DNA from: Nitzschia sp. pyKryTriq1
Lineage: Eukaryota > Bacillariophyta > Bacillariophyceae > Bacillariales > Bacillariaceae
DNA length: 64,000 bases
Assembly (NCBI GenBank): GCA_956465555.1
Contig: OY101119.1
Span: forward strand, 1,908,629-1,972,628
Direction: 5' to 3'
The position numbers were made by a program, and so were the translations under genes. The notes beneath the pieces are model-generated. The model made no database searches. It had not been told where the DNA came from and was given only the letters and a program-made list of their open reading frames with translations. Below, in pieces: positions 1 through 64,000 of the stretch (positions are counted from its first letter, which is position 1; each line of letters starts with the position of its first letter).

Positions 1-1240
1 TTCATCCTTGCTGGGACTCGGTGATATTGTCTGTAAGTCATGCATTTGTGGATCAGCTCACGATTCAACCAAATGGTCTCCATCCTGTTCATATCTAACC
101 CTCTTTCTTCAATATTTGGCAGTACCGGGATACCTTATTGCATTCTGCGCTCGACTTGACGAGGCTAAACGAATCGTAGGCAAGCACACAAGCAAAGAAA
201 TGGACTACCCAGAAAGATGGTACCAGGGATACTTTTTCTGGCTCATGGTAGCATATGGTATTGGCTTGGCGTTGGCGTTTGTGGCCTTTGGTGTTTCGGA
301 AGTCGGCCAACCAGCTCTCCTCTATTTGGTGCCCTGCTGTTTGGGTATGATCGCAATCGTTGGAAGAAAGGAGCTTGGGAATCTTTGGACAGGCGCTCGA
401 GCGATTCGGCTCGCGGAGAAACTCAAGACTAAATGTGAACGCGCCTGGGGAAAAGAGAAAATGAGACGACAAGTCGCCAAACTCAAGAGAGAACGTGGTG
501 AGAGAGAAGGCTCCGAAGGAGCGAGTGCCTATCGTTCAAGCCGAAACGGATCACAAGAACAGCGATTATCTGGTAGAGGAGGACGGAGTTCTAATGGAAG
601 AGGAGGAGGTCGTGATGGAGGCCGAGGTAGAGGAAGGGGAGGACTTGGACAGAGCGAGAGAAGTGGCTCGGCTCGCGGAAATGGGGCCTCACGTGTAGGC
701 TCCAGCAAACGAGATTCCACAAGGTCGAGGTCACCAAGTGCACTAAAGAGTCCTCAGAACGGGGTCGCCACCAAGCGCGAGTCCTCAAAGTTGGCTAGCC
801 CGACAAAGCAAAGAGGCGAAAGCTCGCCTGGGAGATACACCGCTACCTTGGATGGCAGCCCTTCGCCAAGGAAAGCTCTCTCGAACAGAGTATCCAATCG
901 AAAGTCACTACCTGCCCAACTTGATCTTGACGACGATGAAATCGGACAAAGACCCAAGGAGAATTCTATTCGCTTTGGGGATCCAAAGTGCCTCGGGTCG
1001 AAGCATTTGCGAACAGTGGTCAAACGAGAGCTAAAAACCGATCCAGAAGCAGAGTTCAGCAGTACAATCTTCAAGACAGTGACAAATCGACTTGGAGACA
1101 GGAGTTTTTTGATCTCCGATGGCAACGAAGGCTGGAGAGAATCTACAAAAACCGAGACGAAAAGAGAGATCTCCAAAATTTACAACGCAGAAAAATCGAA
1201 GCTTCAGGCTAGTAGTAAGGGCAAACGTCACAGTGTCTAA
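1..1240 (+). CDS. Signal peptide peptidase-like GxGD aspartyl protease, C-terminal part (5' end outside window)
   Basis: Intramembrane aspartyl protease that cleaves transmembrane segments, normally in ER or Golgi membranes. Exon 1 (to 32) encodes LLGLGDIV, the second catalytic Asp motif. An intron 33-122 (GTAAGT...CAG, 90 bp, in frame) joins it to LPGYLIAFCARLDEA, the usual family continuation. A membrane segment follows, then QPALLYLVP (the PAL motif, about 311-337) and a last hydrophobic stretch. After about 430 comes a basic tail of roughly 270 residues, rich in RG, RGG, SR and KR, ending at 1240; family members usually have a short tail. The first catalytic Asp (YD motif) lies upstream of the window. 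The frame stays open through the tail, so it is probably translated, but I see no domain in it. Confidence 0.8.
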   Translation, partial: SSLLGLGDIVCKSCICGSAHDSTKWSPSCSYLTLFLQYLAVPGYLIAFCARLDEAKRIVGKHTSKEMDYPERWYQGYFFWLMVAYGIGLALAFVAFGVSEVGQPALLYLVPCCLGMIAIVGRKELGNLWTGARAIRLAEKLKTKCERAWGKEKMRRQVAKLKRERGEREGSEGASAYRSSRNGSQEQRLSGRGGRSSNGRGGGRDGGRGRGRGGLGQSERSGSARGNGASRVGSSKRDSTRSRSPSALKSPQNGVATKRESSKLASPTKQRGESSPGRYTATLDGSPSPRKALSNRVSNRKSLPAQLDLDDDEIGQRPKENSIRFGDPKCLGSKHLRTVVKRELKTDPEAEFSSTIFKTVTNRLGDRSFLISDGNEGWRESTKTETKREISKIYNAEKSKLQASSKGKRHSV

Positions 1241-1710
1241 TATCAAGTTGGAAATAAGCGGACGATTCTCGATGGAAATTACGCTCCAGATACGATAATC
1301 TCAATCGCTAGAACTGTTGCTACTAGTTCTTTCTATTACTCTCTACTAGCCAGAGTAGTAAGACTTTGTTGCTGTGAAGGAGAGTATCATGCCATTTCGA
1401 AGCCGTATTCTGGACTAGTAGTAGCCTTATATTTTAGTCTAGTAGTAGAGTAAGCTAAGCTAAAGCAGGGTAAAAGTGCAGAGTAGTGCAGAACTTTCGA
1501 TTTGATTAACTCGAGCACAGCCTTCATCAAATCCTTGATGATGGATATTTTCTCCACTCAGAATCCTTACCACTCAATAGCACTATGAATACAATCTTTC
1601 AACTCTGCCAACACACACGAGTTGATATTATTACACCGATAAGAAGAGATAGCGAGAAAAACGTTCTTCTGATCGAACCTATTATCAGAAACGACCATAC
1701 TACTGAAAAT
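1241..1710. other. Intergenic, AT- and CTA/TAG-rich
   Basis: No gene seen. Contains several tactagt/agtagta runs (1320-1450). An upstream in-frame ATG at 1585 for the next gene falls here, but its extra 42 residues do not look like a targeting sequence. Confidence 0.5.
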
Positions 1711-2559
1711 ATGAATTGGTCGAAAGGACTGGTAATCTCATCTTTTTTACTGCTCGTCCAAAGTTTCGAGGGGTTAGCTTTAGATCTGAAAAATCTTCAA
1801 AGACTCAACACAAATCCAAACCCTGCCGGAGATACTGATCCTCTTGGTACCTTGCTGTCAAATGAACAATGTGAAAGCTCCGCGTCGAGAAGAGCGCTTT
1901 GCGCTTCAGCAGCCGCTGCAGTCCTCCCACTGATAGCTCCAACAACTGTAGCAGCCAATTCAGAGACAGTGACACCGCTAAAGTCTTTCCAAGTAGAAAT
2001 GGAAGTGGCGCTCGACGAGGTACAGACGGGAAAGATCATTATCGAAGTTAAGCCTGAGTGGGCTCCTCTCGCAGCAGAGCGTTTTGAACAGCTTCTTGGG
2101 GACGACTACTTCACAAACGCAAAATTTTTTCGGGTCCTTCCTAACTATGTTGCGCAGTTTGGAATCGCGGCGAGCCCGGAAGTGAACAAGAAGTGGATGT
2201 TTGACAAATCCAAAGCATTGAACGACGAGCCAAGATTGCAACCCAACAAGAAAGGCACATTGTCTTTCGCTAGTTCAGGAAAGAATTCACGACAGACACA
2301 GATTTTCATCAATTTATCAAACAACGACGGCCCGCCAAATTTCTTGGATGCTCAAGGATTTGTACCATTCGCTCGAGTTATCAAAGGGATGGACGACATC
2401 GTTCCAAAATTGTATAGTGGATACGGCATCATGGAGTCGGCCACAGCTGGAATGGCTGGGTCAGTCAACCAAGGAAAGGCAGCTTACTATGGGAATGAAT
2501 ACCTCGAGGCTCTGTTTCCAAAGCTTTCAACAATACAGAAAGTAACAAGGATGAACTAA
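1711..2559 (+). CDS. Cyclophilin-type peptidyl-prolyl isomerase, probable thylakoid lumen protein
   Basis: Protein-folding cis-trans prolyl isomerase of 282 residues. I chose the ATG at 1711 because it begins a clean signal peptide (MNWSKGLVISSFLLLVQSFEG). A plastid transit-like stretch follows, then a second hydrophobic signal after a twin Arg (SRRALCASAAAAVLPLIAP ending in TVAANS), which suggests a three-part ER, stroma and lumen address. The cyclophilin domain covers about residues 90-255: FFRVLPNYVAQFGI matches the active-site Arg and Gln strand, then GTLSFASSGKNSRQTQIFIN and FLDAQGFVPFARV. The active-site Arg and Gln are kept; the positions of the human CypA Trp121 and His126 appear to be Phe and Gly, as in divergent lumen forms. 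Activity is inferred. Confidence 0.85.
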   Translation: MNWSKGLVISSFLLLVQSFEGLALDLKNLQRLNTNPNPAGDTDPLGTLLSNEQCESSASRRALCASAAAAVLPLIAPTTVAANSETVTPLKSFQVEMEVALDEVQTGKIIIEVKPEWAPLAAERFEQLLGDDYFTNAKFFRVLPNYVAQFGIAASPEVNKKWMFDKSKALNDEPRLQPNKKGTLSFASSGKNSRQTQIFINLSNNDGPPNFLDAQGFVPFARVIKGMDDIVPKLYSGYGIMESATAGMAGSVNQGKAAYYGNEYLEALFPKLSTIQKVTRMN

Positions 2560-3251
2560 GAACGGACTTGATTGGAATTGGAGCAGTGGGGAGATATTGA
2601 GGGCTTTACCAAGACGCGCTGGTATGTTGGTCCTTATCACTATTTTTCTCTCTCTAGAGAGTATAGATCTCTACTTTGTATCTAAATTAGACAGAGCACT
2701 TTTTCGCTGCTTTACGATATATTTTTACAAGTAGATTTCTTTCCCACATAGCATATGCATTTATTTCGAACTTTGGTGGGTTTCAGTCTACTCCTTTGCT
2801 TGATTGAGTTCTGGAAAGTCTACTCCTTTGCTTTTGATTGAGTTCTGCCTGGAAAGTCTCGTACTCGTACCTACCAGCAAGCGGATACAACTACTGTACA
2901 GGAAAAATCTATTTGGAAGTGAAGTTGCGAGGAGTCGTAAACTTGCAGTTGAACCCGCTGAAGAATCTTGCGACTGCCAAACTTATGGTTACTTAAACTG
3001 AAATATTATATACGGAGCTGAATAAATAAATATTTACCAGAATGTCGCATACGACTGAATATCGGCTTCCGGGCAGTTTAGTTTTATTTATCTGGCTTTG
3101 ATTGTTCGACGTGAAAAATCTGAAAGACGTCCCACTTTTTCTTTTGTGCTCAAGATGGAAAAGACAACAAACCTCCTGAACGGTACGAACAGACACTTTT
3201 TTCAAGTAGTCTATATATTTTGCGTTTCACACAGGGTGCGAGATTTCTACC
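2560..3251. other. Intergenic
   Basis: No gene supported. An imperfect direct repeat of 'tctactcctttgcttgattgagttctg' type lies at about 2789-2850. The short open frames here have no family resemblance. Confidence 0.5.
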
Positions 3252-4178
3252 ATGACTGTGACAGACCCGAAGACTTCACCATGCAACGTTGTCCGACCCA
3301 CGGGATCTCCACCAGGGTACGAATACTACAACAACAGTTCTTTGGAGTATTGTACTCCCCCAAGGACGGACAAATCATCCCATCGCAACCACTACTGGTG
3401 TAGGTATGGATATGACAGTGCTCCAGCATATGAGGGTGAATTCCACTATCCCCGACCTTCATCCTATTCTTATCGCTACCACAGCTACTGGGAGCCTCCT
3501 ACTCATCGAGGAGAGCCGATGAGAACTCCGTGGCCTCCTGGCGTTCCAGGGCACCACCCTCCCCAGAGTTATAATGGGAGCAATCCTGTTTATGCTAGCT
3601 CCAACGGCACCAAAGCCCATAACATAGATCCATCACCATGGCTGCCGAGTGATTCCATTCCAGCGCCACCTTGTCAGGCTCCTCCAGCCAACGTCACCCC
3701 CACAAAGAAGTCACGCCAAGAAGACTTGCAAGAAGATGATTACCCAGGCAACACGCCAGACGATCTCATTTTAGAACTCCAAGACCATGATATTGTTTGC
3801 GGAAGAGGCGCGCCTGTCAACTGGCAAAAGGGCAACCAGTTCTTTCGCGACTTGATTGTCGAGCATCAAACCGAGTACTTGTGCTCGAAGCGTATCGATA
3901 AGCCCAAGATTGCCACGGAGGTGATGGGAATGATCAAATCGAATGGCGGAAGGTTTGTAAGGCGTGTCAAGTCCTCGTATGGTGGACGATTTGGATGGGA
4001 AGAAATCCCCGAAAAGCGAGCCTACGAGAAGGTGTGCCAAGCTCTCCGAGAAGGTGCCCCCGAACTCCGTCGGAAGATGCTTGCTTCGTCCGGTCAGTTG
4101 CGACTGCACTTGGACGAGCTCTCGGCGACCTTGTTGGACAAGGAAAATTATAGAACAGAGGACAGCCACCACAAGTAG
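3252..4178 (+). CDS. DUF6824 domain protein
   Basis: 308 residues, ATG in good context (accATGa). Residues 1-165 are low complexity, rich in Pro, Tyr, Ser, His and Asn. Residues about 176-280 form a DUF6824 domain: DHDIVCGRG start motif, then NQFFRDLIVEH, the KPKIATEVMGMI helix and GGRFVRR. This domain is strongly expanded in diatoms and often sits in putative nuclear or regulatory proteins; its biochemical role is unknown. The gene ends convergent with the WD40 gene that follows. No intron is needed. Function is not assigned. Confidence 0.75.
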   Translation: MTVTDPKTSPCNVVRPTGSPPGYEYYNNSSLEYCTPPRTDKSSHRNHYWCRYGYDSAPAYEGEFHYPRPSSYSYRYHSYWEPPTHRGEPMRTPWPPGVPGHHPPQSYNGSNPVYASSNGTKAHNIDPSPWLPSDSIPAPPCQAPPANVTPTKKSRQEDLQEDDYPGNTPDDLILELQDHDIVCGRGAPVNWQKGNQFFRDLIVEHQTEYLCSKRIDKPKIATEVMGMIKSNGGRFVRRVKSSYGGRFGWEEIPEKRAYEKVCQALREGAPELRRKMLASSGQLRLHLDELSATLLDKENYRTEDSHHK

Positions 4179-4329
4179 AGATTCTGGCCACCGATATATT
4201 CGTGTAGATGCATCTGGCGGCATGTTGATAGGGACACGACTCGTCTTTTGATGGTCATAATAGTAGAACGAGAGAGCCATGCTTAGTATCTGCTCTCAGA
4301 AAGCACACACGATGCAGTACAGCGGGTGC

Positions 4330-5472
4330 TTATTCCCAAAAGAACTGACTCGAATCATGCGACCATACTGTTGTCGTCTCATCGTAGCTTGCAGTGACGA
4401 TGACAGAGGAGATCTTAGGATGGGTCGCAATCGAACATGTTGGACGACCGGGGGACACTACCAGCGCCTGAACTCGGGTGGCTTTTACCAGGTCACTTAA
4501 GACACAAGTTCCGTCTTCACTCGCACTGACAATGGTAGAATCGTTGGCCAGAATCCCCACTCCCAACCCATAGTTGCCTGCCTTGTGCCCAGTATATGTA
4601 TTCAAAAGTTCTCCAGAGTCCACTTGTAACAATCGAATCGTTCCGTCCAAGCAGGAAACCACCAAACATTCCCCATCTTTAGTCGGAGCCATGCTAGTTA
4701 TTGGGGAGCCACAGTCATCCGAATCCACAAGCCCCCTACGTAAATCATACGTTCTGACTACGCCGTCTACGGAAGCAGTTCGTATTTTTGCTTCATTCAT
4801 GCTACTACCAGAGCCGTCGTCCTCACATTGTACCACGTGCACATCGGTTACAGAATCCTTGGCATCTTTCAGGACTTGGATCGGTTTGTAATCCGAGCTA
4901 CGCCCGTCCCAAATGGCAACCGTCCCGTCATACGAGGCAGACAAGTAGGCCTCAGCATGCCGGGCAGCTGCTACAGCATTGATAGTCCCCGAATGATGCC
5001 CTTGTAATCGGCGTTTGAGTTGTTGTGTAATCAAATCCGAAATCACCAAAGTCTTTTGCGAGGCAGCAACAAGCACTTGGGCAGCCGTCCGAGACTCTGT
5101 AGTGGTTACCGACGTGATTGCATGGGTATATCCAGAAGTATAAGTTTGAATGGGCATGGCCGGTGGAGGACGCTCAGCGGAATGTGCTTGGGACATGGGG
5201 AAGGCAGGATCGTATCGAAAAGGATTCCATAGTCTGACGGTCCGATCATGTCCTCCAGTCAAGCAATACTTTCCGTCGGCTGTCAACAACGGGTATACGG
5301 AGAGTTGTTATGACTTTGTTCCGAGAGGTACCATGGCTCACAGATGATATAAACACAAATCTAACTTACGTGTAAATATGACGGTCTCGACGGGCCCATC
5401 ATGCCCAATGAGACTCGACGAGGGAACCAAAGGCAAAGATGACGGCACATTCTCGTGATATAAGGCTCTCAT
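4330..5472 (-). CDS. WD40 repeat protein, WDR83/MORG1-like
   Basis: Beta-propeller scaffold of about 350 residues. Exon 1 is 5472-5370 (start MRALYHENVP) and encodes the first repeat's LIGHDGPVETVIFT. Intron 5369-5280 (GTAAGTT...CAG, 90 bp). Exon 2 is 5279-4330 and continues PDGKYCLTGGHDRTVRLWNP. Repeats end in RLWNP, AIWDG, RTYDLRR, RLLQVDSGELLNTYTGH and TTVWSH. The segment SGELLNTYTGHKAGNYGLG followed by ASEDGTCVLSDLV matches the MORG1/WDR83 pattern. Known homologues scaffold ERK signalling and associate with spliceosomes; which applies here is not shown. An alternative start lies further upstream (5769), but its extra sequence does not look like this family. Confidence 0.8.
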
Positions 5473-6056
5473 TCCTTTATCGGTGCCACATGGAATGCTA
5501 TACCATACGACTGGACCCGGATTTTTGGCGACAAGGATAGTTCTATTTTCGCCCACAACAAGCAAGGAGCAATGAAATTGAAAGCACAATGCACAACAGA
5601 TCTCATGATCTGCTACAGTATGACAAGATGACAGCTTCAACCGCCAGCAAAAAGGCAGCAAACAAAAACCAACAACGAAAACCACAAAAACTCCCACACA
5701 AATCAATGTTGAGGAGAAGTCGGACGAATCATCGTCAATAGTGTTTAGGTACTTACTTAGACCAAACATTTTCAGCTTGTCCGAGACTTTGGGGGCGTCA
5801 TTCCCTCGCTACCGTTACATGGCGTTTCCCTCCGATGGCGAACGACGGACTATCGCTTCTGCAAGCTTCCAGAGGCATCCGGCGCGCTGCGGGCACAGGC
5901 CGCGGGGTTTGGCCCGCAACGCGCAACGATGATGAAGGAGATCAGCCCCCTCTCTATTATCCTTTTTGCGACCTAATTTCATTCATTCATTGTTGTTGCG
6001 CTGGAACATCTCAAGCGCCTTCATTGTTTGCTCGTTAGCTATTTCACAGAATCAGA
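5473..6056. promoter_or_regulatory. Divergent intergenic region between WD40 gene and proteasome gene
   Basis: 584 bp shared upstream region of two divergently transcribed genes, so it should hold both promoters. No TATA box or defined motif stands out; the stretch 5870-5930 is GC rich. Confidence 0.4.
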
Positions 6057-6857
6057 ATGGCTTCCTCAGGATCTGGTTACGATCTTTCCGCGTCCACGTT
6101 TAGCCCCGATGGACGCATCTTTCAAGTCGAATACGCCACCAAAGCGGTCGAAAATGCTGGCACTGTCCTGGGCATCAAATGCAAGGACGGTGTCGTCCTA
6201 GGCTGCGCCAAGCCTATGCTTCACAAGATGGTAGTCGCCACTACTGGTTCTTACAAGCGCATTCATACTTGCGACACTCACATCGGTGTAGCGAGTACAG
6301 GCTTTTTGCCCGATGCCCGTGTCTTGGTCCAGCGTACCGTGGAGGAGGCGGCCGACTGGCAAGAGCAATACGGTGGAAAGATCCCGCCGCATGTTCTAGG
6401 AGAACGGCTGGGAACTTATGTACACTACTTTACTCTGCATGGTGCCCTTCGTCCGTTTGGAGCCGCGGCCGTCATTGCCGGACGGGATGAAGATACAGAG
6501 GAGTGTGCCTTGTACATGGTGGAGCCCAATGGCGCCCCGTACAAGTACTATGGAGTGGCGACTGGCAAGGGCAAGCAAGCAGCCAAGACGGAGCTGGAGA
6601 AGTTGAATCTTCACAAGGAGCCTCTGTCGGTGGACGAAGCTGTCAAGCAAATTTTGAGAATCCTGCACTTGCTGCACCGGGAACAAAAGGATGCCAAGCC
6701 CATCGAGGTGGAAGTCAGCTGGATCTGCGAAGCAAGCGGATGGAAGCACATGGGTGTTCCCAAGGATGCTCTCAAGGCGGCAGAAGACTGGGCTAAAGAG
6801 CAATTAGAAGAGGAGGAAGAAGATGATGACGAAGACGAAATGGAAGAGGGAGACTAA
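6057..6857 (+). CDS. PSMA3: 20S proteasome subunit alpha type-3 (alpha-7)
   Basis: Structural alpha-ring subunit of the 20S proteasome, 266 residues, single exon. The N-terminus GSGYDLSASTFSPDGRIFQVE is the diagnostic proteasome alpha signature with the YDLSAS form of alpha-7 (PSMA3/PRE10). The fold covers residues 1-240. The C-terminal tail, EEEEEDDDEDEMEEGD, is the acidic tail typical of this subunit. No catalytic Thr is expected in alpha subunits. Start ATG at 6057 gives exactly the conserved N-terminus. Confidence 0.97.
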   Translation: MASSGSGYDLSASTFSPDGRIFQVEYATKAVENAGTVLGIKCKDGVVLGCAKPMLHKMVVATTGSYKRIHTCDTHIGVASTGFLPDARVLVQRTVEEAADWQEQYGGKIPPHVLGERLGTYVHYFTLHGALRPFGAAAVIAGRDEDTEECALYMVEPNGAPYKYYGVATGKGKQAAKTELEKLNLHKEPLSVDEAVKQILRILHLLHREQKDAKPIEVEVSWICEASGWKHMGVPKDALKAAEDWAKEQLEEEEEDDDEDEMEEGD

Positions 6858-7027
6858 ACTTAGGACTGCCACTACAGTACTTGCGTGAAGAAAGGCATAC
6901 ATACTCTAGAAAACCATCACCCAACAATCACGACTTTTTTCGTGTAGGCATCAGGCATCCTGTGCAATATAAAGCTCGGTGGCGATGTGACAGCAATGCA
7001 TTCTCTTCGATCTTCGAGGAAGGAGCC

Positions 7028-8623
7028 TTACTCCTTCTTCTCATCATCTCCGGGGAGTTCCTCCTTGAGCATGTCTTCAAAATCCTTTAGCAGAGCTGGA
7101 GCAGTTGGCACGTCCAATTTCAAGTCATCCAAGACACGGTGGAGACGGTCCACTCCCTTGGCCACTTGGTTTTCGGAAATAATGGCGTTCTTGACCAAAA
7201 AGCCAAACAGTGCCGCCATGGCATCGATTGAGGACTTTTGATGCTGGGTAGACAAGTCCTTGCCGTCTTGTTCCATGGAAATCTTGACGCCACGTTTGAC
7301 AAGTTCGTGAATGTAGTGCGCCGAGTCCAATTCCTTAACGCAGCGGGCGCACTCATCTAGCTCTCGGCTCATGAGGTATTCTGCGAGCAACTGGTCCATT
7401 GCGACCTTGAGCTCATCCACAGGGCGTCCATCCCCGGGACCCCAAACTCGTTCGAGACGAGCGGTACTATGCTCTCTTGTCAAAAGTGATATCGCCTTTT
7501 CGATCACAACCTCACCAGGTCTTTCATTATTTTGTTCCGATAAGTAGGCAGGGGGTAGCACCTCGTCTACGACCGCTCGGGCCAAGAAGTTTGCAACCAT
7601 GCTCTACATCACGACCCAGACAATCCAACATCAAAATTAGCAAAGAAAAAAGACGTCGCTCACTATCACCGCAGTCGTCTACTTACGCGAGCATCTGGGA
7701 CGTCCATCTGCAACTCATCCAAACCGTCCAATAGAATGTTGAACCCCTTCTCCATATCACTGTCGCTCAGCGGCTTGGGGTGCAAACACGTCAAGAGTCT
7801 GGAGACGAGTTCTCGCTCTCTCGGGTTTTTGTCCAAACTGACGGAAACGACCTTTTTGACTACGTCCGGATGGAATTCACGACACTGAAGCTCTTCTATC
7901 GACTGAATGACTTCGTCAGTATCACAAGAATCGAAATACTCCTGCAAAGCTTCGCCCACTTGCAGCTTGAACTCGGAGAGGGTCAGCATAGGACCGTACA
8001 CAGGTTTCCCTTCCGTCTCATGAAAGTTAAGAGTCGTAGGATCTTGGTGACTTCCCAATACATACGGGGCTTCCTCTTCGTTATAAAGAGGGTCCTTTTC
8101 GTCCAAGGGCTCACCCCTCTCGTCGTACCCAATGAGCTCGTCCTCCTTCCATTTTCCTTTTCCATGGCCGCCCTGCTTCTTGTTGCGAGAATCAAAGTTG
8201 CCAGTCTCTTTGGCATCCGTCTTTTTTCGAGTAATGTTGCGTTTGGCAGTACCCTCTTTGGTTTTGGTTTCATGCTCCTCCTCCTTAGTAGTAGTAGTTG
8301 TCACTTCGGGAGGCGGAGTGTTCTGCTTCAAAAACTTGGCTTGCGCCTGCGTTGAAACTGCCCGAACGCCTTCTCCACTGGGATTGTGAACTTTGCCCTG
8401 AAATAATTGTTGCAGTCGTTGAAAGAGTAAGTGAGAGGGATGAAAAAGATACCGGTATCGTGCAGTAGAGAAAAGATACCAGTACTGTCGGCATTCTTCG
8501 TGCGTGGTCCTGCGCACAGAGTTCGATTTTTCCACTCGACGACGAGAAGGATCGAAAGACCCGATGACCAAAACCTACCATCGTTTCAATGGTCACTTCG
8601 GAACGTTTTGCGTAATCTGCCAT
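7028..8623 (-). CDS. PDCD4: PDCD4-like protein with two MA3 domains
   Basis: Translation regulator expected to bind the helicase eIF4A. Three exons on the minus strand: 8623-8579 (MADYAKRSEVTIETM), 8397-7687 and 7603-7028, with introns 8578-8398 (181 bp) and 7686-7604 (83 bp). Total 443 residues, close to the usual length. The N-terminal third is charged and holds EGTAKRNITRK and GGHGKGKW, the PDCD4/MRF N-terminal RNA-binding-type motif. First MA3 domain: from about LSEFKLQVGEALQEYFDS through GLDELQMDVPDA. Second: PGEVVIEKAISLLTREH through the DDLKLDVPTAPALLKDF end motif. The two MA3 domains are split exactly by the last intron. Confidence 0.9.
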
Positions 8624-9748
8624 GCTTGTTTGCCGTTTGCTGTGTTAGGAATGATGTTGATTTATGCGTTAGTGCTGGACTTCAAGCTACCAAGACTCGA
8701 CTCGGTTGTTTCGCTCTGTAGTAAGACTCGGGTAACGAGAAGTTTATGAGTGCGATGGGAAGAGATCTTTTCTCTACGACCAGACTGGACAAGTACAGTA
8801 GACTACGGTACCTGGTACTCGTACGAAGAGATCATCATCATGATCGATGCATCAGCACGACGCACCGCGCGGCGAACGCTTGTTCCGTTGACAGCCTGCG
8901 TGTCAAAGCAGGCCGGGCTTTGAGCAGCGCTAGTAGCCAGTACGAACCGGTACTTGAACACGTACAGTAGCGTGCGACGAGCGACGAGCGACGAGCGACG
9001 AGCGGTGTGAGAGGGCTGCCTTTCAGTCCGCCAACTACAGTCTTGCTGCAGTACGTCCCGGGTACTGTACCGGCAAAAGGGACTGTACCAGCGTCCCCCG
9101 TACCGGTAGAGTTTGTACTGTACCGGCGCAGTACACTTTTCTACGCACGGCGAATGAGAAGGCCACCACGTTCCGAGAGGTCAAGACGAGCGACGTCCTC
9201 GAAAGAGAACCCCTCGCCAGAAGAATACAAGTACCGGTTCGGTCGTACTGTACCAGGTACCTGGTACTGTGGACCTGCCGTTGTGGGAAGATTAGATGAT
9301 TCAACCGACGACTAAACTGACGATGACAAGATGATGGATACGATCTTTGATGACGATAATAATTGATGATGATTCCCTCTTCCTCTTCAAGAAACTGCTG
9401 GGAAGATTGTATTTATACGTTTCTCAAGTCGTGCTTTCCGATAATCTCTCTCTGAAGGAGTTTCTTGAACACAAATACATGGAGAGCGCTATAAAATAAG
9501 ATGAAAAGGCATCAAATCAATAGCAGATACTGATTCAAAGAGGACTTCAGCTAAAAATGAAATAGGGATTGCTACTAGTTTCGGTCAAAGCTGCTTGCTG
9601 ATTGTATGGGAAGATTGGGGAATCGAAGATTCAACCCACTGAAACAGGTGTTGTCATCAATATAGTCGAACTTCGTCATGAGCCAATCCGTCTCCACTCT
9701 TCAGCTGTTGAGTCGCTGACCTACTCCCATCCCTTTTAGTGACGAATA
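8624..9748. other. Intergenic, GTAC-rich with a 7-bp tandem repeat
   Basis: About 1.1 kb between two minus-strand genes. Contains clustered gtac/accggt words (9050-9270) and no supported gene. Similar words 'gggaagatt...gattcaacc' recur near 9290 and 9610. Confidence 0.5.
8974..9004. repeat. 7-bp tandem repeat (gcgacga)n
   Basis: About four copies of gcgacga/acgagcg in a row. Simple tandem repeat, no function seen. Confidence 0.8.
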
Positions 9749-10262
9749 CTAGGGCATCGAACCGTCGTCAACCTCGGTCCACTTTCCTTTGCCTCCGGCA
9801 CCACCATGTTGCTTCTTCTCCTTTCTGAAATTGATAAAAAATAGTGTCAGATACGAATTCTCGTAACATAAGTCCTCTTTCTATGTTGGAGGCCCAACTC
9901 ACCTGCTGGGATCATGGTCGTGCTTCCTGGCAATATTTCTCTTCGCCGAACCTTCTTCAGTACGAGTTTCGGGGATGACACTTCGGCCCTTGTGGTGCTC
10001 TTCTCTGTAAATCATGGAAACACTATGGTTAGAGACCTGTTTATCTTCGATGGCGACTCTTGGCATAAACACTGCGGCTCGAACGGCGGGTAGCGCGGAC
10101 TGACGACTGACGACAGAGGATCCCGGGAGCATAGCACCTGGTACAGTCGTACTCCTCGGGTACCAGTAGCCCGTCTTGATCTCCGCGAGGCGCTTCGCGC
10201 TTCTGACCCCACACTGATGTCCATGGATGGAACCTTGTAACTTACTCCTTGGGATGTACCAT
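9749..10262 (-). CDS. 64-residue basic protein with the PDCD4/MRF N-terminal motif only
   Basis: Three small exons give one continuous 64-residue frame: 10262-10246 (MVHPKE), 10004-9903 and 9824-9749. Introns are 10245-10005 (GTAAGT...CAG, 241 bp) and 9902-9825 (GTGAGT...CAG, 78 bp). The protein contains EEGSAKRNIARK, then KEKKQHGGAGGKGKW and a short acidic end TEVDDGSMP. The same two motifs in the same order occur in the N-terminus of the PDCD4 gene about 1.1 kb downstream on the same strand (EGTAKRNITRK, GGHGKGKW), but here there is no MA3 domain. Three consistent splice junctions and preserved motifs argue for a real gene. Function is unknown; an RNA- or ribosome-binding role is only inferred from the motif. 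Confidence 0.7.
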
Positions 10263-11189
10263 GTTGTATTTTTGTTGTCGTTTGTGGTGTCTTGTTTGAT
10301 TGATGATGTGTTCAAGTTTCTTGTCTTATGAGACGAACGACGACAAGAGACGTCGTCGAGGAACCGAAGCCGACGCCCGAGCGGGCATGGAACGCGTTCC
10401 ATCGCCCTTTTTCGGTCGTGTCACCGTGATGTCAACCGCAAATCCCAAAAGATATTTTATTTGGTACAGTACGTGTACGAGTACGAGGTACCAGTAACGG
10501 TACAGTACAAGCAGAGACTGGCGTACAGGTACTGTAGTAGTGAGTAGGAAGTCTAGGTGCAAGCCAAATAAGGCTACACCGGTACAGTAGTACGTACGCT
10601 AACGCGAACCCGCGCACCGCACCAGATTTGCGCACGTCTCAAATCGATTCATGCGAATCATCAATCATCGAAAACTACAGTACTCACTGTCCCAGGTACT
10701 GCACGGTACAGTACCGGTAGGGATAGAGCCTACCGGTACAGTACATACAATTCGAAGTGTACGTAGCTACTTTGTCTACTCTAGTAGAGAGCTAGAGTAG
10801 AGTACTTGTAGTACTCGTAGACCACACATTTCTCATCCTTCTCTTTTATCTCATGCCATGAATTTAGCTGTCTCTCAAAGTCTTCTCTACATAGTCTTGG
10901 AAATAAAAAGATAGTTTTTAAAGTAATATATTACGAAGCTTCATTTTGTAAAGATGAAGGTGCAATGTATCATTTATGCATTGTTATGCAGTTGGAATGG
11001 ATGTACCACCATGAGATTTGCTTTCAGGTACTAGTACTGAGGTCCTTGAATGGAGTAACGCTCGAGCCCAAAACTGCGGCTGCCGGTAGAATTAAATCAT
11101 TCCCCCCTTTCGCTTTTTCGACACGTTTTCGCACGCAAGGCGTTCGACTGTCTGTGCTCCGAGTAGCAGCTAGCTGGGCCACGCTTCCC
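10263..11189. other. Intergenic, GTAC-rich
   Basis: No gene supported. Dense gtac/ccggt words at 10465-10600 and 10680-10745, then an AT-rich stretch 10840-10960. Confidence 0.5.
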
Positions 11190-12320
11190 TTAGAAATCCC
11201 CAAGATTAAGAAAGGCTCTTAAGTTGGAGTATTCCCATCGGAGCTTGACGACGTCCACTAGCATTTGGATGCTGACCTTTGCCACTCCACTTTCAACAAC
11301 TTTCGAGCCATCCTTGTCATTCCAGTCGATACAGATCTCTTCGATCGGGATGTTGACAAGCTTAGCTCGGTACAACACTTCCACATCATGTGCCCAGCCA
11401 CAAACTTCCAGCTCATCGTACAAGTCCTTTGCCGCTGCCAACGTCATGAGCTTGTACCCGCACTGACTATCACTAACTCTCAAGTCGTTCATGATCAACC
11501 GAACAGCGGTTTGAAAGCCCCATCGAGTGATTCCTCGAGGACTGAATGGATTGTAGTTTCGGTTTCCAGTAACTATTGCTGGTTTGGTCCAGTCTACAAG
11601 ACTGCTCATCGAGGGTTCCATCTCGGTGCCATCATCGTCGTTCTCATTGCCCTCCTCCTCTAGTTCGACTGGGACCGTCAAGAGATCTTTCATACGGTCA
11701 ATCATGCATTCGAGGTACATAAGATCACCACTGCCATCGGCATCTTGAGTGAGGATGAGTGTTAAGTTTTTACCTTTCTCACAGCATTCGCCGGCAATTT
11801 GCTTGATGCCTGCTGCCAACGCTGCGCCCTTACCCTGGTTGGTGGGCATGGAAAGGCATCGAACTGGAACCTTCTTTTTTTCTTCGCTGCTACATTCTTC
11901 CGAGAATGAATTAACGACATCCACTGTTCCGTCAGTGGATCCGTCGTCGACAACGAGAATCTCGCTTGTCCAATTCGAATGGAGTAAAAAGTCTCGGTAA
12001 GTTTCCAAAGTAGATTTGATGCGATCCTCCTCGTTGTACGCAGGAATCAGAATAACAATCTTTGGAACGCATTCACTGTCGTTTTCAACCTGGTTCAAGA
12101 TTGAGTTTTGGAATGAAAAGAAGCCATCTACAAAAGCCATGTGTAACGGATGGTGATAGCGAATCGGGCGAGTTGCGGTGGTTGTACCAATGGATGCGCC
12201 CGTAAAGGCCGGCTGGCGGCCCCTCGGCGCCCAAGAGGCTGACACTGGGAGCAGTGCGAGGAAGACACAGTTCAGCATCGCCAAGGAAGCGACGAAAGGT
12301 AGAGAGCACATTTTCTTCAT
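11190..12320 (-). CDS. GT2 glycosyltransferase, ALG5 (dolichyl-phosphate beta-glucosyltransferase)-like
   Basis: 376 residues from the ATG at 12320. Catalytic GT2 domain: IVILIPAYNEEDRIKSTLE, EILVVDDGSTDGT, NQGKGAALAAGI, then QDADGS holding the metal-binding DxD. The second half, SQCGYKLMTLAAAKDLYDEL, CGWAHDVEVLYRAK and IDWNDKDGSKV, follows the ALG5 order. Homologues make dolichyl-phosphate-glucose at the ER. Odd point: the N-terminus is a hydrophobic signal ending LLPVSASWAPRGRQPAF, which looks like the diatom ASAFAP cleavage motif with Trp for Phe and a following basic Ser/Thr stretch, so a plastid location is possible. A signal anchor in the ER is the alternative. There is a long acidic insert (EEEGNENDDDG). 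Confidence 0.82.
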   Translation of the reverse strand: MKKMCSLPFVASLAMLNCVFLALLPVSASWAPRGRQPAFTGASIGTTTATRPIRYHHPLHMAFVDGFFSFQNSILNQVENDSECVPKIVILIPAYNEEDRIKSTLETYRDFLLHSNWTSEILVVDDGSTDGTVDVVNSFSEECSSEEKKKVPVRCLSMPTNQGKGAALAAGIKQIAGECCEKGKNLTLILTQDADGSGDLMYLECMIDRMKDLLTVPVELEEEGNENDDDGTEMEPSMSSLVDWTKPAIVTGNRNYNPFSPRGITRWGFQTAVRLIMNDLRVSDSQCGYKLMTLAAAKDLYDELEVCGWAHDVEVLYRAKLVNIPIEEICIDWNDKDGSKVVESGVAKVSIQMLVDVVKLRWEYSNLRAFLNLGDF

Positions 12321-13286
12321 TTTGAGCTGCTTGATTTTATCGATGATTTCAAGATGAAAGGGAGTCGGCACTTGTGCTACCAGTTCGCTCTCGTGGGGTA
12401 GTGGTTGGAGATAACAATGGCGAGATAGAGTGGTTGGATGAGTTTTGAAAGCAACGAGCTTGCCGAGTAGACTGGGGAGGACTTTCAGCTGGTATTCCGA
12501 GGGCTAGCTGGTGAATATTGCTAATTTGGGTAAATTGCAGTACTCGTACTGTACCGGTATGACAAGGCGAAGAAATAATGAGTATTGCTCATCTACCCGG
12601 TATCGGTGATGGATCTGAGATGGGGCGGGGGTGATGGGCGGTGATGGCTGAGACGTACCGGTACAGTACCAGTACCAGTACTGTAGACAAGGACTTGTTG
12701 ATTAGCGCGGTGGCCGCCTGCGAGGCAGAGGAGTGGTGCAACACGCAACACAACACAGAAGACAGCAACCTGGCAAAATCATCGTGTCTTCTGTTTTTTA
12801 GCTGTGTTAAAAAGAACAGAGAACAAGCCGAGAACCTGCAGAGAACACCAAACCACGGCACATCATCATGCGAATGCACGAACGATCCGGCAAATAAAAG
12901 CGAACTCCTCTGTTGTTGTACTGGAACCAGTACAGTACAGTACAGGGCGGTACAGGAGTACAGTATTTGAGTACGAGTACTGTTCTGTACGTCGTCGTAC
13001 ACAGCGCAGTACCTGGTACTGTACCAGGTGCTGTACCGCTAGTACTTGTACTGCACAACCGTACGGTAGCCACATTGGGTCACGAATCATCATCATCGTA
13101 ATACTCGATGATGATGTAGTGTAGCTTTCACCCTCAGTCCCGCCCCTACGACGAAAGCTATGTACTGTACAGTACCTCTCTCTCTACTCGCTACCGTAGC
13201 TACTTCTACTACTACTAGCTAGTTTTGTACTCAGCGCTGCCAGCTATGCATGGAAGAGAAGCTTGCTATTCTATAAGAAGAAATAG
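12321..13286. other. Intergenic, very GTAC-rich
   Basis: No gene supported. Runs of gtac, accagtacc and gtactgtac words at 12655-12690 and 12915-13065, and TAC/TAG-rich DNA at 13160-13230. Confidence 0.5.
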
Positions 13287-13778
13287 TACTGGCGGGTAGA
13301 TGTTGGCATTTTGTCCTGCGGGTACTACACATATGAGGGATCTCCTTTCGGACTGACATGGAATCATGAAATATTCCCCGACACAAACATAACAAAGGAC
13401 GAAGTTTACGTCACATACTGGGGGGAGGGAAGGAGTTCGTCAGACGACTACTGCAGGTTCATACTGTGTAGTAGCGACTACAACGGTACCTGTAGATATG
13501 GTTCTGTAGGGGGCTATACCTGTCCCTGTACCTGGTCGTAATCTGTCTGTGCCACAAATTACAACACTTCCTATGCTCTGTTTGACAAGGTGTGTCTGCG
13601 ACGATCTCAATTCGGTTGCCCCTGGACGCCCCCAACCTTTAAGTGGGTATTAGAATTTGATGGGAACGAATGTGGGAACTTCTCGATCTACTATGGTCGT
13701 GATTCTGATGGTTATTATTCTGGTGACTCCAGCGCGTATGGCTTTAATTTCCAGAAGGAAGGCAAACTCAAGTCATAG
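13287..13778 (+). pseudogene. Cys/Tyr-rich open frame with one internal stop (remnant or exon of unknown gene)
   Basis: One reading frame runs from 13287 to 13778 with a single TAA at 13539-13541. Before it the product has CGYYTYEGSPFG, DDYCRFILCSSDYNGTC and GGYTCPCTW. After it comes VCATNYNTSYALFDKVC, then GCPWTPPTF and ECGNFSIYYGRD. Regular Cys spacing and Gly/Tyr content continue across the stop, so the two parts look like one extracellular-type Cys-rich protein. There is no ATG in frame. Options are a decayed gene, an unrecognised intron spanning the stop, or a sequencing error. I do not recognise the family. Confidence 0.35.
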
Positions 13779-14140
13779 AGATGGGTAGACGTAAGAGAGA
13801 AGTTTCCAAGCTTGCAGGTTCCGTACAATACAACTGGTGATCCACCGCTTCTTGCAAACTTTAGAACCGTATGGAAGAAATTGGACTCGATAAACTATAG
13901 GGCTTTCGCCCTTCGAGCGGGCTGCTGGCGGCGTGCGTCCTGGCACTATGTTTGCTACGATCGTTCCTTTGACGTAGGCTAATGCTTAAAATGGTGGCCT
14001 TCATATCAATACATGGGTATAATGAGGTCATAAACTAGGGCAATCATACCAACTGCAAGTAGTTTCATTGTATGTAGTAGCATCTCTTATGGCTGGATGG
14101 CATTGGATATTACTGTAGTTGGAAATCGTCCAAAACCAGG
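13779..14140. other. Intergenic
   Basis: Nothing recognised in this 360 bp stretch. Confidence 0.5.
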
Positions 14141-15149
14141 CTACATCATTTCTATCACTTGAGTCAAAGTGGCTGTCTGGCTTGTCTCAAGAGTTGCACC
14201 GGTCAACAGTCCTGGCTCGACACAAATCATATCCACGTACTAAACCGGACATCGGTTTACATAGGCACGAAGTAGTAGGCAAACGTAAGCAAGAGCAGTT
14301 CACATGGTGTTCTTGATTATTTCGCATTGTCAAAAAAGCTCGACGTACCTGGTCATCTCCAAAATCGCCCATCGCGGCGGCTTTCTCCTTATAAGGGTTC
14401 CACACAACGCACGAGACGGGAGTCGATGAACCGTTGAGGGTGCCACTCGCCGATAATTTGAGCGTTTTACCACCTCCAACTCCAACGACGACATCTACAA
14501 CCTCTTTCCCAGTCGGTGGGTCGTAGACGCGATCGACATTGTCAGGAATAGTGACAGGGATGTTTTCCCAAGTGTATTCTTTGTCCGTAATCTTATCCGA
14601 CACAGAATAATCCTCCAGCCCATTCACATAGCATTGAGCAGGATCTTGGGCACTTTTCCCATCCACCATCAAGTAGGTGTGCTGCAACGTCTGAAAGCCA
14701 AACGCTTTTCCACCATTATTTTTGATTTCGAGAGTCGTGGTCATTTTCGACCCACAAATCTTAATGCAATAAATGCACTTGCAATTGAATTCCGTCTTTT
14801 CGTCCCACATACCACCACGAGAGTTCTTGACGTCCTTCAAATCCAACGAGTAGGCGATACCCGCCTCCGCTTCATTGTCATAGAGGCTCGCTTCGTCGAC
14901 TTTCCAAAAGTTAGTTCGTAAGAAGCCGTGCTGAGGCATAGATTCGTCGGGTTGACCGAATTGTGGGAAAACCAATGGAATGCCCCCCCGAATCGCTTTT
15001 GACCCATCTTTCTTGGCATCCCGAGAGATGAAAAGGCATTCCCGACCAGCGCTGGTCTTGAACGAGATAACGGTGGCCCCAAAATCATGCACCGTACAGG
15101 AAGCCCCAGAGGCTGTATGCAAGATGGTTCTCATGGAATCCTCCATCAT
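14141..15149 (-). CDS. Glucose-6-phosphate 1-epimerase (aldose 1-epimerase family)
   Basis: Interconverts alpha and beta anomers of hexose 6-phosphates. Exon 1 is 15149-14349, intron 14348-14240 (GTACGT...TAG, 109 bp), exon 2 is 14239-14141; product 299 residues. Hallmarks: RGGIPLVFPQFGQPDE, QHGFLRTNFW with the active-site His, LQHTYL with the second His, and VVWNPYKEKAAAMGDFGDDQ. Exon 2 supplies YVDMICVEPG with the catalytic Glu and the C-terminus ending TQVIEMM. Without the splice the frame runs into unrelated sequence and loses this Glu, which is why I adopt the two-exon model. No targeting peptide is seen, so it is probably cytosolic. Confidence 0.9.
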
Positions 15150-16690
15150 GGCTAATGGCTACCAAGATCGTTCGAAAATGGAGTTATTTACGAAGGACTT
15201 CGGAGTAATTGCAATTGGCACCCTCCGTACGAACGAAACGAAACGAAACCAGATGATGGTGAGACGACAAGAACGTTATCACTTCACAATTGCACATGTC
15301 CTGCGTCCTGCGTTATCTCTTTCATTCTTCAGCCTTCTCAGCTTTCCAGCGCCCGGTTCCTGCTCCCGGTCCCGCCAGCTTGGCTTGCAAACTTTGATGC
15401 GATGCATGCATCCATGATTTCGCGAATTTTTTATTCTTCGTTCTTCTGCCCGCGAAATCTGCACGAACGTTGCCGAACAGCTTGAAGCACCACCAGCCAG
15501 AAGAACAATAATTATTTTTCCAAAAAGCATGCGGTGATGGGAATCACGGGACCAAAAGCGAATGCGATCCACGTCACACGGCGAATCGGAGGATTGACGA
15601 AATTTTCGGGGCAGAATACCTCCGCATGGATGACACGTAGAAATGATATTTCGCCTATCGTAGGACCTGGTACAGTTCCTACAAGGATTCTCTCTCTTGC
15701 GGTCACCAATCACGATTCGTATGTGGACACAAAAAATACAGATTGAACAGGCAGCTGCTGCCGCTGGACAGGCAGCACACGACAACACGCAGCACGCACA
15801 CACGAAAAGAGAGACATCATGACCAGCAGCCGGCTACGAGTACCTGGTACTGTACTGGTACTGGTATTCAGTAGTATGCTTTACGGTACAGTACGGTAAC
15901 GTTCATGCGCAGCCAGCAGCCCCGCCCACCGCCCAGCCGCCAGCGATCGTCCTTCTGCTTGTCCATGCATGCATGCGTGTCGGCGGCGAGCAGAATACGA
16001 AGAAGTAGACTATGTTCACAAAACACCGTACGACACGGAAATAACACACCGAACCATGGCAAAACCATACCAAGACTACGAAGACGACAATAACGAGGTA
16101 AGGAACGGACGGTACACATGGAGGAGCGTTGGCAGTGTTTGAAACGTCGAGGAGAAGAACGTAGGCGTTCATCGAAATTCCCGTAGAAGTCCTACCGGTT
16201 GCGGACGAGGCTGTAATCCCCGCGTTCCTACTCCTTTTTGGACTGAATTTTATCGCAGAAATGACCCGTCGCAATGCCTAGTGAATAAGAACATCGGTGT
16301 TTTCGGGATATGGACGAATTGCTTCCAACATATCGATGCATTACGTGCCACCATGGTGGGATCGGGGGAGGAGATGTCAAACCGTTGCTGTGGCTGATGG
16401 GCTGAGATCCCGGAGCTGGCTCCAGGTGGAAAATGTCGCAGCTACGTCTGTTTTCGTTAATTGTGAACCGTGGGCGTTAAATGAAGACAGGATAGTCATG
16501 TCATAGGGGTGTCCATTCCCCTAAATATTGTTATCGTATGTCGACGAATGTGACATCGAAAAGTTTGGTGGACTTCTGGTTCCCCACGCGCTTCTGGGCC
16601 TCTTCTGGAATGAATCAATCAATGAAACCACTTCTTGTTGACGACGATCCTTTCTAACCTGCCACTGCCTCTTGATTTCATTTTACGCAG
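15150..16690. other. Intergenic, includes unresolved 5' part of the bZIP gene
   Basis: No gene firmly supported in 15150-16500. gtac words at 15840-15900. The first exon of the following bZIP gene should lie near 16300-16640. A CTAAC branch-like site at 16655 and the acceptor at 16690 are visible, but no convincing donor with an in-phase ATG was found. An ATG at 16540 opens a 39-codon frame ending at 16657. Confidence 0.4.
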
Positions 16691-19450
16691 CAGGGCGACG
16701 AGGACGATGATATCGGAGCCCTTGGCTCAATACTTTCGTGGGATGAAGACGAAGACGGGGGCGTTGGAGGGACCTCGAATTCAGGAGGAGAGTCCTCAGG
16801 CTTGCCGGACCTGGTCTCATTCAACCTAAAAGATGGAGGGCTAAATGCATTACAGCAGCTACAGGCGGCAGGAGATGCACCGAATTTGAATCTACCGCTG
16901 CCCACGCCCATAAATTTTGCGCAGCAGCAAATAACTTCGTTATCAAATTCGTCAGGAAGGGGCACACCGCAGCACAAACAGGGAGAGCGAAAGGCAGGAA
17001 CAAGAACGCAGCAGCCGTTGGCGGCGGCACCCCCAGCTCAGCACAGTGTGCAAGTGACACAGCAACAGCTCCAACAGCAGCTTCAGCAACAGCACCAAAT
17101 ACACCAACAATACCAGATACAGCAGCAGCAACAACAACATAAGCAACAGCAGGCGAGTCAAAGTCACACCTCTCAAAATGCTCCTATACAACCGCAATCG
17201 ACTGCCCAGCAACAGGCGCAAGCTGTGCAGCAGGTACAGGCCCAGCAACAGGCACAAGCTGTGCAGCAGGCACAAGCACAACAGCATGCTCAGCAGCAAC
17301 AACAGCATGCTCAGCAACAACAGCATCATGCTCAGCAACAACAGCAGCATGCTCAGCAACAAGCGCAGGCAGTACAGCAAGCGCAGCAACAGGCTGCTGC
17401 TGTACATGCACAGCAAGGTGCATTCCAGCTGTTTCAGCAAGGGGCGATGCTGGCGCAGTCCCAGGGCTCAAAACAACAGCCTCTTGTTCCTACGATCATG
17501 ATGCAAGGTGTTCCCCAGCAAGGCCAAGACGCCCAGAACCAGGCACAACAGTTTGCGTTTGCTGCCGATCCTGCGTCGTTCCTTCGCCAGCTGCAGGTTG
17601 CACAGCTACAGCAACAGTTTAATGCTGTGCAGCAAGGTCGCTCTATTGCACCACAGGTTGTCGTCCCTGCGAATCAAGCTCCCCAGGCAATGCAGCAACA
17701 GATTCTTTACCAAGGTCAGGCTGCTGTTGGTCCTGCGCCGCCACCCGCACCACAAGCCCCTGCACCGAAGCGGGGGAGAGGTTCTGCTGCAAAGAAGCCT
17801 CCCCCAAGCTCAAGTGCCGCCTCGAGCAAGGCGCCCGTGGTTTCGGCTAGCGATACAGACGGAGAATCGAGGATTGCAGCCGATGGAGCGAAAATTTCGA
17901 AAAAGTCGATAAGCGCGATTGATCTTATGCTCATGCCGGACGATAATGATCTTGATAATGATCAGTCCGACATTGACATGTCGCACCTTACGCCTGCAGA
18001 GAAAGCGAAAGCCAATCGTGATCGAAATCGTGAGCATGCCCGGAACACTCGTTTGCGAAAGAAGGCATACCTCGAGAAGCTAAAGTCAACGGTAGACGAG
18101 CTATGCAGGGAGAGGGATACACTTGTTTCCGAGAGAGCCGGAGCAGCGAACATCCTGGTTGAGATGCACAATACAAGGACCGAGGTTCTGATGTCTTTCT
18201 TTGCCCTTCGCTCTGCGAACGAGAAACGAAGGGAGCTCTGGGCTAGCATTCTCGATGAGAGCTGTTTTGCATGTGTGATGCCTGTGACGCCCTACCGTTC
18301 TTTTCCAGCCAGTGAGGTCCAAGTCTCGAAATGCCAAAGAACTATTCTTGGGATCGATGGGATGATGTCAGATACAGCATCCCTCCATGTCCTCCTGAAC
18401 TCTCTTGTTGACCGATCGAGATTCCCGAATGCGACGATAGTTTTTCGGTATACCCTCGTTACCGAAGAGGCGGTCGTTGCCGGGAATCAAATGATGGCAA
18501 GATGGGTTATGTCAACGTTGAACGCGACACAGTGTGGCGCCCGAATGGAAGTTGCAAAGCAAGGAATGCTGTGCTGCAAGTTCAACAGTGCTCACAAGAT
18601 TATTGGGCTTGAACTCATGTTTGATGTCATGGCCTTGATGTTGCAACTCAAACAAGCTGCTGGCTCGGACACTTTCTCTGTGATTCCAAACACAGTGCAA
18701 ACGTGTCAGCGCAGCTTCGACAAGCCGATGGTAATGACGTTAGCCGAGGAACCCTACACCATTGTCCAAGTGAACAAGCTTTGGGAGGACATGACAGGGT
18801 ACAAGGCCGAAGAAGTTGTGGGTAAAGCATCATGCCGAATTCTCGAGGGAGAAGAAACCGAGGCTGGGGCCGCAGAGGGCCTGATGAATGAAATTCGTTT
18901 CAAGAGGCCAGCTTCTGCGACTATCATCCGTTACAAGAAGAACAGAGAAAAGTACAGAGACTTCTTTCTCGCCTATCCCTTGAGTACGGATTCACGAATC
19001 ACGCATTATCTTTCTCTTTCAAGCCATGCCGGATCTGTTCAGTCGCTTGCTGTCTCTTCTCAGCAAAGCAACCAAGGGGTCGGCCAGGCTCAGAACTCTG
19101 CTGTGGCTTCTACTTGCAGCACAGCCCAGCTGCCACCGCAAGTCCCCCCACAAGCCCAACAAGCCTACTATGGCATCTCGAATGTGTCTGGATCAGCTCT
19201 CCATACACAGCAAGGTGTTCTCCGTGGAACACAGCCAGTGTTCCATCTCCCTGCCGTGATGTCGAATCCGCTTGTAAGCACACAACCCGAAGCAGCCATG
19301 CTAACCTCTGCTATGGGCCCAGCTGGCGTTCCCAATTTCCATGTTGGGGGACTTAAACGCCCTCTTGCCGCAAGCGAAAATGATGGGCAGCCAGCCAAGC
19401 AGAGCAAGACTGCAAGCGCAGGTGCTGCATCTACCGGCAGCTCCAAATGA
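16691..19450 (+). CDS. bZIP-PAS transcription regulator, Gln-rich (5' exon unresolved)
   Basis: Frame open from the acceptor ttttacgcag at 16681-16690 to the stop at 19448. Order: an acidic start (QGDEDDDIGALGSILSWDED), a long Gln/Ala/His-rich activation-like region (about 17040-17720), then an acidic stretch. A bZIP follows with NREHARNTRLRKK as basic region (about 18009-18066) and a leucine zipper to about 18130. A helical middle region leads into a C-terminal PAS domain (about 18710-19020). The PAS contains YTIVQVNKLWEDMTGYKAEE and GKASCRILEGEE. bZIP-PAS proteins are known in diatoms and resemble aureochromes in reverse detail: here the PAS keeps a Cys-Arg-x-Leu motif but lacks the flavin-contacting Asn pair. 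Expected nuclear. Its target genes cannot be read from the sequence. Confidence 0.85.
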   Translation, partial: QGDEDDDIGALGSILSWDEDEDGGVGGTSNSGGESSGLPDLVSFNLKDGGLNALQQLQAAGDAPNLNLPLPTPINFAQQQITSLSNSSGRGTPQHKQGERKAGTRTQQPLAAAPPAQHSVQVTQQQLQQQLQQQHQIHQQYQIQQQQQQHKQQQASQSHTSQNAPIQPQSTAQQQAQAVQQVQAQQQAQAVQQAQAQQHAQQQQQHAQQQQHHAQQQQQHAQQQAQAVQQAQQQAAAVHAQQGAFQLFQQGAMLAQSQGSKQQPLVPTIMMQGVPQQGQDAQNQAQQFAFAADPASFLRQLQVAQLQQQFNAVQQGRSIAPQVVVPANQAPQAMQQQILYQGQAAVGPAPPPAPQAPAPKRGRGSAAKKPPPSSSAASSKAPVVSASDTDGESRIAADGAKISKKSISAIDLMLMPDDNDLDNDQSDIDMSHLTPAEKAKANRDRNREHARNTRLRKKAYLEKLKSTVDELCRERDTLVSERAGAANILVEMHNTRTEVLMSFFALRSANEKRRELWASILDESCFACVMPVTPYRSFPASEVQVSKCQRTILGIDGMMSDTASLHVLLNSLVDRSRFPNATIVFRYTLVTEEAVVAGNQMMARWVMSTLNATQCGARMEVAKQGMLCCKFNSAHKIIGLELMFDVMALMLQLKQAAGSDTFSVIPNTVQTCQRSFDKPMVMTLAEEPYTIVQVNKLWEDMTGYKAEEVVGKASCRILEGEETEAGAAEGLMNEIRFKRPASATIIRYKKNREKYRDFFLAYPLSTDSRITHYLSLSSHAGSVQSLAVSSQQSNQGVGQAQNSAVASTCSTAQLPPQVPPQAQQAYYGISNVSGSALHTQQGVLRGTQPVFHLPAVMSNPLVSTQPEAAMLTSAMGPAGVPNFHVGGLKRPLAASENDGQPAKQSKTASAGAASTGSSK
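17060..17460 (+). repeat. CAG/CAA-type low-complexity tract inside the bZIP gene
   Basis: Imperfect cag, caa, gct and cat codon repeats encoding poly-Gln with Ala and His. Includes repeated blocks coding HAQQQQ at about 17285-17365. Confidence 0.9.
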
Positions 19451-20235
19451 TCGCTAGAGGCATGAGTTTTCCTCCCACGTTATTGGGCGTAGAACGCCAG
19501 GCTACGTTCCAATTTTTGCACAAACATACTGCGCATTCTTCATTTTGAGGCAAGTCGCTCGAAAGAAAGTTGACAATCTTCTGTACCAACCACGGGTTGG
19601 CACTACTTCTGGTATCACCGAAGAGGCACAGGCCCATCTCCTGGATATTGTTCCTGAGTTCAAAGAGGTGCCAGTGTTAAATTCTTTCGACCAACACGGA
19701 CTGGATGGGGGTTTCCCATTACATTTCATTTACATAGAATTGAAACCCTTGTCTCAACCCCACATGAAAACATTGTAGTGTAGAATATATTAAGATAGTA
19801 AGTACTCGTCGAGAGGCCGAAAAGTAGCCTTACAGTACCAGGTACTGGTATTGCTCCCTCAGCTACCGTAGCGAAAAGCTCTCCAGCCACGAGTTCAGTC
19901 ACGAAAAAGTGTCATGAAGCGCGTGAAACTCCGACAAATAATGAACAAAACGTCATAAATAGTCGCGTGAACTACAGTAACTCATACCGGTAGTAAATTT
20001 TGTATGTGAAGGTTGTACGAGTACCTGGTACTGTACTGGCTGAGTAGAGAACGGTTCTCTGCGCGTTGTTCCACCGCAGAGAAGATGGTGACGCTTCGGA
20101 TTCGTTGATGGCTCTCACAAAATCGAATTGCAACGAGCGCAATTTCACCAGCTACGAAGAACACCTGCCATACATCCTTTGACATCCTCCTCCTCCTCTC
20201 AACAACAAACAAAGTATCAAACAACAAGCATCACT
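19451..20235. other. Intergenic
   Basis: 785 bp between the two PAS genes, presumably the promoter of the second. One gtac cluster at 19838-19855 and another at 20020-20040. No gene supported. Confidence 0.5.
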
Positions 20236-21381
20236 ATGGCATCCAAGTATCTTCTCTCTCTTCCAGCCAAGCATCACCACGTGCTGCAGCAGACAAAGCG
20301 AGATGCTCGACGTATGGGGACTCTCGCTTACCAATATCTCCATCCTCACCTCAAGAATCGAGATGAGAACATCGAATGGTCCAACACACTATTGCATGCC
20401 TCACCCGAATCAGATTTCGTCGGCACACCATTTCCTGGTGATAGGACTGCACGTGCCTCTGAATGGCCTTCAGCACTGTCCTTTGCATCCCCCGAGGCAG
20501 ACTTCACGGCGGAGAAAATACCCGAAGCGGTCAGCAGGCCCCAAAGTCGTCGACCACCAGCCCCGATCGACAACAGCTTTCTCGTCTCTCACCCAGAAAA
20601 TGCATATGGCTCAGTTCACCTGGGGGAGGTCACGACAGAGTCGATGAAAGCTGAGTGGCTGGAATCTCGAGGCATAGAGTACACCCCACCCCTTTCTAGC
20701 GGACGAGACAATGTGGCTCCGATCGACGCAGCGCTCTTGGTTTCCAGCCCAGAAAGTGCTTTTGGCTCCACGCATGCGGGAGAATTCCTGAGCGATTCCT
20801 TCAAGGCTGAATTGCTAGAATCACAAGGTGTTGAGTACAAGCCTGCAAAATCTAGCGATGCTATCATGTTCCAGGAATTCCTCGACAACATGGCATTGAT
20901 GGCATCACCAGAGTCAGCGAGTGGATTCGTTGCTTCGGCCGAGTTTCTTGACGAAGCCTCCAAGGCAATGCTTTCTAAATTTCATGCTCGAGCGGAGGCT
21001 CTGCCCAAGACGCTCGAAGAAGCCATGGCAGACCCACGTGCTATCGTTGTTACTTCCCTCACTTCTCCGTTCGATATTGTTGATGTGAACGAGGCGTGGG
21101 TTGGTCTCTGCGGTTATGAGCGGAACGAAGCTTTGCATCAAAACCTAGGCAAACTCCTACAGGGCCCCGATACCAATGCAGACGCAACGAAAACGATGGT
21201 CTCGCAGCTTCAGCAGGAACACTTTGCAGAATCCATGATCACAAATTATACCAAACAGGGTAGAAGATTTCGAAACAGAGTACAAGCTGGATTGCTTTCT
21301 GATGACAAAGGCCAAACCAAGTATTTTGTCGGCGTTTTGGAAGAAATTTTCGATCAAGAAGGGGGAAAGATGGCCATGTGA
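20236..21381 (+). CDS. SPE-repeat protein with C-terminal LOV-like PAS domain
   Basis: 381 residues from the ATG at 20236. Residues 50-240 carry five copies of a motif around (A/S)SPE(S/N/A)xFG, at about 55, 85, 119, 171 and 224. Three of them are followed by an (S)xKAEWLESRGIEY-type helix, giving a repeat of about 50 residues. Residues 268-370 form a PAS domain close to LOV: IVDVNEAWVGLCGYERNEAL, KLLQGPDT, NYTKQGRRFRN and KYFVGVLEEI. Both Asn of the NY...FxN pair are kept. The photoactive Cys of the NCRFLQ motif is absent (NLGKLLQ) and the Gln of GVQ is Leu. Classic adduct photochemistry is therefore not expected; flavin binding is open. It lies 785 bp downstream of the bZIP-PAS gene on the same strand. 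Confidence 0.75.
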   Translation: MASKYLLSLPAKHHHVLQQTKRDARRMGTLAYQYLHPHLKNRDENIEWSNTLLHASPESDFVGTPFPGDRTARASEWPSALSFASPEADFTAEKIPEAVSRPQSRRPPAPIDNSFLVSHPENAYGSVHLGEVTTESMKAEWLESRGIEYTPPLSSGRDNVAPIDAALLVSSPESAFGSTHAGEFLSDSFKAELLESQGVEYKPAKSSDAIMFQEFLDNMALMASPESASGFVASAEFLDEASKAMLSKFHARAEALPKTLEEAMADPRAIVVTSLTSPFDIVDVNEAWVGLCGYERNEALHQNLGKLLQGPDTNADATKTMVSQLQQEHFAESMITNYTKQGRRFRNRVQAGLLSDDKGQTKYFVGVLEEIFDQEGGKMAM

Positions 21382-21948
21382 AACTCAGTGAAAGATTGAG
21401 TAGAATAGGCGACACAAACACTTGCTCTCTACTTGTATAAGCTACTACTACTTACAGATGATAATACGGCCCAGGCTAATATTCCAAAGCACAATACTCC
21501 TACATCATTCATCATTGCACTTATCATTCTATCGTAGAACTTCTCTCAGTAGTAACTACAGTACCAGGTACAGGTACAGAGACAGTGCCCGGTAGGGAGG
21601 GCAGCTAACGCTCTACCTTTCTACCGAGTAGTTCCTGGTACCGAAGAAAAGCTTGCTGCTACTTCGACGACCTCCTCTACCAGGTAGTCTACCGGTACTA
21701 GAAAATACGCTGATGGCATGAAGTTCAGTTCCACGTGTAAGCCTTTGATTCTTGTGGCGGGCATCGAGAAACGTACAGTATTCATAGAGGTACGAGTTAT
21801 TAGGTACGAGTACCATGATGTGATGCAATGAGATTATCGCACAAAACGCAGTAAAAGCTACGTGTGAGACAGAGACGTTGCAATTTGCAACACCCCATCT
21901 ACGTCCCGTCAAAACCAAAAGGAGATTTGTTGGTTTATAAAGAATATC
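21382..21948. other. Intergenic
   Basis: No gene seen. Short gtac/accaggtac cluster at 21555-21600 and another at 21635-21700. Confidence 0.5.
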
Positions 21949-22974
21949 ATGAGTGTTCCCGGAAAGTACGTCCCGCCGCATCGCCGTCATCTGGAGCGTG
22001 ACAAGGAAACATCGGGTGGTCGGGGCCCAACCTGGACGACAGAACACAAACCAACTTTCATGAGTGGTGAAGCAGAGGCTGTCGACGCGTTATGCAAGGC
22101 ATTTACACTCGTCTACTGCGTCAATTTGCGCCGGCGTGCTGATCGTTGGGAGGCCTTTTCTCGTCGTATGCAATCAGCCTTAGGCAAGAGGTGTCAGCTT
22201 TTCATTGACAAGGTGGAACGATTTGACGCCATCGACGGGGCCGCTCTACTGAAGACTTTAGAAGAAGAAGGTGTCCATGACGAAGATTTTCCTAAGATGG
22301 ACTGGGATGCGTCCAAAAACGCTCTCTATGACAGGCATGTTCAGCCACCGATCAACAAACGCATGACCCCAGGGGAAGTGGGTTGTGCCATGTCCCATGC
22401 AAAGCTGTGGCGCCTACTTGAAGAGCGACAAAAATCTCGAGACACAATGCTAATTCTGGAGGACGATTCCGTCTTTTACAACAAAGAAATTAGAGAATGC
22501 TCGAAACGAAGTGGTCCTCGAAGGAACTTTCTGGAAGCTTTTACAAGTCTCTGGAACCTACTGCCTGCAGACTGCTGGGATATTCTATACCTAGGATTCT
22601 CACCAAGGGGCGACAGGATACCTGTAGATGTCAGCCAATCGAAAATTCGCAGTGTGCCTATCGAGGTAAATATCTTCCGTCCAACGTATGGCTTCCACAC
22701 ACATGCCTATGCACTTACAAAGGCTGCAGCCTCCACTTTGCTTTCGAACGGTCCCGTTTGTGGTCCCTTGGATGTATGGCTTGCCGACAATGAGTGGTTT
22801 GGGCTGAAAGTTTATTGCGTAGTGGTCGCACACGAAGGATACAATCGCGAAGGTGCCTGTCTCATCTCGCAGAGAAAGCATGATACTTATAGTGACATTC
22901 GACAATCGGGTCGAGCAGACGACGTCAAGCCAAAGACGACCTACGCCACATCTCCAACCAACCGACAATTGTAA
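21949..22974 (+). CDS. Glycosyltransferase family 25 protein
   Basis: 341 residues, single exon. The GT25 domain starts at about residue 55: LVYCVNLRRRADRWEAF, then MTPGEVGCAMSHAKLWRLL and MLILEDDSVF with the metal-binding acidic cluster. DILYLGF and the late YALTKAAASTLL segment also fit. GT25 members transfer galactose or related sugars in LPS synthesis or on collagen hydroxylysine; the acceptor here cannot be told. The N-terminus starts VPGKYVPPHRRH and has no signal peptide, which is unusual for a secretory glycosyltransferase and suggests a cytosolic role or a missing upstream exon. Confidence 0.8.
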   Translation: MSVPGKYVPPHRRHLERDKETSGGRGPTWTTEHKPTFMSGEAEAVDALCKAFTLVYCVNLRRRADRWEAFSRRMQSALGKRCQLFIDKVERFDAIDGAALLKTLEEEGVHDEDFPKMDWDASKNALYDRHVQPPINKRMTPGEVGCAMSHAKLWRLLEERQKSRDTMLILEDDSVFYNKEIRECSKRSGPRRNFLEAFTSLWNLLPADCWDILYLGFSPRGDRIPVDVSQSKIRSVPIEVNIFRPTYGFHTHAYALTKAAASTLLSNGPVCGPLDVWLADNEWFGLKVYCVVVAHEGYNREGACLISQRKHDTYSDIRQSGRADDVKPKTTYATSPTNRQL

Positions 22975-23365
22975 CACCAGCATGACAATATTCTGGATTA
23001 TGAAGGAAACTTCTCTAACTCTATTAGTAGAGCTTCAATCCAACAACTCTCTGCCATAAGTCTCAAAGTCTTAGAGTACAGTATTACGAGAACAGATTAC
23101 AGTAGCTGACCAAAAAGCTGATCCCACCTTGATGCCTGATTGTGATGTTCCACGTAAAGAATCGAATGAATCGCTCTCCTCAATTTGCTTGTTGGCATCA
23201 AGTTTTGGCGATACGATGATAATCGATGTCGTTTTCGTGGGGCGTGGAGCGTGGAAACAATGCGGGAAATAAGAGTACATATTACATTATTACATTTCCT
23301 CGGCCGCCGCCGCCCGCCCATATTTATTAGGGTTGAGTACACAAAAATCGATAACAGCCATTAGA
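22975..23365. other. Intergenic
   Basis: 391 bp with nothing recognised beyond an AT-rich middle. Confidence 0.5.
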
Positions 23366-25505
23366 ATGGTAGACTTAATCCTGGTTCCCGTTCTTGGTAA
23401 GGTGTTGCTTAACCGTCGTCCCTTGCGGAAGAATCATTCGGTTATTCCGATATGCCCAAGAAACGGGTCCGCTGAAATTGGTCGCCTCGAGTTGCTCTCG
23501 TCGTATTACGCAAGTTGCGGGTGTACGGAAAATGTTTTTTCTACAAAGAATAAATGCGTATCATGCCAGGAGATAAGATGGTGTTCCCGCTTTCTGTCTC
23601 GCAAAATGATGCGCTTTTTGTTTCCAAAGACCGAGAATTGTCCCCCGAAACTCTCGATCCGAGGGAGATTTTCTTCTGTATTGGTGAGACAACGACAAGA
23701 AGACGAATTCTTCCCTCTAGATTTTGATCAAAACAAGAGACTCCAATGTCCCAATGAATGGAGGGGAAATCAGGAGATTCGTCCAGGGACAAGAATTTGT
23801 GTTCTGGAGCCGGAAGGGGAAGGTCGTCTGGAGTTTGAAGTTTTCAACAAGGAAACCAACAGAATGACAGTCTATATCGCGCCTTTCGGTCAGGATTTAC
23901 CCGAAAGGCGCATTCGAATACTGCAGAGTGGACTCAGAGAAAAGGGAATTTCGTTGGCGGAAAGTTATCTACACGCCACACACATTGTTGTGAGCAGATT
24001 CGTAAAAGATTTGAATCGTCTCGCACTGCATCTGGAGTCAAGCAAAGTTGATCTTCAGCGCCATTTTGACGAGCAAAAAGTCAAGTGCCTGTTACCGCAA
24101 TGGATTTCCCACCTTTCCGATGACAATGCGTTTCAATATCATTGGATTGGCTATTCAAAACGCGTGGAGACATGGGGACAAGGCGGAGACCTCCCCCCAT
24201 CGAACAATCCGTTAAGGAATACTACTCGCAACCCTTGCCGAAATGCTTTTCTAGTCAGACAGCTACTGAGATTATCCAAAGCGTACGAGAAAGCTTCTCT
24301 TTTTGAGGAGGAACAGTGGAAAGCATTGCAATTTCATAAGCTCGCTGGGCGCCTGCAATGCTTGGATTTCGAAATCAACCAGGACAATTTTACGAAAACA
24401 CTTTCAGCGCTCCGAAAGGTCCCGGGGATAGGAAATTCAGCTATTGCCATCATCGAAGACATTCTAGTCAGCGGTTCGAGTCGCCGGGCGGAATTCTTGG
24501 AGAATGACCCGGCGAGAGTGGCGATGAGCAGGCTCCAAGGTATCCATGGTATCGGGAGAGTCCAAGTGAGTAATCCTGCACTTGTGCCTCTTCCATTTCA
24601 TGAACTTTCTCACTCGTGTTTTACTCCTTCATTTTCTTGCAGGCTCTCCGTCTTTACCAAAAAGGATATCACACCATTCAAAGTCTACGGAGCGCGGTAC
24701 AATCGGGCGAGGTTGAGCTGACCCGTGAGCAACTCATCGGTCTTGATTGTTTCGAAGATCTTCAAGAAGAAATGGCGCGCGACGAGGTCGAAAGTATAGG
24801 GAATCTCGTCATTGATGCGTTTCACAACATCAGCGATACTCCAGCGGAAGCCACGATCATGGGAAGCTTTCGCCGTGGAAAGCCATCGTCCGGCGATGTT
24901 GACGTTCTCATTACAATGAAAGACTACCCAGACAGCGTGCCTGGGTATGCATTGCCGGATTTGATCGAAAAATTATGCCAGCAAGGTCACGTCGCTCACC
25001 ACATCACTCAGATACGTGGTTTTCCCTCACATGACAAACCATCTATTGACAGTCCACCACCAAGAAAGAAACAACGACGTCAGTCATCGAAAACAAGCAA
25101 GTTGTGCAAGACATATATGGGTGTTTTCTTCTCCCCCAAGTTTCCAGAGAAGCGACGGCGAGTTGATATCAAGATATACCCTTACAATCAACATGCTTTT
25201 GCTTCGTTGTGTAAGTTGGTAATCATGCAGACGAAAAGCAGATTCAATCTTGTTTTCAACCGTATATCTCAACACTTCTTTTGAATTCAGACTTCACAGG
25301 TGGAAAGTGGTTCAACAGATCGATGCGACTTTGGGCAACGCAGAAATTCAACTGGAAGCTTTCGGACAAAGGTCTTTTTGATATCAGCAGCGGAAGGACT
25401 TTATTGAGTGGTGCTACCAGCGAGGAAGAAATCTTCAGCAAACTCAGACTTCGCTATAAAGCTCCATCGGAGCGTCTCTTTTTCGACGACGTTGAGCCCA
25501 TGTAA
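23366..25505 (+). CDS. DNA polymerase X family (Pol lambda-like) with N-terminal FHA-like and BRCT domains, copy 1
   Basis: 660 residues. Exons 23366-24565, 24643-25210 and 25291-25505; introns 77 and 80 bp, GTGAGT and GTAAGT donors. Residues about 20-160: FHA-like domain of the PNKP type (AEIGRLELL, FLSRKMMRF, IRPGTRICVLE) with a CGC...CVSC insert. Residues about 166-246: BRCT domain (YIAPFGQDLPERRIRILQSG to LLPQWIS). Then the 8-kDa helix-hairpin-helix region (KVPGIGNSAIAIIEDIL, GIHGIGRVQ) and the polymerase palm: GSFRRGKPSSGDVDVLIT with Asp485 and Asp487, RRRVDIKIYP with Asp575, then YFTGGKWFNRSMRLWA. All three catalytic Asp are present. The lysine used for dRP lyase in Pol lambda is Ile here. 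Expected role: gap filling in end joining or base excision repair. A paralogue lies at 30434-33067. Confidence 0.9.
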
Positions 25506-25526
25506 CCTGTAGTAACATTCATTCCG

Positions 25527-26207
25527 TCACCTTTTCTGTAGTAGTTTTCGAATCGTCCCCTTATAAAAGGCCGAGTGTTCTGGTGGAGGCCTATTTTTCT
25601 GTCGTCTTTTACGGAAAAATGATCTCATAAGCGCTGCACTTTCATTTTCAAGTACTCCTGGGATCACTTCATCTATGGCATGCATGGGGTGCTGAACGTC
25701 CAGTAGCCGGATATGCGTCTTGATCGCTCCCAATCGAAGGTCGGGTGCAGCATACACAATAGAAGACACACGGAATGCTAGAGCTGCAGAGAGACACATC
25801 GGACAAGGCTCCAATGTTGTATACAGAGTTGAATTGAGGAGGCGCCAGTTCTTCAGTTTCTTGGCTGCTTGGCGCAATGCCAGCAATTCGGCATGCGACG
25901 ACGCGTCGTACTGAGTCTCCACTAGATTGTGCGCCTCTGACAGAACGATCGGCCAGCCAGCCCCATTCCGTTGAACGACGATTGCTCCAATCGGCACCTC
26001 TCCTCTTTTCTCCGCTCTCTGAGCTTGCCGCATGGCCAGCTTCATGAAGTGTTCGTGCACCGCAGTCTCATTCGATACGTTCACCCCTTCCAGCATGGAT
26101 GCTCGCGTACGAAATCTCGTCCAAGGAAGAATGAAGCTTTCCCCCATCATGCGAAGAAATGCTACTGAGGCCAGCAACGCCGCCTTGAGAATACAAGGGG
26201 ATCTCAT
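25527..26207 (-). CDS. TadA-type tRNA adenosine deaminase, probably plastid-targeted
   Basis: 226 residues from the ATG at 26207. The deaminase domain begins at about residue 50: HFMKLAMRQAQRAEKRGEVP, SSHAELLALRQAA with the zinc-ligand His and catalytic Glu, and LEPCPMCLSAAL with the two zinc Cys. This is the bacterial-type TadA that converts A34 to inosine in tRNA-Arg(ACG). The N-terminus RSPCILKAALLASVAFLRMM followed by GESFILPWTRFRTRAS is a signal peptide with Phe after the likely cleavage site and a basic stretch, as in complex-plastid presequences. Plastid tRNA editing is therefore inferred. It ends 22 bp from the end of the polymerase gene, convergent with it. Confidence 0.88.
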   Translation of the reverse strand: MRSPCILKAALLASVAFLRMMGESFILPWTRFRTRASMLEGVNVSNETAVHEHFMKLAMRQAQRAEKRGEVPIGAIVVQRNGAGWPIVLSEAHNLVETQYDASSHAELLALRQAAKKLKNWRLLNSTLYTTLEPCPMCLSAALAFRVSSIVYAAPDLRLGAIKTHIRLLDVQHPMHAIDEVIPGVLENESAALMRSFFRKRRQKNRPPPEHSAFYKGTIRKLLQKR

Positions 26208-26932
26208 GGTCAACACGTGTACCTTGTTTCTTTGCAGCAGCTAGCTGTCGAATCGCCTCGTCATGGTCAATTTTTGTTCTTGGCTATTGGCTACCGGTAT
26301 TACTGTTGCCTGTTGCAGGTTGCAGGTTGTAGATAGAGCAGAGCCAACCTGCGCGCTTCGTTCCACAAACAAAAATTATGCGGTCGGTCGGTCGGTCGGT
26401 CGGTCGGTCGGTCGGTCGGTCGGCCGGTTGGTGGTTGGTCGGTTGCGTCGGTCGGTCGGTCGGTCGGTCGGTCGGCCTACGTGGCACGTACCGGCTCGCA
26501 TCGTACGTCGTACGTACCTGAACGGTACCGGTTACCGGTGCGGGTACAGTACTCATACCGGTACCACCGTACCGGTACCGCGTTCTACAGGTAGGTGCAG
26601 TGGCGGCTGTTGGTCCATACAGGTGTGCGCGAAGAAGTGGACGAAAGAAGTGGCGTGCGCGCAGAGGCATATTTAGCTGTAGGGGCCCACAAATCAAAAT
26701 ACACGTAAAAAAATTAAACCCTCTCACATTTTGGTTGCCAAACGATGAAATTTGGAACTGTGCGCGCAAGTTGAATGTGTCGGTTGCAACAATCTTTGCA
26801 AGTGGTCTGCCGGGCGAAAATCACAACTTGAGTCGAACATCAAAATAGGAGGAACTTGCTTTTCTTTTTCGAAAGTCGTGATATTTCGAGTCTAGACTAG
26901 CAGCAGGATCGATTCCCACCTACTAGAGCAGA
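26208..26932. other. Intergenic with (CGGT)n and GTAC cluster
   Basis: Divergent region between TadA and the kinase. It holds a tetranucleotide array at 26381-26476 and gtaccggt words at 26500-26590. No gene supported. Confidence 0.5.
26381..26476. repeat. (CGGT)n microsatellite
   Basis: About ten plus seven uninterrupted cggt units separated by a degenerate stretch at about 26420-26448. It reads as poly-(SVGR) in one frame, which is an artefact. Confidence 0.95.
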
Positions 26933-28801
26933 ATGTACTGTCTAAGCGGCTTTCGAAAGGGTAAGCATGGCGCCGAGGAAAGGAGTTCGTACCTGAACTC
27001 GTCTGGCTATGTGAACTACGAGTACGGCGCCAACATGGAAATATTGGACAGTCCGTCTGAGCTTCCGAAAAGGATTGAGTCAATATCGTCTTATGAACCA
27101 CCTTCCCTCTTCTGCGGGAAATATTCTACTGTTCTTTCGAAGAAGCATAGGGCAAGGAAACAGGCAGACCGCCTACGGGGAAGAATTGGCGCCACCTCGG
27201 TCGAAGACGAGGAGACCGAAAGTCGCTTTCAACTCGAGTTAGAAAAAATGCATCCAAACATGAATATGAATACGAAAGTTTCAAAACGCCTCGCAAATGC
27301 TGCTACCTCTGACATCGAATGGGATTTTGATGGGATGCGCGTGACTGATCATGAGTCGTCGATCATGAATACACATCGAAGAGTTCCTCAAGGTAGGAAC
27401 GAAGGCAACAACAGTAATCTGCTGCTGCAAAGAGAAAATGAATCACTCAAAACAAAACTAGAGAGAAGCAATCAGCTCCTGGAATGCGCTAGAGAGGAGA
27501 AAACCTTGCTCCGCAGCGAAATCGAGATTTTGAAGATTCAGGTTGATGCTCTTCGAGCGACACAGGGGACCAACCTCGCCGGCAACGATAATGAGACTAT
27601 CTGCGACTTTAAAAGACAAATGACTGGGTACCAGCAGCAAGTGAAAGACGAACAAAGCAAACGACAGAAGATCGAGCAAGAACTCGAGTCCACGAGGAAA
27701 GAGAACCAAAAATGTCGTGAAAAAATGCACCTTCTGATGTTTCAGCATGGTCTGAGCGATTCCCAGACATTCCCAGACATAGGGCCGTCTAATCGAAATA
27801 TCATTGAATCTGCTGGCAAGGTTGCCACCTATCAGCTTGGAACAAGTTTGGGAGAAGGTCACTATGGCAAAGTGGCTCAGGGAATAGATCTCAAGACTCA
27901 AATGCAATACGCTGTCAAGGTGCTCAACAAGAATAAAATCAAACGATTCAAAGACTTGCAGCAAGTTGCCACGGAAATTCATGCCCTCAAAATGTACCCA
28001 CACGAAAATATTATTCGTCTCCAAGAAGTGATACATGCGCCACAGAATCTGTACATAGTCACTGAACTATGTTCGATGGATTTGCACCAGTATCACAATG
28101 AAGTGGGCCTATCTGAACATGGATCGCAGCAAGTCATCATGGGAGTCTTAAAGCCCCTACACCACCTTCATTCACATGGAATTTCCCATCTTGACTTGAA
28201 ACCGGAGAACATTCTCTTGCGTGCGAATTTTAATCCCAACAAGATCAATCAAAACGACATTAGGCTCTGCGATTTCGGTCTCGTCAACATGGCACCGAAC
28301 CCGACAAAGAGCAAAGATATCATACGAAAAGATTATGTATGTGGGACTCCTGGATTTTTCGCACCTGAAATGATTCTTGATCGGATGTTCGAAGGACGAC
28401 GAGCTGATATGTGGTCCCTTGGATGCATTATCCTTGAGATCACTTTAGGATTCACCCAGGAGTGGATAGAAAGTTACGACCTTATCGAGAAAAGCCCATC
28501 AGCTTTTCGCAGTGGTATTGAAAAGTGTTTGGAAGAAATTGCCCCTGATTTCTATCCTCAGCATCTGCTGCTTATGGATATCATTCACCGCTGCCTCGCT
28601 CTTGATGCCTTGAATCGAATTCAGTCTTCAGAAGCAATCTGTCATCCATGGCTGAACGACATTCGAAACAGTGAAGAAACGAGGCAGGACTACACAGATT
28701 CTACGGGAAGTACAAACTCACGCTCAAGCTCAGAAGACTCATATTATTCTCAAGTTTATTCGCAGAGGAACGGGTTGGTCTCGTCGGCCATTCTGAGCTA
28801 G
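26933..28801 (+). CDS. Serine/threonine protein kinase with N-terminal coiled coil
   Basis: 622 residues, single exon. Residues 1-155 are without known domain; about 160-270 are a charged coiled coil (LQRENESLKTKLERSNQLL and onward). The kinase domain is about 297-575: GEGHYGKVAQG glycine loop, YAVKVLNK with the ATP lysine (about 328), a conserved helix-C Glu, HLDLKPENIL (about 419), CDFGLVN (about 447), FFAPEMI and ADMWSLGCIILEI. The HRD motif reads HLD, so the Arg is missing (a non-RD kinase), which usually means no activation-loop phosphorylation requirement. A Ser-rich tail ends the protein. Overall CAMK-like; the substrate is unknown. Confidence 0.88.
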   Translation: MYCLSGFRKGKHGAEERSSYLNSSGYVNYEYGANMEILDSPSELPKRIESISSYEPPSLFCGKYSTVLSKKHRARKQADRLRGRIGATSVEDEETESRFQLELEKMHPNMNMNTKVSKRLANAATSDIEWDFDGMRVTDHESSIMNTHRRVPQGRNEGNNSNLLLQRENESLKTKLERSNQLLECAREEKTLLRSEIEILKIQVDALRATQGTNLAGNDNETICDFKRQMTGYQQQVKDEQSKRQKIEQELESTRKENQKCREKMHLLMFQHGLSDSQTFPDIGPSNRNIIESAGKVATYQLGTSLGEGHYGKVAQGIDLKTQMQYAVKVLNKNKIKRFKDLQQVATEIHALKMYPHENIIRLQEVIHAPQNLYIVTELCSMDLHQYHNEVGLSEHGSQQVIMGVLKPLHHLHSHGISHLDLKPENILLRANFNPNKINQNDIRLCDFGLVNMAPNPTKSKDIIRKDYVCGTPGFFAPEMILDRMFEGRRADMWSLGCIILEITLGFTQEWIESYDLIEKSPSAFRSGIEKCLEEIAPDFYPQHLLLMDIIHRCLALDALNRIQSSEAICHPWLNDIRNSEETRQDYTDSTGSTNSRSSSEDSYYSQVYSQRNGLVSSAILS

Positions 28802-29473
28802 AGTCACGTCGTCATTGGCTCTCTCCGTTGCGTAAAAAATGAGATTAATGTGATGTTGAACCCTCTTGTGTCTCTCAATGCTACTAGTATGTAGTATGTA
28901 TTGCTCACCTCTCACACGTACGTGTAGACCGAGCGAGTACGATTTCACTCTGTATGTACCGGTATGCGCGTACCAGGTACCGGTACTGTACTGTACCAGT
29001 ACGTCTCGTCTGCCTCCGCCTCGGCGCGAGCACTGCGTTCGTCTCTCGCCCGGCGGCCGGGCAGCGCGAGCGCGCGCTGCGAACGTAGGTAGGAAATGTA
29101 TGCATTATACATATGAGACAAACCTATTTATACCTACATACGTACTTGCCATGCCCATGCGATGCGCGGTCCCCCCCGCGCGCGGTCTGTTCAGTGACAG
29201 TCCCGCGCCTTTCCCGGCGTGTCGCGCATTCGCCCGATGATTGTAAACGCTAAATAAATCGAGAACGAGACACGCCGACCGGCGAATTTTCTGCCTTGAA
29301 GTTCGAAGTCCGATCTTTTCAAGCGGCACGTTGTTTGATGATCAGAGCTGGTACTGGTATCCTTTCGAATCCTCAAGGTACATGTGTAGGAGCAAAAACA
29401 GCTGTACTTGTACTCTCAGGCCGATCCCGAAGTGTTACAAGCAAGCATTTTTTAAAAGTTACTCTAGTAGACA
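28802..29473. other. Intergenic with GTAC cluster
   Basis: Promoter region of the FCP gene on its right side. gtac/accggtac words at 28955-29005, GC-rich DNA 29010-29090. No gene supported. Confidence 0.5.
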
Positions 29474-30321
29474 ATGAAGCTCGCCACCCTTGCCCTTGCT
29501 GTCGGCTCTGCCGCTGCATTTACTCCTTCCAGCTTCAATGGAGCTGCCGTAGCTCAGCGTTCGGCAACCAAGGCTTCGATGTCCATGGAATCATCCGAAG
29601 ATTTGGCTGTTTTGGCGAAGAAGTGCAACCCTGTCCTTGGCTTCTTTGACCCCCTTGGTCTTGCTGGGCAAAGCTTCTGGGACACCACTCCCGAAGAAAC
29701 CATCGGCTTTTTGCGGGAATCCGAAATCAAGCATGGTCGCATTGCTATGTTTGCCTTCGTTGGATACATCGTTCACGCCAACGGAATTCACTTCCCCTGG
29801 GCCATGCAGCTCGACGGAACACCCTTTCCTTCGGTTTCAAATGCCCCGGAAGCTTGGGATTCGATCTCTGAGGTTGCCAAGTATCAAATCTTTGCCTTCA
29901 TTGGATTCCTTGAGATTGTAGGTACTCTCGTTGTGGTTTACATTTTGCTATAATTTGCGAGTGCCGAAGTCAACACTAACCCTGTTTCTATTACTCATAG
30001 TGGCGTGAAATCATGGCTGATAAGCACTACATGAAAGGAGGCAAGCCAGGTGAATTCCCGGCCTTTGATTCCCGATACATCCCTGGAGGAGCATTGAACT
30101 TGTATGATCCCTTCGGATGGTCAAAGAACCGATCAGAGGAGGCCAAGGCTGCTGGTCTTGTTAAGGAAATCAACAACGGACGCCTTGCTATGATCGGAAT
30201 TCTTGGATTTTTGTCCGAAGGAAAGATGGCGGGATCAGTTCCTGCTTTGAAGGGCATCATCCCTGCATACTCTGGTGAGCCAATGGCACCATTCGCCGAA
30301 TCCATCTTCCCTTCTCTCTAG
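29474..30321 (+). CDS. Fucoxanthin-chlorophyll a/c light-harvesting protein
   Basis: 254 residues. Exons 29474-29917 and 30001-30321; intron 29918-30000 (83 bp, GTAGGT...TAG, with a ctaac branch-like site). Presequence MKLATLALAVGSAAAFTPSSF ends in the AAAFTP variant of the ASAFAP plastid motif. LHC helix 1 is ESEIKHGRIAMFAFVGY, helix 2 lies around AKYQIFAFIGFLEIWREIM (formed across the splice), helix 3 is VKEINNGRLAMIGILGF; the Glu/Arg pairs that bind chlorophyll are kept. The sequence FPWAMQLDGTPFP differs from the main Lhcf group, so I do not assign a subclass. Thylakoid membrane antenna protein. Confidence 0.95.
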
Positions 30322-30433
30322 GCTACTTGGACCGTTGCCGTCCAGCCCAATATGATCGCATGGAGGATGTTTCGAGCTGACGTGTACTCTTAATTATTTA
30401 GAATCATCTTGCAGTCCATTGCGTATCAGCACA

Positions 30434-33067
30434 TTACTTCACCCATATGTAGTTTTTGTCTTCCTTGAATTCCGCCTCAGATAATTCTACTTCAACGGCG
30501 GGACCAGTCTTGCTTAACACCGCATCGAAACTGTCTCGTTCGTGCGGCTCCTTGTAGACAAGGTTCAATCTATCGAATACCTCAATCTCGCTTGAGGCTT
30601 CCATCACTCGATCGGTGGTACCTCCATAAAAAAGACCATGGTCATTGAGAGTGTATCTATGAATCAGCAGAGAAAACATGTTGAGATCTTCTCTCAACAG
30701 AAACAGGAACGCTTGGACTCATAAGTGCCGTCAAAGGGCTTACCTGAATTTCCTCGAAGCCCAAAGCCTCATCGATCTATTGAAATAGCCATTTCCTGTG
30801 AAGTACAGAGATGCGAAAATACGCTCCCGCCAGGGATATAACTTGATGTCGATTCTTCGCCGTTTTCCTTCCATTTTTGGGCTTCGAGCGACTCCCATGT
30901 ATGAAGAACCGTGCGATCCTTTGCTAGTCATGTATCCCACAGGCTTACTCGCTTTCCAGGCATCTTTTGGGATGTGTCTGCTCGAATTCATGTAGTCTGA
31001 AACTTTCGATCCAGTTTCCATTCCTGGAAGGAAAGTCAGGTGGTACAATATATGGCCACGTTCCCAGAGCATGTCCACGATCCTGCTCAATCCTTGATCT
31101 GGGTTCTTTTTCACAAAGGACTTGTGAGTAATGTGAATGTCGATATCTCCGCAGGTTGCTTTCAGGCGACGATAGCTCCCCATTATCTGAACAACAGCGT
31201 TTGGAAAGATTTCCTGGACGACTTCGTCCACCAGGTCACCAATCATTTTAACTTCATCGCGTTCCATCTCTTCGAGAATGTCTTCATAACAATCAACACC
31301 TACAAGTTGATTTCGGTCAAGAAAGTGGCGACCCTCTCGAATAGCTATCCGAACATCCGAGATGTCTCGAAATTCTCGATGGATGAGATCAAGAGCCTGG
31401 AAGGGAAATTAGATTTGCCTGACAAAGAAAACGACAACCGAGAAGCAATCCGAATGGTCTCGTACGTACTGTTTTGCGACCAACACCCCAAATGTTCATC
31501 ATGTTCTTCATGGCAACACGCTTTGGATCTGTGTTGAACTCTCCGATTCGACGTAATGCACCCGTTTTTAGGTACTCCTGGATTTTGTCGATAGAATTGC
31601 TCCCAATCCCTTTGATTTTGCGAAGTCGACTTAAAGTTTGAGGATCATTGTTAATCTCAAAATCAAGATGAGTCAACCGCCCAGCAATAATACGGAACAT
31701 ATAAGCTTTCCATTGATCCATTTCGAGTAAGGGACAGGACTGGTGAAGGTTTGATAGTATCCGAAATACTTCAGCTATCTCCTTGTTTTGCTCAAATTGT
31801 AGATTTCTCCCAGTCCTTTCTGACTTTTTTCGTTCGAAGCTTTGCCTCTTGTTGATATCACCATGCCAGATATCCAACATGTCTGGCGTGCGTAACATTT
31901 CGGCTGCCGCTATCCATCGCGGCAAAACGCATGAAATATCATTCTTACAAGTTATATAGACGAGATTGTTAGATGTATCCCAGAGCATCATGGAACGGGG
32001 TGGCTCCGTCAAAAACATACCTGTTCAATGTATGACCGCAGATCGCTCTCTTCAAGGTTGAGTATCGTACTGACTTCTCTCACAGTCGAGACCTGATGGC
32101 TTATCACGATATGAGTGGAACAGAATACATCATCGGTCTCTGCCATGCCAAGTTTGATTGCTTTGTTGGCAAGAAACGTCCGTCGGACGGATGACATATC
32201 ATGACCGAGTGGTACTAAAAACAGAATATATTTCTGTTTCTCTTCGTTGACGCAGTCGCTTTTTCGTTTCGCTGGGTTGGAAGAAAGCGAAGATACCTCC
32301 TCACCACTACAGCGGACACCTGATGCTGCCGAAATTGAAGTATCGTCTGCGGTTGGGTTCAGCATTGTTTCTGCGTCCAGACATTTTCTTTGAAGCTTAG
32401 GGGTCACACTGGACGAGTCGTCTGGAGAGGCATGCTGCTGCTCCAGTGATGTTTGGAGGGCGATAGACCGCTGACCCCCCCGTTGACGGAGAGCCTCCTC
32501 CTCCAGCTGTTCTTTCAAAAGAACAACTACGTGTAAAGATTTTTTCCCGTCCTTCTCAGGGGAAGCCAAACGAATCTTCTCTCCTGGTTGGACTAGAATT
32601 TTTTCACTCCATACGTCATTTTCCGTTGCCAAGAGTTTGGTGCCTACATGAATGGTGGCATGGGTTCCTCTGCCTTGCACGTAAACACGATGTTCCTTCC
32701 CATCGTCGTCGTCGTCGTCACATGTAAACCTGAGTAATCGACGAGACAGCGCCGTCACAGCCCACTCGTTCACCGCTGAGCAATTGTCGCACTTATCTTG
32801 AGTACTCCAGGGATTGGCATTCTGCACACTACTCGTGCTCGTACAACTGCAACTACAAGACCTATGCTGTGCTGAGAGAATCTCCAGTCGACCAATAATG
32901 ATCTCATGTGAAGAAGAATTATCACTCTCGCTGAACAGAAGGATCGGTTTCTTGAGATATTCTGCTCCCACAAGTGTTCTTCCATCTCGAGAAATTGCAA
33001 GCGCGAGACTACTACCACGTGGCTGGTTCGCTCTCTCGTCATTATTTGACATGATAGCAGCATTCAT
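30434..33067 (-). CDS. DNA polymerase X family (Pol lambda-like) with N-terminal FHA-like and BRCT domains, copy 2
   Basis: 798 residues, four exons: 33067-32021, 31943-31470, 31396-30744 and 30656-30434; introns 77, 73 and 87 bp. FHA-like region about 15-170: EIIIGRLEIL, TALSRRLLRFTC, GTHATIHVGTKLL and VQPGEKIRLAS, with a CSCSC...CDNC insert. A long Ser/Gln-rich linker follows, then a BRCT (FLVPLGHDMSSVRRTFLANK to CVLPRWIAAAE). Catalytic region: KIKGIGSNSIDKIQEYL (the Lys matching the dRP-lyase lysine of Pol lambda is kept), IWGVGRKT, GSYRRLKATCGDIDIHIT with Asp591 and Asp593, RRRIDIKLYP with Asp690, and YFTGNGYFNRSMRLWA. The C-terminus has an extra acidic end. Paralogue of 23366-25505, on the opposite strand; same architecture but strongly diverged. 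Confidence 0.9.
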
Positions 33068-33550
33068 TCATTCAGCACCCCTTTTGAACTCATCATCGAT
33101 GTATCCTTTCGTTTTGATGACTCCAATCGAACATCCAACGTGGCATGTGTATTATCATTACAGTATGATGTTGTGTTTTGTGTATTGTGAGTGTTGCGTG
33201 CACTGCGTTTATTTTCGTACAGCATAAAACAGCTGCTGCCGAGAGGGATGTTGTCTCAAAAGGGGGATACTCCCCTTTTGGAAAAGATTGAAAATCATGT
33301 ACTGTATACAGATCCGTTTATGTTTATGTTGTACTGTATGTTGTTACACCGATCAAGCGCCGGGCGTGCCTCTCTTCGATGGCTCCGTCACATCTTTAGC
33401 GATGATTATTATTATTTCACGACGGACGGGATGATAGAGCAAGCTGAAGGCAGAGCGCACCTCAGCATCTTTGCTTCTGTTGTGGCGGTGAATGAAAATG
33501 CAAGTATCCAAATAATTCCTTCCTTCCTTGATACTTGAGGGGCATCAATT
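33068..33550. other. Intergenic
   Basis: No gene supported in this 483 bp region, which is upstream of both neighbours. Confidence 0.4.
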
Positions 33551-33973
33551 ATGATTCGAGAAATCCGTGGAGTGTTCGTTGCCTTTTGTCTTCTTTCGGG
33601 TGTATTTCATTTCAATTTATTGACCCACATTGACCTTGACACGGAAACCGACGTCGTCAGATACATACAACAAGCACATCACCAATTGCCTTTTCTGCAG
33701 AAGTTTATCCCGGTCTTGCTTAACTTTCGACCCCAGAGCAGGGGGCTCCGCGCTACTACTACTACTACTACTACTACTGCCAGTGGACTCCAACGAGTTT
33801 CTGCAGGAATACTTGCCTCTTCTTCACACCAGCATGAACAATCGGAACACCAACAAGATCATGACATGTTCAAAATAGAACTGAACAAGACAATCAAGTC
33901 ATCCTCTGATGAACCGGATATCAGATCATCCAAGTTGAGAGCATTGCAGGTTCCAGCAAACGACTTGAACTGA
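33551..33973 (+). CDS. Possible small secreted protein, unknown
   Basis: Open frame of 140 residues with an ATG at 33551. The first 25 residues (IREIRGVFVAFCLLSGVF) resemble a signal peptide. The rest is hydrophilic, with a Thr run encoded by an (act)n microsatellite at about 33757-33778 and His/Gln-rich stretches. I recognise no domain. It could be a chance frame; the signal-like start is the only positive evidence. Confidence 0.3.
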   Translation: MIREIRGVFVAFCLLSGVFHFNLLTHIDLDTETDVVRYIQQAHHQLPFLQKFIPVLLNFRPQSRGLRATTTTTTTTASGLQRVSAGILASSSHQHEQSEHQQDHDMFKIELNKTIKSSSDEPDIRSSKLRALQVPANDLN

Positions 33974-34765
33974 GAAAACTACAGTATTCCGGTACGGTAT
34001 TCAAGTCAGAGAAGAATCAATCGTCGATCAAGCTGTCATGATGTTTTACCCAAATTATCAACATATGAATGGATTCATTGGGGAATAATCATGATGCAAG
34101 ATGGAATCCAGAGGCAGCTTGGCTCCGTGTGGGCGTTCAATAGTCAAACCAAAAGATGACTCAACATGACAGAGGGATTATCATTAAAGCCCCAGACAGG
34201 GTGCCACTGCAGCAAAAACCAAGATTCTGCCAACAAGTGCTTGATATAGAAGCAAAACCCTTTCAAAGGCACTTGCTACTGGTACTGTACAACTAGGCCA
34301 CGACCCACTCTATTCCTGATTAGTAACTCTAGCTAAAGAAAGATGGAGGTCCATTGTTGCTGCACAGGTCATCAAGTTTACCGCATCGCTTTCATCGTGC
34401 GGTCTAACAGGAAGTAAACTTAGAATGGATGATTACCATCTAGCTAGACTGGAGAGTAATACTGTAGCATCTCAGAGACTATCATACAGTAGCTAGGAGT
34501 ATTACGAGTACATTCAGGTAGCTCGAACGAAATAAAATCGTTGTCGTATTGACGTCCTCATCGCCTACGTACCAGGACACTTACGTTACATTACTACTAT
34601 ACTTCTTCCAGACAGTACGTACAAGTAGTCTACAGTACTACCGGTAGTACTGTAGAGTGAGGAGGAATATTATACAACGGTTGTATAACATGACTCAAGA
34701 CTCGTCACACGACTGCCGACTCTCACGACGTTTGACTACGGAGGGCTGAGACATAATTACGCGTG
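33974..34765. other. Intergenic
   Basis: 792 bp with no gene. TAC/GTA-rich words at 34440-34520 and 34560-34660. Confidence 0.5.
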
Positions 34766-34924
34766 CTTTTCCCGTGCTTCACAATAATAACAAAATATCG
34801 CGTACTTTTCCCGTGCTTCAGAACATGAACATGACATAATAATAACAAAATATCGCGTGCTTTTCCCGTGCTTTAGAACATGAACATTACATAATAATAA
34901 CAAAATAACGCGCGCTTTTCCCGT
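34766..34924. repeat. Tandem 55-bp repeat
   Basis: Unit starts cttttcccgtgctt at 34766, 34805, 34860 and 34915 (one short unit of 39 bp, then 55 bp spacing). Each unit contains agaacatgaacat and ataataataacaaaat. A single related unit recurs at about 36828-36885. Confidence 0.85.
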
Positions 34925-34990
34925 GGTTATCGGGACAGTGGATGAGGTAAAGAAAGTGGTGGTTAATAGGTACGACCACCCGATGGCCGT
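34925..34990. repeat. 66-bp direct repeat, left copy
   Basis: Matches 35461-35526 with no difference seen by eye; starts ggttatcgggacag and ends gatggccgt. Confidence 0.9.
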
Positions 34991-35268
34991 GGGGATCCAA
35001 GGGCACACTGGAGACTGTCAGTCTTTCAGAGTAGGTCACCATGGCTGTCGTGAGACGACCAAAGGTCTCTACATCCTTAGGACTTCGAGCTTAGCGACGC
35101 CAGCTGGAAGGCCCGGGCGGGCGGGTGGGAATTAAATTAAAAGTAAAAAAGGGATAGATCGCTTGTCAAGTTGTCTGTTTCGTTTGCGTAGTAGAATTGT
35201 AGCGTAGGGTCTTGCAATTCGTTGTCTTTTTGGATTTCTGAGCTTGTCTCTTGCGGTCTCTTTTTTGG

Positions 35269-35461
35269 AGTTGTGTTTGTAGATGATGTTGCGCTTCTTG
35301 TTCATAAAAGATCTTGTCATACCGGGTCTGCCGTCAACGAGAAGGCGCCGAATAGCTTCCCAATCAAGGTAGTGAAACAATATAGTCGACCCCTGCGAGT
35401 TCTTTGACTTCCTGGACTCCTCTCTGTGAGTGGTAACCTGTCGATTGGTGTAAGCGCTGAG
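35269..35461. repeat. 193-bp direct repeat, left copy
   Basis: Same sequence as 36635-36827 (offset 1366 at both ends). Starts agttgtgtttgtag, ends taagcgctgag. Confidence 0.9.
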
Positions 35462-36615
35462 GTTATCGGGACAGTGGATGAGGTAAAGAAAGTGGTGGTT
35501 AATAGGTACGACCACCCGATGGCCGTTTCTCGGGCTTCGTCGTCGCTGTGGAAACGTTTGGCTCGGGCTCCAGCAAAGCCAACAGTACTTCGAGCGACGT
35601 CTTGGGAGCGATGGAAAATGCCTGTGGTCCTGCCGCGAGAGACGGCGTACACTTTGGTTGCGTTGGGGTCGGCGGGCGAGGATTTGGTGTCCTCCAACAC
35701 CGTTCGGAGCGTTCGAAGCTGTTCGGCAAGCTCGACCTGGGTCGCATGGAGCTGCGAATTAGCGCGGTTCATAGCGGCTAGCTGTTTGGTCAGCTCGTGG
35801 AGCTCCTGGGCTTGGCGTTCGGAAATACTGGGGCTAGGAGCAGTGAGGTCAATAGTGGGGCGATCGTCACGGACGGAATCCTGGAGACTCCCATGAACCG
35901 GCAAATTAGCCGTGATCACACGGAGAGCATTCAAGCGAGGCGCGGGGTTCCTCGGAGGCGGGGCAGCTGGGGCGGAGTCGGTGCCGAAGGTTACATGTGA
36001 GGTTCGTTCCTGGAGTGCCTCATCTGCTTCTCGTCTCTGCAAGGTGTGGAGACTATCCAGCGCTTCGGTGCCGGCCGCCATAGCTGCTTGTTGAAGGGCT
36101 TCGCGATTGGCTTCGCGTTCGCGAGAAAGCTCCTCTTCCGTGATGTGTGAGTCCAGGACTCCATCGAGGGCTGTATTCTTGGAATTCCATTGCGTGAGGT
36201 ACAAGCCGGTGGGAGCTACTCGTTCAGGTAGAGCTTGTAGGCGGGCTCGATGTTCCCGACGGCGACATTCGTCGCGGGGATGCCCACATACGAGCTTGCC
36301 GGTTCGGGTGTTGCCCGCGAGTATAACGCGGCAGGCCTGGGGCCCGAACGCACGGCGTCCTTGGTCCCCTATCACGGCGAGAGCTTCGGTATCTTGAGAG
36401 TCCTCTGTTGCGGCGTCATCTGCATCCTCGTCCTCATCGGAGTCCTGTTCTTGTGCCGGCGATGGTTGGTCTGGACCGTATCCTTGATAGGCCATCGCTT
36501 CCTCGCCTTCGGCAACGGTGGTCACCACCTCGTAAGATCCAGTCGCCGACGTTGGAGTGTCTCCCATATTAGAGGTACCGGGCGACGGTGTACTGTTCTC
36601 GGTGGACTGTACCAT
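35317..36615 (-). CDS. Mobile-element protein with viroplasmin/RNase H1 N-terminal-like domain
   Basis: 432-residue open frame starting at an ATG at 36615. The N-terminal third is acidic and low complexity. A middle part has a small Cys/His patch (KLVCGHPRDECRRREHRARL), then a helical, probably coiled-coil stretch (ERQAQELHELTKQLAAMNRA). About residues 315-360 (KVYAVSRGRTTGIFHRSQ, then VGFAGARAKRFHSDDEARE) match the small hybrid-binding viroplasmin/RNase H1 N-terminal domain. The last 70 residues run into the repeat DNA. Its role in the element is unknown. Confidence 0.55.
   Translation of the reverse strand: MVQSTENSTPSPGTSNMGDTPTSATGSYEVVTTVAEGEEAMAYQGYGPDQPSPAQEQDSDEDEDADDAATEDSQDTEALAVIGDQGRRAFGPQACRVILAGNTRTGKLVCGHPRDECRRREHRARLQALPERVAPTGLYLTQWNSKNTALDGVLDSHITEEELSREREANREALQQAAMAAGTEALDSLHTLQRREADEALQERTSHVTFGTDSAPAAPPPRNPAPRLNALRVITANLPVHGSLQDSVRDDRPTIDLTAPSPSISERQAQELHELTKQLAAMNRANSQLHATQVELAEQLRTLRTVLEDTKSSPADPNATKVYAVSRGRTTGIFHRSQDVARSTVGFAGARAKRFHSDDEARETAIGWSYLLTTTFFTSSTVPITSALTPIDRLPLTERSPGSQRTRRGRLYCFTTLIGKLFGAFSLTADPV
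35461..35526. repeat. 66-bp direct repeat, right copy
   Basis: Second copy of the 34925-34990 sequence, directly abutting the 193-bp repeat. Confidence 0.9.
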
Positions 36616-36634
36616 GGTAGAATAAGTTCCCCCC

Positions 36635-36827
36635 AGTTGTGTTTGTAGATGATGTTGCGCTTCTTGTTCATAAAAGATCTTGTCATACCGGGTCTGCCGT
36701 CAACGAGAAGGCGCCGAATAGCTTCCCAATCAAGGTAGTGAAACAATATAGTCGACCCCTGCGAGTTCTTTGACTTCCTGGACTCCTCTCTGTGAGTGGT
36801 AACCTGTCGATTGGTGTAAGCGCTGAG
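36635..36827. repeat. 193-bp direct repeat, right copy
   Basis: Second copy of 35269-35461; together they bracket the element's open frame. Confidence 0.9.
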
Positions 36828-37152
36828 CTTCAGAACATGAACATGACATAATAATAACAAAATAACGCGTACTTTTCTCGTGCTCCGCATGATAACGCGT
36901 GATTTTCGTTCATCGTCGCGCCATTTTAGTTCGAAACGACGCCCTCTTCCGTATTAACCATAAGAGATATAGCAACACTACTACTACATAATACTACTCT
37001 TTTATATCCTCTACGAATTAGTGCTGTAAAGTATCCGGATTCGTGGCGTCAAGAATAAAATATTCGAGACGCCAAATGGCCAAAATCACGCGATACTGCT
37101 AGTAGTGGCACGAATATTTGCATTTTATATTTCGTAATTCCGCGACGGCTCT

Positions 37153-37332
37153 AGAGCTCCAAATAAAAAACCACCCGGGCAATCTTTAGTTCGTATATCG
37201 ATATTGACGCTTGAATTACGGCGGCGTCCAACTCGTCCCCTGGGATGAGCAATACGGGACGCCCCAAGAGGCAAGTTGAGTTTGTGAAAATGTGAGGCGC
37301 GCATCACAAAAATTATCGCGCGATTTTACTAG
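37153..37332. repeat. 180-bp direct repeat, copy 1
   Basis: Starts agagctccaaataaaaaacc, ends ttatcgcgcgattttacta. It is related to 37391-37572 with scattered differences, so older than the neighbouring duplications. Confidence 0.85.
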
Positions 37333-37390
37333 CGTTTTGAAAATTTGTTCAATTTTGTCTGTCTATGTGTAGCAATCCCGAGGCTGCTAC

Positions 37391-37572
37391 AGAGCTCCAA
37401 ATAAAAAACCGCCAGGGAAATCATTAGTTCGTATCTTGATAGTAACGCTCGAATTACGGCGGCCTCCAACTCATCCCCTGGAACGAGCAATACGGGACGC
37501 CCCAAGTGGCAAGTTGAGGTTGTGAAAATGTGAGGCGCGCATCACAAAAAAATTATCGCGCGATTTTACTAC
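37391..37572. repeat. 180-bp direct repeat, copy 2
   Basis: Diverged second copy of 37153-37332; ends immediately before the Crypton-like copies. Confidence 0.85.
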
Positions 37573-37577
37573 GGCCG

Positions 37578-38522
37578 GCTGATTGTTGTAAAAAATAATG
37601 ACTTCCTCGCGTGATATGCAAATCGTTTACTATAATATTAATTACTCACATACACTTTGGGCACGTCACGAATGCTACCTCATCCGTTTCTTTCCCGCAA
37701 GGAGCATGGATGTGCTTCCTGCACTTCTTGCATTTATGGGTGGAATCTGCCATGCCACCGAACAGGCAGTTGGGGTTGGCACAGGGCTGCAAACGGCTAG
37801 TACTACTACTACCGGTAGTAGCGGTACGGGTAGTAGCGGTACCTGCAGTAGTACCGGTAGTAGTACTAATGGTAGCGAAGCAGCTGTTGCATTCCCAGTG
37901 CTCACTGTCTTCACCTTGCCGATTGCGTCCTCCGCAGGGGGCATGAAAATGCACCTTGCACTTTCTGCAGGCAGAGCCAAAGGCGGCAATGAAATTCCAT
38001 TGCGCCAACGACCAAAACCAAACGAAAATATTGTTTGAGTTTATGGCCCACTGTAGCAACAGCCTGTATAAGGACACAGGAATCGGATCAGCAGCTGTTT
38101 CATCGACATTGCCGTCTTTTTTTGCTTTTGTATATTCCTTTTTATACCCCGACAGGAAGTTGTCGAACATTGTGTAGAATTTGGCGGGCAGAAGTACACC
38201 TGCCCGTTTAGCCCCCCACATAATAGCATCTTTGTACTTGCGAAGGTCGTCAACGGTCTTTAATTTCCCAGTATCCTTGCGCTTCGTGCATACTAGGAAA
38301 TGGAGGACGAACTGATCATTGAGGCCCTCGTACCGTAGGTCCTTGTCATACTGGCCAAAATAATACTTTGATGAATCTGCTAGCTCTGTAGCAGAAACAT
38401 CGTGCACTCCCACCTGGTAATACTCAGGCGACTCATCCTGCCAGAACCGAATGATCCGTGCAATCCTTTGCCGGTAGTTCCTGCGGCACTTGTCGTCCAT
38501 TGACTGTCGTTCGGTCTCATTG
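37578..38522 (-). mobile_element. Crypton-like tyrosine-recombinase transposon, copy 1 (internally deleted)
   Basis: Minus-strand frame 38500-37646 (284 residues). The N-terminal part (MDDKCRRNYRQRIARIIRFW, then FVLHFLVCTKRKDTGKLK and PIPVSLYRLLLQWAINSNN) matches the core-binding region of Crypton-type tyrosine recombinases common in stramenopiles. Soon after AQWNFIA the frame jumps to a C-terminal zinc-binding region (CRKCKVHFHAPCGG, CKKCRKHIHAPCG). The catalytic recombinase part (Arg, His and Tyr) is missing, so this copy is inactive. A Thr/Ser/Gly linker at about 37798-37875 is coded by accggtagtag words like those in intergenic DNA. Confidence 0.6.
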
Positions 38523-39486
38523 CTGATTGTTGTAAAAAATAATGACTTCCTCGCGTGATATGCAAATCGTTTACTATAATATTAATTACTCACATACACT
38601 TTGGGCACGTCACGAATGCTACCTCATCCGTTTCTTTCCCGCAAGGAGCATGGATGTGCTTCCTGCACTTCTTGCATTTATGGGTGGAATCTGCCATGCC
38701 ACCGAACAGGCAGTTGGGGTTGGCACAGGGCTGCAAACGGCTAGTACTACTACTACCGGTAGTAGCGGTACGGGTAGTAGCGGTACCTGCAGTAGTACCG
38801 GTAGTAGTACTAATGGTAGCGAAGCAGCTGTTGCATTCCCAGTGCTCACTGTCTTCACCTTGCCGATTGCGTCCTCCGCAGGGGGCATGAAAATGCACCT
38901 TGCACTTTCTGCAGGCAGAGCCAAAGGCGGCAACCCTGCCCCCAAATAAGCATGTGGTCCCCGCGCCACATGCTACAAAATTATGTTCGTCGTTCTCGTT
39001 CTCGTTCTCATTCATGTCGGTCTCCTCATCATTGTTGTTGTTGTTTTCGTGCCCCCCACATAATAGCATCTTTGTACTTGCGAAGGTCGTCAACGGTCTT
39101 TAATTTCCCAGTATCCTTGCGCTTCGTGCATACTAGGAAATGGAGGACGAACTGATCATTGAGGCCCTCGTACCGTAGGTCCTTGTCATACTGGCCAAAA
39201 TAATACTTTGATGAATCTGCTAGCTCTGTAGCAGAAACATCGTGCACTCCCACCTGGTAATACTCAGGCGACTCATCCTGCCAGAACCGAATGATCCGTG
39301 CAATCCTTTGCCGGTAGTTCCTGCGGCACTTGTCGTCCATTGACTGTCGTTCGGTCTCATTGTAGCGCTCTGCTAAATCAGACGGTGGCGCAAGATCTGC
39401 TCCAATCGTGGCAACAGCATCATTCGTTTCTCGTTGTTGGGGGTGAATGCGGCCACCACGATGTCCTCCTCGTTGTGCCGACATGA
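38522..39486 (-). mobile_element. Crypton-like tyrosine-recombinase transposon, copy 2 (internally deleted)
   Basis: Tandem, same orientation as copy 1. Blocks 38522-38933 and 39051-39362 match 37578-37989 and 38211-38522 with no difference seen. This copy has the N-terminal start (MSAQRGGHRGGRIHPQQ, from 39484) that copy 1 lacks. It has 117 bp (38934-39050) coding an acidic Asn-rich stretch and an extra CLFGG knuckle where copy 1 has 221 bp of recombinase sequence. Two in-frame stops fall within this middle part. The catalytic region is again missing. Confidence 0.6.
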
Positions 39487-40053
39487 TGCTGTAGTACTAA
39501 TAGTAGTACTGCAGGAAAATGAGGTACTGCGGATGATTATACAGCCAGATGTATAATCTTCCGAAAGTACTGGCAGGGATGTCCCATTGAAGTAGAATTT
39601 ACACAAGCAAATACTTCCAGTACTTTCGGAAAAATATACAAATCTTGTATAACAGAGAAAACCACGTGTCCACGACTCATCGGACTTGTATAACTTTCCG
39701 CAAGACTGTACTGTACTGTGCTGTGCTGATAGTACAGGTACAGTACCAGTACTGGTACCGGTACTGACTGAATGCGTCTGCATTCTTTTCGGACGGGCAG
39801 AGCGCCTACCGGTACACGTGTACTACGGTACATACCTGTCATACAGTAGTTCAATCCCGCAGTCGCCTGAGTCAGAAAAAAGGTAAAGAGGTGGCAAAAT
39901 AAAAATCAAAGAAACGACTGTGGAATGAGGAAAGAGGTAGAATGACAATGGCAGTTCGGAAGCATGCACTCGACAGGACGGTCTGAATTCGTCATTTACT
40001 TGCCGAGTCTACCGAGTGCATGTTAAGAGATTGTGAGTATTTTGACAGAGACC
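39487..40053. other. Intergenic with GTAC cluster
   Basis: No gene supported. gtac words at 39705-39840. The sequence cttccgaaagtactgg at about 39558 recurs inverted at about 39617 (ccagtactttcggaa), a possible hairpin with a loop of roughly 45 bp. Confidence 0.5.
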
Positions 40054-41442
40054 ATGAGGATTACCAGAGCCATTGCAACAGGCATTTCTGCCGTCATTTT
40101 TTGTGGGTTTCATATTTCGTTTGGGAATTCCTATGTGGTCCGCCACAGGAAAAAGCAGTTCGGGCGGAAATCATTGACCACCATTATTCGCAACTCTGTT
40201 GCTGTTCCCGTCTCCGAGTTGGAAAAGGATTTGACGCCAGCTGAACGTTCAATCACATCGGTGGTTCGAAAATGCGGATCCTCTGTCGCATTTGTCACTT
40301 CCGTTTTGCCTGTCGGTCGTACATCTGGACGAGGTCGTAGGCGGCAGCGATCGGCAAAGAAGAACAGCAAGAATAGTTTGCCAGAAGGGATGGGTTTAGG
40401 CTCTGGCTCGGGTTTCATGGTGGCGCCAGGTTACTTGTGCACCAACTTCCACGTCATTGAACGGGCCTACACATTGCAGGACAATGTGAAGCAGGTGAAG
40501 ACTTTGATCGATCAGTTGGCAGGGAATGCGACTAATTTCCTTCCGGAAGATTTAGTCAACGCTTCGAAAGAGTATCTTCTGGAAAAACTTTCACCTACCT
40601 TTGAGGACCTCCCGGAAGTCTACGTGAGAATCAATAGCTCTACCAAGTATCAAAAGTGCCGGATCGTGGATGTGGAACCTGATCTCGATCTTTGTTTGTT
40701 GAAGGTCGAAGAAGGGGGAGATACGGACGTAGAAGAAACGGTGGCATTCGGCTCATCATCAGACTTATTGGTGGGGCAGACAGTAGTCGCCATTGGCAAC
40801 CCTTTTGGACTCGATAAGACTGTGACAACTGGTGTAGTTTCAGCCGTCAATCGAGAATTTCGAGCAGGTACCGCCCGCACCCCTGCCAATCGACCCATTC
40901 GAAATTGTATTCAAACGGATGCTGCCATCAACCCAGGAAATAGCGGGGGCCCTCTTCTCAATCTGAAGGGTGAGGTTATTGGGATCAATACTGCTATCAT
41001 CACCACATCCGGAAGTAATGCTGGCATTGGCTTCGCGGTTCCAGCAGATCAGCTCACATTGGTCGTGGATCGAATGATTCGGGAAGACCGGATTCTGGGT
41101 GGAGTGAGGCCAGATCGGGGTTGGCTGGGAATCAATGTCGTGACGCAAAAAGGCTCCAACTCCACCATATTTGAAAAGAATTGGGTGACCGGAGTGGAAA
41201 AGGGGTCGCCCGCGGAAGAAGCTGGTATTCGATCGATAAGAATTTTGGACAATGGTGCCCGTTTGGAGTGGGGTGACGCCGTCGTGAATGTCGGAGGGAA
41301 TGATGTCGCCAATTATGAAGAATTGCAGGCACAGCTCGTTGAGAGAGTGAAAGGAGAGCAAGTAGCACTGACGCTGGAGAATGCAGAAGGCGAGAGGCGC
41401 GTGGTGTACGTCACACTCGGAGAAAGACCCTCACGATCATGA
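40054..41442 (+). CDS. Deg/HtrA-family serine protease with one PDZ domain
   Basis: 462 residues from the ATG at 40054. A hydrophobic N-terminus (ITRAIATGISAVIFCGFHIS) followed by basic residues suggests entry into the secretory route, possibly the plastid or thylakoid. The trypsin-like domain has the full triad: His133 in NFHVIE, Asp212 in PDLDLCLLKV and Ser297 in NPGNSGGPLL. VAIGNPFGLDKTVTTGVVS and GIGFAVPAD are typical Deg1/DegP motifs. A single PDZ follows at about 355-460 (RGWLGINVV, VEKGSPAEEAGI). A basic insert (GRGRRRQRSAKKN) lies before the protease domain. Expected role: degradation or folding of damaged proteins, as for plant Deg1. Confidence 0.9.
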   Translation: MRITRAIATGISAVIFCGFHISFGNSYVVRHRKKQFGRKSLTTIIRNSVAVPVSELEKDLTPAERSITSVVRKCGSSVAFVTSVLPVGRTSGRGRRRQRSAKKNSKNSLPEGMGLGSGSGFMVAPGYLCTNFHVIERAYTLQDNVKQVKTLIDQLAGNATNFLPEDLVNASKEYLLEKLSPTFEDLPEVYVRINSSTKYQKCRIVDVEPDLDLCLLKVEEGGDTDVEETVAFGSSSDLLVGQTVVAIGNPFGLDKTVTTGVVSAVNREFRAGTARTPANRPIRNCIQTDAAINPGNSGGPLLNLKGEVIGINTAIITTSGSNAGIGFAVPADQLTLVVDRMIREDRILGGVRPDRGWLGINVVTQKGSNSTIFEKNWVTGVEKGSPAEEAGIRSIRILDNGARLEWGDAVVNVGGNDVANYEELQAQLVERVKGEQVALTLENAEGERRVVYVTLGERPSRS

Positions 41443-42409
41443 TTTCAGAAGGAAGTCGAATATAAGGCTTCATTAGGATATGAGAGACAAGAAAATTTCG
41501 AGATGCTTCAAAAGCTTACTGTAGATCTTCCAAAGTACAGTAGGACTACTGTAGTCTACGAAGTAGAGCGCTCACAGATTTTTGATCATGGATCAATAAT
41601 TATCTATCCATGGTTTTAGATCAGGGGTAAATAAGAGACTCTTATTTACCCCTGGTCCCTGGTTCAGATCGTTGACTTTTCAGTCGAAAGACTCGACTTT
41701 GTTGTTCGAATACTACGTCACTACCGGTACGTACTTCTCCTAAAATATTCATTCCTGCCCGTGTTTGTCCGTGAACAATGTTCTGACCGTTGAGCGAGCC
41801 CGCCGAGCTCCTGCTTCGCCCTTTCGCTAAAGCTTGCTTGGCTAAAGAGAGGATTGCTGCGCCGGCGCGACCGCAGCGCCTGCGTTTGGGATTTTTTCTT
41901 CTCATCAGCAAGCATCATCGATGATTTTGCTTTGCTGTCGGAACAAGAAGTAAACAAGATCTGTTGTTGGTGAGTTGGCCATGGCGGTTTGATGTTGATA
42001 TTTCAAAAAGCAACAATATCCTGTGTGAGATTTTTGTGACCTTGTGTAGACATATGTCGTCAAGGAATTGAACTTTTTTGGATTCGGAAGAAAAGGGCGA
42101 ATATCGCGAGATTTCTCATATTTCGAAGAGTTCCTGTCGCTGCAAATCGAACAAATATTTCTGTCGATGCTCTCGGATCCAATACTATTGTTGGGGTTTT
42201 GGGTTGATGGATATTGGTTCTTGTTGACTGCCTTGGGGCCCGTAGTCTCGGAGCTTATTTTCCCATGGCGGAGGTCCCATCGCTGATTTTCTACTTGCGA
42301 TAACCCCTGTCGATTTATTTAGCCAACTAAATTGTGGACTCACACACTATTTTGGCTCATTCTGATTTTTCAGCAAGTTTTCGCCCGACGATCATTCGAC
42401 TTTTTGACC
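41443..42409. other. Intergenic with inverted repeat
   Basis: About 970 bp. The sequence 'accaggggtaaataagag' type motif is inverted around 41635 (ggggtaaataagagact / cttatttacccctgg), giving a likely hairpin just past the Deg gene. The GC-rich part 41790-41900 holds no supported gene. Confidence 0.5.
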
Positions 42410-44026
42410 ATGAGCACTGTTTCGGCTCCAACTTCTCCGGTGTCTCATGCCTTCCCTCACATTCAATGGGATGCGCTAAACTCGCTTCGCCTCACTGCGC
42501 AAGAGACCGCTCTTTTGCGCATGGCCGAGACGAACCCAATTGATTACACGTTGGCAGATTCTCGCGATGCTTCGATGTATGCTCGTGTGCTCCTCAAGCT
42601 GCTGGCTGAAGCTTGTTCGGCTGGAGCTGGTACTGGTAAGTTACGAAGAACCCTTGGTTTGATGTGACGAACTAAGAGTGGTATCTGACTCAGCTCTTCT
42701 GATATTAAAGGTGAAGTTTCGACATACACCGACAAGTGCAGCGACGAACAAGCAATGGCTGCTCTTGATTTGGACCCCCTCGGAGTTGTCACTCATTATG
42801 CTTTGACCAAGTTGAATGAGATTATTACCACTCTAGGAACTGGCGTTTCTGGAGTGACAGTAGCGTCCGTTTTCTACGTCGGCAAGGATGGTGTTTTGGT
42901 GGATCAGTGGAAGGCTCTTCTTCGCATCCTAAACAAGGGAGGCAAGGGCGATGCTTATGCCCAGAAGGTTGCTTCCATGTCTCTGGCGAAAATCTTGATT
43001 GCTTCTTGTCCCTCGCAAAAAACTGCTGAATCCAAATCTAGACCTATTTCTTACGCTTCTGCTGTCGAACCTTTGGAAGCCTTGACTGCTTGGATTGTCG
43101 CTCAACTAAAGAATGCTGGACCCCTTGTTGGTTTGTGCATTCCTGCTTTGACAGTGCTAATGGGTGCCTATGAATCGCGCATTTTCTTTGTTAAGGCTGG
43201 TGGTATCAAGTATGTGGCTCGCCAACTTCGAGCTGGATCCAAGGGAAGCACGGACAATAAAAAGTTCGGACAAGGTTCAGTTCAGCTTCTTTATGAATTG
43301 ACTTTGTGCCTTTGGATCCTAACATATGAATTGAACTCATCCCAGCTGGTCCGTGCCGACTTTGCAAAGGATGGTAACCCTGTTCAAGCTCTCGTAGATT
43401 TGGTCTCTTTGGCTCCCCGTGAAAAGGTTGTCCGAGTCGCCCTTTCTTCGTTGAGTAACCTTGCGACATGCACCGCAGACGAAGACCCGGCCCCCGCAGG
43501 ATCGACTCGATTGGATGGAAAGCACTTCTTGTCAGAAATGATTGCTTGTGGTTTGATGAAAGCCGTGGCTCTGTTGCGAGATAGACAGTTTACAGATCCT
43601 GACATCGTCGAAGACGTTAATAGCCTTCACAAACTGCTCACTGAAAACTACAAAGAAATGAGCCGATGGGAAGTTTACAAAAACGAAGTCGAATCCGGAC
43701 ACTTGAAATGGGGATCTGTTCACACCGAAGCCTTTTTCAAGGAAAATGCTCGCATGATTGAGGGTCAAGACGGCGACTTCCATCTCCTCAAGGTCCTCAT
43801 CGCTCTTTTGTCCAACAGTAGCAGTGACGAAGAGGTATCTGCGATTGCGTGCTATGATATTGGCGAATTTGTTCGCCACTACCCCAACGGTCGAGCAATC
43901 GCAAAGAGACTTGGAGCGAAAGAATTGGTAATGCCTCTCATTGAGCACGAAAATCCTGAACTCCAGCGTCATGCGCTGCAGTGTGTTTCCAAGATTATGG
44001 TCAACAACTGGGAGTATGTAAAATAG
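42410..44026 (+). CDS. V-type H+-ATPase subunit H (VMA13)
   Basis: Regulatory subunit of the vacuolar proton pump, 513 residues. Exon 1 is 42410-42635 (MSTVSAPTSPVSHAFPHIQW...), intron 42636-42710 (75 bp, GTAAGT...AAG), exon 2 is 42711-44026. The protein is an ARM/HEAT-like helical repeat solenoid. The C-terminal domain with RWEVYKNEVESGHLKWGS, FFKENARMIE and CYDIGEFVRHYPNGR is diagnostic for VMA13. Subunit H bridges V1 and Vo and silences free V1. No oddities seen. Confidence 0.95.
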
Positions 44027-44174
44027 ACGGCAGAGCCGCCATCATTCGAACATTCCATTTACCACTATCGATATTTGCGATTGTGTTGCGATATAGCTTT
44101 GAAAAATATCACCCTTCTAAAATAACAAATGAGAAGCAAGTCTAAAAATGCATCTACGTAACGCTAAGTATAAC

Positions 44175-45311
44175 CTAGTTTTGTCGCGAGAGGAAAGCTT
44201 CTGCTAGCGCCTTTCGTCGTTCCGAGGTGTCACCCGCGGAACGCACACCGCGTAGGAAACCATAGTTCAAGAGCAATTCTGTGTCTTTCTTCTTTCCATA
44301 GCTAATGTAGAGTTGGGCCTTCCCGTTCTCGTCCTTGACACAGTTTTTCCCCACCGACAAAGTGAATGCATCGGAAAGTGGGCTGTATTCAATCCGAGAT
44401 TCGGCCTCTTCTAGATGATTGATTGAGTCGATCATTGGCAAAAGCACGGCGACGGGAGGACTTTCAGCAACCAAATTGTATATCGTGGGTGCCGCCGCCA
44501 CCAGAGCCAAAGCCACCATCAAGGCATCACTTGGATCCGGGTTTTGGTTGTAGTGGAGGAATCCTGCTGCAGCTGCTGCCACCGGGACAGCAGCAGTTAC
44601 CAGGGGCGGTACTGGAGAACTACCGGCACCAAAGTTACCGCAAAAGGCTCGAGAATGGACAACTTCCATCGCCCATTGAAATTGTTCGAATGTCATTCCT
44701 TTGATCCTCGCGAATTTTTCCTTCCAGAGTCGATTTTGTTGTTCTAGAATGTCTATCAATTTCCGTGCTGCAGGATCTTGCACCAACACTTGTTTCTCCT
44801 CTTCTGTCCAATGACGGAGGGCGTCCGGTGCAGTTGGTGGTGGGAGTTGTGGTAGCTGGGCAGGCGACCATCCCCTTGTCAAAAGTGAGGCATACCCTGC
44901 AATAGAACTCGAAGGCCCCTTTGTACATTCAATCCATAGCTTTTGTGCAAGAACGGCGTCCCAATCGGGTTGGCTGAAGTCACTACTCAGGACAATAGAC
45001 TTTGGGACTTTCATCAGAGCTAACTCTTGACCCGACGATTTCCATGTTGTCTGTCCTTCTGGTGCGAGGGCGAGCCCCCGAAGATTCCCGAAATCGGAAT
45101 GTGAAACTTCTGGAATGCAGTCAGCTCCAGGGGTGGATGAGAACCACTGTTCAAAGGTCGCAGCCCCTTCCATAGTATTCGGCTCTACATTCACAGCTGA
45201 TGACTTCAACACCACTTTTTTGGGAAGGGAAGATTGCTTGGTGTTTGTCCACCCGGCCACAAGTGGCACGGCCAAACAACAGAAAAGGAGGAAATCTGCT
45301 GGGAATTTCAT
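44175..45311 (-). CDS. SET-domain methyltransferase, Rubisco LSMT-like, probably plastid
   Basis: 378 residues from the ATG at 45311. The signal peptide KFPADFLLFCCLAVPLVAG is followed by Trp (GWTNTKQSS), resembling a plastid presequence with an aromatic residue at +1. SET parts: FGNLRGLALAPEG near the start (N-terminal SET segment), a helical insert (LWKEKFARIKGMTFEQFQWAMEVVHSRAF), VAVLLPMIDSINH (SAM/substrate pocket) and LYISYGKKKDTELLLNYGF at the end. The order fits the LSMT/SETD class of lysine methyltransferases. Between HSRAF and LLPMIDSINH there is an unusual hydrophobic insert of about 60 residues. The substrate is unknown. Confidence 0.8.
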   Translation of the reverse strand: MKFPADFLLFCCLAVPLVAGWTNTKQSSLPKKVVLKSSAVNVEPNTMEGAATFEQWFSSTPGADCIPEVSHSDFGNLRGLALAPEGQTTWKSSGQELALMKVPKSIVLSSDFSQPDWDAVLAQKLWIECTKGPSSSIAGYASLLTRGWSPAQLPQLPPPTAPDALRHWTEEEKQVLVQDPAARKLIDILEQQNRLWKEKFARIKGMTFEQFQWAMEVVHSRAFCGNFGAGSSPVPPLVTAAVPVAAAAAGFLHYNQNPDPSDALMVALALVAAAPTIYNLVAESPPVAVLLPMIDSINHLEEAESRIEYSPLSDAFTLSVGKNCVKDENGKAQLYISYGKKKDTELLLNYGFLRGVRSAGDTSERRKALAEAFLSRQN

Positions 45312-45595
45312 TTGTGCGATCAAAATGGATCGAATCAATCTGGAAGCAGCGAGTTGCGTCTCACAGTCAATGCTGTAGTTGGATAATTTATATGTTCCAA
45401 GGCAGAGAGTTATTTGGTGTCTCAAACAAGCAACGCAACTATTTACCACACTACAGTACTTGTACACCAACTACTGAATAGCATCGTCGCCGTCGTCGCC
45501 GTCGTCGTCTTGGCGTCAGATTTCAGGGAAATCGCAATGATGGCTCACATCGCGCCATTGGCGCACATCATCCAGCTGGAAGCATGATGTAAACT

Positions 45596-45631
45596 AACCC
45601 TCAACTCTCTCGGACACTGTAGACCGATGAT
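45596..45631. repeat. 36-bp direct repeat, copy 1
   Basis: Starts aaccctcaactctctcgg; the same 36 bp recur at 45939-45974, 343 bp downstream. Confidence 0.9.
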
Positions 45632-45938
45632 ATACTAGGTAGTAGGACAACTCCTAGGCGATTTCGATTTGCGTAGCAAAGTCGTCCTCTTTCGGGAATA
45701 CCCTTGGGTACATCTCCTTGCCTCGTTCTTATCAAGGTGTGAAGGGACGGCGGGCGGGTTTTTAAAAGCTAACTAATCTAGAAATCCGAGGTTGCGATAT
45801 CGGTCGTCGACTTGATGATGATCTTAGCTATGAGGTGATTCATCGGTCGTCTCTCTCCGGTATCGGTTCAAGTTGTGTTCGGTTGACTTCTTGTCTGTCC
45901 TTGGTTCGTTGGGGGTATCCATGGCGCAGGCACCAACC

Positions 45939-45974
45939 AACCCTCAACTCTCTCGGACACTGTAGACCGATGAT
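45939..45974. repeat. 36-bp direct repeat, copy 2
   Basis: Second copy of 45596-45631. Could bracket a small insertion or mark a segmental duplication. Confidence 0.9.
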
Positions 45975-46339
45975 GTAGTACTGTAGATGATAGAATAATT
46001 CGCTGGCCTATGATGTTCCTACAGTAAGTCTCTGCAGTTTGTTTTGTGGTGGGCAACGGTGAAGTCTGTGCAATTTGTGTGGTGGGTGCAGTGAGTGGTT
46101 GCGCAGTTTTGTGGTCCCGCAGACCATTGAGTCTTCCAGTTTTATTGCCGGATGAGCCTCGTCCAGTGTCCTCCACCAATGTTCGGTCCATGACTCGAGC
46201 AATGGTGGGGTGACAAGGAGAGTGGATGATGATTCATTCCATTGTTGTCTTTGAGAAAAGATTTTTGTTGTCCTGGAAGGTGCTGCAAAGGGAGAGGGTA
46301 ATTCCAATGAATTGATCATATTGTAGAACGGACCTAAGG

Positions 46340-46900
46340 CACGGTTCGAGCATACCGGTATGTGTCGTGGAAGCGACGGTCAAGAAACGGAAAAGACCGT
46401 TAATTTCAATTTCGCACATGTTTACTTGGGCATCACAGGAATAATGCTCGAAGACAATACCGGTTGTATTTTCCTGGTCCGAAACCAAGCAGTGGGAAGC
46501 AGAACAAAACACATTGAAACCAGATGGCACTACTTGCGACGACTATACGAAAGAAAGGAGTTGACTTTATCTTTTGTCAGATCGGAGGAGAACGAAAGCG
46601 AGGACATGATGACCAAGAACACCTCCGAGAAGCTGTTCACCAAATTTTCAGAAAGAGTGAGAAACGGGAATTTGCGAATTTATGAACAATGGGACAAAAT
46701 TGTGTGGGAAGTTGACAACCCGATCGAAGCGCAGAGGGAGGATGTCGTGAATTGGATTCGCGATGTACAGAAACAGTCCCAAATGGAGATCCAATCGGAT
46801 GAGTCTGCGATTCAATCGGACGGTAGTCTTGGAAGCGACGTTCCAGCGGAAACTATTGTTTACTATACATGAAGAACGAACAATACAATCCAACGACTGT
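46340..46900 (+). mobile_element. Ty1/copia-type retrotransposon fossil (RNase H end of pol)
   Basis: A 170-residue open stretch (46360-46872) contains SRTKHIETRWHYLRR and a following motif typical of the end of copia-type RNase H. The rest of the element, including LTRs, was not recognised, so it is a truncated old copy. Diatom genomes are known to carry many copia elements. Confidence 0.7.
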
Positions 46901-47524
46901 GATTCCCTAAACGGAGCGAAAGGCTACCATAACAGGAAAGAAAGTGGGATAGAGATATAGACAGTTGGGAGTGAATATTAGTATCTTCATCGGGGAAGAT
47001 ATGATTAATTGGATCCGGCAGTTCCAAGACTGATCGGCGAGAGCAAAGATCCAATTCCAACAAATGGAGTTATCAAAGATAGAATAACATTGTCATAATC
47101 TCGAGTTTGAGACGAAAGTTTACTTTACTTTACTTTACTTGAGAGAGGTTCGTGCATCGGAAGATCAGACGAACTACTAGCAATACTACACGACACGGGA
47201 CTGAAGAAGTAGTCCCACGAGTCATCAGTCAGCTGACGAAGAACAGACTACGGAGATTTCAACAGGTATCATATGCTCCAGTAACTAGACCGCAAAATTT
47301 CCAACTATTTCAGTCCTACGAGTCCGGCGGAAGAAGACTAGCAGAAGCGGTGAGCGGAGCGTGCCGCATGGTGTGGCTGTGTGCGCAGAGCAAGCGAAGC
47401 ACACAGCGCACCGACCCATTCTAGCGAAAACATCATCATACCATACTTCTTATTCATAACGCAGCGAAGCAATCCTCACCACGCCGCTCTCTGTCACTCT
47501 TTGCCTTTTGCGTCTGATTTAGCA
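46901..47524. other. Intergenic
   Basis: No gene supported. A short (ttact)n run lies at 47117-47140. The right part is upstream DNA of the TMCO1 gene. Confidence 0.5.
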
Positions 47525-48160
47525 ATGACGGCCTCGGAAATACTGAATATCGCTGTCACGGTGGGTCTCTCGCAGCTGGCTTGCGAGCTGCTCGCCAAGT
47601 ACTTCGTCTACAACGGTGACGATTACAAACGCAAAGTCGCAGCATTGGAACGGGCTAGGTGGAAACTTGAGAAGGCAGAAATAGACGCTGCCAAAAGCAA
47701 CAAGCATGAAAAGCGCTTGCAGCGTGCCAAGGATGACTATGGGGACGCATGCGCCCAGGTTTCAAGGAAGCACACCGTTCCAGGATTCATGATCTCCATT
47801 TTCTTCGTAATGTTGCTTCGGATTCTGGGGACGGAACATAAGGGGAATGTGATGGCCATTCTTCCCTTTTCTCCTATCAAATTTGTGTCAAGGATCACAG
47901 CTAGGGGATTAGACTGGTCCGTCGTGGAGGACGAGAGTGTTTTTGAAGGATTGTCTGTCAGTCACAAACAAGGAGCCTCGTTCTTGTTCATTTACATGTT
48001 GGCTGCCTTATCCGTCAAGTTTTTCGTCAGCAAGGCGGTCGGTACTCACCCTCCAACCGGCGCTGACAAAGGTCTTATGACCATCATGGAAAGTCCTGGA
48101 GGAAAGAGACTGCTGAAAAATTTCGGGATTGATGCCGATGAACTAATGAAACAGGAATAG
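47525..48160 (+). CDS. TMCO1-like ER membrane protein
   Basis: 211 residues from the ATG at 47525. Layout matches TMCO1 of the EMC3/Oxa1-like superfamily: an N-terminal membrane segment (ILNIAVTVGLSQLACELLAKYFVY), a charged coiled-coil hairpin (KVAALERARWKLEKAEIDAA), a second segment (MISIFFVMLLRILG), LPFSPIKFVSRITARGL and a third segment (SFLFIYMLAALSVKFFV). Known homologues sit in the ER translocon machinery and are reported to act in ER calcium leak. The C-terminal part (GKRLLKNFGIDADELMKQE) is specific to this protein. It is tail to tail with the SmE gene, about 50 bp apart. Confidence 0.85.
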   Translation: MTASEILNIAVTVGLSQLACELLAKYFVYNGDDYKRKVAALERARWKLEKAEIDAAKSNKHEKRLQRAKDDYGDACAQVSRKHTVPGFMISIFFVMLLRILGTEHKGNVMAILPFSPIKFVSRITARGLDWSVVEDESVFEGLSVSHKQGASFLFIYMLAALSVKFFVSKAVGTHPPTGADKGLMTIMESPGGKRLLKNFGIDADELMKQE

Positions 48161-48210
48161 ATTTATTCTAGATATTTCAAAATATAGTTCTAGAATAAAC
48201 GCTTGCTTGC

Positions 48211-48607
48211 TTACGATTGATCCACTGGTTCCGTTCTTTGCGGTTGTGCCTCTTGTAGCAAAGTAATAGAGTCCCCTTTTAGAAGAATTCTCCCGATTTC
48301 CTTACGAGTCTTCCCAATCTCGACCGCGTCGTCGAGGACCATGTTCATGTACTCGTCGAATCCAATAATTTGCCCCTCTATTTGTGTCTTGGTATCTTCG
48401 TATAGCCAAATTCGAACTCGTGTCTTTTTCTGAGGATACAGCGTGTGAAGCAAAGGAAAGGATAGCGTTAGACAAAAGTTGCCGAGGGGTGTCATCGAGA
48501 GGACAATCCATCCAAATCAAAATGGATCGACCAAAGCGTACCTGTAGGTGCCCAAAGATGACATTGATGGGCACAGTCATCACCTTCTTTACTCGTTTCG
48601 GCGGCAT
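48211..48607 (-). CDS. SNRPE: Small nuclear ribonucleoprotein SmE
   Basis: Core Sm-ring protein of spliceosomal snRNPs, 94 residues. Exon 1 is 48607-48542 ([14 protein letters not shown]), intron 48541-48430 (112 bp, GTACGC...CAG), exon 2 is 48429-48211 ([19 protein letters not shown], then [18 protein letters not shown] and [14 protein letters not shown]). Both Sm motifs are complete and the length fits the family. Without splicing, the two halves lie in different open frames. Confidence 0.96.
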
Positions 48608-49231
48608 GGTGGCGTATTTTTTTCTTCGAAAAGAGTATAGGGCTCAAAAGGGATGGAAAAGGTTGTGAATGAAGCAACTGCGGGCTGCTGGGTGGGTTTT
48701 TGTGTGTTGTGTGGGTTTTCTCTCGCGGTGTTGGAAGTTTTGGGTGCGGCTGTTTCGGCTCGGGCGCCATGGTCGGTTGGACGGCGGTGCGTGATGGTGC
48801 GGGCTGTTTGATCGGATCGGAGATTGCTGTCAGAAGGCCAGACGGTCTGAGAAGCTGAAAATCGAATCATCCGACCACATCTTTTTCTGGAGGCTTTGGG
48901 CTGCGCGCAGCGCCGGCCTGACGATGTCGACGAGACGATGACGACGGGACCAGGGTCAACAAAACGCCCAGACGACCAGACGACTTCTGGTCATGTTGAT
49001 GTCACATCCATCTTCACGACGCCGATCGATGACGAGAGCGGGGATCCTTTGCTCGTTATTTTGCTCGAGATGCGGCGCTATGGTACTTGCTACTTGTACT
49101 GATGATGGAAACCTGATGGAAACCAACTAACAACACAACCGTCAGAGACACAATCGACGCTTTACCCCTAAACAATTTGGATTTGGACCTCACCGAAACG
49201 TATCGAAAGAGGGTTTCTACAAGGACAGATC
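48608..49231. other. Divergent intergenic region
   Basis: Lies between SmE and the SDR gene, so it should hold both promoters. No clear motif. The word ccagacgac/acgatgacgacgggacc is repeated loosely at 48920-48985. Confidence 0.4.
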
Positions 49232-50041
49232 ATGTTGTCGTTTCGAAACCTCATCCAGCTTTTACTGCTGAGTACGTCGTATGCTTTTCTCGCGAGCAAC
49301 AGCGCCTTTGTTCCACGACAAATCCATGGAATTGCCAACCAGGGATCGGCCCTTCAGATGATGGCTTACAAGAAGGTGTTTGTAGCCGGTGGAACCAAAG
49401 GAGTTGGTCGCTGTGTGATTGATAAGCTAGTGGCATCTGGTATCAGTGTGGTGGCTTTGGCCCGCAGCGACGAAGGTGTAGCTGAGTTAAACGCAATCGA
49501 CGGTGTCACGGCTATCGCAGGTGATGCGTTCGACCAGAAATCGGTGGAAAACGCAATGGACGGTTGCGATGCTGCTATCACAACTTTGGGTGGTAGCACT
49601 GAGGATCGACGAGTCGATTATGAAGGAAACAACAACGTGATCGAATCGGCGGGCATACTGGGTGTTCAAAGAATCATCCTGGTGACTAGCATCGGATGTG
49701 GATCGAGCAAAGAAGCTGCTCCTCCTTCCGTTTTTGAAGTACTCAAGGACGTCCTCGTTGCTAAAGAGAAAGCGGAGAACATTTTGATCAGATACTATAC
49801 TAATTCTAACTGGACCATCATCCGACCTGGCGGTCTGAAGACAGAACCGATGACTGGAAAAGCGATATTGACAGAGGACAACACAGCTATTGGGTCAATC
49901 CACCGAGAAGATGTGGCAGATCTCGTAGTCCGAGCCCTCGATTCTCCTTCGACCGAAAGGAAGGTATTGAGCGCTATCGACCCCTCCATTACAAGCTCTG
50001 TCGCGGTTGAAGGGAAACAAATTCCTGCGTTTGCCCTGTGA
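49232..50041 (+). CDS. Atypical SDR, NAD(P)-binding protein, plastid-targeted
   Basis: 269 residues. The signal peptide LSFRNLIQLLLLSTSYAFLA is followed by SNSAFVPRQIHG, a good ASAFAP-type plastid motif. The Rossmann domain starts at about 47: KVFVAGGTKGVGRCVIDKL, a glycine-rich nucleotide-binding loop. GDAFDQKSVENAMDGCDAAI, RIILVTSIGCGSS and NWTIIRPGGLKTEP follow as in atypical SDRs of the NmrA/HCF173-like type. A classical YxxxK catalytic pair is not evident. Some plastid relatives help assemble or translate photosystem components; the role here is open. Confidence 0.8.
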   Translation: MLSFRNLIQLLLLSTSYAFLASNSAFVPRQIHGIANQGSALQMMAYKKVFVAGGTKGVGRCVIDKLVASGISVVALARSDEGVAELNAIDGVTAIAGDAFDQKSVENAMDGCDAAITTLGGSTEDRRVDYEGNNNVIESAGILGVQRIILVTSIGCGSSKEAAPPSVFEVLKDVLVAKEKAENILIRYYTNSNWTIIRPGGLKTEPMTGKAILTEDNTAIGSIHREDVADLVVRALDSPSTERKVLSAIDPSITSSVAVEGKQIPAFAL

Positions 50042-50123
50042 AAATGGCATTCGTCCCACGTGTGTAACAAATAATAAATGGGATGCCATGTATTGCTGTA
50101 TGTGCCAGATTCTTTGCTACGAC

Positions 50124-50855
50124 TTATATATCCTTTCCGCTATTGGGAGTATTACGAGGTTCTGAGGAGCCATTTGTCGCATTTTTCACCGCTTTGTCAA
50201 TGGCTTCTTTGGTATAAATATCCTCCAGGCTGAGTTCCAACACATCGTCGTTTGTGGCCACACGGACATTTTCACCTAGTTTGCTCATGGCTGTTTCAAT
50301 ATTCCAGCCTTCCGTTTTATCCTCTGAAAAGAACCCCAGGTTATCAGCAATCAAATGCTTGTTTTGGCACCCTGGGCATGTGGCAATCACGACACCATGC
50401 TTGTAGGAATGTTCCGTAAACTGTTTTGCGCTGCGCGTCTCACATTGAGTACACGTGAAAATGATTGCCAGTTTTCTTCCTCCTTTTTCGGCTCCAGGAA
50501 TTTTGATTTCTTCGGAAGATGAAGTTTCGGGTGGATCCACTCGTACGACCCCGCTGTCGGGGCCTTCTCCGATGGAGGAAAAGTGCTGACGCCGATGGCC
50601 TCGTAGTATCTGCCTTTCGTCGTACCAGCAACAAGCACAATTATTAAGAGGATGTCGAGCGATCATGTCTGCCCTGATAGAATGGTGGGCGCGATGATTG
50701 TCTCGTCCTGGCATGGGCAGTGTTGAGAAGCTGGATCGTTGGACTTTATTCTTGGCGTCAAAACTTGCCACCATGGAACGGCGAGAACAGAGCCCGGCGA
50801 AATTGCCACGTCCACGGAAGCTTCCGGCTGTTTGAGTTGCGATATTGCTCCACAT
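50124..50855 (-). CDS. DNL-type zinc finger protein (Zim17/Tim15/HEP1)
   Basis: 243 residues. The N-terminus is basic and Ser/Arg-rich (MWSNIATQTAGSFRGRG), consistent with a mitochondrial or plastid presequence. The DNL zinc finger lies at about 140-215: IIFTCTQCETRSAKQFTEH and VVIATCPGCQNKHLIADNLG, with both CxxC pairs and the closing DNLG motif. Homologues keep mitochondrial Hsp70 (mortalin) soluble during protein import. The start ATG at 50855 is the first in frame. Confidence 0.88.
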   Translation of the reverse strand: MWSNIATQTAGSFRGRGNFAGLCSRRSMVASFDAKNKVQRSSFSTLPMPGRDNHRAHHSIRADMIARHPLNNCACCWYDERQILRGHRRQHFSSIGEGPDSGVVRVDPPETSSSEEIKIPGAEKGGRKLAIIFTCTQCETRSAKQFTEHSYKHGVVIATCPGCQNKHLIADNLGFFSEDKTEGWNIETAMSKLGENVRVATNDDVLELSLEDIYTKEAIDKAVKNATNGSSEPRNTPNSGKDI

Positions 50856-51309
50856 TGATGTAATTACTCAATAAAGGTATCTAGCTTTTGGCTCTGTGAT
50901 TTTATGAGTGGTGAGTACAAGTACTGGTAGTCGTGCCGGCAGACCTTGTCAGTCAGTGTGCGGGATCGGAATGAAAACGAAAACAGAAGAACAAAAACAC
51001 TCGTAGACACGGAGGAGTGGACGACGACTCACTCACTCCTCGAGGACGGCGGGGATGATTCTTTCAGGATGATGACGTCTATCTCACGTCTCCCGCCGAC
51101 GCACGCGACCGTAGCGCCCAACGCGCGCCGACTATGATGATACCGGTAGTTCTTCTTCTTACAGTACCTGGTACCGTATTCAGCACACGATGATTGATGC
51201 ACGACGACCATGACGCTCCGCCGGTCGATGGACAGATCATCCTCATCGGTTGCCACGAAAAAATCCGCCTCTCGCATCCTCGAATAAAAGAAGGAAGCCA
51301 TTTCACAAC
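50856..51309. other. Divergent intergenic region
   Basis: 454 bp between Zim17 and the PPR gene. One gtacctggtacc cluster at 51160-51180. Nothing else recognised. Confidence 0.4.
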
Positions 51310-53609
51310 ATGCATCACAACCTGCACCTCTTTCATCTGTCCCGCAGTATTTTCTCATCTCAACTCACAACCAACGAAACACCTCCCACGGACTTCCACA
51401 GTCGCCAGTTGAGGAGTCGTCGGTATTCCTGTCAAAACCCGGTGGCTTTACCTCGACATTGGCCACGTTTTCTAGTAGAAGAAGGCGTGTCACCCACAAA
51501 TTGCTTCACAATGCTACGACGAAGAATATTTCCCGGAAAGGAAACTGCTGTGTGGGTGCGATGTCTTTCCTCCTTACAGCGGCGAACACCAAAAGCTGGC
51601 TTGGTAAAAAGTCCGGTCGGCTATGAGCATTTCACAAAATTTGACGCTGCCCGGGCTTTTCGGCGGCAGCACCAGCTTGCTACCATGGACGATCAACAGT
51701 TGCGTGAAACACGGCGACTTCTTGTACTGTCACTACAGGAGATCGTCTTTACTTTTCCAAAGTATGCAGCATGCGTTGGATCGCAAAAGTTGACGAATTC
51801 GCTGCCACTGGAATCAACATCGGCTACTGATTCCGTGCAGCCTCCACAAGATTATTTCCAATGTACACACCCAGTGGAATTCGAACATCCAACGCCAACG
51901 ATCGACAAGCCTCCGAAAGCTACCCAGGACAACGTGTCCAAGGTCGACGAAAGACCAACGCCTGAAGCACTGTTATGGAATGCAATCCGATGTCATGATG
52001 TCAACTTGACTATTCGTCTTTTCAAAGAGGCACTAGAATGCGACCAGAAGCTCTCCGGCCGAGTTTTGGTCCGTATTTTTTACCTTGTTGTCCCGACAGA
52101 TACTATTTTGGCGTACTCCGTGTTGCGAAAATATCGCAGGGAGGACGAAAAGCTGACGGATCCAGAGATGAAAATGTATTTCAAACTATGTTCGTCTGTG
52201 GGTTCGTTGGATCCCGGTGAACACAACAACCGGTGGTACCTCCACAAGTTTGTGAGGGATCTGGTTCAGGACTTGAAAAGGATGGAGCGAGACGCAAATC
52301 AGGAGCTACTACCGAAGACTATCACCGCTCTTGCTACTCAAAGAAATGTCAGAATTGGTACCTATGCTAATGAACTATACCAATATATGGTTGAAAATGA
52401 ATACAAGATGAAAACAGGCTGGTTGAGGCAACTACTGTCTCTATCCAAGTACAATCGCCAAGATGATCTGCCCTTCCACGATATCATGGAGAGACTCGCC
52501 ACCCAAAATGGACGACCGCATCCTTTGTCTGTGATTCAGGCCATCCACAACATGTTTCCTTTCGCAGACCCAGAAAAAACGTGTGTCGCCCTCAAAGCTT
52601 TTCTGGACTTCCAGAAGGGGATCGTGTTGGACGATTTTCCTCAACCCACGACATTTGACGAACTTCAGATCGATTTGGATTGTCTTGAATCAATATCTGC
52701 AGGAGCGGCGCATTCTGGAAGTCCTGAGCTCGTATCACTCGTCTGGGAAGTTCTGGAGAAGTGTGAGCATCGTCCGACCGAGGCAATTTATGAAAATACC
52801 GTGATTGCATTTGCGTATGGTGGAAAGTATCTAGAAACAGCCTTTGGAGTCATCAACTCGATGAAGGAAGATGGATTTGAAGTGTCGAGGTCACTTTTGC
52901 GAAGCTTTTCCCTTGCTCTTCGGTAAGTCTAGTCAACGATACGCTACAGACGTGTAGTGCTGTCTTCGATTTTCTTCTGTAATCTAACGCGGTCGCGATG
53001 CGTAGTTCCGAAAAGCTGATGCTCGACCATGGAATGAAGATTCTTACAGTGTCTTCTGATCTGCAATCTTTGGAGACCCTGAATGCATTGATGTCGTGCT
53101 ATGCTGAACGTGGGGAGGTTCATGGGGTTCTTCAAATTTTGGAGACTTTGCGATCAAACAAGTTAAGTCCAGATGAGAATTCCTACTCTTTCGCAATTGA
53201 GGTGCTCGGCAAGAACATCCATCGTTGGCATAAGAATGACAACCCAGGTATGGTGCAAGAGAACCTTGACCATGCCGACGCTATCTTGGGTATGATGGAG
53301 GCTGATGGTATACCACCTTCTAGAGATCTGCTACGGAATTATGTGGAGCTTCTTTGCATTGCTGGTGAATCTGAGACGGCTAATATGGTGGTCGATGACA
53401 TGCTATCATACACCCCGGAATCTGTGTGCAGCAAGGCCTTATATAGGCTGGCAATGGCTAATGCAGAGGGCGGTAACTTTGACAGAGCCAGATATCTCGC
53501 TTCAAAGATCACAGATGAAATTCCAATTCTGTTGAAAAAGATTCGGAGTCGCCAGCAGAGATTTCGTCACGTAGATAGTATGACAAAACGAGCCAAAGTC
53601 TCGCCCTAG
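51310..53609 (+). CDS. Pentatricopeptide repeat (PPR) protein, organellar
   Basis: 738 residues if the first in-frame ATG at 51310 is used (671 if the next candidate at 51511, MLRRRIFPGK, is used). Exon 1 ends at 52922, intron 52923-53005 (83 bp, GTAAGT...TAG), exon 2 is 53006-53609. The N-terminus is Arg/Ser rich and free of acids, as in a mitochondrial presequence. Helical repeats fill the C-terminal half. PPR-like units include IYENTVIAFAYGGKYLETAF, then LETLNALMSCYAERGEVHGV and DENSYSFAIEVLGK, the first joined to the second across the splice. PPR proteins bind single-stranded organellar RNA; the target cannot be predicted here. Confidence 0.75.
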
Positions 53610-55016
53610 GTATTGGATTGTCCGAGTGTTCCAGCTACCTGGTGCTAAATGAGTCCCGAAGATGTCCTGGAAGATATTCAATGGTTTTGGCGGCAGGCCC
53701 TTTTGGCAGACTTTTCGGTGCCAACAGGACACCATTCCTGATTCCCACGGCATTTATATTCCCCATAAATTAGGTCCTACCGTTGTGTCTTCAAAATATT
53801 TTCAACGTGTCGATGCTTTCGGGGGAAGAGGGGCTAGCAGCTACCAGCGAAGATAGGGCGTGCAAAAGTGGCACCGTATTGCTTACATACTAGCTTCTCC
53901 GTCGTCCTGCGAGGAGCAGAGTTCTCGAGTTCGGCCGCGATCTTTCCCGCTTCTCCCGGGGAGCAGCAGTCAGGAATAGCAACTACGGGAGTGCTTCTTC
54001 TTCTTGAACCACGAGTACTGGTATGCTCCTACTACTAGACCCGGAGTAAGCCACTACTTGAGCGAACTTCGCTTCTCGTCAGATCTACTCACTACCAAAC
54101 CGCATAGTACGGTCGTGCTTTTGCTTTGCCATTCTCCTCTCAGAGTTCTCTATCCAAAAGTACCTGATACTCGTAGTCTATTCTCTACTACTAGTACTAC
54201 TGGCTAGAGTAGAGTAGAGCAGAGTAGGAGATATATCTACTACTACTCTTCTGCTACTACTCTACTACTAGAGAGAAGTAGTAGAGGGAGCTACCAGGTA
54301 GAGAAGAGAGTAGTAGAGAGCAAAGCAAAGAAGAGCTCTCTACGGTCGTACTGTACGTAGTGTAGTATGGATACTTGCAATATTTACCACGAGTACTACT
54401 AGCACAGTCACGCACGATGAGGGCCACCTCGATCCCTTTGGGCCTGTTGTGGCAAGAGGGCTATTATTTGCATACAAGGCATAAGTCATTCAACAATTAT
54501 TGCGATGTAAATAAAAAATTATTATGGGCGCAGCGTCGTTGAGCGTTGAGTGTCTATTAATCGTACAACTAGGTACTTGTGCTTGTACTTGTTACCTGGT
54601 CTTGGTTGGGTCACTACACCCAATGTAATGGTCACATGACTTGTGACTGTCAAGAAATAATTATTATTCAGGCGAAATTCCGACAAGCGCGTTTGAGCTC
54701 CACCGTCTCACAAACTCTACGACGAGTACTGGTACAGTACACAGGTACCTGAACAGTACTACGTACAAGTACCGGTACTGTACAAGTACTATGATAATGT
54801 TGTGTGCTGGAATGAATAGAACAGGCGGGGTACCATACTGCACTGTGGTATTTGTACCACCACCACGGCCGGTCGGTTCTGCGAACTTTGTTTGGCTTCT
54901 TTGCCATTGTCTTCTCTCATCTCTTTTACGGGTATTTGTATCAACAAAACAACGTCGAAGCACAAAAAATTCGAAAAGGAATCAAATACTGTTTGCTTTC
55001 CTTTGTATAAATTATT
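53610..55016. other. Intergenic, TAC/TAG- and GTAC-rich
   Basis: 1.4 kb with no supported gene. Contains ctactact and agagtagag low-complexity DNA at 54170-54330 and gtac/accggtac words at 54725-54795. Confidence 0.5.
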
Positions 55017-55595
55017 ATGTACATTCGAGGAGCTTTGGAAGGAACAAAGCGACCGCTGACGATGTTAACAGACGCAGACAAGATTATCCAAGGCTTCCTT
55101 AGAAAACGAGGGTTCCCTACTGCTACTTCTTTCGATGCCATCGAAATGCCTACAACTTCCCAGAAAAGACCACGCAGGTCACACAAGGCAGTTTCCTTCT
55201 CAAATTTACCCGTTGTACACGTCCTTGAATATTCGGAAATTGACCTTGGCAATTCTTGGTATGGTAAGTCCGATTACATGGACTTTGCCAACGAATGTAG
55301 ACGTGTTCTGAGAGAGACAGACGCCGTGGTTGGAGAGGTTCAGAAAATTGATGCCTCGGAGTTTTGCGTCAGGGGCTTGGAAGACCAGATTATCCCTAGC
55401 ATATCTCAAATGAAGCGCAAACGAAAACGAGTATTGATCAAAATGATTATTCGACAGCATCGAATTCTGAAAAAGGCTCCACTGCCCAAAGGTCCCGACG
55501 ATTGGTGCGAGAGCATACGCGAAATATCGGTTCTGATGTCGAGCCGATCACGGAAGTGGGCGAGAGAACTAGGCGTGCTTGATGCAAACCGATGA
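55017..55595 (+). CDS. Uncharacterised diatom protein of the RGLE type
   Basis: 192 residues, single exon. The pattern KAVSFSNLPVVHVLEY, then SWYGKSDYMDFANECRR and ASEFCVRGLEDQI is shared by a large family of short diatom proteins of unknown function: a basic lead, a Phe/Ser motif, a W-Y pair and a Cys-Val-Arg-Gly-Leu-Glu motif. A basic helix (QMKRKRKRVLIKMIIRQH) follows the RGLE motif. No catalytic or membrane signature is seen. A second ATG at residue 16 is also possible as start. Confidence 0.65.
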   Translation: MYIRGALEGTKRPLTMLTDADKIIQGFLRKRGFPTATSFDAIEMPTTSQKRPRRSHKAVSFSNLPVVHVLEYSEIDLGNSWYGKSDYMDFANECRRVLRETDAVVGEVQKIDASEFCVRGLEDQIIPSISQMKRKRKRVLIKMIIRQHRILKKAPLPKGPDDWCESIREISVLMSSRSRKWARELGVLDANR

Positions 55596-56186
55596 AATTC
55601 AGATCATAGTAGAAGGAGACACACGAAAAGAACGACCTACTAGAACATACCGTCTTGGCCTTCGTTTTCTCATTGTTCGACTGGATCAGGGTCTTCAGTA
55701 TTGAAATAGTCTCCGTCATGTCAGACTTGATTGTCATGGCGCGTGTTTACTGTTGTTTATAGTAAGCACTCTACTAACTGGTGATTGTCTACCAAGTACC
55801 ATTACTCTTGTAGAGTGTACTAGAGGCGAAGGACCAGTACCAACCCCTGGTACAAGTACAGTACATAGTTCAGTGAGCGTGTATTCTTCAGTCCGGTTTT
55901 GAGTCGTGGCTGATGGTTTTGCCTGCCGCCTGCCTGCCTGCCTACTGTACTGGTACCTACCGGTACTATCCCTGCCTGCCTGCGCTGAGCTGCGTCAGTC
56001 CCGTGATGACGTCACTGTTCGAAAGAGAATGTTTTTTGAAGAGAAATCTTATCTCGCCTTGGTGAAAGTGAAAAGAAGAAACCATCGCCGGACGAAAAAG
56101 GATGCACAAACCCCAGCTGGGTGTTAGAGATGCATTGAAAGTCCATTGATAACATATTATTGGCTGTCGTATCTGGGGCCTGATTT

Positions 56187-56217
<31 letters not shown>

Positions 56218-56244
56218 CCTAGTGTGAGATTGAGACCGTGAGCG
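55596..56244. other. Intergenic
   Basis: No gene supported. A (tgattgat)n run lies at 56180-56217 and cctgcctg repeats at 55920-55985. Confidence 0.5.
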
Positions 56245-57138
56245 ATGAGGAGTGGGCTTTCGTGGCAGTTCCTTGGCCTTCTTGCTGCCAAAAAGGCGCA
56301 CGCATTCACGTCATTTTCAACAAGGACCGTAACGCCTCCACTGGCGGAGAACAACGGTTGGAAAAGATTGGAAACTCGGCGTTATAACTTTTTCAAGGAT
56401 ATAATCGGAAAAGCATTTGAAAATGATGGGAGCCTCTCACCAGATAAACGCCGAGGGCAATATGATGGGCCGGGAGAAGAATACATCGAGAGCGCCCCAG
56501 CAAGTGAATTGACAGAGACTCAGAGAAAATGGCGTGAGACACAACTAGGAAATGATGTCACCCCCGCAATGGTTTGTGGAAGAAAATTTTCTGTGGATCT
56601 TTTCTTGTCTGGAGTGCCGGAGCGAGACCCCAGCAATGATTTGTATGGAAGCAAAGTGAATATCTCGAACCGAGATCGGGAGACCGGCTTGTCATTGCCT
56701 CCTGTGCCATCGACCACTATCACTGTTGAATTCTTGGAGAATGGTATCTGCAAAGCATGCGAATCAGAATTTACATCCGGTGAGAACGATGGTCAGTGGA
56801 AGCTCTCCGACGACGGAAAAATGTTGCGGTTCAGCATTGATACACTGGGCTACACCAGAACAGTAGAAACCAAAGGCAGCATACAGAATGTTTACTGGAC
56901 GAAAGAAGACGAGAAATCAGTTCAAACACAGTCATCGTACTCCATACCACCGGGATTTGTTTATGGAGATGTTGAGGTAGTAGCAGGCCGAAAACCTGGG
57001 ACATTTGACTTTGGAGGCAGCGGCGTGCTTCGGCTGGAGAAGAGCACCGGTCTTTTTGGGGTATCCTCGCAGCTTGTCGCTTGTGGAAAGTTTGAAATGC
57101 GACAGGAACCTACCACCACATCTAGTAGAGCTCTATGA
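56245..57138 (+). CDS. Plastid-targeted protein of unknown function
   Basis: 297 residues, single exon. The N-terminus (RSGLSWQFLGLLAAKKAHAF, then TSFSTRTVTP) is a signal peptide with Phe at the cleavage site and a Ser/Thr/Arg transit stretch. The mature part has no family I can name. It alternates beta-rich segments (TTITVEFLENGICKACESEF, YTRTVETKGSIQNVYW, GDVEVVAGRKPGTFDFGGSG), which suggests an all-beta fold such as a lipocalin-like barrel; this is only an inference. It is convergent with the QNG1 gene. Confidence 0.7.
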   Translation: MRSGLSWQFLGLLAAKKAHAFTSFSTRTVTPPLAENNGWKRLETRRYNFFKDIIGKAFENDGSLSPDKRRGQYDGPGEEYIESAPASELTETQRKWRETQLGNDVTPAMVCGRKFSVDLFLSGVPERDPSNDLYGSKVNISNRDRETGLSLPPVPSTTITVEFLENGICKACESEFTSGENDGQWKLSDDGKMLRFSIDTLGYTRTVETKGSIQNVYWTKEDEKSVQTQSSYSIPPGFVYGDVEVVAGRKPGTFDFGGSGVLRLEKSTGLFGVSSQLVACGKFEMRQEPTTTSSRAL

Positions 57139-57166
57139 ACTTAATACTTAGATCAACTCTAAAAAT

Positions 57167-58273
57167 TTAGTAGAAGTGAGTTCTAACTTTGTGAAATGGT
57201 TTCAGTAAGCCATCTTGATGCATGCGCTCCCCCACCTGCCAAAGATACCAGTCCACATTGACATCATTGAATGGTTCACCTGCGCCGGCTGCTTTATCAT
57301 CGGAATTCAGCACTTTTACCAGCTCCTCGACGCCAACGACCGTCCCTGCTCGGATGGAGATTTCCTCAGCCGATCCCATTATGATCTCCTCACCCGAATC
57401 GACGGCAGTGGAAAGCTTGGGCGAATACTCCAGAATTTGAAAGTGGCGCAAGATTTGGGGGACTCGATAATCCGCAAAAGTTGTCAATCGTTCGAGTCCT
57501 TCTAGGCGGAGTTTGAGAGCCGCATTGACATCGCCGACATATATTTGTGCTCTCTTCAGAAACACTATGCGATCGGAATCAATAATTGTCTCATCTCGAA
57601 AGCCAGGAAAGTAGCAATATATTAATTCCACCAAATTGGGTGCATTTCCTTTCGCTCGTGCGATTAGCTGCATCGCAGATCCATCAAAGTGTTGCAAGAG
57701 GACTTCACCGACTTCCTTCCAGAGTGCAGAGCGCTTTTGCATGTTATCCAAGTAGTGACCATCCAAGTGAGGTTCAAGGAGGGTTTTCATGGTGTCCTCA
57801 GACATTTTCGACAATTTATTCGGTGAAAATGCATAAGAGCTCATGTCATCAGAGTGGTTGGAATCATCTGCTTCGGCGAGTTTCTTGAGCGCTACGGCAA
57901 GATGATCATACTCTAGGCTGTTGATTTGAGTTTCTTCCGGGTAATTTTGACAGGGCCAAAAACAAAAGTTGATGGCATCCAAGGCTAAAATGTAAAGGGC
58001 CACTCTCTCTTGCCGCTGTGCTTCGGCTCCTGCGAACTTTTCCCCTCGATAATGCCAATTTTCTTCGTCCCATTCAATCCAACTTTGCTTTTCGCTCTTT
58101 TTCTCAAGGATAATTTGAGCCAATTTCCCAATATTCTCGTTCCGAACGGCAACGGAATGTTTTCCATCCTCCATCCAGTCTTTTTCTTGCTCCATCCACC
58201 TCCGGCAAGACGTGCGGACCTGAAGGCATGGGTTGGAATAGTAACCTTCCGATGGCGATGATGAATCTGTCAT
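57167..58273 (-). CDS. QNG1: Queuosine 5'-phosphate N-glycosylase (queuosine salvage, DUF2419)
   Basis: 368 residues from the ATG at 58273. Releases queuine from queuosine 5'-phosphate so that it can be re-inserted into tRNA anticodons. Family hallmarks: LYILALDAINFCFWP near residue 95, YDHLAVALKKLAE, a long helical middle part, FPGFRDETI, IVFLKRAQIYVGDVNAAL and ADYRVPQILRHFQILEYS. The C-terminal VNVDWYLWQVGERM is also typical. Length fits the family. The next upstream gene, eIF2-gamma, is divergent. Confidence 0.9.
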   Translation of the reverse strand: MTDSSSPSEGYYSNPCLQVRTSCRRWMEQEKDWMEDGKHSVAVRNENIGKLAQIILEKKSEKQSWIEWDEENWHYRGEKFAGAEAQRQERVALYILALDAINFCFWPCQNYPEETQINSLEYDHLAVALKKLAEADDSNHSDDMSSYAFSPNKLSKMSEDTMKTLLEPHLDGHYLDNMQKRSALWKEVGEVLLQHFDGSAMQLIARAKGNAPNLVELIYCYFPGFRDETIIDSDRIVFLKRAQIYVGDVNAALKLRLEGLERLTTFADYRVPQILRHFQILEYSPKLSTAVDSGEEIIMGSAEEISIRAGTVVGVEELVKVLNSDDKAAGAGEPFNDVNVDWYLWQVGERMHQDGLLKPFHKVRTHFY

Positions 58274-58808
58274 AATATCCTCAACCAACAATCTCACCAC
58301 GAGACGTCAACGAAATAATTGTCACTACCACGAGCAAGAAACCAATGTTAGCTTCCAAGTGTGGGCTTTCTGGTGATTGTTCGACCGTAGCCGGGATGAG
58401 ATAACATATTATTATGCAACAGGTTTGTGGACTTGAAATTTGAATACTGCGTACCGGTAGACTACAGACTACCTCTGATGATTCTTCTTCTTCCTGATGT
58501 CATCGTCGATCACGATGGATTATTGCGTTGAACGAATGGATCTGTTGAGTTAGTCGTGTCAGTCAACGCATATTGTCGCGCGAATATTTCGCGCGTTCTA
58601 CGGGCGATTCTTTACCCTCTTTCTACGAAGAAACTCTGCCACCACGAATGACGAGAGATTGTGCGGTCCAGAGAAGAGCACGGGCTCTTGTCCCTTTTGC
58701 AACCGAGCGAGAAGAACCACCAAGCAAAATCGACGAGGGGGATCGATCGTTGCTGTATTTGTGTTTGAGGAGGTACACAACACAAGAACTGACCAACATC
58801 TTTTCACC
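58274..58808. promoter_or_regulatory. Divergent intergenic region between QNG1 and eIF2-gamma
   Basis: 535 bp, presumably both promoters. Nothing defined seen; open frames across 58573-58921 have no family resemblance. Confidence 0.4.
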
Positions 58809-60312
58809 ATGGGATCCGATGAACTAAAGAAGCAGACACATTTGAAACCACAAGATGCATCTACCGTGGATGCTTCCAAATTGACGGCGTTGACCCCGGA
58901 AGTTGTGAGTGTGATGCTCAAAGTAGTCGAGGCAGTCGGGTTTGGGCATTTCGTCTCTCACACGGCTTTCTGTTTGTTACGTTATATATGTTCCTTTTTA
59001 GATTTCTCGTCAAGCCACCATCAATATTGGTACAATTGGACATGTGGCACACGGAAAGTCCACGGTAGTAAAGGCCATCAGTGGAGTGCAAACGGTCCGT
59101 TTCAAGAACGAGCTCGAACGTAACATTACCATCAAGCTGGGATATGCCAATGCGAAGATTTACAAGGGTGACGCTAAAGGTGAGAAGGGAGGATTCTACA
59201 CGTCGAGGGGCTCCTCGCACGCAGACGAGTTTGTGGACGAAATCTCGGGTGTCACGTATCGTCTTCGCCGACACGTGAGTTTTGTGGATTGTCCTGGACA
59301 CGATATTCTGATGGCTACCATGTTGAATGGTGCCGCTGTGATGGACGCAGCGTTTTTGCTCGTGGCCGGAAATGAAACATGCCCACAGCCTCAGACAAGT
59401 GAGCACTTGGCTGCTGTGGAGATTATGCGCTTGAAAGAAATCCTAATTCTGCAGAACAAGGTCGATCTAGTCAAGCCAGATGCTGCCTTGGCGCAGCAAG
59501 AACAAATCCGAAAGTTTGTGGCTGGTACTGTTGCTGATTCTGCACCTATCATTCCAATTTCGGCCGTTCTCAAGTACAACATTGACGTTGTCTGCGAGTA
59601 TATTGTGCGCAAAATCCCTCTTCCACCACGAGACTTTACAAGTGTGCCTCGCCTCATTGTCATCCGATCATTTGATGTCAACCGTCCTGGTCAGGATGTA
59701 AGCGACCTCCAAGGTGGTGTCGCTGGTGGAAGTATTCTTCAGGGAGTTCTTAGGGTTGGTGACGAAATTGAAGTCCGGCCTGGTATCGTGACCAAGCAAG
59801 AAGATGAGAATGGAAACACAACGATGGTTTGCGCCCCTATCTATTCCAAGATTTCCTCATTGTACGCCGAACAGAACGATCTAGAGTTTGCTGTTCCAGG
59901 TGGGCTTATTGGTGTAGGTACGCGCATTGACCCGACTCTCACCAGAGCAGATCGACTTGTGGGTCAAGTGTTGGGACTCAAGGGTCAGTTACCCGATGTA
60001 TTCAGCGAGATTGAGATTTCATACTACTTGTTGAGAAGGCTGTTGGGTGTGAAGACTAGTGACGGTGGAAAGCAGGCAAAGGTTCAAAAGCTATCCAAAA
60101 ATGAGATCCTCATGGTCAACATTGGTTCCACCGCGACGGGTGGTAGAGTCATTGCTGTTAAGGGCGAGCTGGCGAAGATTGCCCTGACACAACCGGTCTG
60201 TACTACGGAGGGAGAGAAGATTGCCCTTTCGCGACGTGTGGACAAACACTGGCGGCTCATTGGTTGGGGTCAAATCCGCAAGGGCTCTAAGATTGAGGTC
60301 AAGGATCCCTAA
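58809..60312 (+). CDS. Translation initiation factor eIF2 subunit gamma
   Basis: GTPase subunit of eIF2 that carries initiator Met-tRNA to the 40S ribosome; 468 residues. Exon 1 is 58809-58904, intron 58905-59001 (97 bp, GTGAGT...TAG), exon 2 is 59002-60312. G1 motif [15 protein letters not shown]3 [14 protein letters not shown]4 QNKVDLV and G5 ISAVLKYN are intact. Domains 2 and 3 follow ([43 protein letters not shown]). The zinc-knuckle region between G1 and G3, with Cys residues in many homologues, lacks Cys here ([19 protein letters not shown]). Confidence 0.96.
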
Positions 60313-61851
60313 GGCCCATCATCAATAGAAAAGGAAAACTAGTTGTCTATTTTTATGCATTTATTGCTCAATGCTAGCATTTTGTTGCCCACCACTGAAA
60401 TATCGTTCATCCCGGAATTGAAAATATTTGATAGCTTGTGCTCTCGTCTTCTGCTTGTTCAATGCTTTTCCAGGCTAATTCAATATCATTATGGGTACAT
60501 ACATCAAGCTGCAAGTGTCACTACGTAATGAAGTTGATCAATAAGAGCGGCTTAGTAGATTTATGACATGAGTGGTGTGTGTGTGAGAGAGAGAGAGAGA
60601 GAGTCATCAGTCGTCCGATAGCACTTAATTCCGGTGACGCACGACGGTTAGACTATGGTGACGTCACAGCTGGTTTTGGATGCGGACAGATGGAACACAC
60701 CCTCGAAGATACTGAGTAGTAGGACGTTGAAGTCTCCAGTGTTGGTATCTCTCCTGTTTGTGGTTGGATGGTGGGAAGTGTTTCGTGTAGTAGTCTGGTT
60801 TGTTCTTCAGGATCAACCCTCCCGCCTTTACCTAGAGTGGGACAAAGCAGGTATCCCACCGAACATTGTTTGTCACCATGGCATCATGAACAGATGAACT
60901 CTAATCCATCAACAAACACTACATATGGATACTTCCTATACTTCCTCAACACGACTACATTTACATGTCAACAAACGAAAGATCCAAATGTAGACCTATG
61001 TTTAGTTTGTACCAGATCAATGCAACAAAAGGATGCGAACCAGCACCACAATAGAGCTACGAACACCCCTAGAGAGGGGAGATCTGATATCTGATGGATC
61101 GTCCGCTCCTCCTCCTCCTCCATCCAGCACCAGCGTATCGTACAGTACAGTATGTATTCTCTCTACTACTAGTAGTAGTGGAGAGCCGCCCGTACTACTA
61201 ATAGAGTATTTTAGTGGTCACAACAACATGACCGATGACTGTGGCGGATCCTACATATGCCCCTTTTTATTGAACAGTCTAAAAAAATATGAACACCATC
61301 GTTCGTACAGTACTTCATACATACCTGTATTCGTGCTTGATAGAAGTCTTTTTCGACATAATTCGTCCATTATTATTCGTTGTTGGGCCTCTGAAGAGTC
61401 ATACCTGGTAGTAGCAGCGAGGTCGCAACTGCCGGTACGTACGGTGGCGGTGGTGTGTGCCCGCCGCCGTACATGATGCGTACCATCAGGTAGATACCTG
61501 GTAGTGGCGGCCCAAACTACGATTAACGAAGGCGGTACAAGTACAGTACAGTATCAGTTCACCGGTACAATTCTCGTGTAATGCACCTGGTACCAGGTGT
61601 ACGAGTAGTACATATTCCACGTGCAGTTCACGTGGTCTACGGTATTATGTGCTAAGTGTCGTATAAACGCGACACCGACCGAACACGGACCATGCATGAG
61701 CAAACTCGAAACCGCGGCGCTTCTTCAAGAGTCTTCTCGAGAAAACAAAAAATCCCCTCAAGTATTGTTAGCGGCTCTACCCTACTTCAGGTACTTCCAC
61801 TCCTACTCTGTATTTGTATTATATCACATTCCCGGGCGGAAGTGCCGAACT
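60313..61851. other. Intergenic, microsatellites and GTAC cluster
   Basis: About 1.5 kb without a supported gene. (gt)n(ga)n microsatellite at 60577-60612; gtac/accaggtac words at 61495-61620. Some open frames here lack an ATG or family match. Confidence 0.5.
60577..60612. repeat. (gt)n(ga)n microsatellite
   Basis: Dinucleotide run, gtgtgtgtgt then gagagaga. Simple repeat. Confidence 0.9.
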
Positions 61852-63867
61852 ATGGACGACGATGATCCTTTCGCGGTTGTGGCACCGTCGGACAAGAAAA
61901 TGTCCTCGTACCTAAAGAAGTCCAAAGGCGCAAATTCGAGTAAATGCGTTGAGACCAGCTCTCATGGAACGAATTCGACTCGATCAACCACAAACTCCAC
62001 GCTTCCACCCGAAGATTCTAATTTCTTTTCTTCCAAGATTAATGACTTTCCCTCGAAAAAGTCCTCGAGTTCTGGATTTAACAACTCTGGTAGCAGCGAT
62101 TCTGCTAACTTTGCCTTCGGCAATGGATTGGAATTTGGCCAGGGATTCAATACCGGTAGCTCGGGCTTTGGAGATGATGGGTTCGGTGTAGTATCCCAAG
62201 ACAACAAGGCCAAAAATTCTCGTCAAAGTGCGGCTTCGGACCCGTTCATGGCTCCTCCAGTTCCACAGTCGATGAGAAATTTTGGTTCCGCAAATAATGA
62301 CTTTGATGCCTTTAACGCACCTAAACCACCAGCGTCGATGAGAAATTTTGGTTCCGCGAGTAATGGCTTTGATGCCTTTGACGAACCAAAAGTACCCCAG
62401 TCGATGAGAAATTTTGGTTCCGCGGGTGATGACTTTGGTGCCTTTGACGAACCGAAAGTACCCCAGTCGATGAGAAATTTCGGCTCAGCAAGTAATGACT
62501 TGGATGCCTTTGATTCCAGCGATCCATTCAAAAACTTAGAAAATCCCAACTTTGGTGATGATGGATTTGGAATGGATCCATTTGCAACGCCAGGACAAGG
62601 AAGCGAGTCCGCATGGCAGAAACGAGAAAAATGGAAATCTAATGGTGTTAGGTCCAGGAGTGGAGACGTTCCGAAGAAATCTTCAGGCGACAGGCGGAAA
62701 GTAGGCACACCTCGTAGATTTCATTCGTCGGATAATATCCAGCTGATGGAAGAAGCTGATTTTGGTACGAGCCCCAGCATCTCTTCTCGGAAGAGTGCTA
62801 GTTCAGGTGATCGAAGTTCTCATTCTCACAAGAGCAGTGATAAGAGCCCGAGGCAGCGAGAGCGCAAATCAGATCATAGCCCGGTGAGGAGAACACGTAG
62901 CGGAGCGGGACCATCCACCAGATCCACTACAAATCCCGGTATGAATAACTCTGGCCACACTCATCGTTCAGAGGCGACGAGCCAGAGCAGTGAAAGCCAA
63001 CAGCGGAGACGTCCACCGCGTCGAGGATCTTTGGGTATAGCGAGCTCTGATGGGTTCTCGGAACCATCTGCCACGCCGACCGTTGAGGGCAGGAAACGTG
63101 CCCCTCGTCGTGGATCTTTGGGTTTTACGAGCTCTGATGGGTTCTCGGAACCATCTGCCACGCCGACCGTTGAGGGCAGGAAACGTGCCCCTCGTCGTGG
63201 ATCTTTGGGTTTTACGAGCTCTGATGGGTCCTTGGAACCAGCCTCAACGACAAAGATACCGCCTTCACGAAACAAGAGTGCTTCTGGTCCTGCACATCGC
63301 CCTTCAGGAGGAGGAAGACGCCAGAGGCGTGCAAGTGTCACTCACACTTCCTCTGGCAATTTGGATTTCATGCAAATGAATCTTCCCAGGCAAGATGATA
63401 GCGACGTGGAAGACGATGGCGGCAAGGAAGACAATGGCAGAAAGGATCCCATGTGGGACCATGAGCGCTCAAAGAAACAAGAGAAAATCATGGAAATGTA
63501 CAGAGGGGGTGAGCTCTCCGGCAAAAGTGACCACAAACTCAACGATTCTTCATTGGGAGGTCTTGAGGAACACATTGATATGATGGCCATCAATGATGAC
63601 CAAGGAGACGCCTCTAGTGATCGTGGAAGTCGTAAAAGTCTTCGAGGATTACGACGAAACAAGAAACCAGACCAAGAGAAGGAAGAAGATGGATACAAAG
63701 AATCCATGGGTAGAAAGGATCGAACGAAGGGAAGTTTGCTTGATCGTGTTACTAGTAACTCCCGTGATATGGCCTCGGTGTCTGGCCACGATAGTGTTCA
63801 GAGCGGTGGGCTGAGCTACTCAGAAAAGATAATGAAGGCGCAACAAGAACGGAACAAACGAAATTAG
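61852..63867 (+). CDS. Low-complexity repeat protein with DPF motifs, possible endocytic adaptor
   Basis: 671 residues from the ATG at 61852. Four DPF motifs (DDDDPFAVV, ASDPFMAPP, SSDPFKN, GMDPFATPG) are spread over the first 250 residues, as in proteins that bind the clathrin adaptor AP-2 ear. Four 22-residue repeats of the SMRNFGSAxNDFDAFDEPKV type lie at 62271-62520, and three 29-residue repeats starting PRRGSLGFTSSDGFSEP at 63016-63250. In between is a Ser/Arg-rich basic region. The C-terminus is charged, partly coiled coil (DHERSKKQEKIMEMYRG) and ends SYSEKIMKAQQERNKRN. No globular domain such as ENTH or EH is seen, so the adaptor role is inference. Confidence 0.6.
   Translation: MDDDDPFAVVAPSDKKMSSYLKKSKGANSSKCVETSSHGTNSTRSTTNSTLPPEDSNFFSSKINDFPSKKSSSSGFNNSGSSDSANFAFGNGLEFGQGFNTGSSGFGDDGFGVVSQDNKAKNSRQSAASDPFMAPPVPQSMRNFGSANNDFDAFNAPKPPASMRNFGSASNGFDAFDEPKVPQSMRNFGSAGDDFGAFDEPKVPQSMRNFGSASNDLDAFDSSDPFKNLENPNFGDDGFGMDPFATPGQGSESAWQKREKWKSNGVRSRSGDVPKKSSGDRRKVGTPRRFHSSDNIQLMEEADFGTSPSISSRKSASSGDRSSHSHKSSDKSPRQRERKSDHSPVRRTRSGAGPSTRSTTNPGMNNSGHTHRSEATSQSSESQQRRRPPRRGSLGIASSDGFSEPSATPTVEGRKRAPRRGSLGFTSSDGFSEPSATPTVEGRKRAPRRGSLGFTSSDGSLEPASTTKIPPSRNKSASGPAHRPSGGGRRQRRASVTHTSSGNLDFMQMNLPRQDDSDVEDDGGKEDNGRKDPMWDHERSKKQEKIMEMYRGGELSGKSDHKLNDSSLGGLEEHIDMMAINDDQGDASSDRGSRKSLRGLRRNKKPDQEKEEDGYKESMGRKDRTKGSLLDRVTSNSRDMASVSGHDSVQSGGLSYSEKIMKAQQERNKRN
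62269..62520 (+). repeat. 66-bp coding tandem repeat
   Basis: Four in-frame 22-codon units, tcgatgagaaattttggttc start. High similarity suggests recent expansion. Confidence 0.9.
63016..63250 (+). repeat. 87-bp coding tandem repeat
   Basis: Units begin at 63016, 63103 and 63190; the second copy nearly repeats the first and the third is partial. Confidence 0.9.
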
Positions 63868-64000
63868 GTAGGAGTAGAAACTAATGGGATCCCAGATGAG
63901 AGAACCTGGTAGAGCCCCGACTTAATGTTTTAGACGTGTTATTGCAAGCATATTTTACCGTACAGTAGAGCAGAGCTCCTACTCAGAAGTTGTCGTTGTT
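63868..64000. other. 3' flank at window end
   Basis: Nothing recognised; a gtac word lies at about 63960. Confidence 0.4.

Follow-up and report, generated by a model that had tools for sequence, protein, structure and literature searches.

Two neighbouring X-family polymerase genes of a diatom with an orphan N-terminal domain ahead of a BRCT-like region

Two neighbouring genes in the 64,000-nucleotide stretch of Nitzschia sp. pyKryTriq1 DNA analysed here (the window) raise the question of which domain precedes the BRCT region of their products. The initial annotation had regarded both as X-family DNA polymerases (PolX) equipped with a forkhead-associated (FHA) domain of the PNKP/aprataxin/APLF type. 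Copy 1 was modelled on the forward strand (23366..25505; exons 23366-24565, 24643-25210 and 25291-25505) and encodes 660 amino acids, while copy 2 was modelled on the reverse strand (30434..33067; exons 33067-32021, 31943-31470, 31396-30744 and 30656-30434) and encodes 798 amino acids; in both genes, open frames were joined across GT-AG introns. The N-terminal region, the BRCT and the 8-kDa domain of copy 1 were all found within a single 400-codon exon, and in copy 2 a single 349-codon exon encodes the N-terminal region together with the greater part of the BRCT. Because the N-terminal region is thus encoded in one exon with all or much of the BRCT, the gene models make it improbable in both copies that this region belongs to a separate gene.

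The presence of two neighbouring X-family polymerase genes was confirmed by these models and by Pfam matches above the cut-offs to the palm, thumb and lambda fingers domains (E values of 4e-18, 1.5e-17 and 1e-12 for copy 1, and 1.8e-20, 1e-17 and 3.6e-11 for copy 2). The best matches among PDB sequences were Pol beta for copy 1 and Pol lambda for copy 2. In the core alignment, the three catalytic Asp residues were intact in both copies: Asp485 and Asp487 of copy 1 lie in the motif GSFRRGKPSSGDVD (24862..24903, forward strand) and Asp575 in RRRVDIK (25153..25173, forward strand), whereas copy 2 carries Asp591 and Asp593 in GSYRRLKATCGDID (31139..31180, reverse strand) and Asp690 in RRRIDIK (30842..30862, reverse strand). 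The same alignment assigned a YF steric gate to both copies, and a Lys residue follows the third Asp in each (Lys577 in copy 1 and Lys692 in copy 2). From these sequence features, the two copies are probably diverged paralogous repair polymerases of the Pol lambda/SAR type, acting in end joining or gap filling and composed of an orphan N-terminal domain, BRCT, 8-kDa domain, fingers, palm and thumb; a 6-sequence tree, which does not settle their placement with lambda or beta, counts against the Pol lambda-like assignment.

The 8-kDa (HHH_8) domain was located by Pfam matches below the cut-off at 24233..24475 on the forward strand in copy 1 and at 31551..31793 on the reverse strand in copy 2. 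Alignment indicated that the Lys residue of the dRP-lyase is retained as Lys469 in copy 2 and is replaced by Ile362 in copy 1; that the residue was lost from one copy only had gone unmentioned in the initial annotation, as had the long Loop1 segments described below. This loss, together with a core identity of 44% between the copies, would be in line with one or both of them being decaying paralogues whose divergent parts have no specific function. Such decay is nevertheless highly improbable, as the long open frames, splice sites and catalytic triads are intact in both copies and four Cys residues of the N-terminal domain have been kept.

Compared with human Pol lambda, to which their cores are 32-33% identical, the copies share the order BRCT, 8-kDa domain, fingers, palm and thumb, the YF steric gate and the Gly ahead of the catalytic Asp, and copy 2 shares the lyase Lys that is absent from copy 1. 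They differ from it in the Lys after the third Asp, in the additional N-terminal domain with its CxC...CxxC arrangement, in having no Loop3-like insertion in the core alignment, and in the segment that contains Loop1. In that alignment this segment comprises 42 residues in copy 1 (24988..25113, forward strand) and 51 residues in copy 2 (30902..31054, reverse strand), against 17 in Pol lambda and 30 and 31 in Pol mu and TdT, respectively. A long Loop1 with no Loop3 is also seen in Pol mu/TdT and in Aspergillus PolX1, for which passages in PMC12828229 describe a 27-residue Loop1, a palm His replaced by Gly and template-independent synthesis; both Nitzschia copies likewise have Gly at the palm His position. 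They are distinguished from Pol mu and TdT by the YF rather than GW gate, by the missing palm His, by their longer Loop1 segments and by an identity of just 27-31%.

PMC12362244 describes a cluster of PolX enzymes from SAR (Harosa), including PolXa-d of Paramecium, in which Loop1 is short and the lyase residues are present. In the features given there, the Nitzschia copies agree with this cluster in the YF gate, in the Lys that follows the third Asp (RIDLK in that cluster and RVDIK/RIDIK here), in the acidic second residue of SD2 (SDH there, and SDK and NDH here) and in a BRCT that aligns poorly with metazoan BRCTs, whereas they depart from it in their long Loop1 segments (42 and 51 residues) and, for copy 1, in the missing lyase Lys (PMC12362244). 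As N-terminal additions to PolX, a figure legend of that paper names BRCT, an S/P-rich region or a linker, and the terms FHA, zinc and diatom each occur 0 times in its main text.

The BRCT region, at 23843..24130 (forward strand) in copy 1 and at 31896..32245 (reverse strand, split by the intron 32020-31944) in copy 2, was assessed with an HMM of three PolX BRCTs. The isolated segments scored 6.2 bits in copy 1 (1 of 2000 shuffles as high) and 7.7 bits in copy 2 (4 of 2000), with maxima of 7.2 and 8.8 bits among the shuffles, and on the full proteins the scores were just 1.9 and 3.0 bits. When the segments of both copies were combined in hhalign, a probability of 24.5% was obtained that none of 200 shuffles reached; Pfam gave no BRCT match in either protein. 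The BRCT previously proposed for both polymerases was thus upheld, weakly but at the expected position.

Ahead of the BRCT, the orphan N-terminal domain spans about residues 1-160 of copy 1 (23366..23845, forward strand) and about residues 16-190 of copy 2 (32498..33022, reverse strand). The IGR, Ser-Arg and PG-x-x-I motifs on which the FHA proposal had been founded do occur in both genes, as EIGRLELL (23474-23497), LSRKMMRF (23594-23617) and IRPGTRI (23777-23797) on the forward strand in copy 1, and as IIGRLEIL (32899-32876), LSRRLLRF (32749-32726) and VQPGEKI (32593-32573) on the reverse strand in copy 2. Among 20000 shuffles of each copy, 65 for copy 1 and 13 for copy 2 contained the pattern [ILVM]GR..SR..PGxx[ILVM], which was present in none of the 62 other open reading frames of at least 150 codons in the window, so that this order of motifs is unusual, the pattern having been chosen post hoc and the copies, being homologous, not being independent. 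The N-terminal regions matched each other with E values of 1.9e-4 and 7.4e-5 in a search of one genome, in which the copy 1 domain retrieved only itself and copy 2. No Pfam, NCBIfam or PHROGs family was matched inside the copy 1 domain (E<=10, HMMER filters on), and the copy 2 domain gave no named Pfam or NCBIfam family and two chance-level PHROGs matches (E values of 0.056 and 0.22); against PDB sequences, the domain yielded one chance match (E of 1.9). Pattern searches for relatives returned 47, 3 and 48 stretches in a viral contig collection and 78 and 77 in a genome contig collection, none of them a locus confirmed by tblastn.

The identification of this domain as an FHA was not borne out. 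Pfam detected no FHA in either protein, and an HMM built from 15 known FHA domains, which recovered 15 of 15 members when these were left out, gave at most 2.8 bits for the best stretch of the two N-termini. Even with 36 residues taken from the gene's own Cys-rich insert spliced in, all 15 known domains were recovered at 12.9-48.7 bits, a control in which every domain was recognisable (6 being found by Pfam) and the insert was placed at a node made tolerant. The HMM, its insert-tolerant version, the insert-excised sequence and the profile-profile comparison thus all lent the FHA reading no support, while the positive controls worked. As the BRCT in these two proteins reaches only 6-8 bits, a very diverged FHA could escape detection.

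It was accordingly weighed whether the domain is a strongly diverged FHA of the PNKP/aprataxin/APLF type that has a zinc knuckle inserted after strand 3, ahead of strand 4, and docks on a phosphorylated scaffold; we consider this unlikely. The GR and SR residues of the FHA type are present in both copies, and the GR, SR and PG-x-x-I order, rare among shuffles, is that of the PNKP, aprataxin and APLF domains; however, no profile match was obtained, the four common Cys residues set the copies apart, the NG/NP turn that holds the FHA Asn was seen by eye in neither copy between the SR and PG motifs, and GR and SR are 37 and 47 residues apart rather than 11 as in PNKP. Against the HMMs of all FHA domains, only 25, 49 and 39 of 2000 shuffles scored as high as copy 2, which had also reached 4.9 bits, summed over two stretches, with a first untrimmed HMM, whereas 218, 478 and 513 of 2000 did so against the PNKP-type HMMs and copy 1 was not above its shuffles in any variant. 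The HMM alignment of copy 2 uses the GR residues, but its SR strand does not fall on that of the FHA. Similarly, none of 200 column shuffles scored as high as the full pair in hhalign against all FHA domains, but the probability was 3.1% and the register was another, the match running from the SR strand of the copies and beginning where the FHA profile begins. AlphaFold models of the two N-termini from a two-row alignment had pLDDT values of 40 and 31, too poor to judge the fold. By our own reading, the strands of the weak copy 2 model may lie roughly at the places of FHA strands; Foldseek and VIA-align searches with this poor model returned beta proteins, among them cupins and TNF-like jelly rolls, with no FHA among the best 50 matches of either. 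Among the matches listed in the open-access literature, no fusion of FHA with PolX was found.

The four Cys residues common to both domains had not been remarked upon in the initial annotation. They form CxC-x10-CxxC, a putative zinc site, at residues 51-67 of copy 1 (23516..23566, forward strand) and belong to the Cys-rich insert CSCSC...CDNC at residues 71-96 of copy 2 (32780..32857, reverse strand). Their register across the copies (hypergeometric 1.7e-5, uncorrected for an aligner that favours Cys-Cys pairing) suggests zinc binding; that the case consists of two sequences, and that the copy 2 site lies partly inside a Cys/Ser-rich stretch, counts against our preferred explanation. The C-terminal domain of RPA70 is an OB-like fold carrying an inserted zinc ribbon, and the succession of strand, CxC...CxxC and strand, with Cys residues conserved between the copies, resembles such a fold. 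A beta-barrel, OB-like or of another kind, into which a zinc ribbon is inserted and which would bind single-strand DNA and not a phosphopeptide, is nonetheless a doubtful alternative, as it leaves the strands ahead of the GR strand unaccounted for and no Pfam family was found inside the domain (E<=10, filters on).

Returning to the Pol lambda/SAR-type repair polymerases favoured above, their mode of action may be sketched by analogy. For Pol lambda, PMC12910108 describes recruitment through the BRCT to Ku and ligase IV at broken ends, and the BRCTs of the copies could recruit them to breaks likewise. The 8-kDa domain would then hold the 5' phosphate while the palm fills the gap, and, as in Pol mu/TdT, the long Loop1 may help to keep poorly paired ends together. 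Removal of 5'-dRP in base excision repair could be a further task of copy 2, whereas the usual Lys chemistry would not be open to copy 1. Most likely, the N-terminal domain would be a small beta-rich module held together by a single zinc ion, with a protein or DNA as its binding partner. Such a pair, with its long Loop1, lyase-dead member and orphan domain, would broaden the roles of the SAR cluster as outlined in parts of PMC12362244, and nucleotide addition at breaks in diatoms would become testable, which might bear on their genome-editing outcomes. It is considerably less probable that a stramenopile PolX branch acquired, ahead of the BRCT, a docking domain with a zinc knuckle that is FHA-like or entirely new, and with it a Loop1 that exceeds the one of TdT in length while the active site is of the Pol lambda type. 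If true, this would amount to a self-targeting pair of end-joining polymerases with a lyase-competent and a lyase-dead member, bridging or extending unpaired ends.

Possible partners were sought in the genome. Nothing observed connects the polymerases with XRCC1 or XRCC4. The XRCC1 and XRCC4 families gave no match in searches that had no working control, and the one PNKP-like protein found showed no FHA at E<=0.001, which speaks against a divergent FHA in the polymerases as well. One ligase match falls in a frame of 1062 residues that combines the N and catalytic domains with a long tail at the C-terminus; no ligase IV or BRCT family was detected in it at E<=0.001, counting against the favoured explanation; counting for it, the Ku family matched two places in the genome and the ligase N-domain three.

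Two X-family polymerase genes lie in convergent orientation with about 4.9 kb between them. Copy 1, on the plus strand, comprises exons 23366-24565, 24643-25210, and 25291-25505 and encodes 660 aa, and copy 2, on the minus strand, comprises exons 33067-32021, 31943-31470, 31396-30744, and 30656-30434 and encodes 798 aa. Every intron of both copies was of the GT-AG type, and one intron position was common to the two (GRVQ|AL and GRKT|AL), which fits their origin by an old duplication. In both copies, the palm, thumb, and lambda fingers were detected above the Pfam cut-off and HHH_8 below it. When the genome (40.65 Mb) was searched once for the PolX thumb family, with only the best candidates scored, three matches were obtained, all within the exons of these copies. 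The two polymerase genes proposed in the initial annotation are real, as is the additional domain ahead of the BRCT, and the pair looks like an unusual variety of a known kind of polymerase.

The catalytic Asp residues were intact (Asp485, Asp487, and Asp575 in copy 1; Asp591, Asp593, and Asp690 in copy 2), and both copies carry the steric gate YF and a Gly preceding the first catalytic Asp pair, as does Pol lambda. Core identity was 44% between the copies and 32-33% between either copy and human Pol lambda, and in a six-sequence tree the copies were sisters (support 100/99) with the lambda/beta fork left open. Both copies have a Lys after the third catalytic Asp (Lys577 and Lys692, respectively), and the second residue of SD2 is acidic in both (SDK and NDH); these two features match those reported for the Paramecium PolXs in PMC12362244, which places the latter in a SAR cluster of a 7250-sequence map. 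That cluster is described there as having a short Loop1 and the lyase residues, whereas the Loop1-holding segment was 42 residues long in copy 1 and 51 in copy 2 (counted alike, it measures 12 residues in Pol beta, 17 in Pol lambda, and 30 and 31 in Pol mu and TdT, respectively), and the dRP-lyase Lys position was occupied by Lys469 in copy 2 but by Ile362 in copy 1. According to PMC12828229, template-independent synthesis is performed by PolX1 of Aspergillus, whose Loop1 spans 27 residues and which has Gly replacing His; such activity is thus possible by analogy in the present copies.

The N-terminal domain was conserved between the two copies in the genome search. Elsewhere in the genome, nothing matched copy 1, and copy 2 matched a single place at E 2.18 that is interrupted by a stop. 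Within this domain, Pfam (E<=10, filters on) and NCBIfam identified no family; PDB sequences gave one chance match for copy 2 (E 1.9) and none for the pair, and PHROGs gave two for copy 2 (E 0.056 and 0.22) and none for copy 1. Four Cys residues, located between the IGR (GR) and Ser-Arg (SR) strands, were aligned (C51, C53, C64, and C67 in copy 1 with C71, C73, C93, and C96 in copy 2) and may form a zinc site. For these four common columns, given 150 aligned columns that contain 8 and 5 Cys residues of copies 1 and 2, respectively, the hypergeometric probability was 1.7e-5, uncorrected and from an aligner that itself favours Cys matches.

The BRCT assigned to both copies was judged probable. 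Pfam gave no BRCT match in either, and an HMM built from three metazoan PolX BRCTs scored 6.2 bits on the isolated segment of copy 1 (1/2000 shuffles as high) and 7.7 bits on that of copy 2 (4/2000), but only 1.9 and 3.0 bits at the same places within the full proteins. Profile-profile comparison gave 24.5% probability, in register, with 0/200 column shuffles as high. The Paramecium PolX BRCTs are also described in PMC12362244 as aligning poorly with metazoan BRCTs.

The N-terminal domain had been proposed to be an FHA domain docking on XRCC1/XRCC4-like scaffolds. An FHA HMM of 15 domains (nine known, six from this genome) recovered 15/15 in a leave-one-out control in which the two PNKPs were left out together (18.2-56.5 bits), and still 15/15 (12.9-48.7 bits) when 36 residues of the copy 2 Cys-rich stretch were spliced into each FHA, the HMM being insert-tolerant at that point. 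Against these controls, FHA HMMs gave copy 1 a negative score or none. For copy 2, all-FHA HMMs gave at most 2.8 bits (2.5-2.8; 25, 49, and 39/2000 shuffles as high), in an alignment using GR with the SR strand off the FHA SR strand, and PNKP-type HMMs scored below zero (218, 478, and 513/2000); the first HMM, from untrimmed sequences, gave 4.9 bits summed over two stretches (best 1.7). With the insert excised, the all-FHA model gave 2.1 bits for copy 2 (32/2000) and -3.6 for copy 1 (988/2000). In hhalign, the pair matched all FHA at 3.1% probability in another register, the SR strand being placed at the FHA profile start; 0/200 shuffles scored as high with the full domain and 6/200 insert-cut, and the respective counts against the PNKP type were 27/200 and 35/200. 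Neither copy has NG or NP between the SR and PG (PG-x-x-I turn) motifs. Structure prediction of the N-termini from two sequences reached pLDDT values of only 40.2 and 31.2, and fold searches thus carry no weight. The FHA label is therefore not supported by these comparisons, a very divergent FHA being possible but unlikely, and both FHA identity and XRCC1/XRCC4 docking are unproven and disfavoured at the sequence level.

Genome searches for XRCC1 and XRCC4, run without a positive control, gave no match. Two places matched the Ku family and three the ATP-dependent ligase N-domain, one of the latter lying in a frame of 1062 residues, a possible ligase IV with a long C-terminal tail, in which no ligase IV or BRCT family was found at E<=0.001. 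The one PNKP-like protein in the genome (L021:2086-4743; G000:C8, about 1320085-1322742) has PNK3P and kinase P-loop domains and no FHA match at E<=0.001. Given these Ku and ligase places and a PNKP-like protein with no FHA match at that threshold, end joining via the BRCT is conceivable without any FHA. The open frame of the PNKP-like protein also encodes, after these domains, an aldo/keto reductase (PF00248, E 5.1e-42), a combination for which a literature search returned no paper holding all three terms.

Upstream of copy 1 on the plus strand lie genes for a PAS-domain protein (20092-21378), with short repeated segments by eye, and a glycosyltransferase-25-like protein (21868-22971). Immediately beyond the 3' end of copy 1, the minus strand carries a deaminase gene (25530-26240; PF14437, PF00383), tRNA adenosine deaminase-like as judged by eye, followed by an intergenic GGTC-type simple-repeat array (cggtcggtcggt; 26380-26480, by eye). 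Also between the polymerase genes, on the plus strand, are a light-harvesting gene of the chlorophyll-binding family, consisting of two open pieces (29471-30321), and a protein kinase gene (26927-28798; PF00069), whose long N-terminal region looks coiled-coil by eye.
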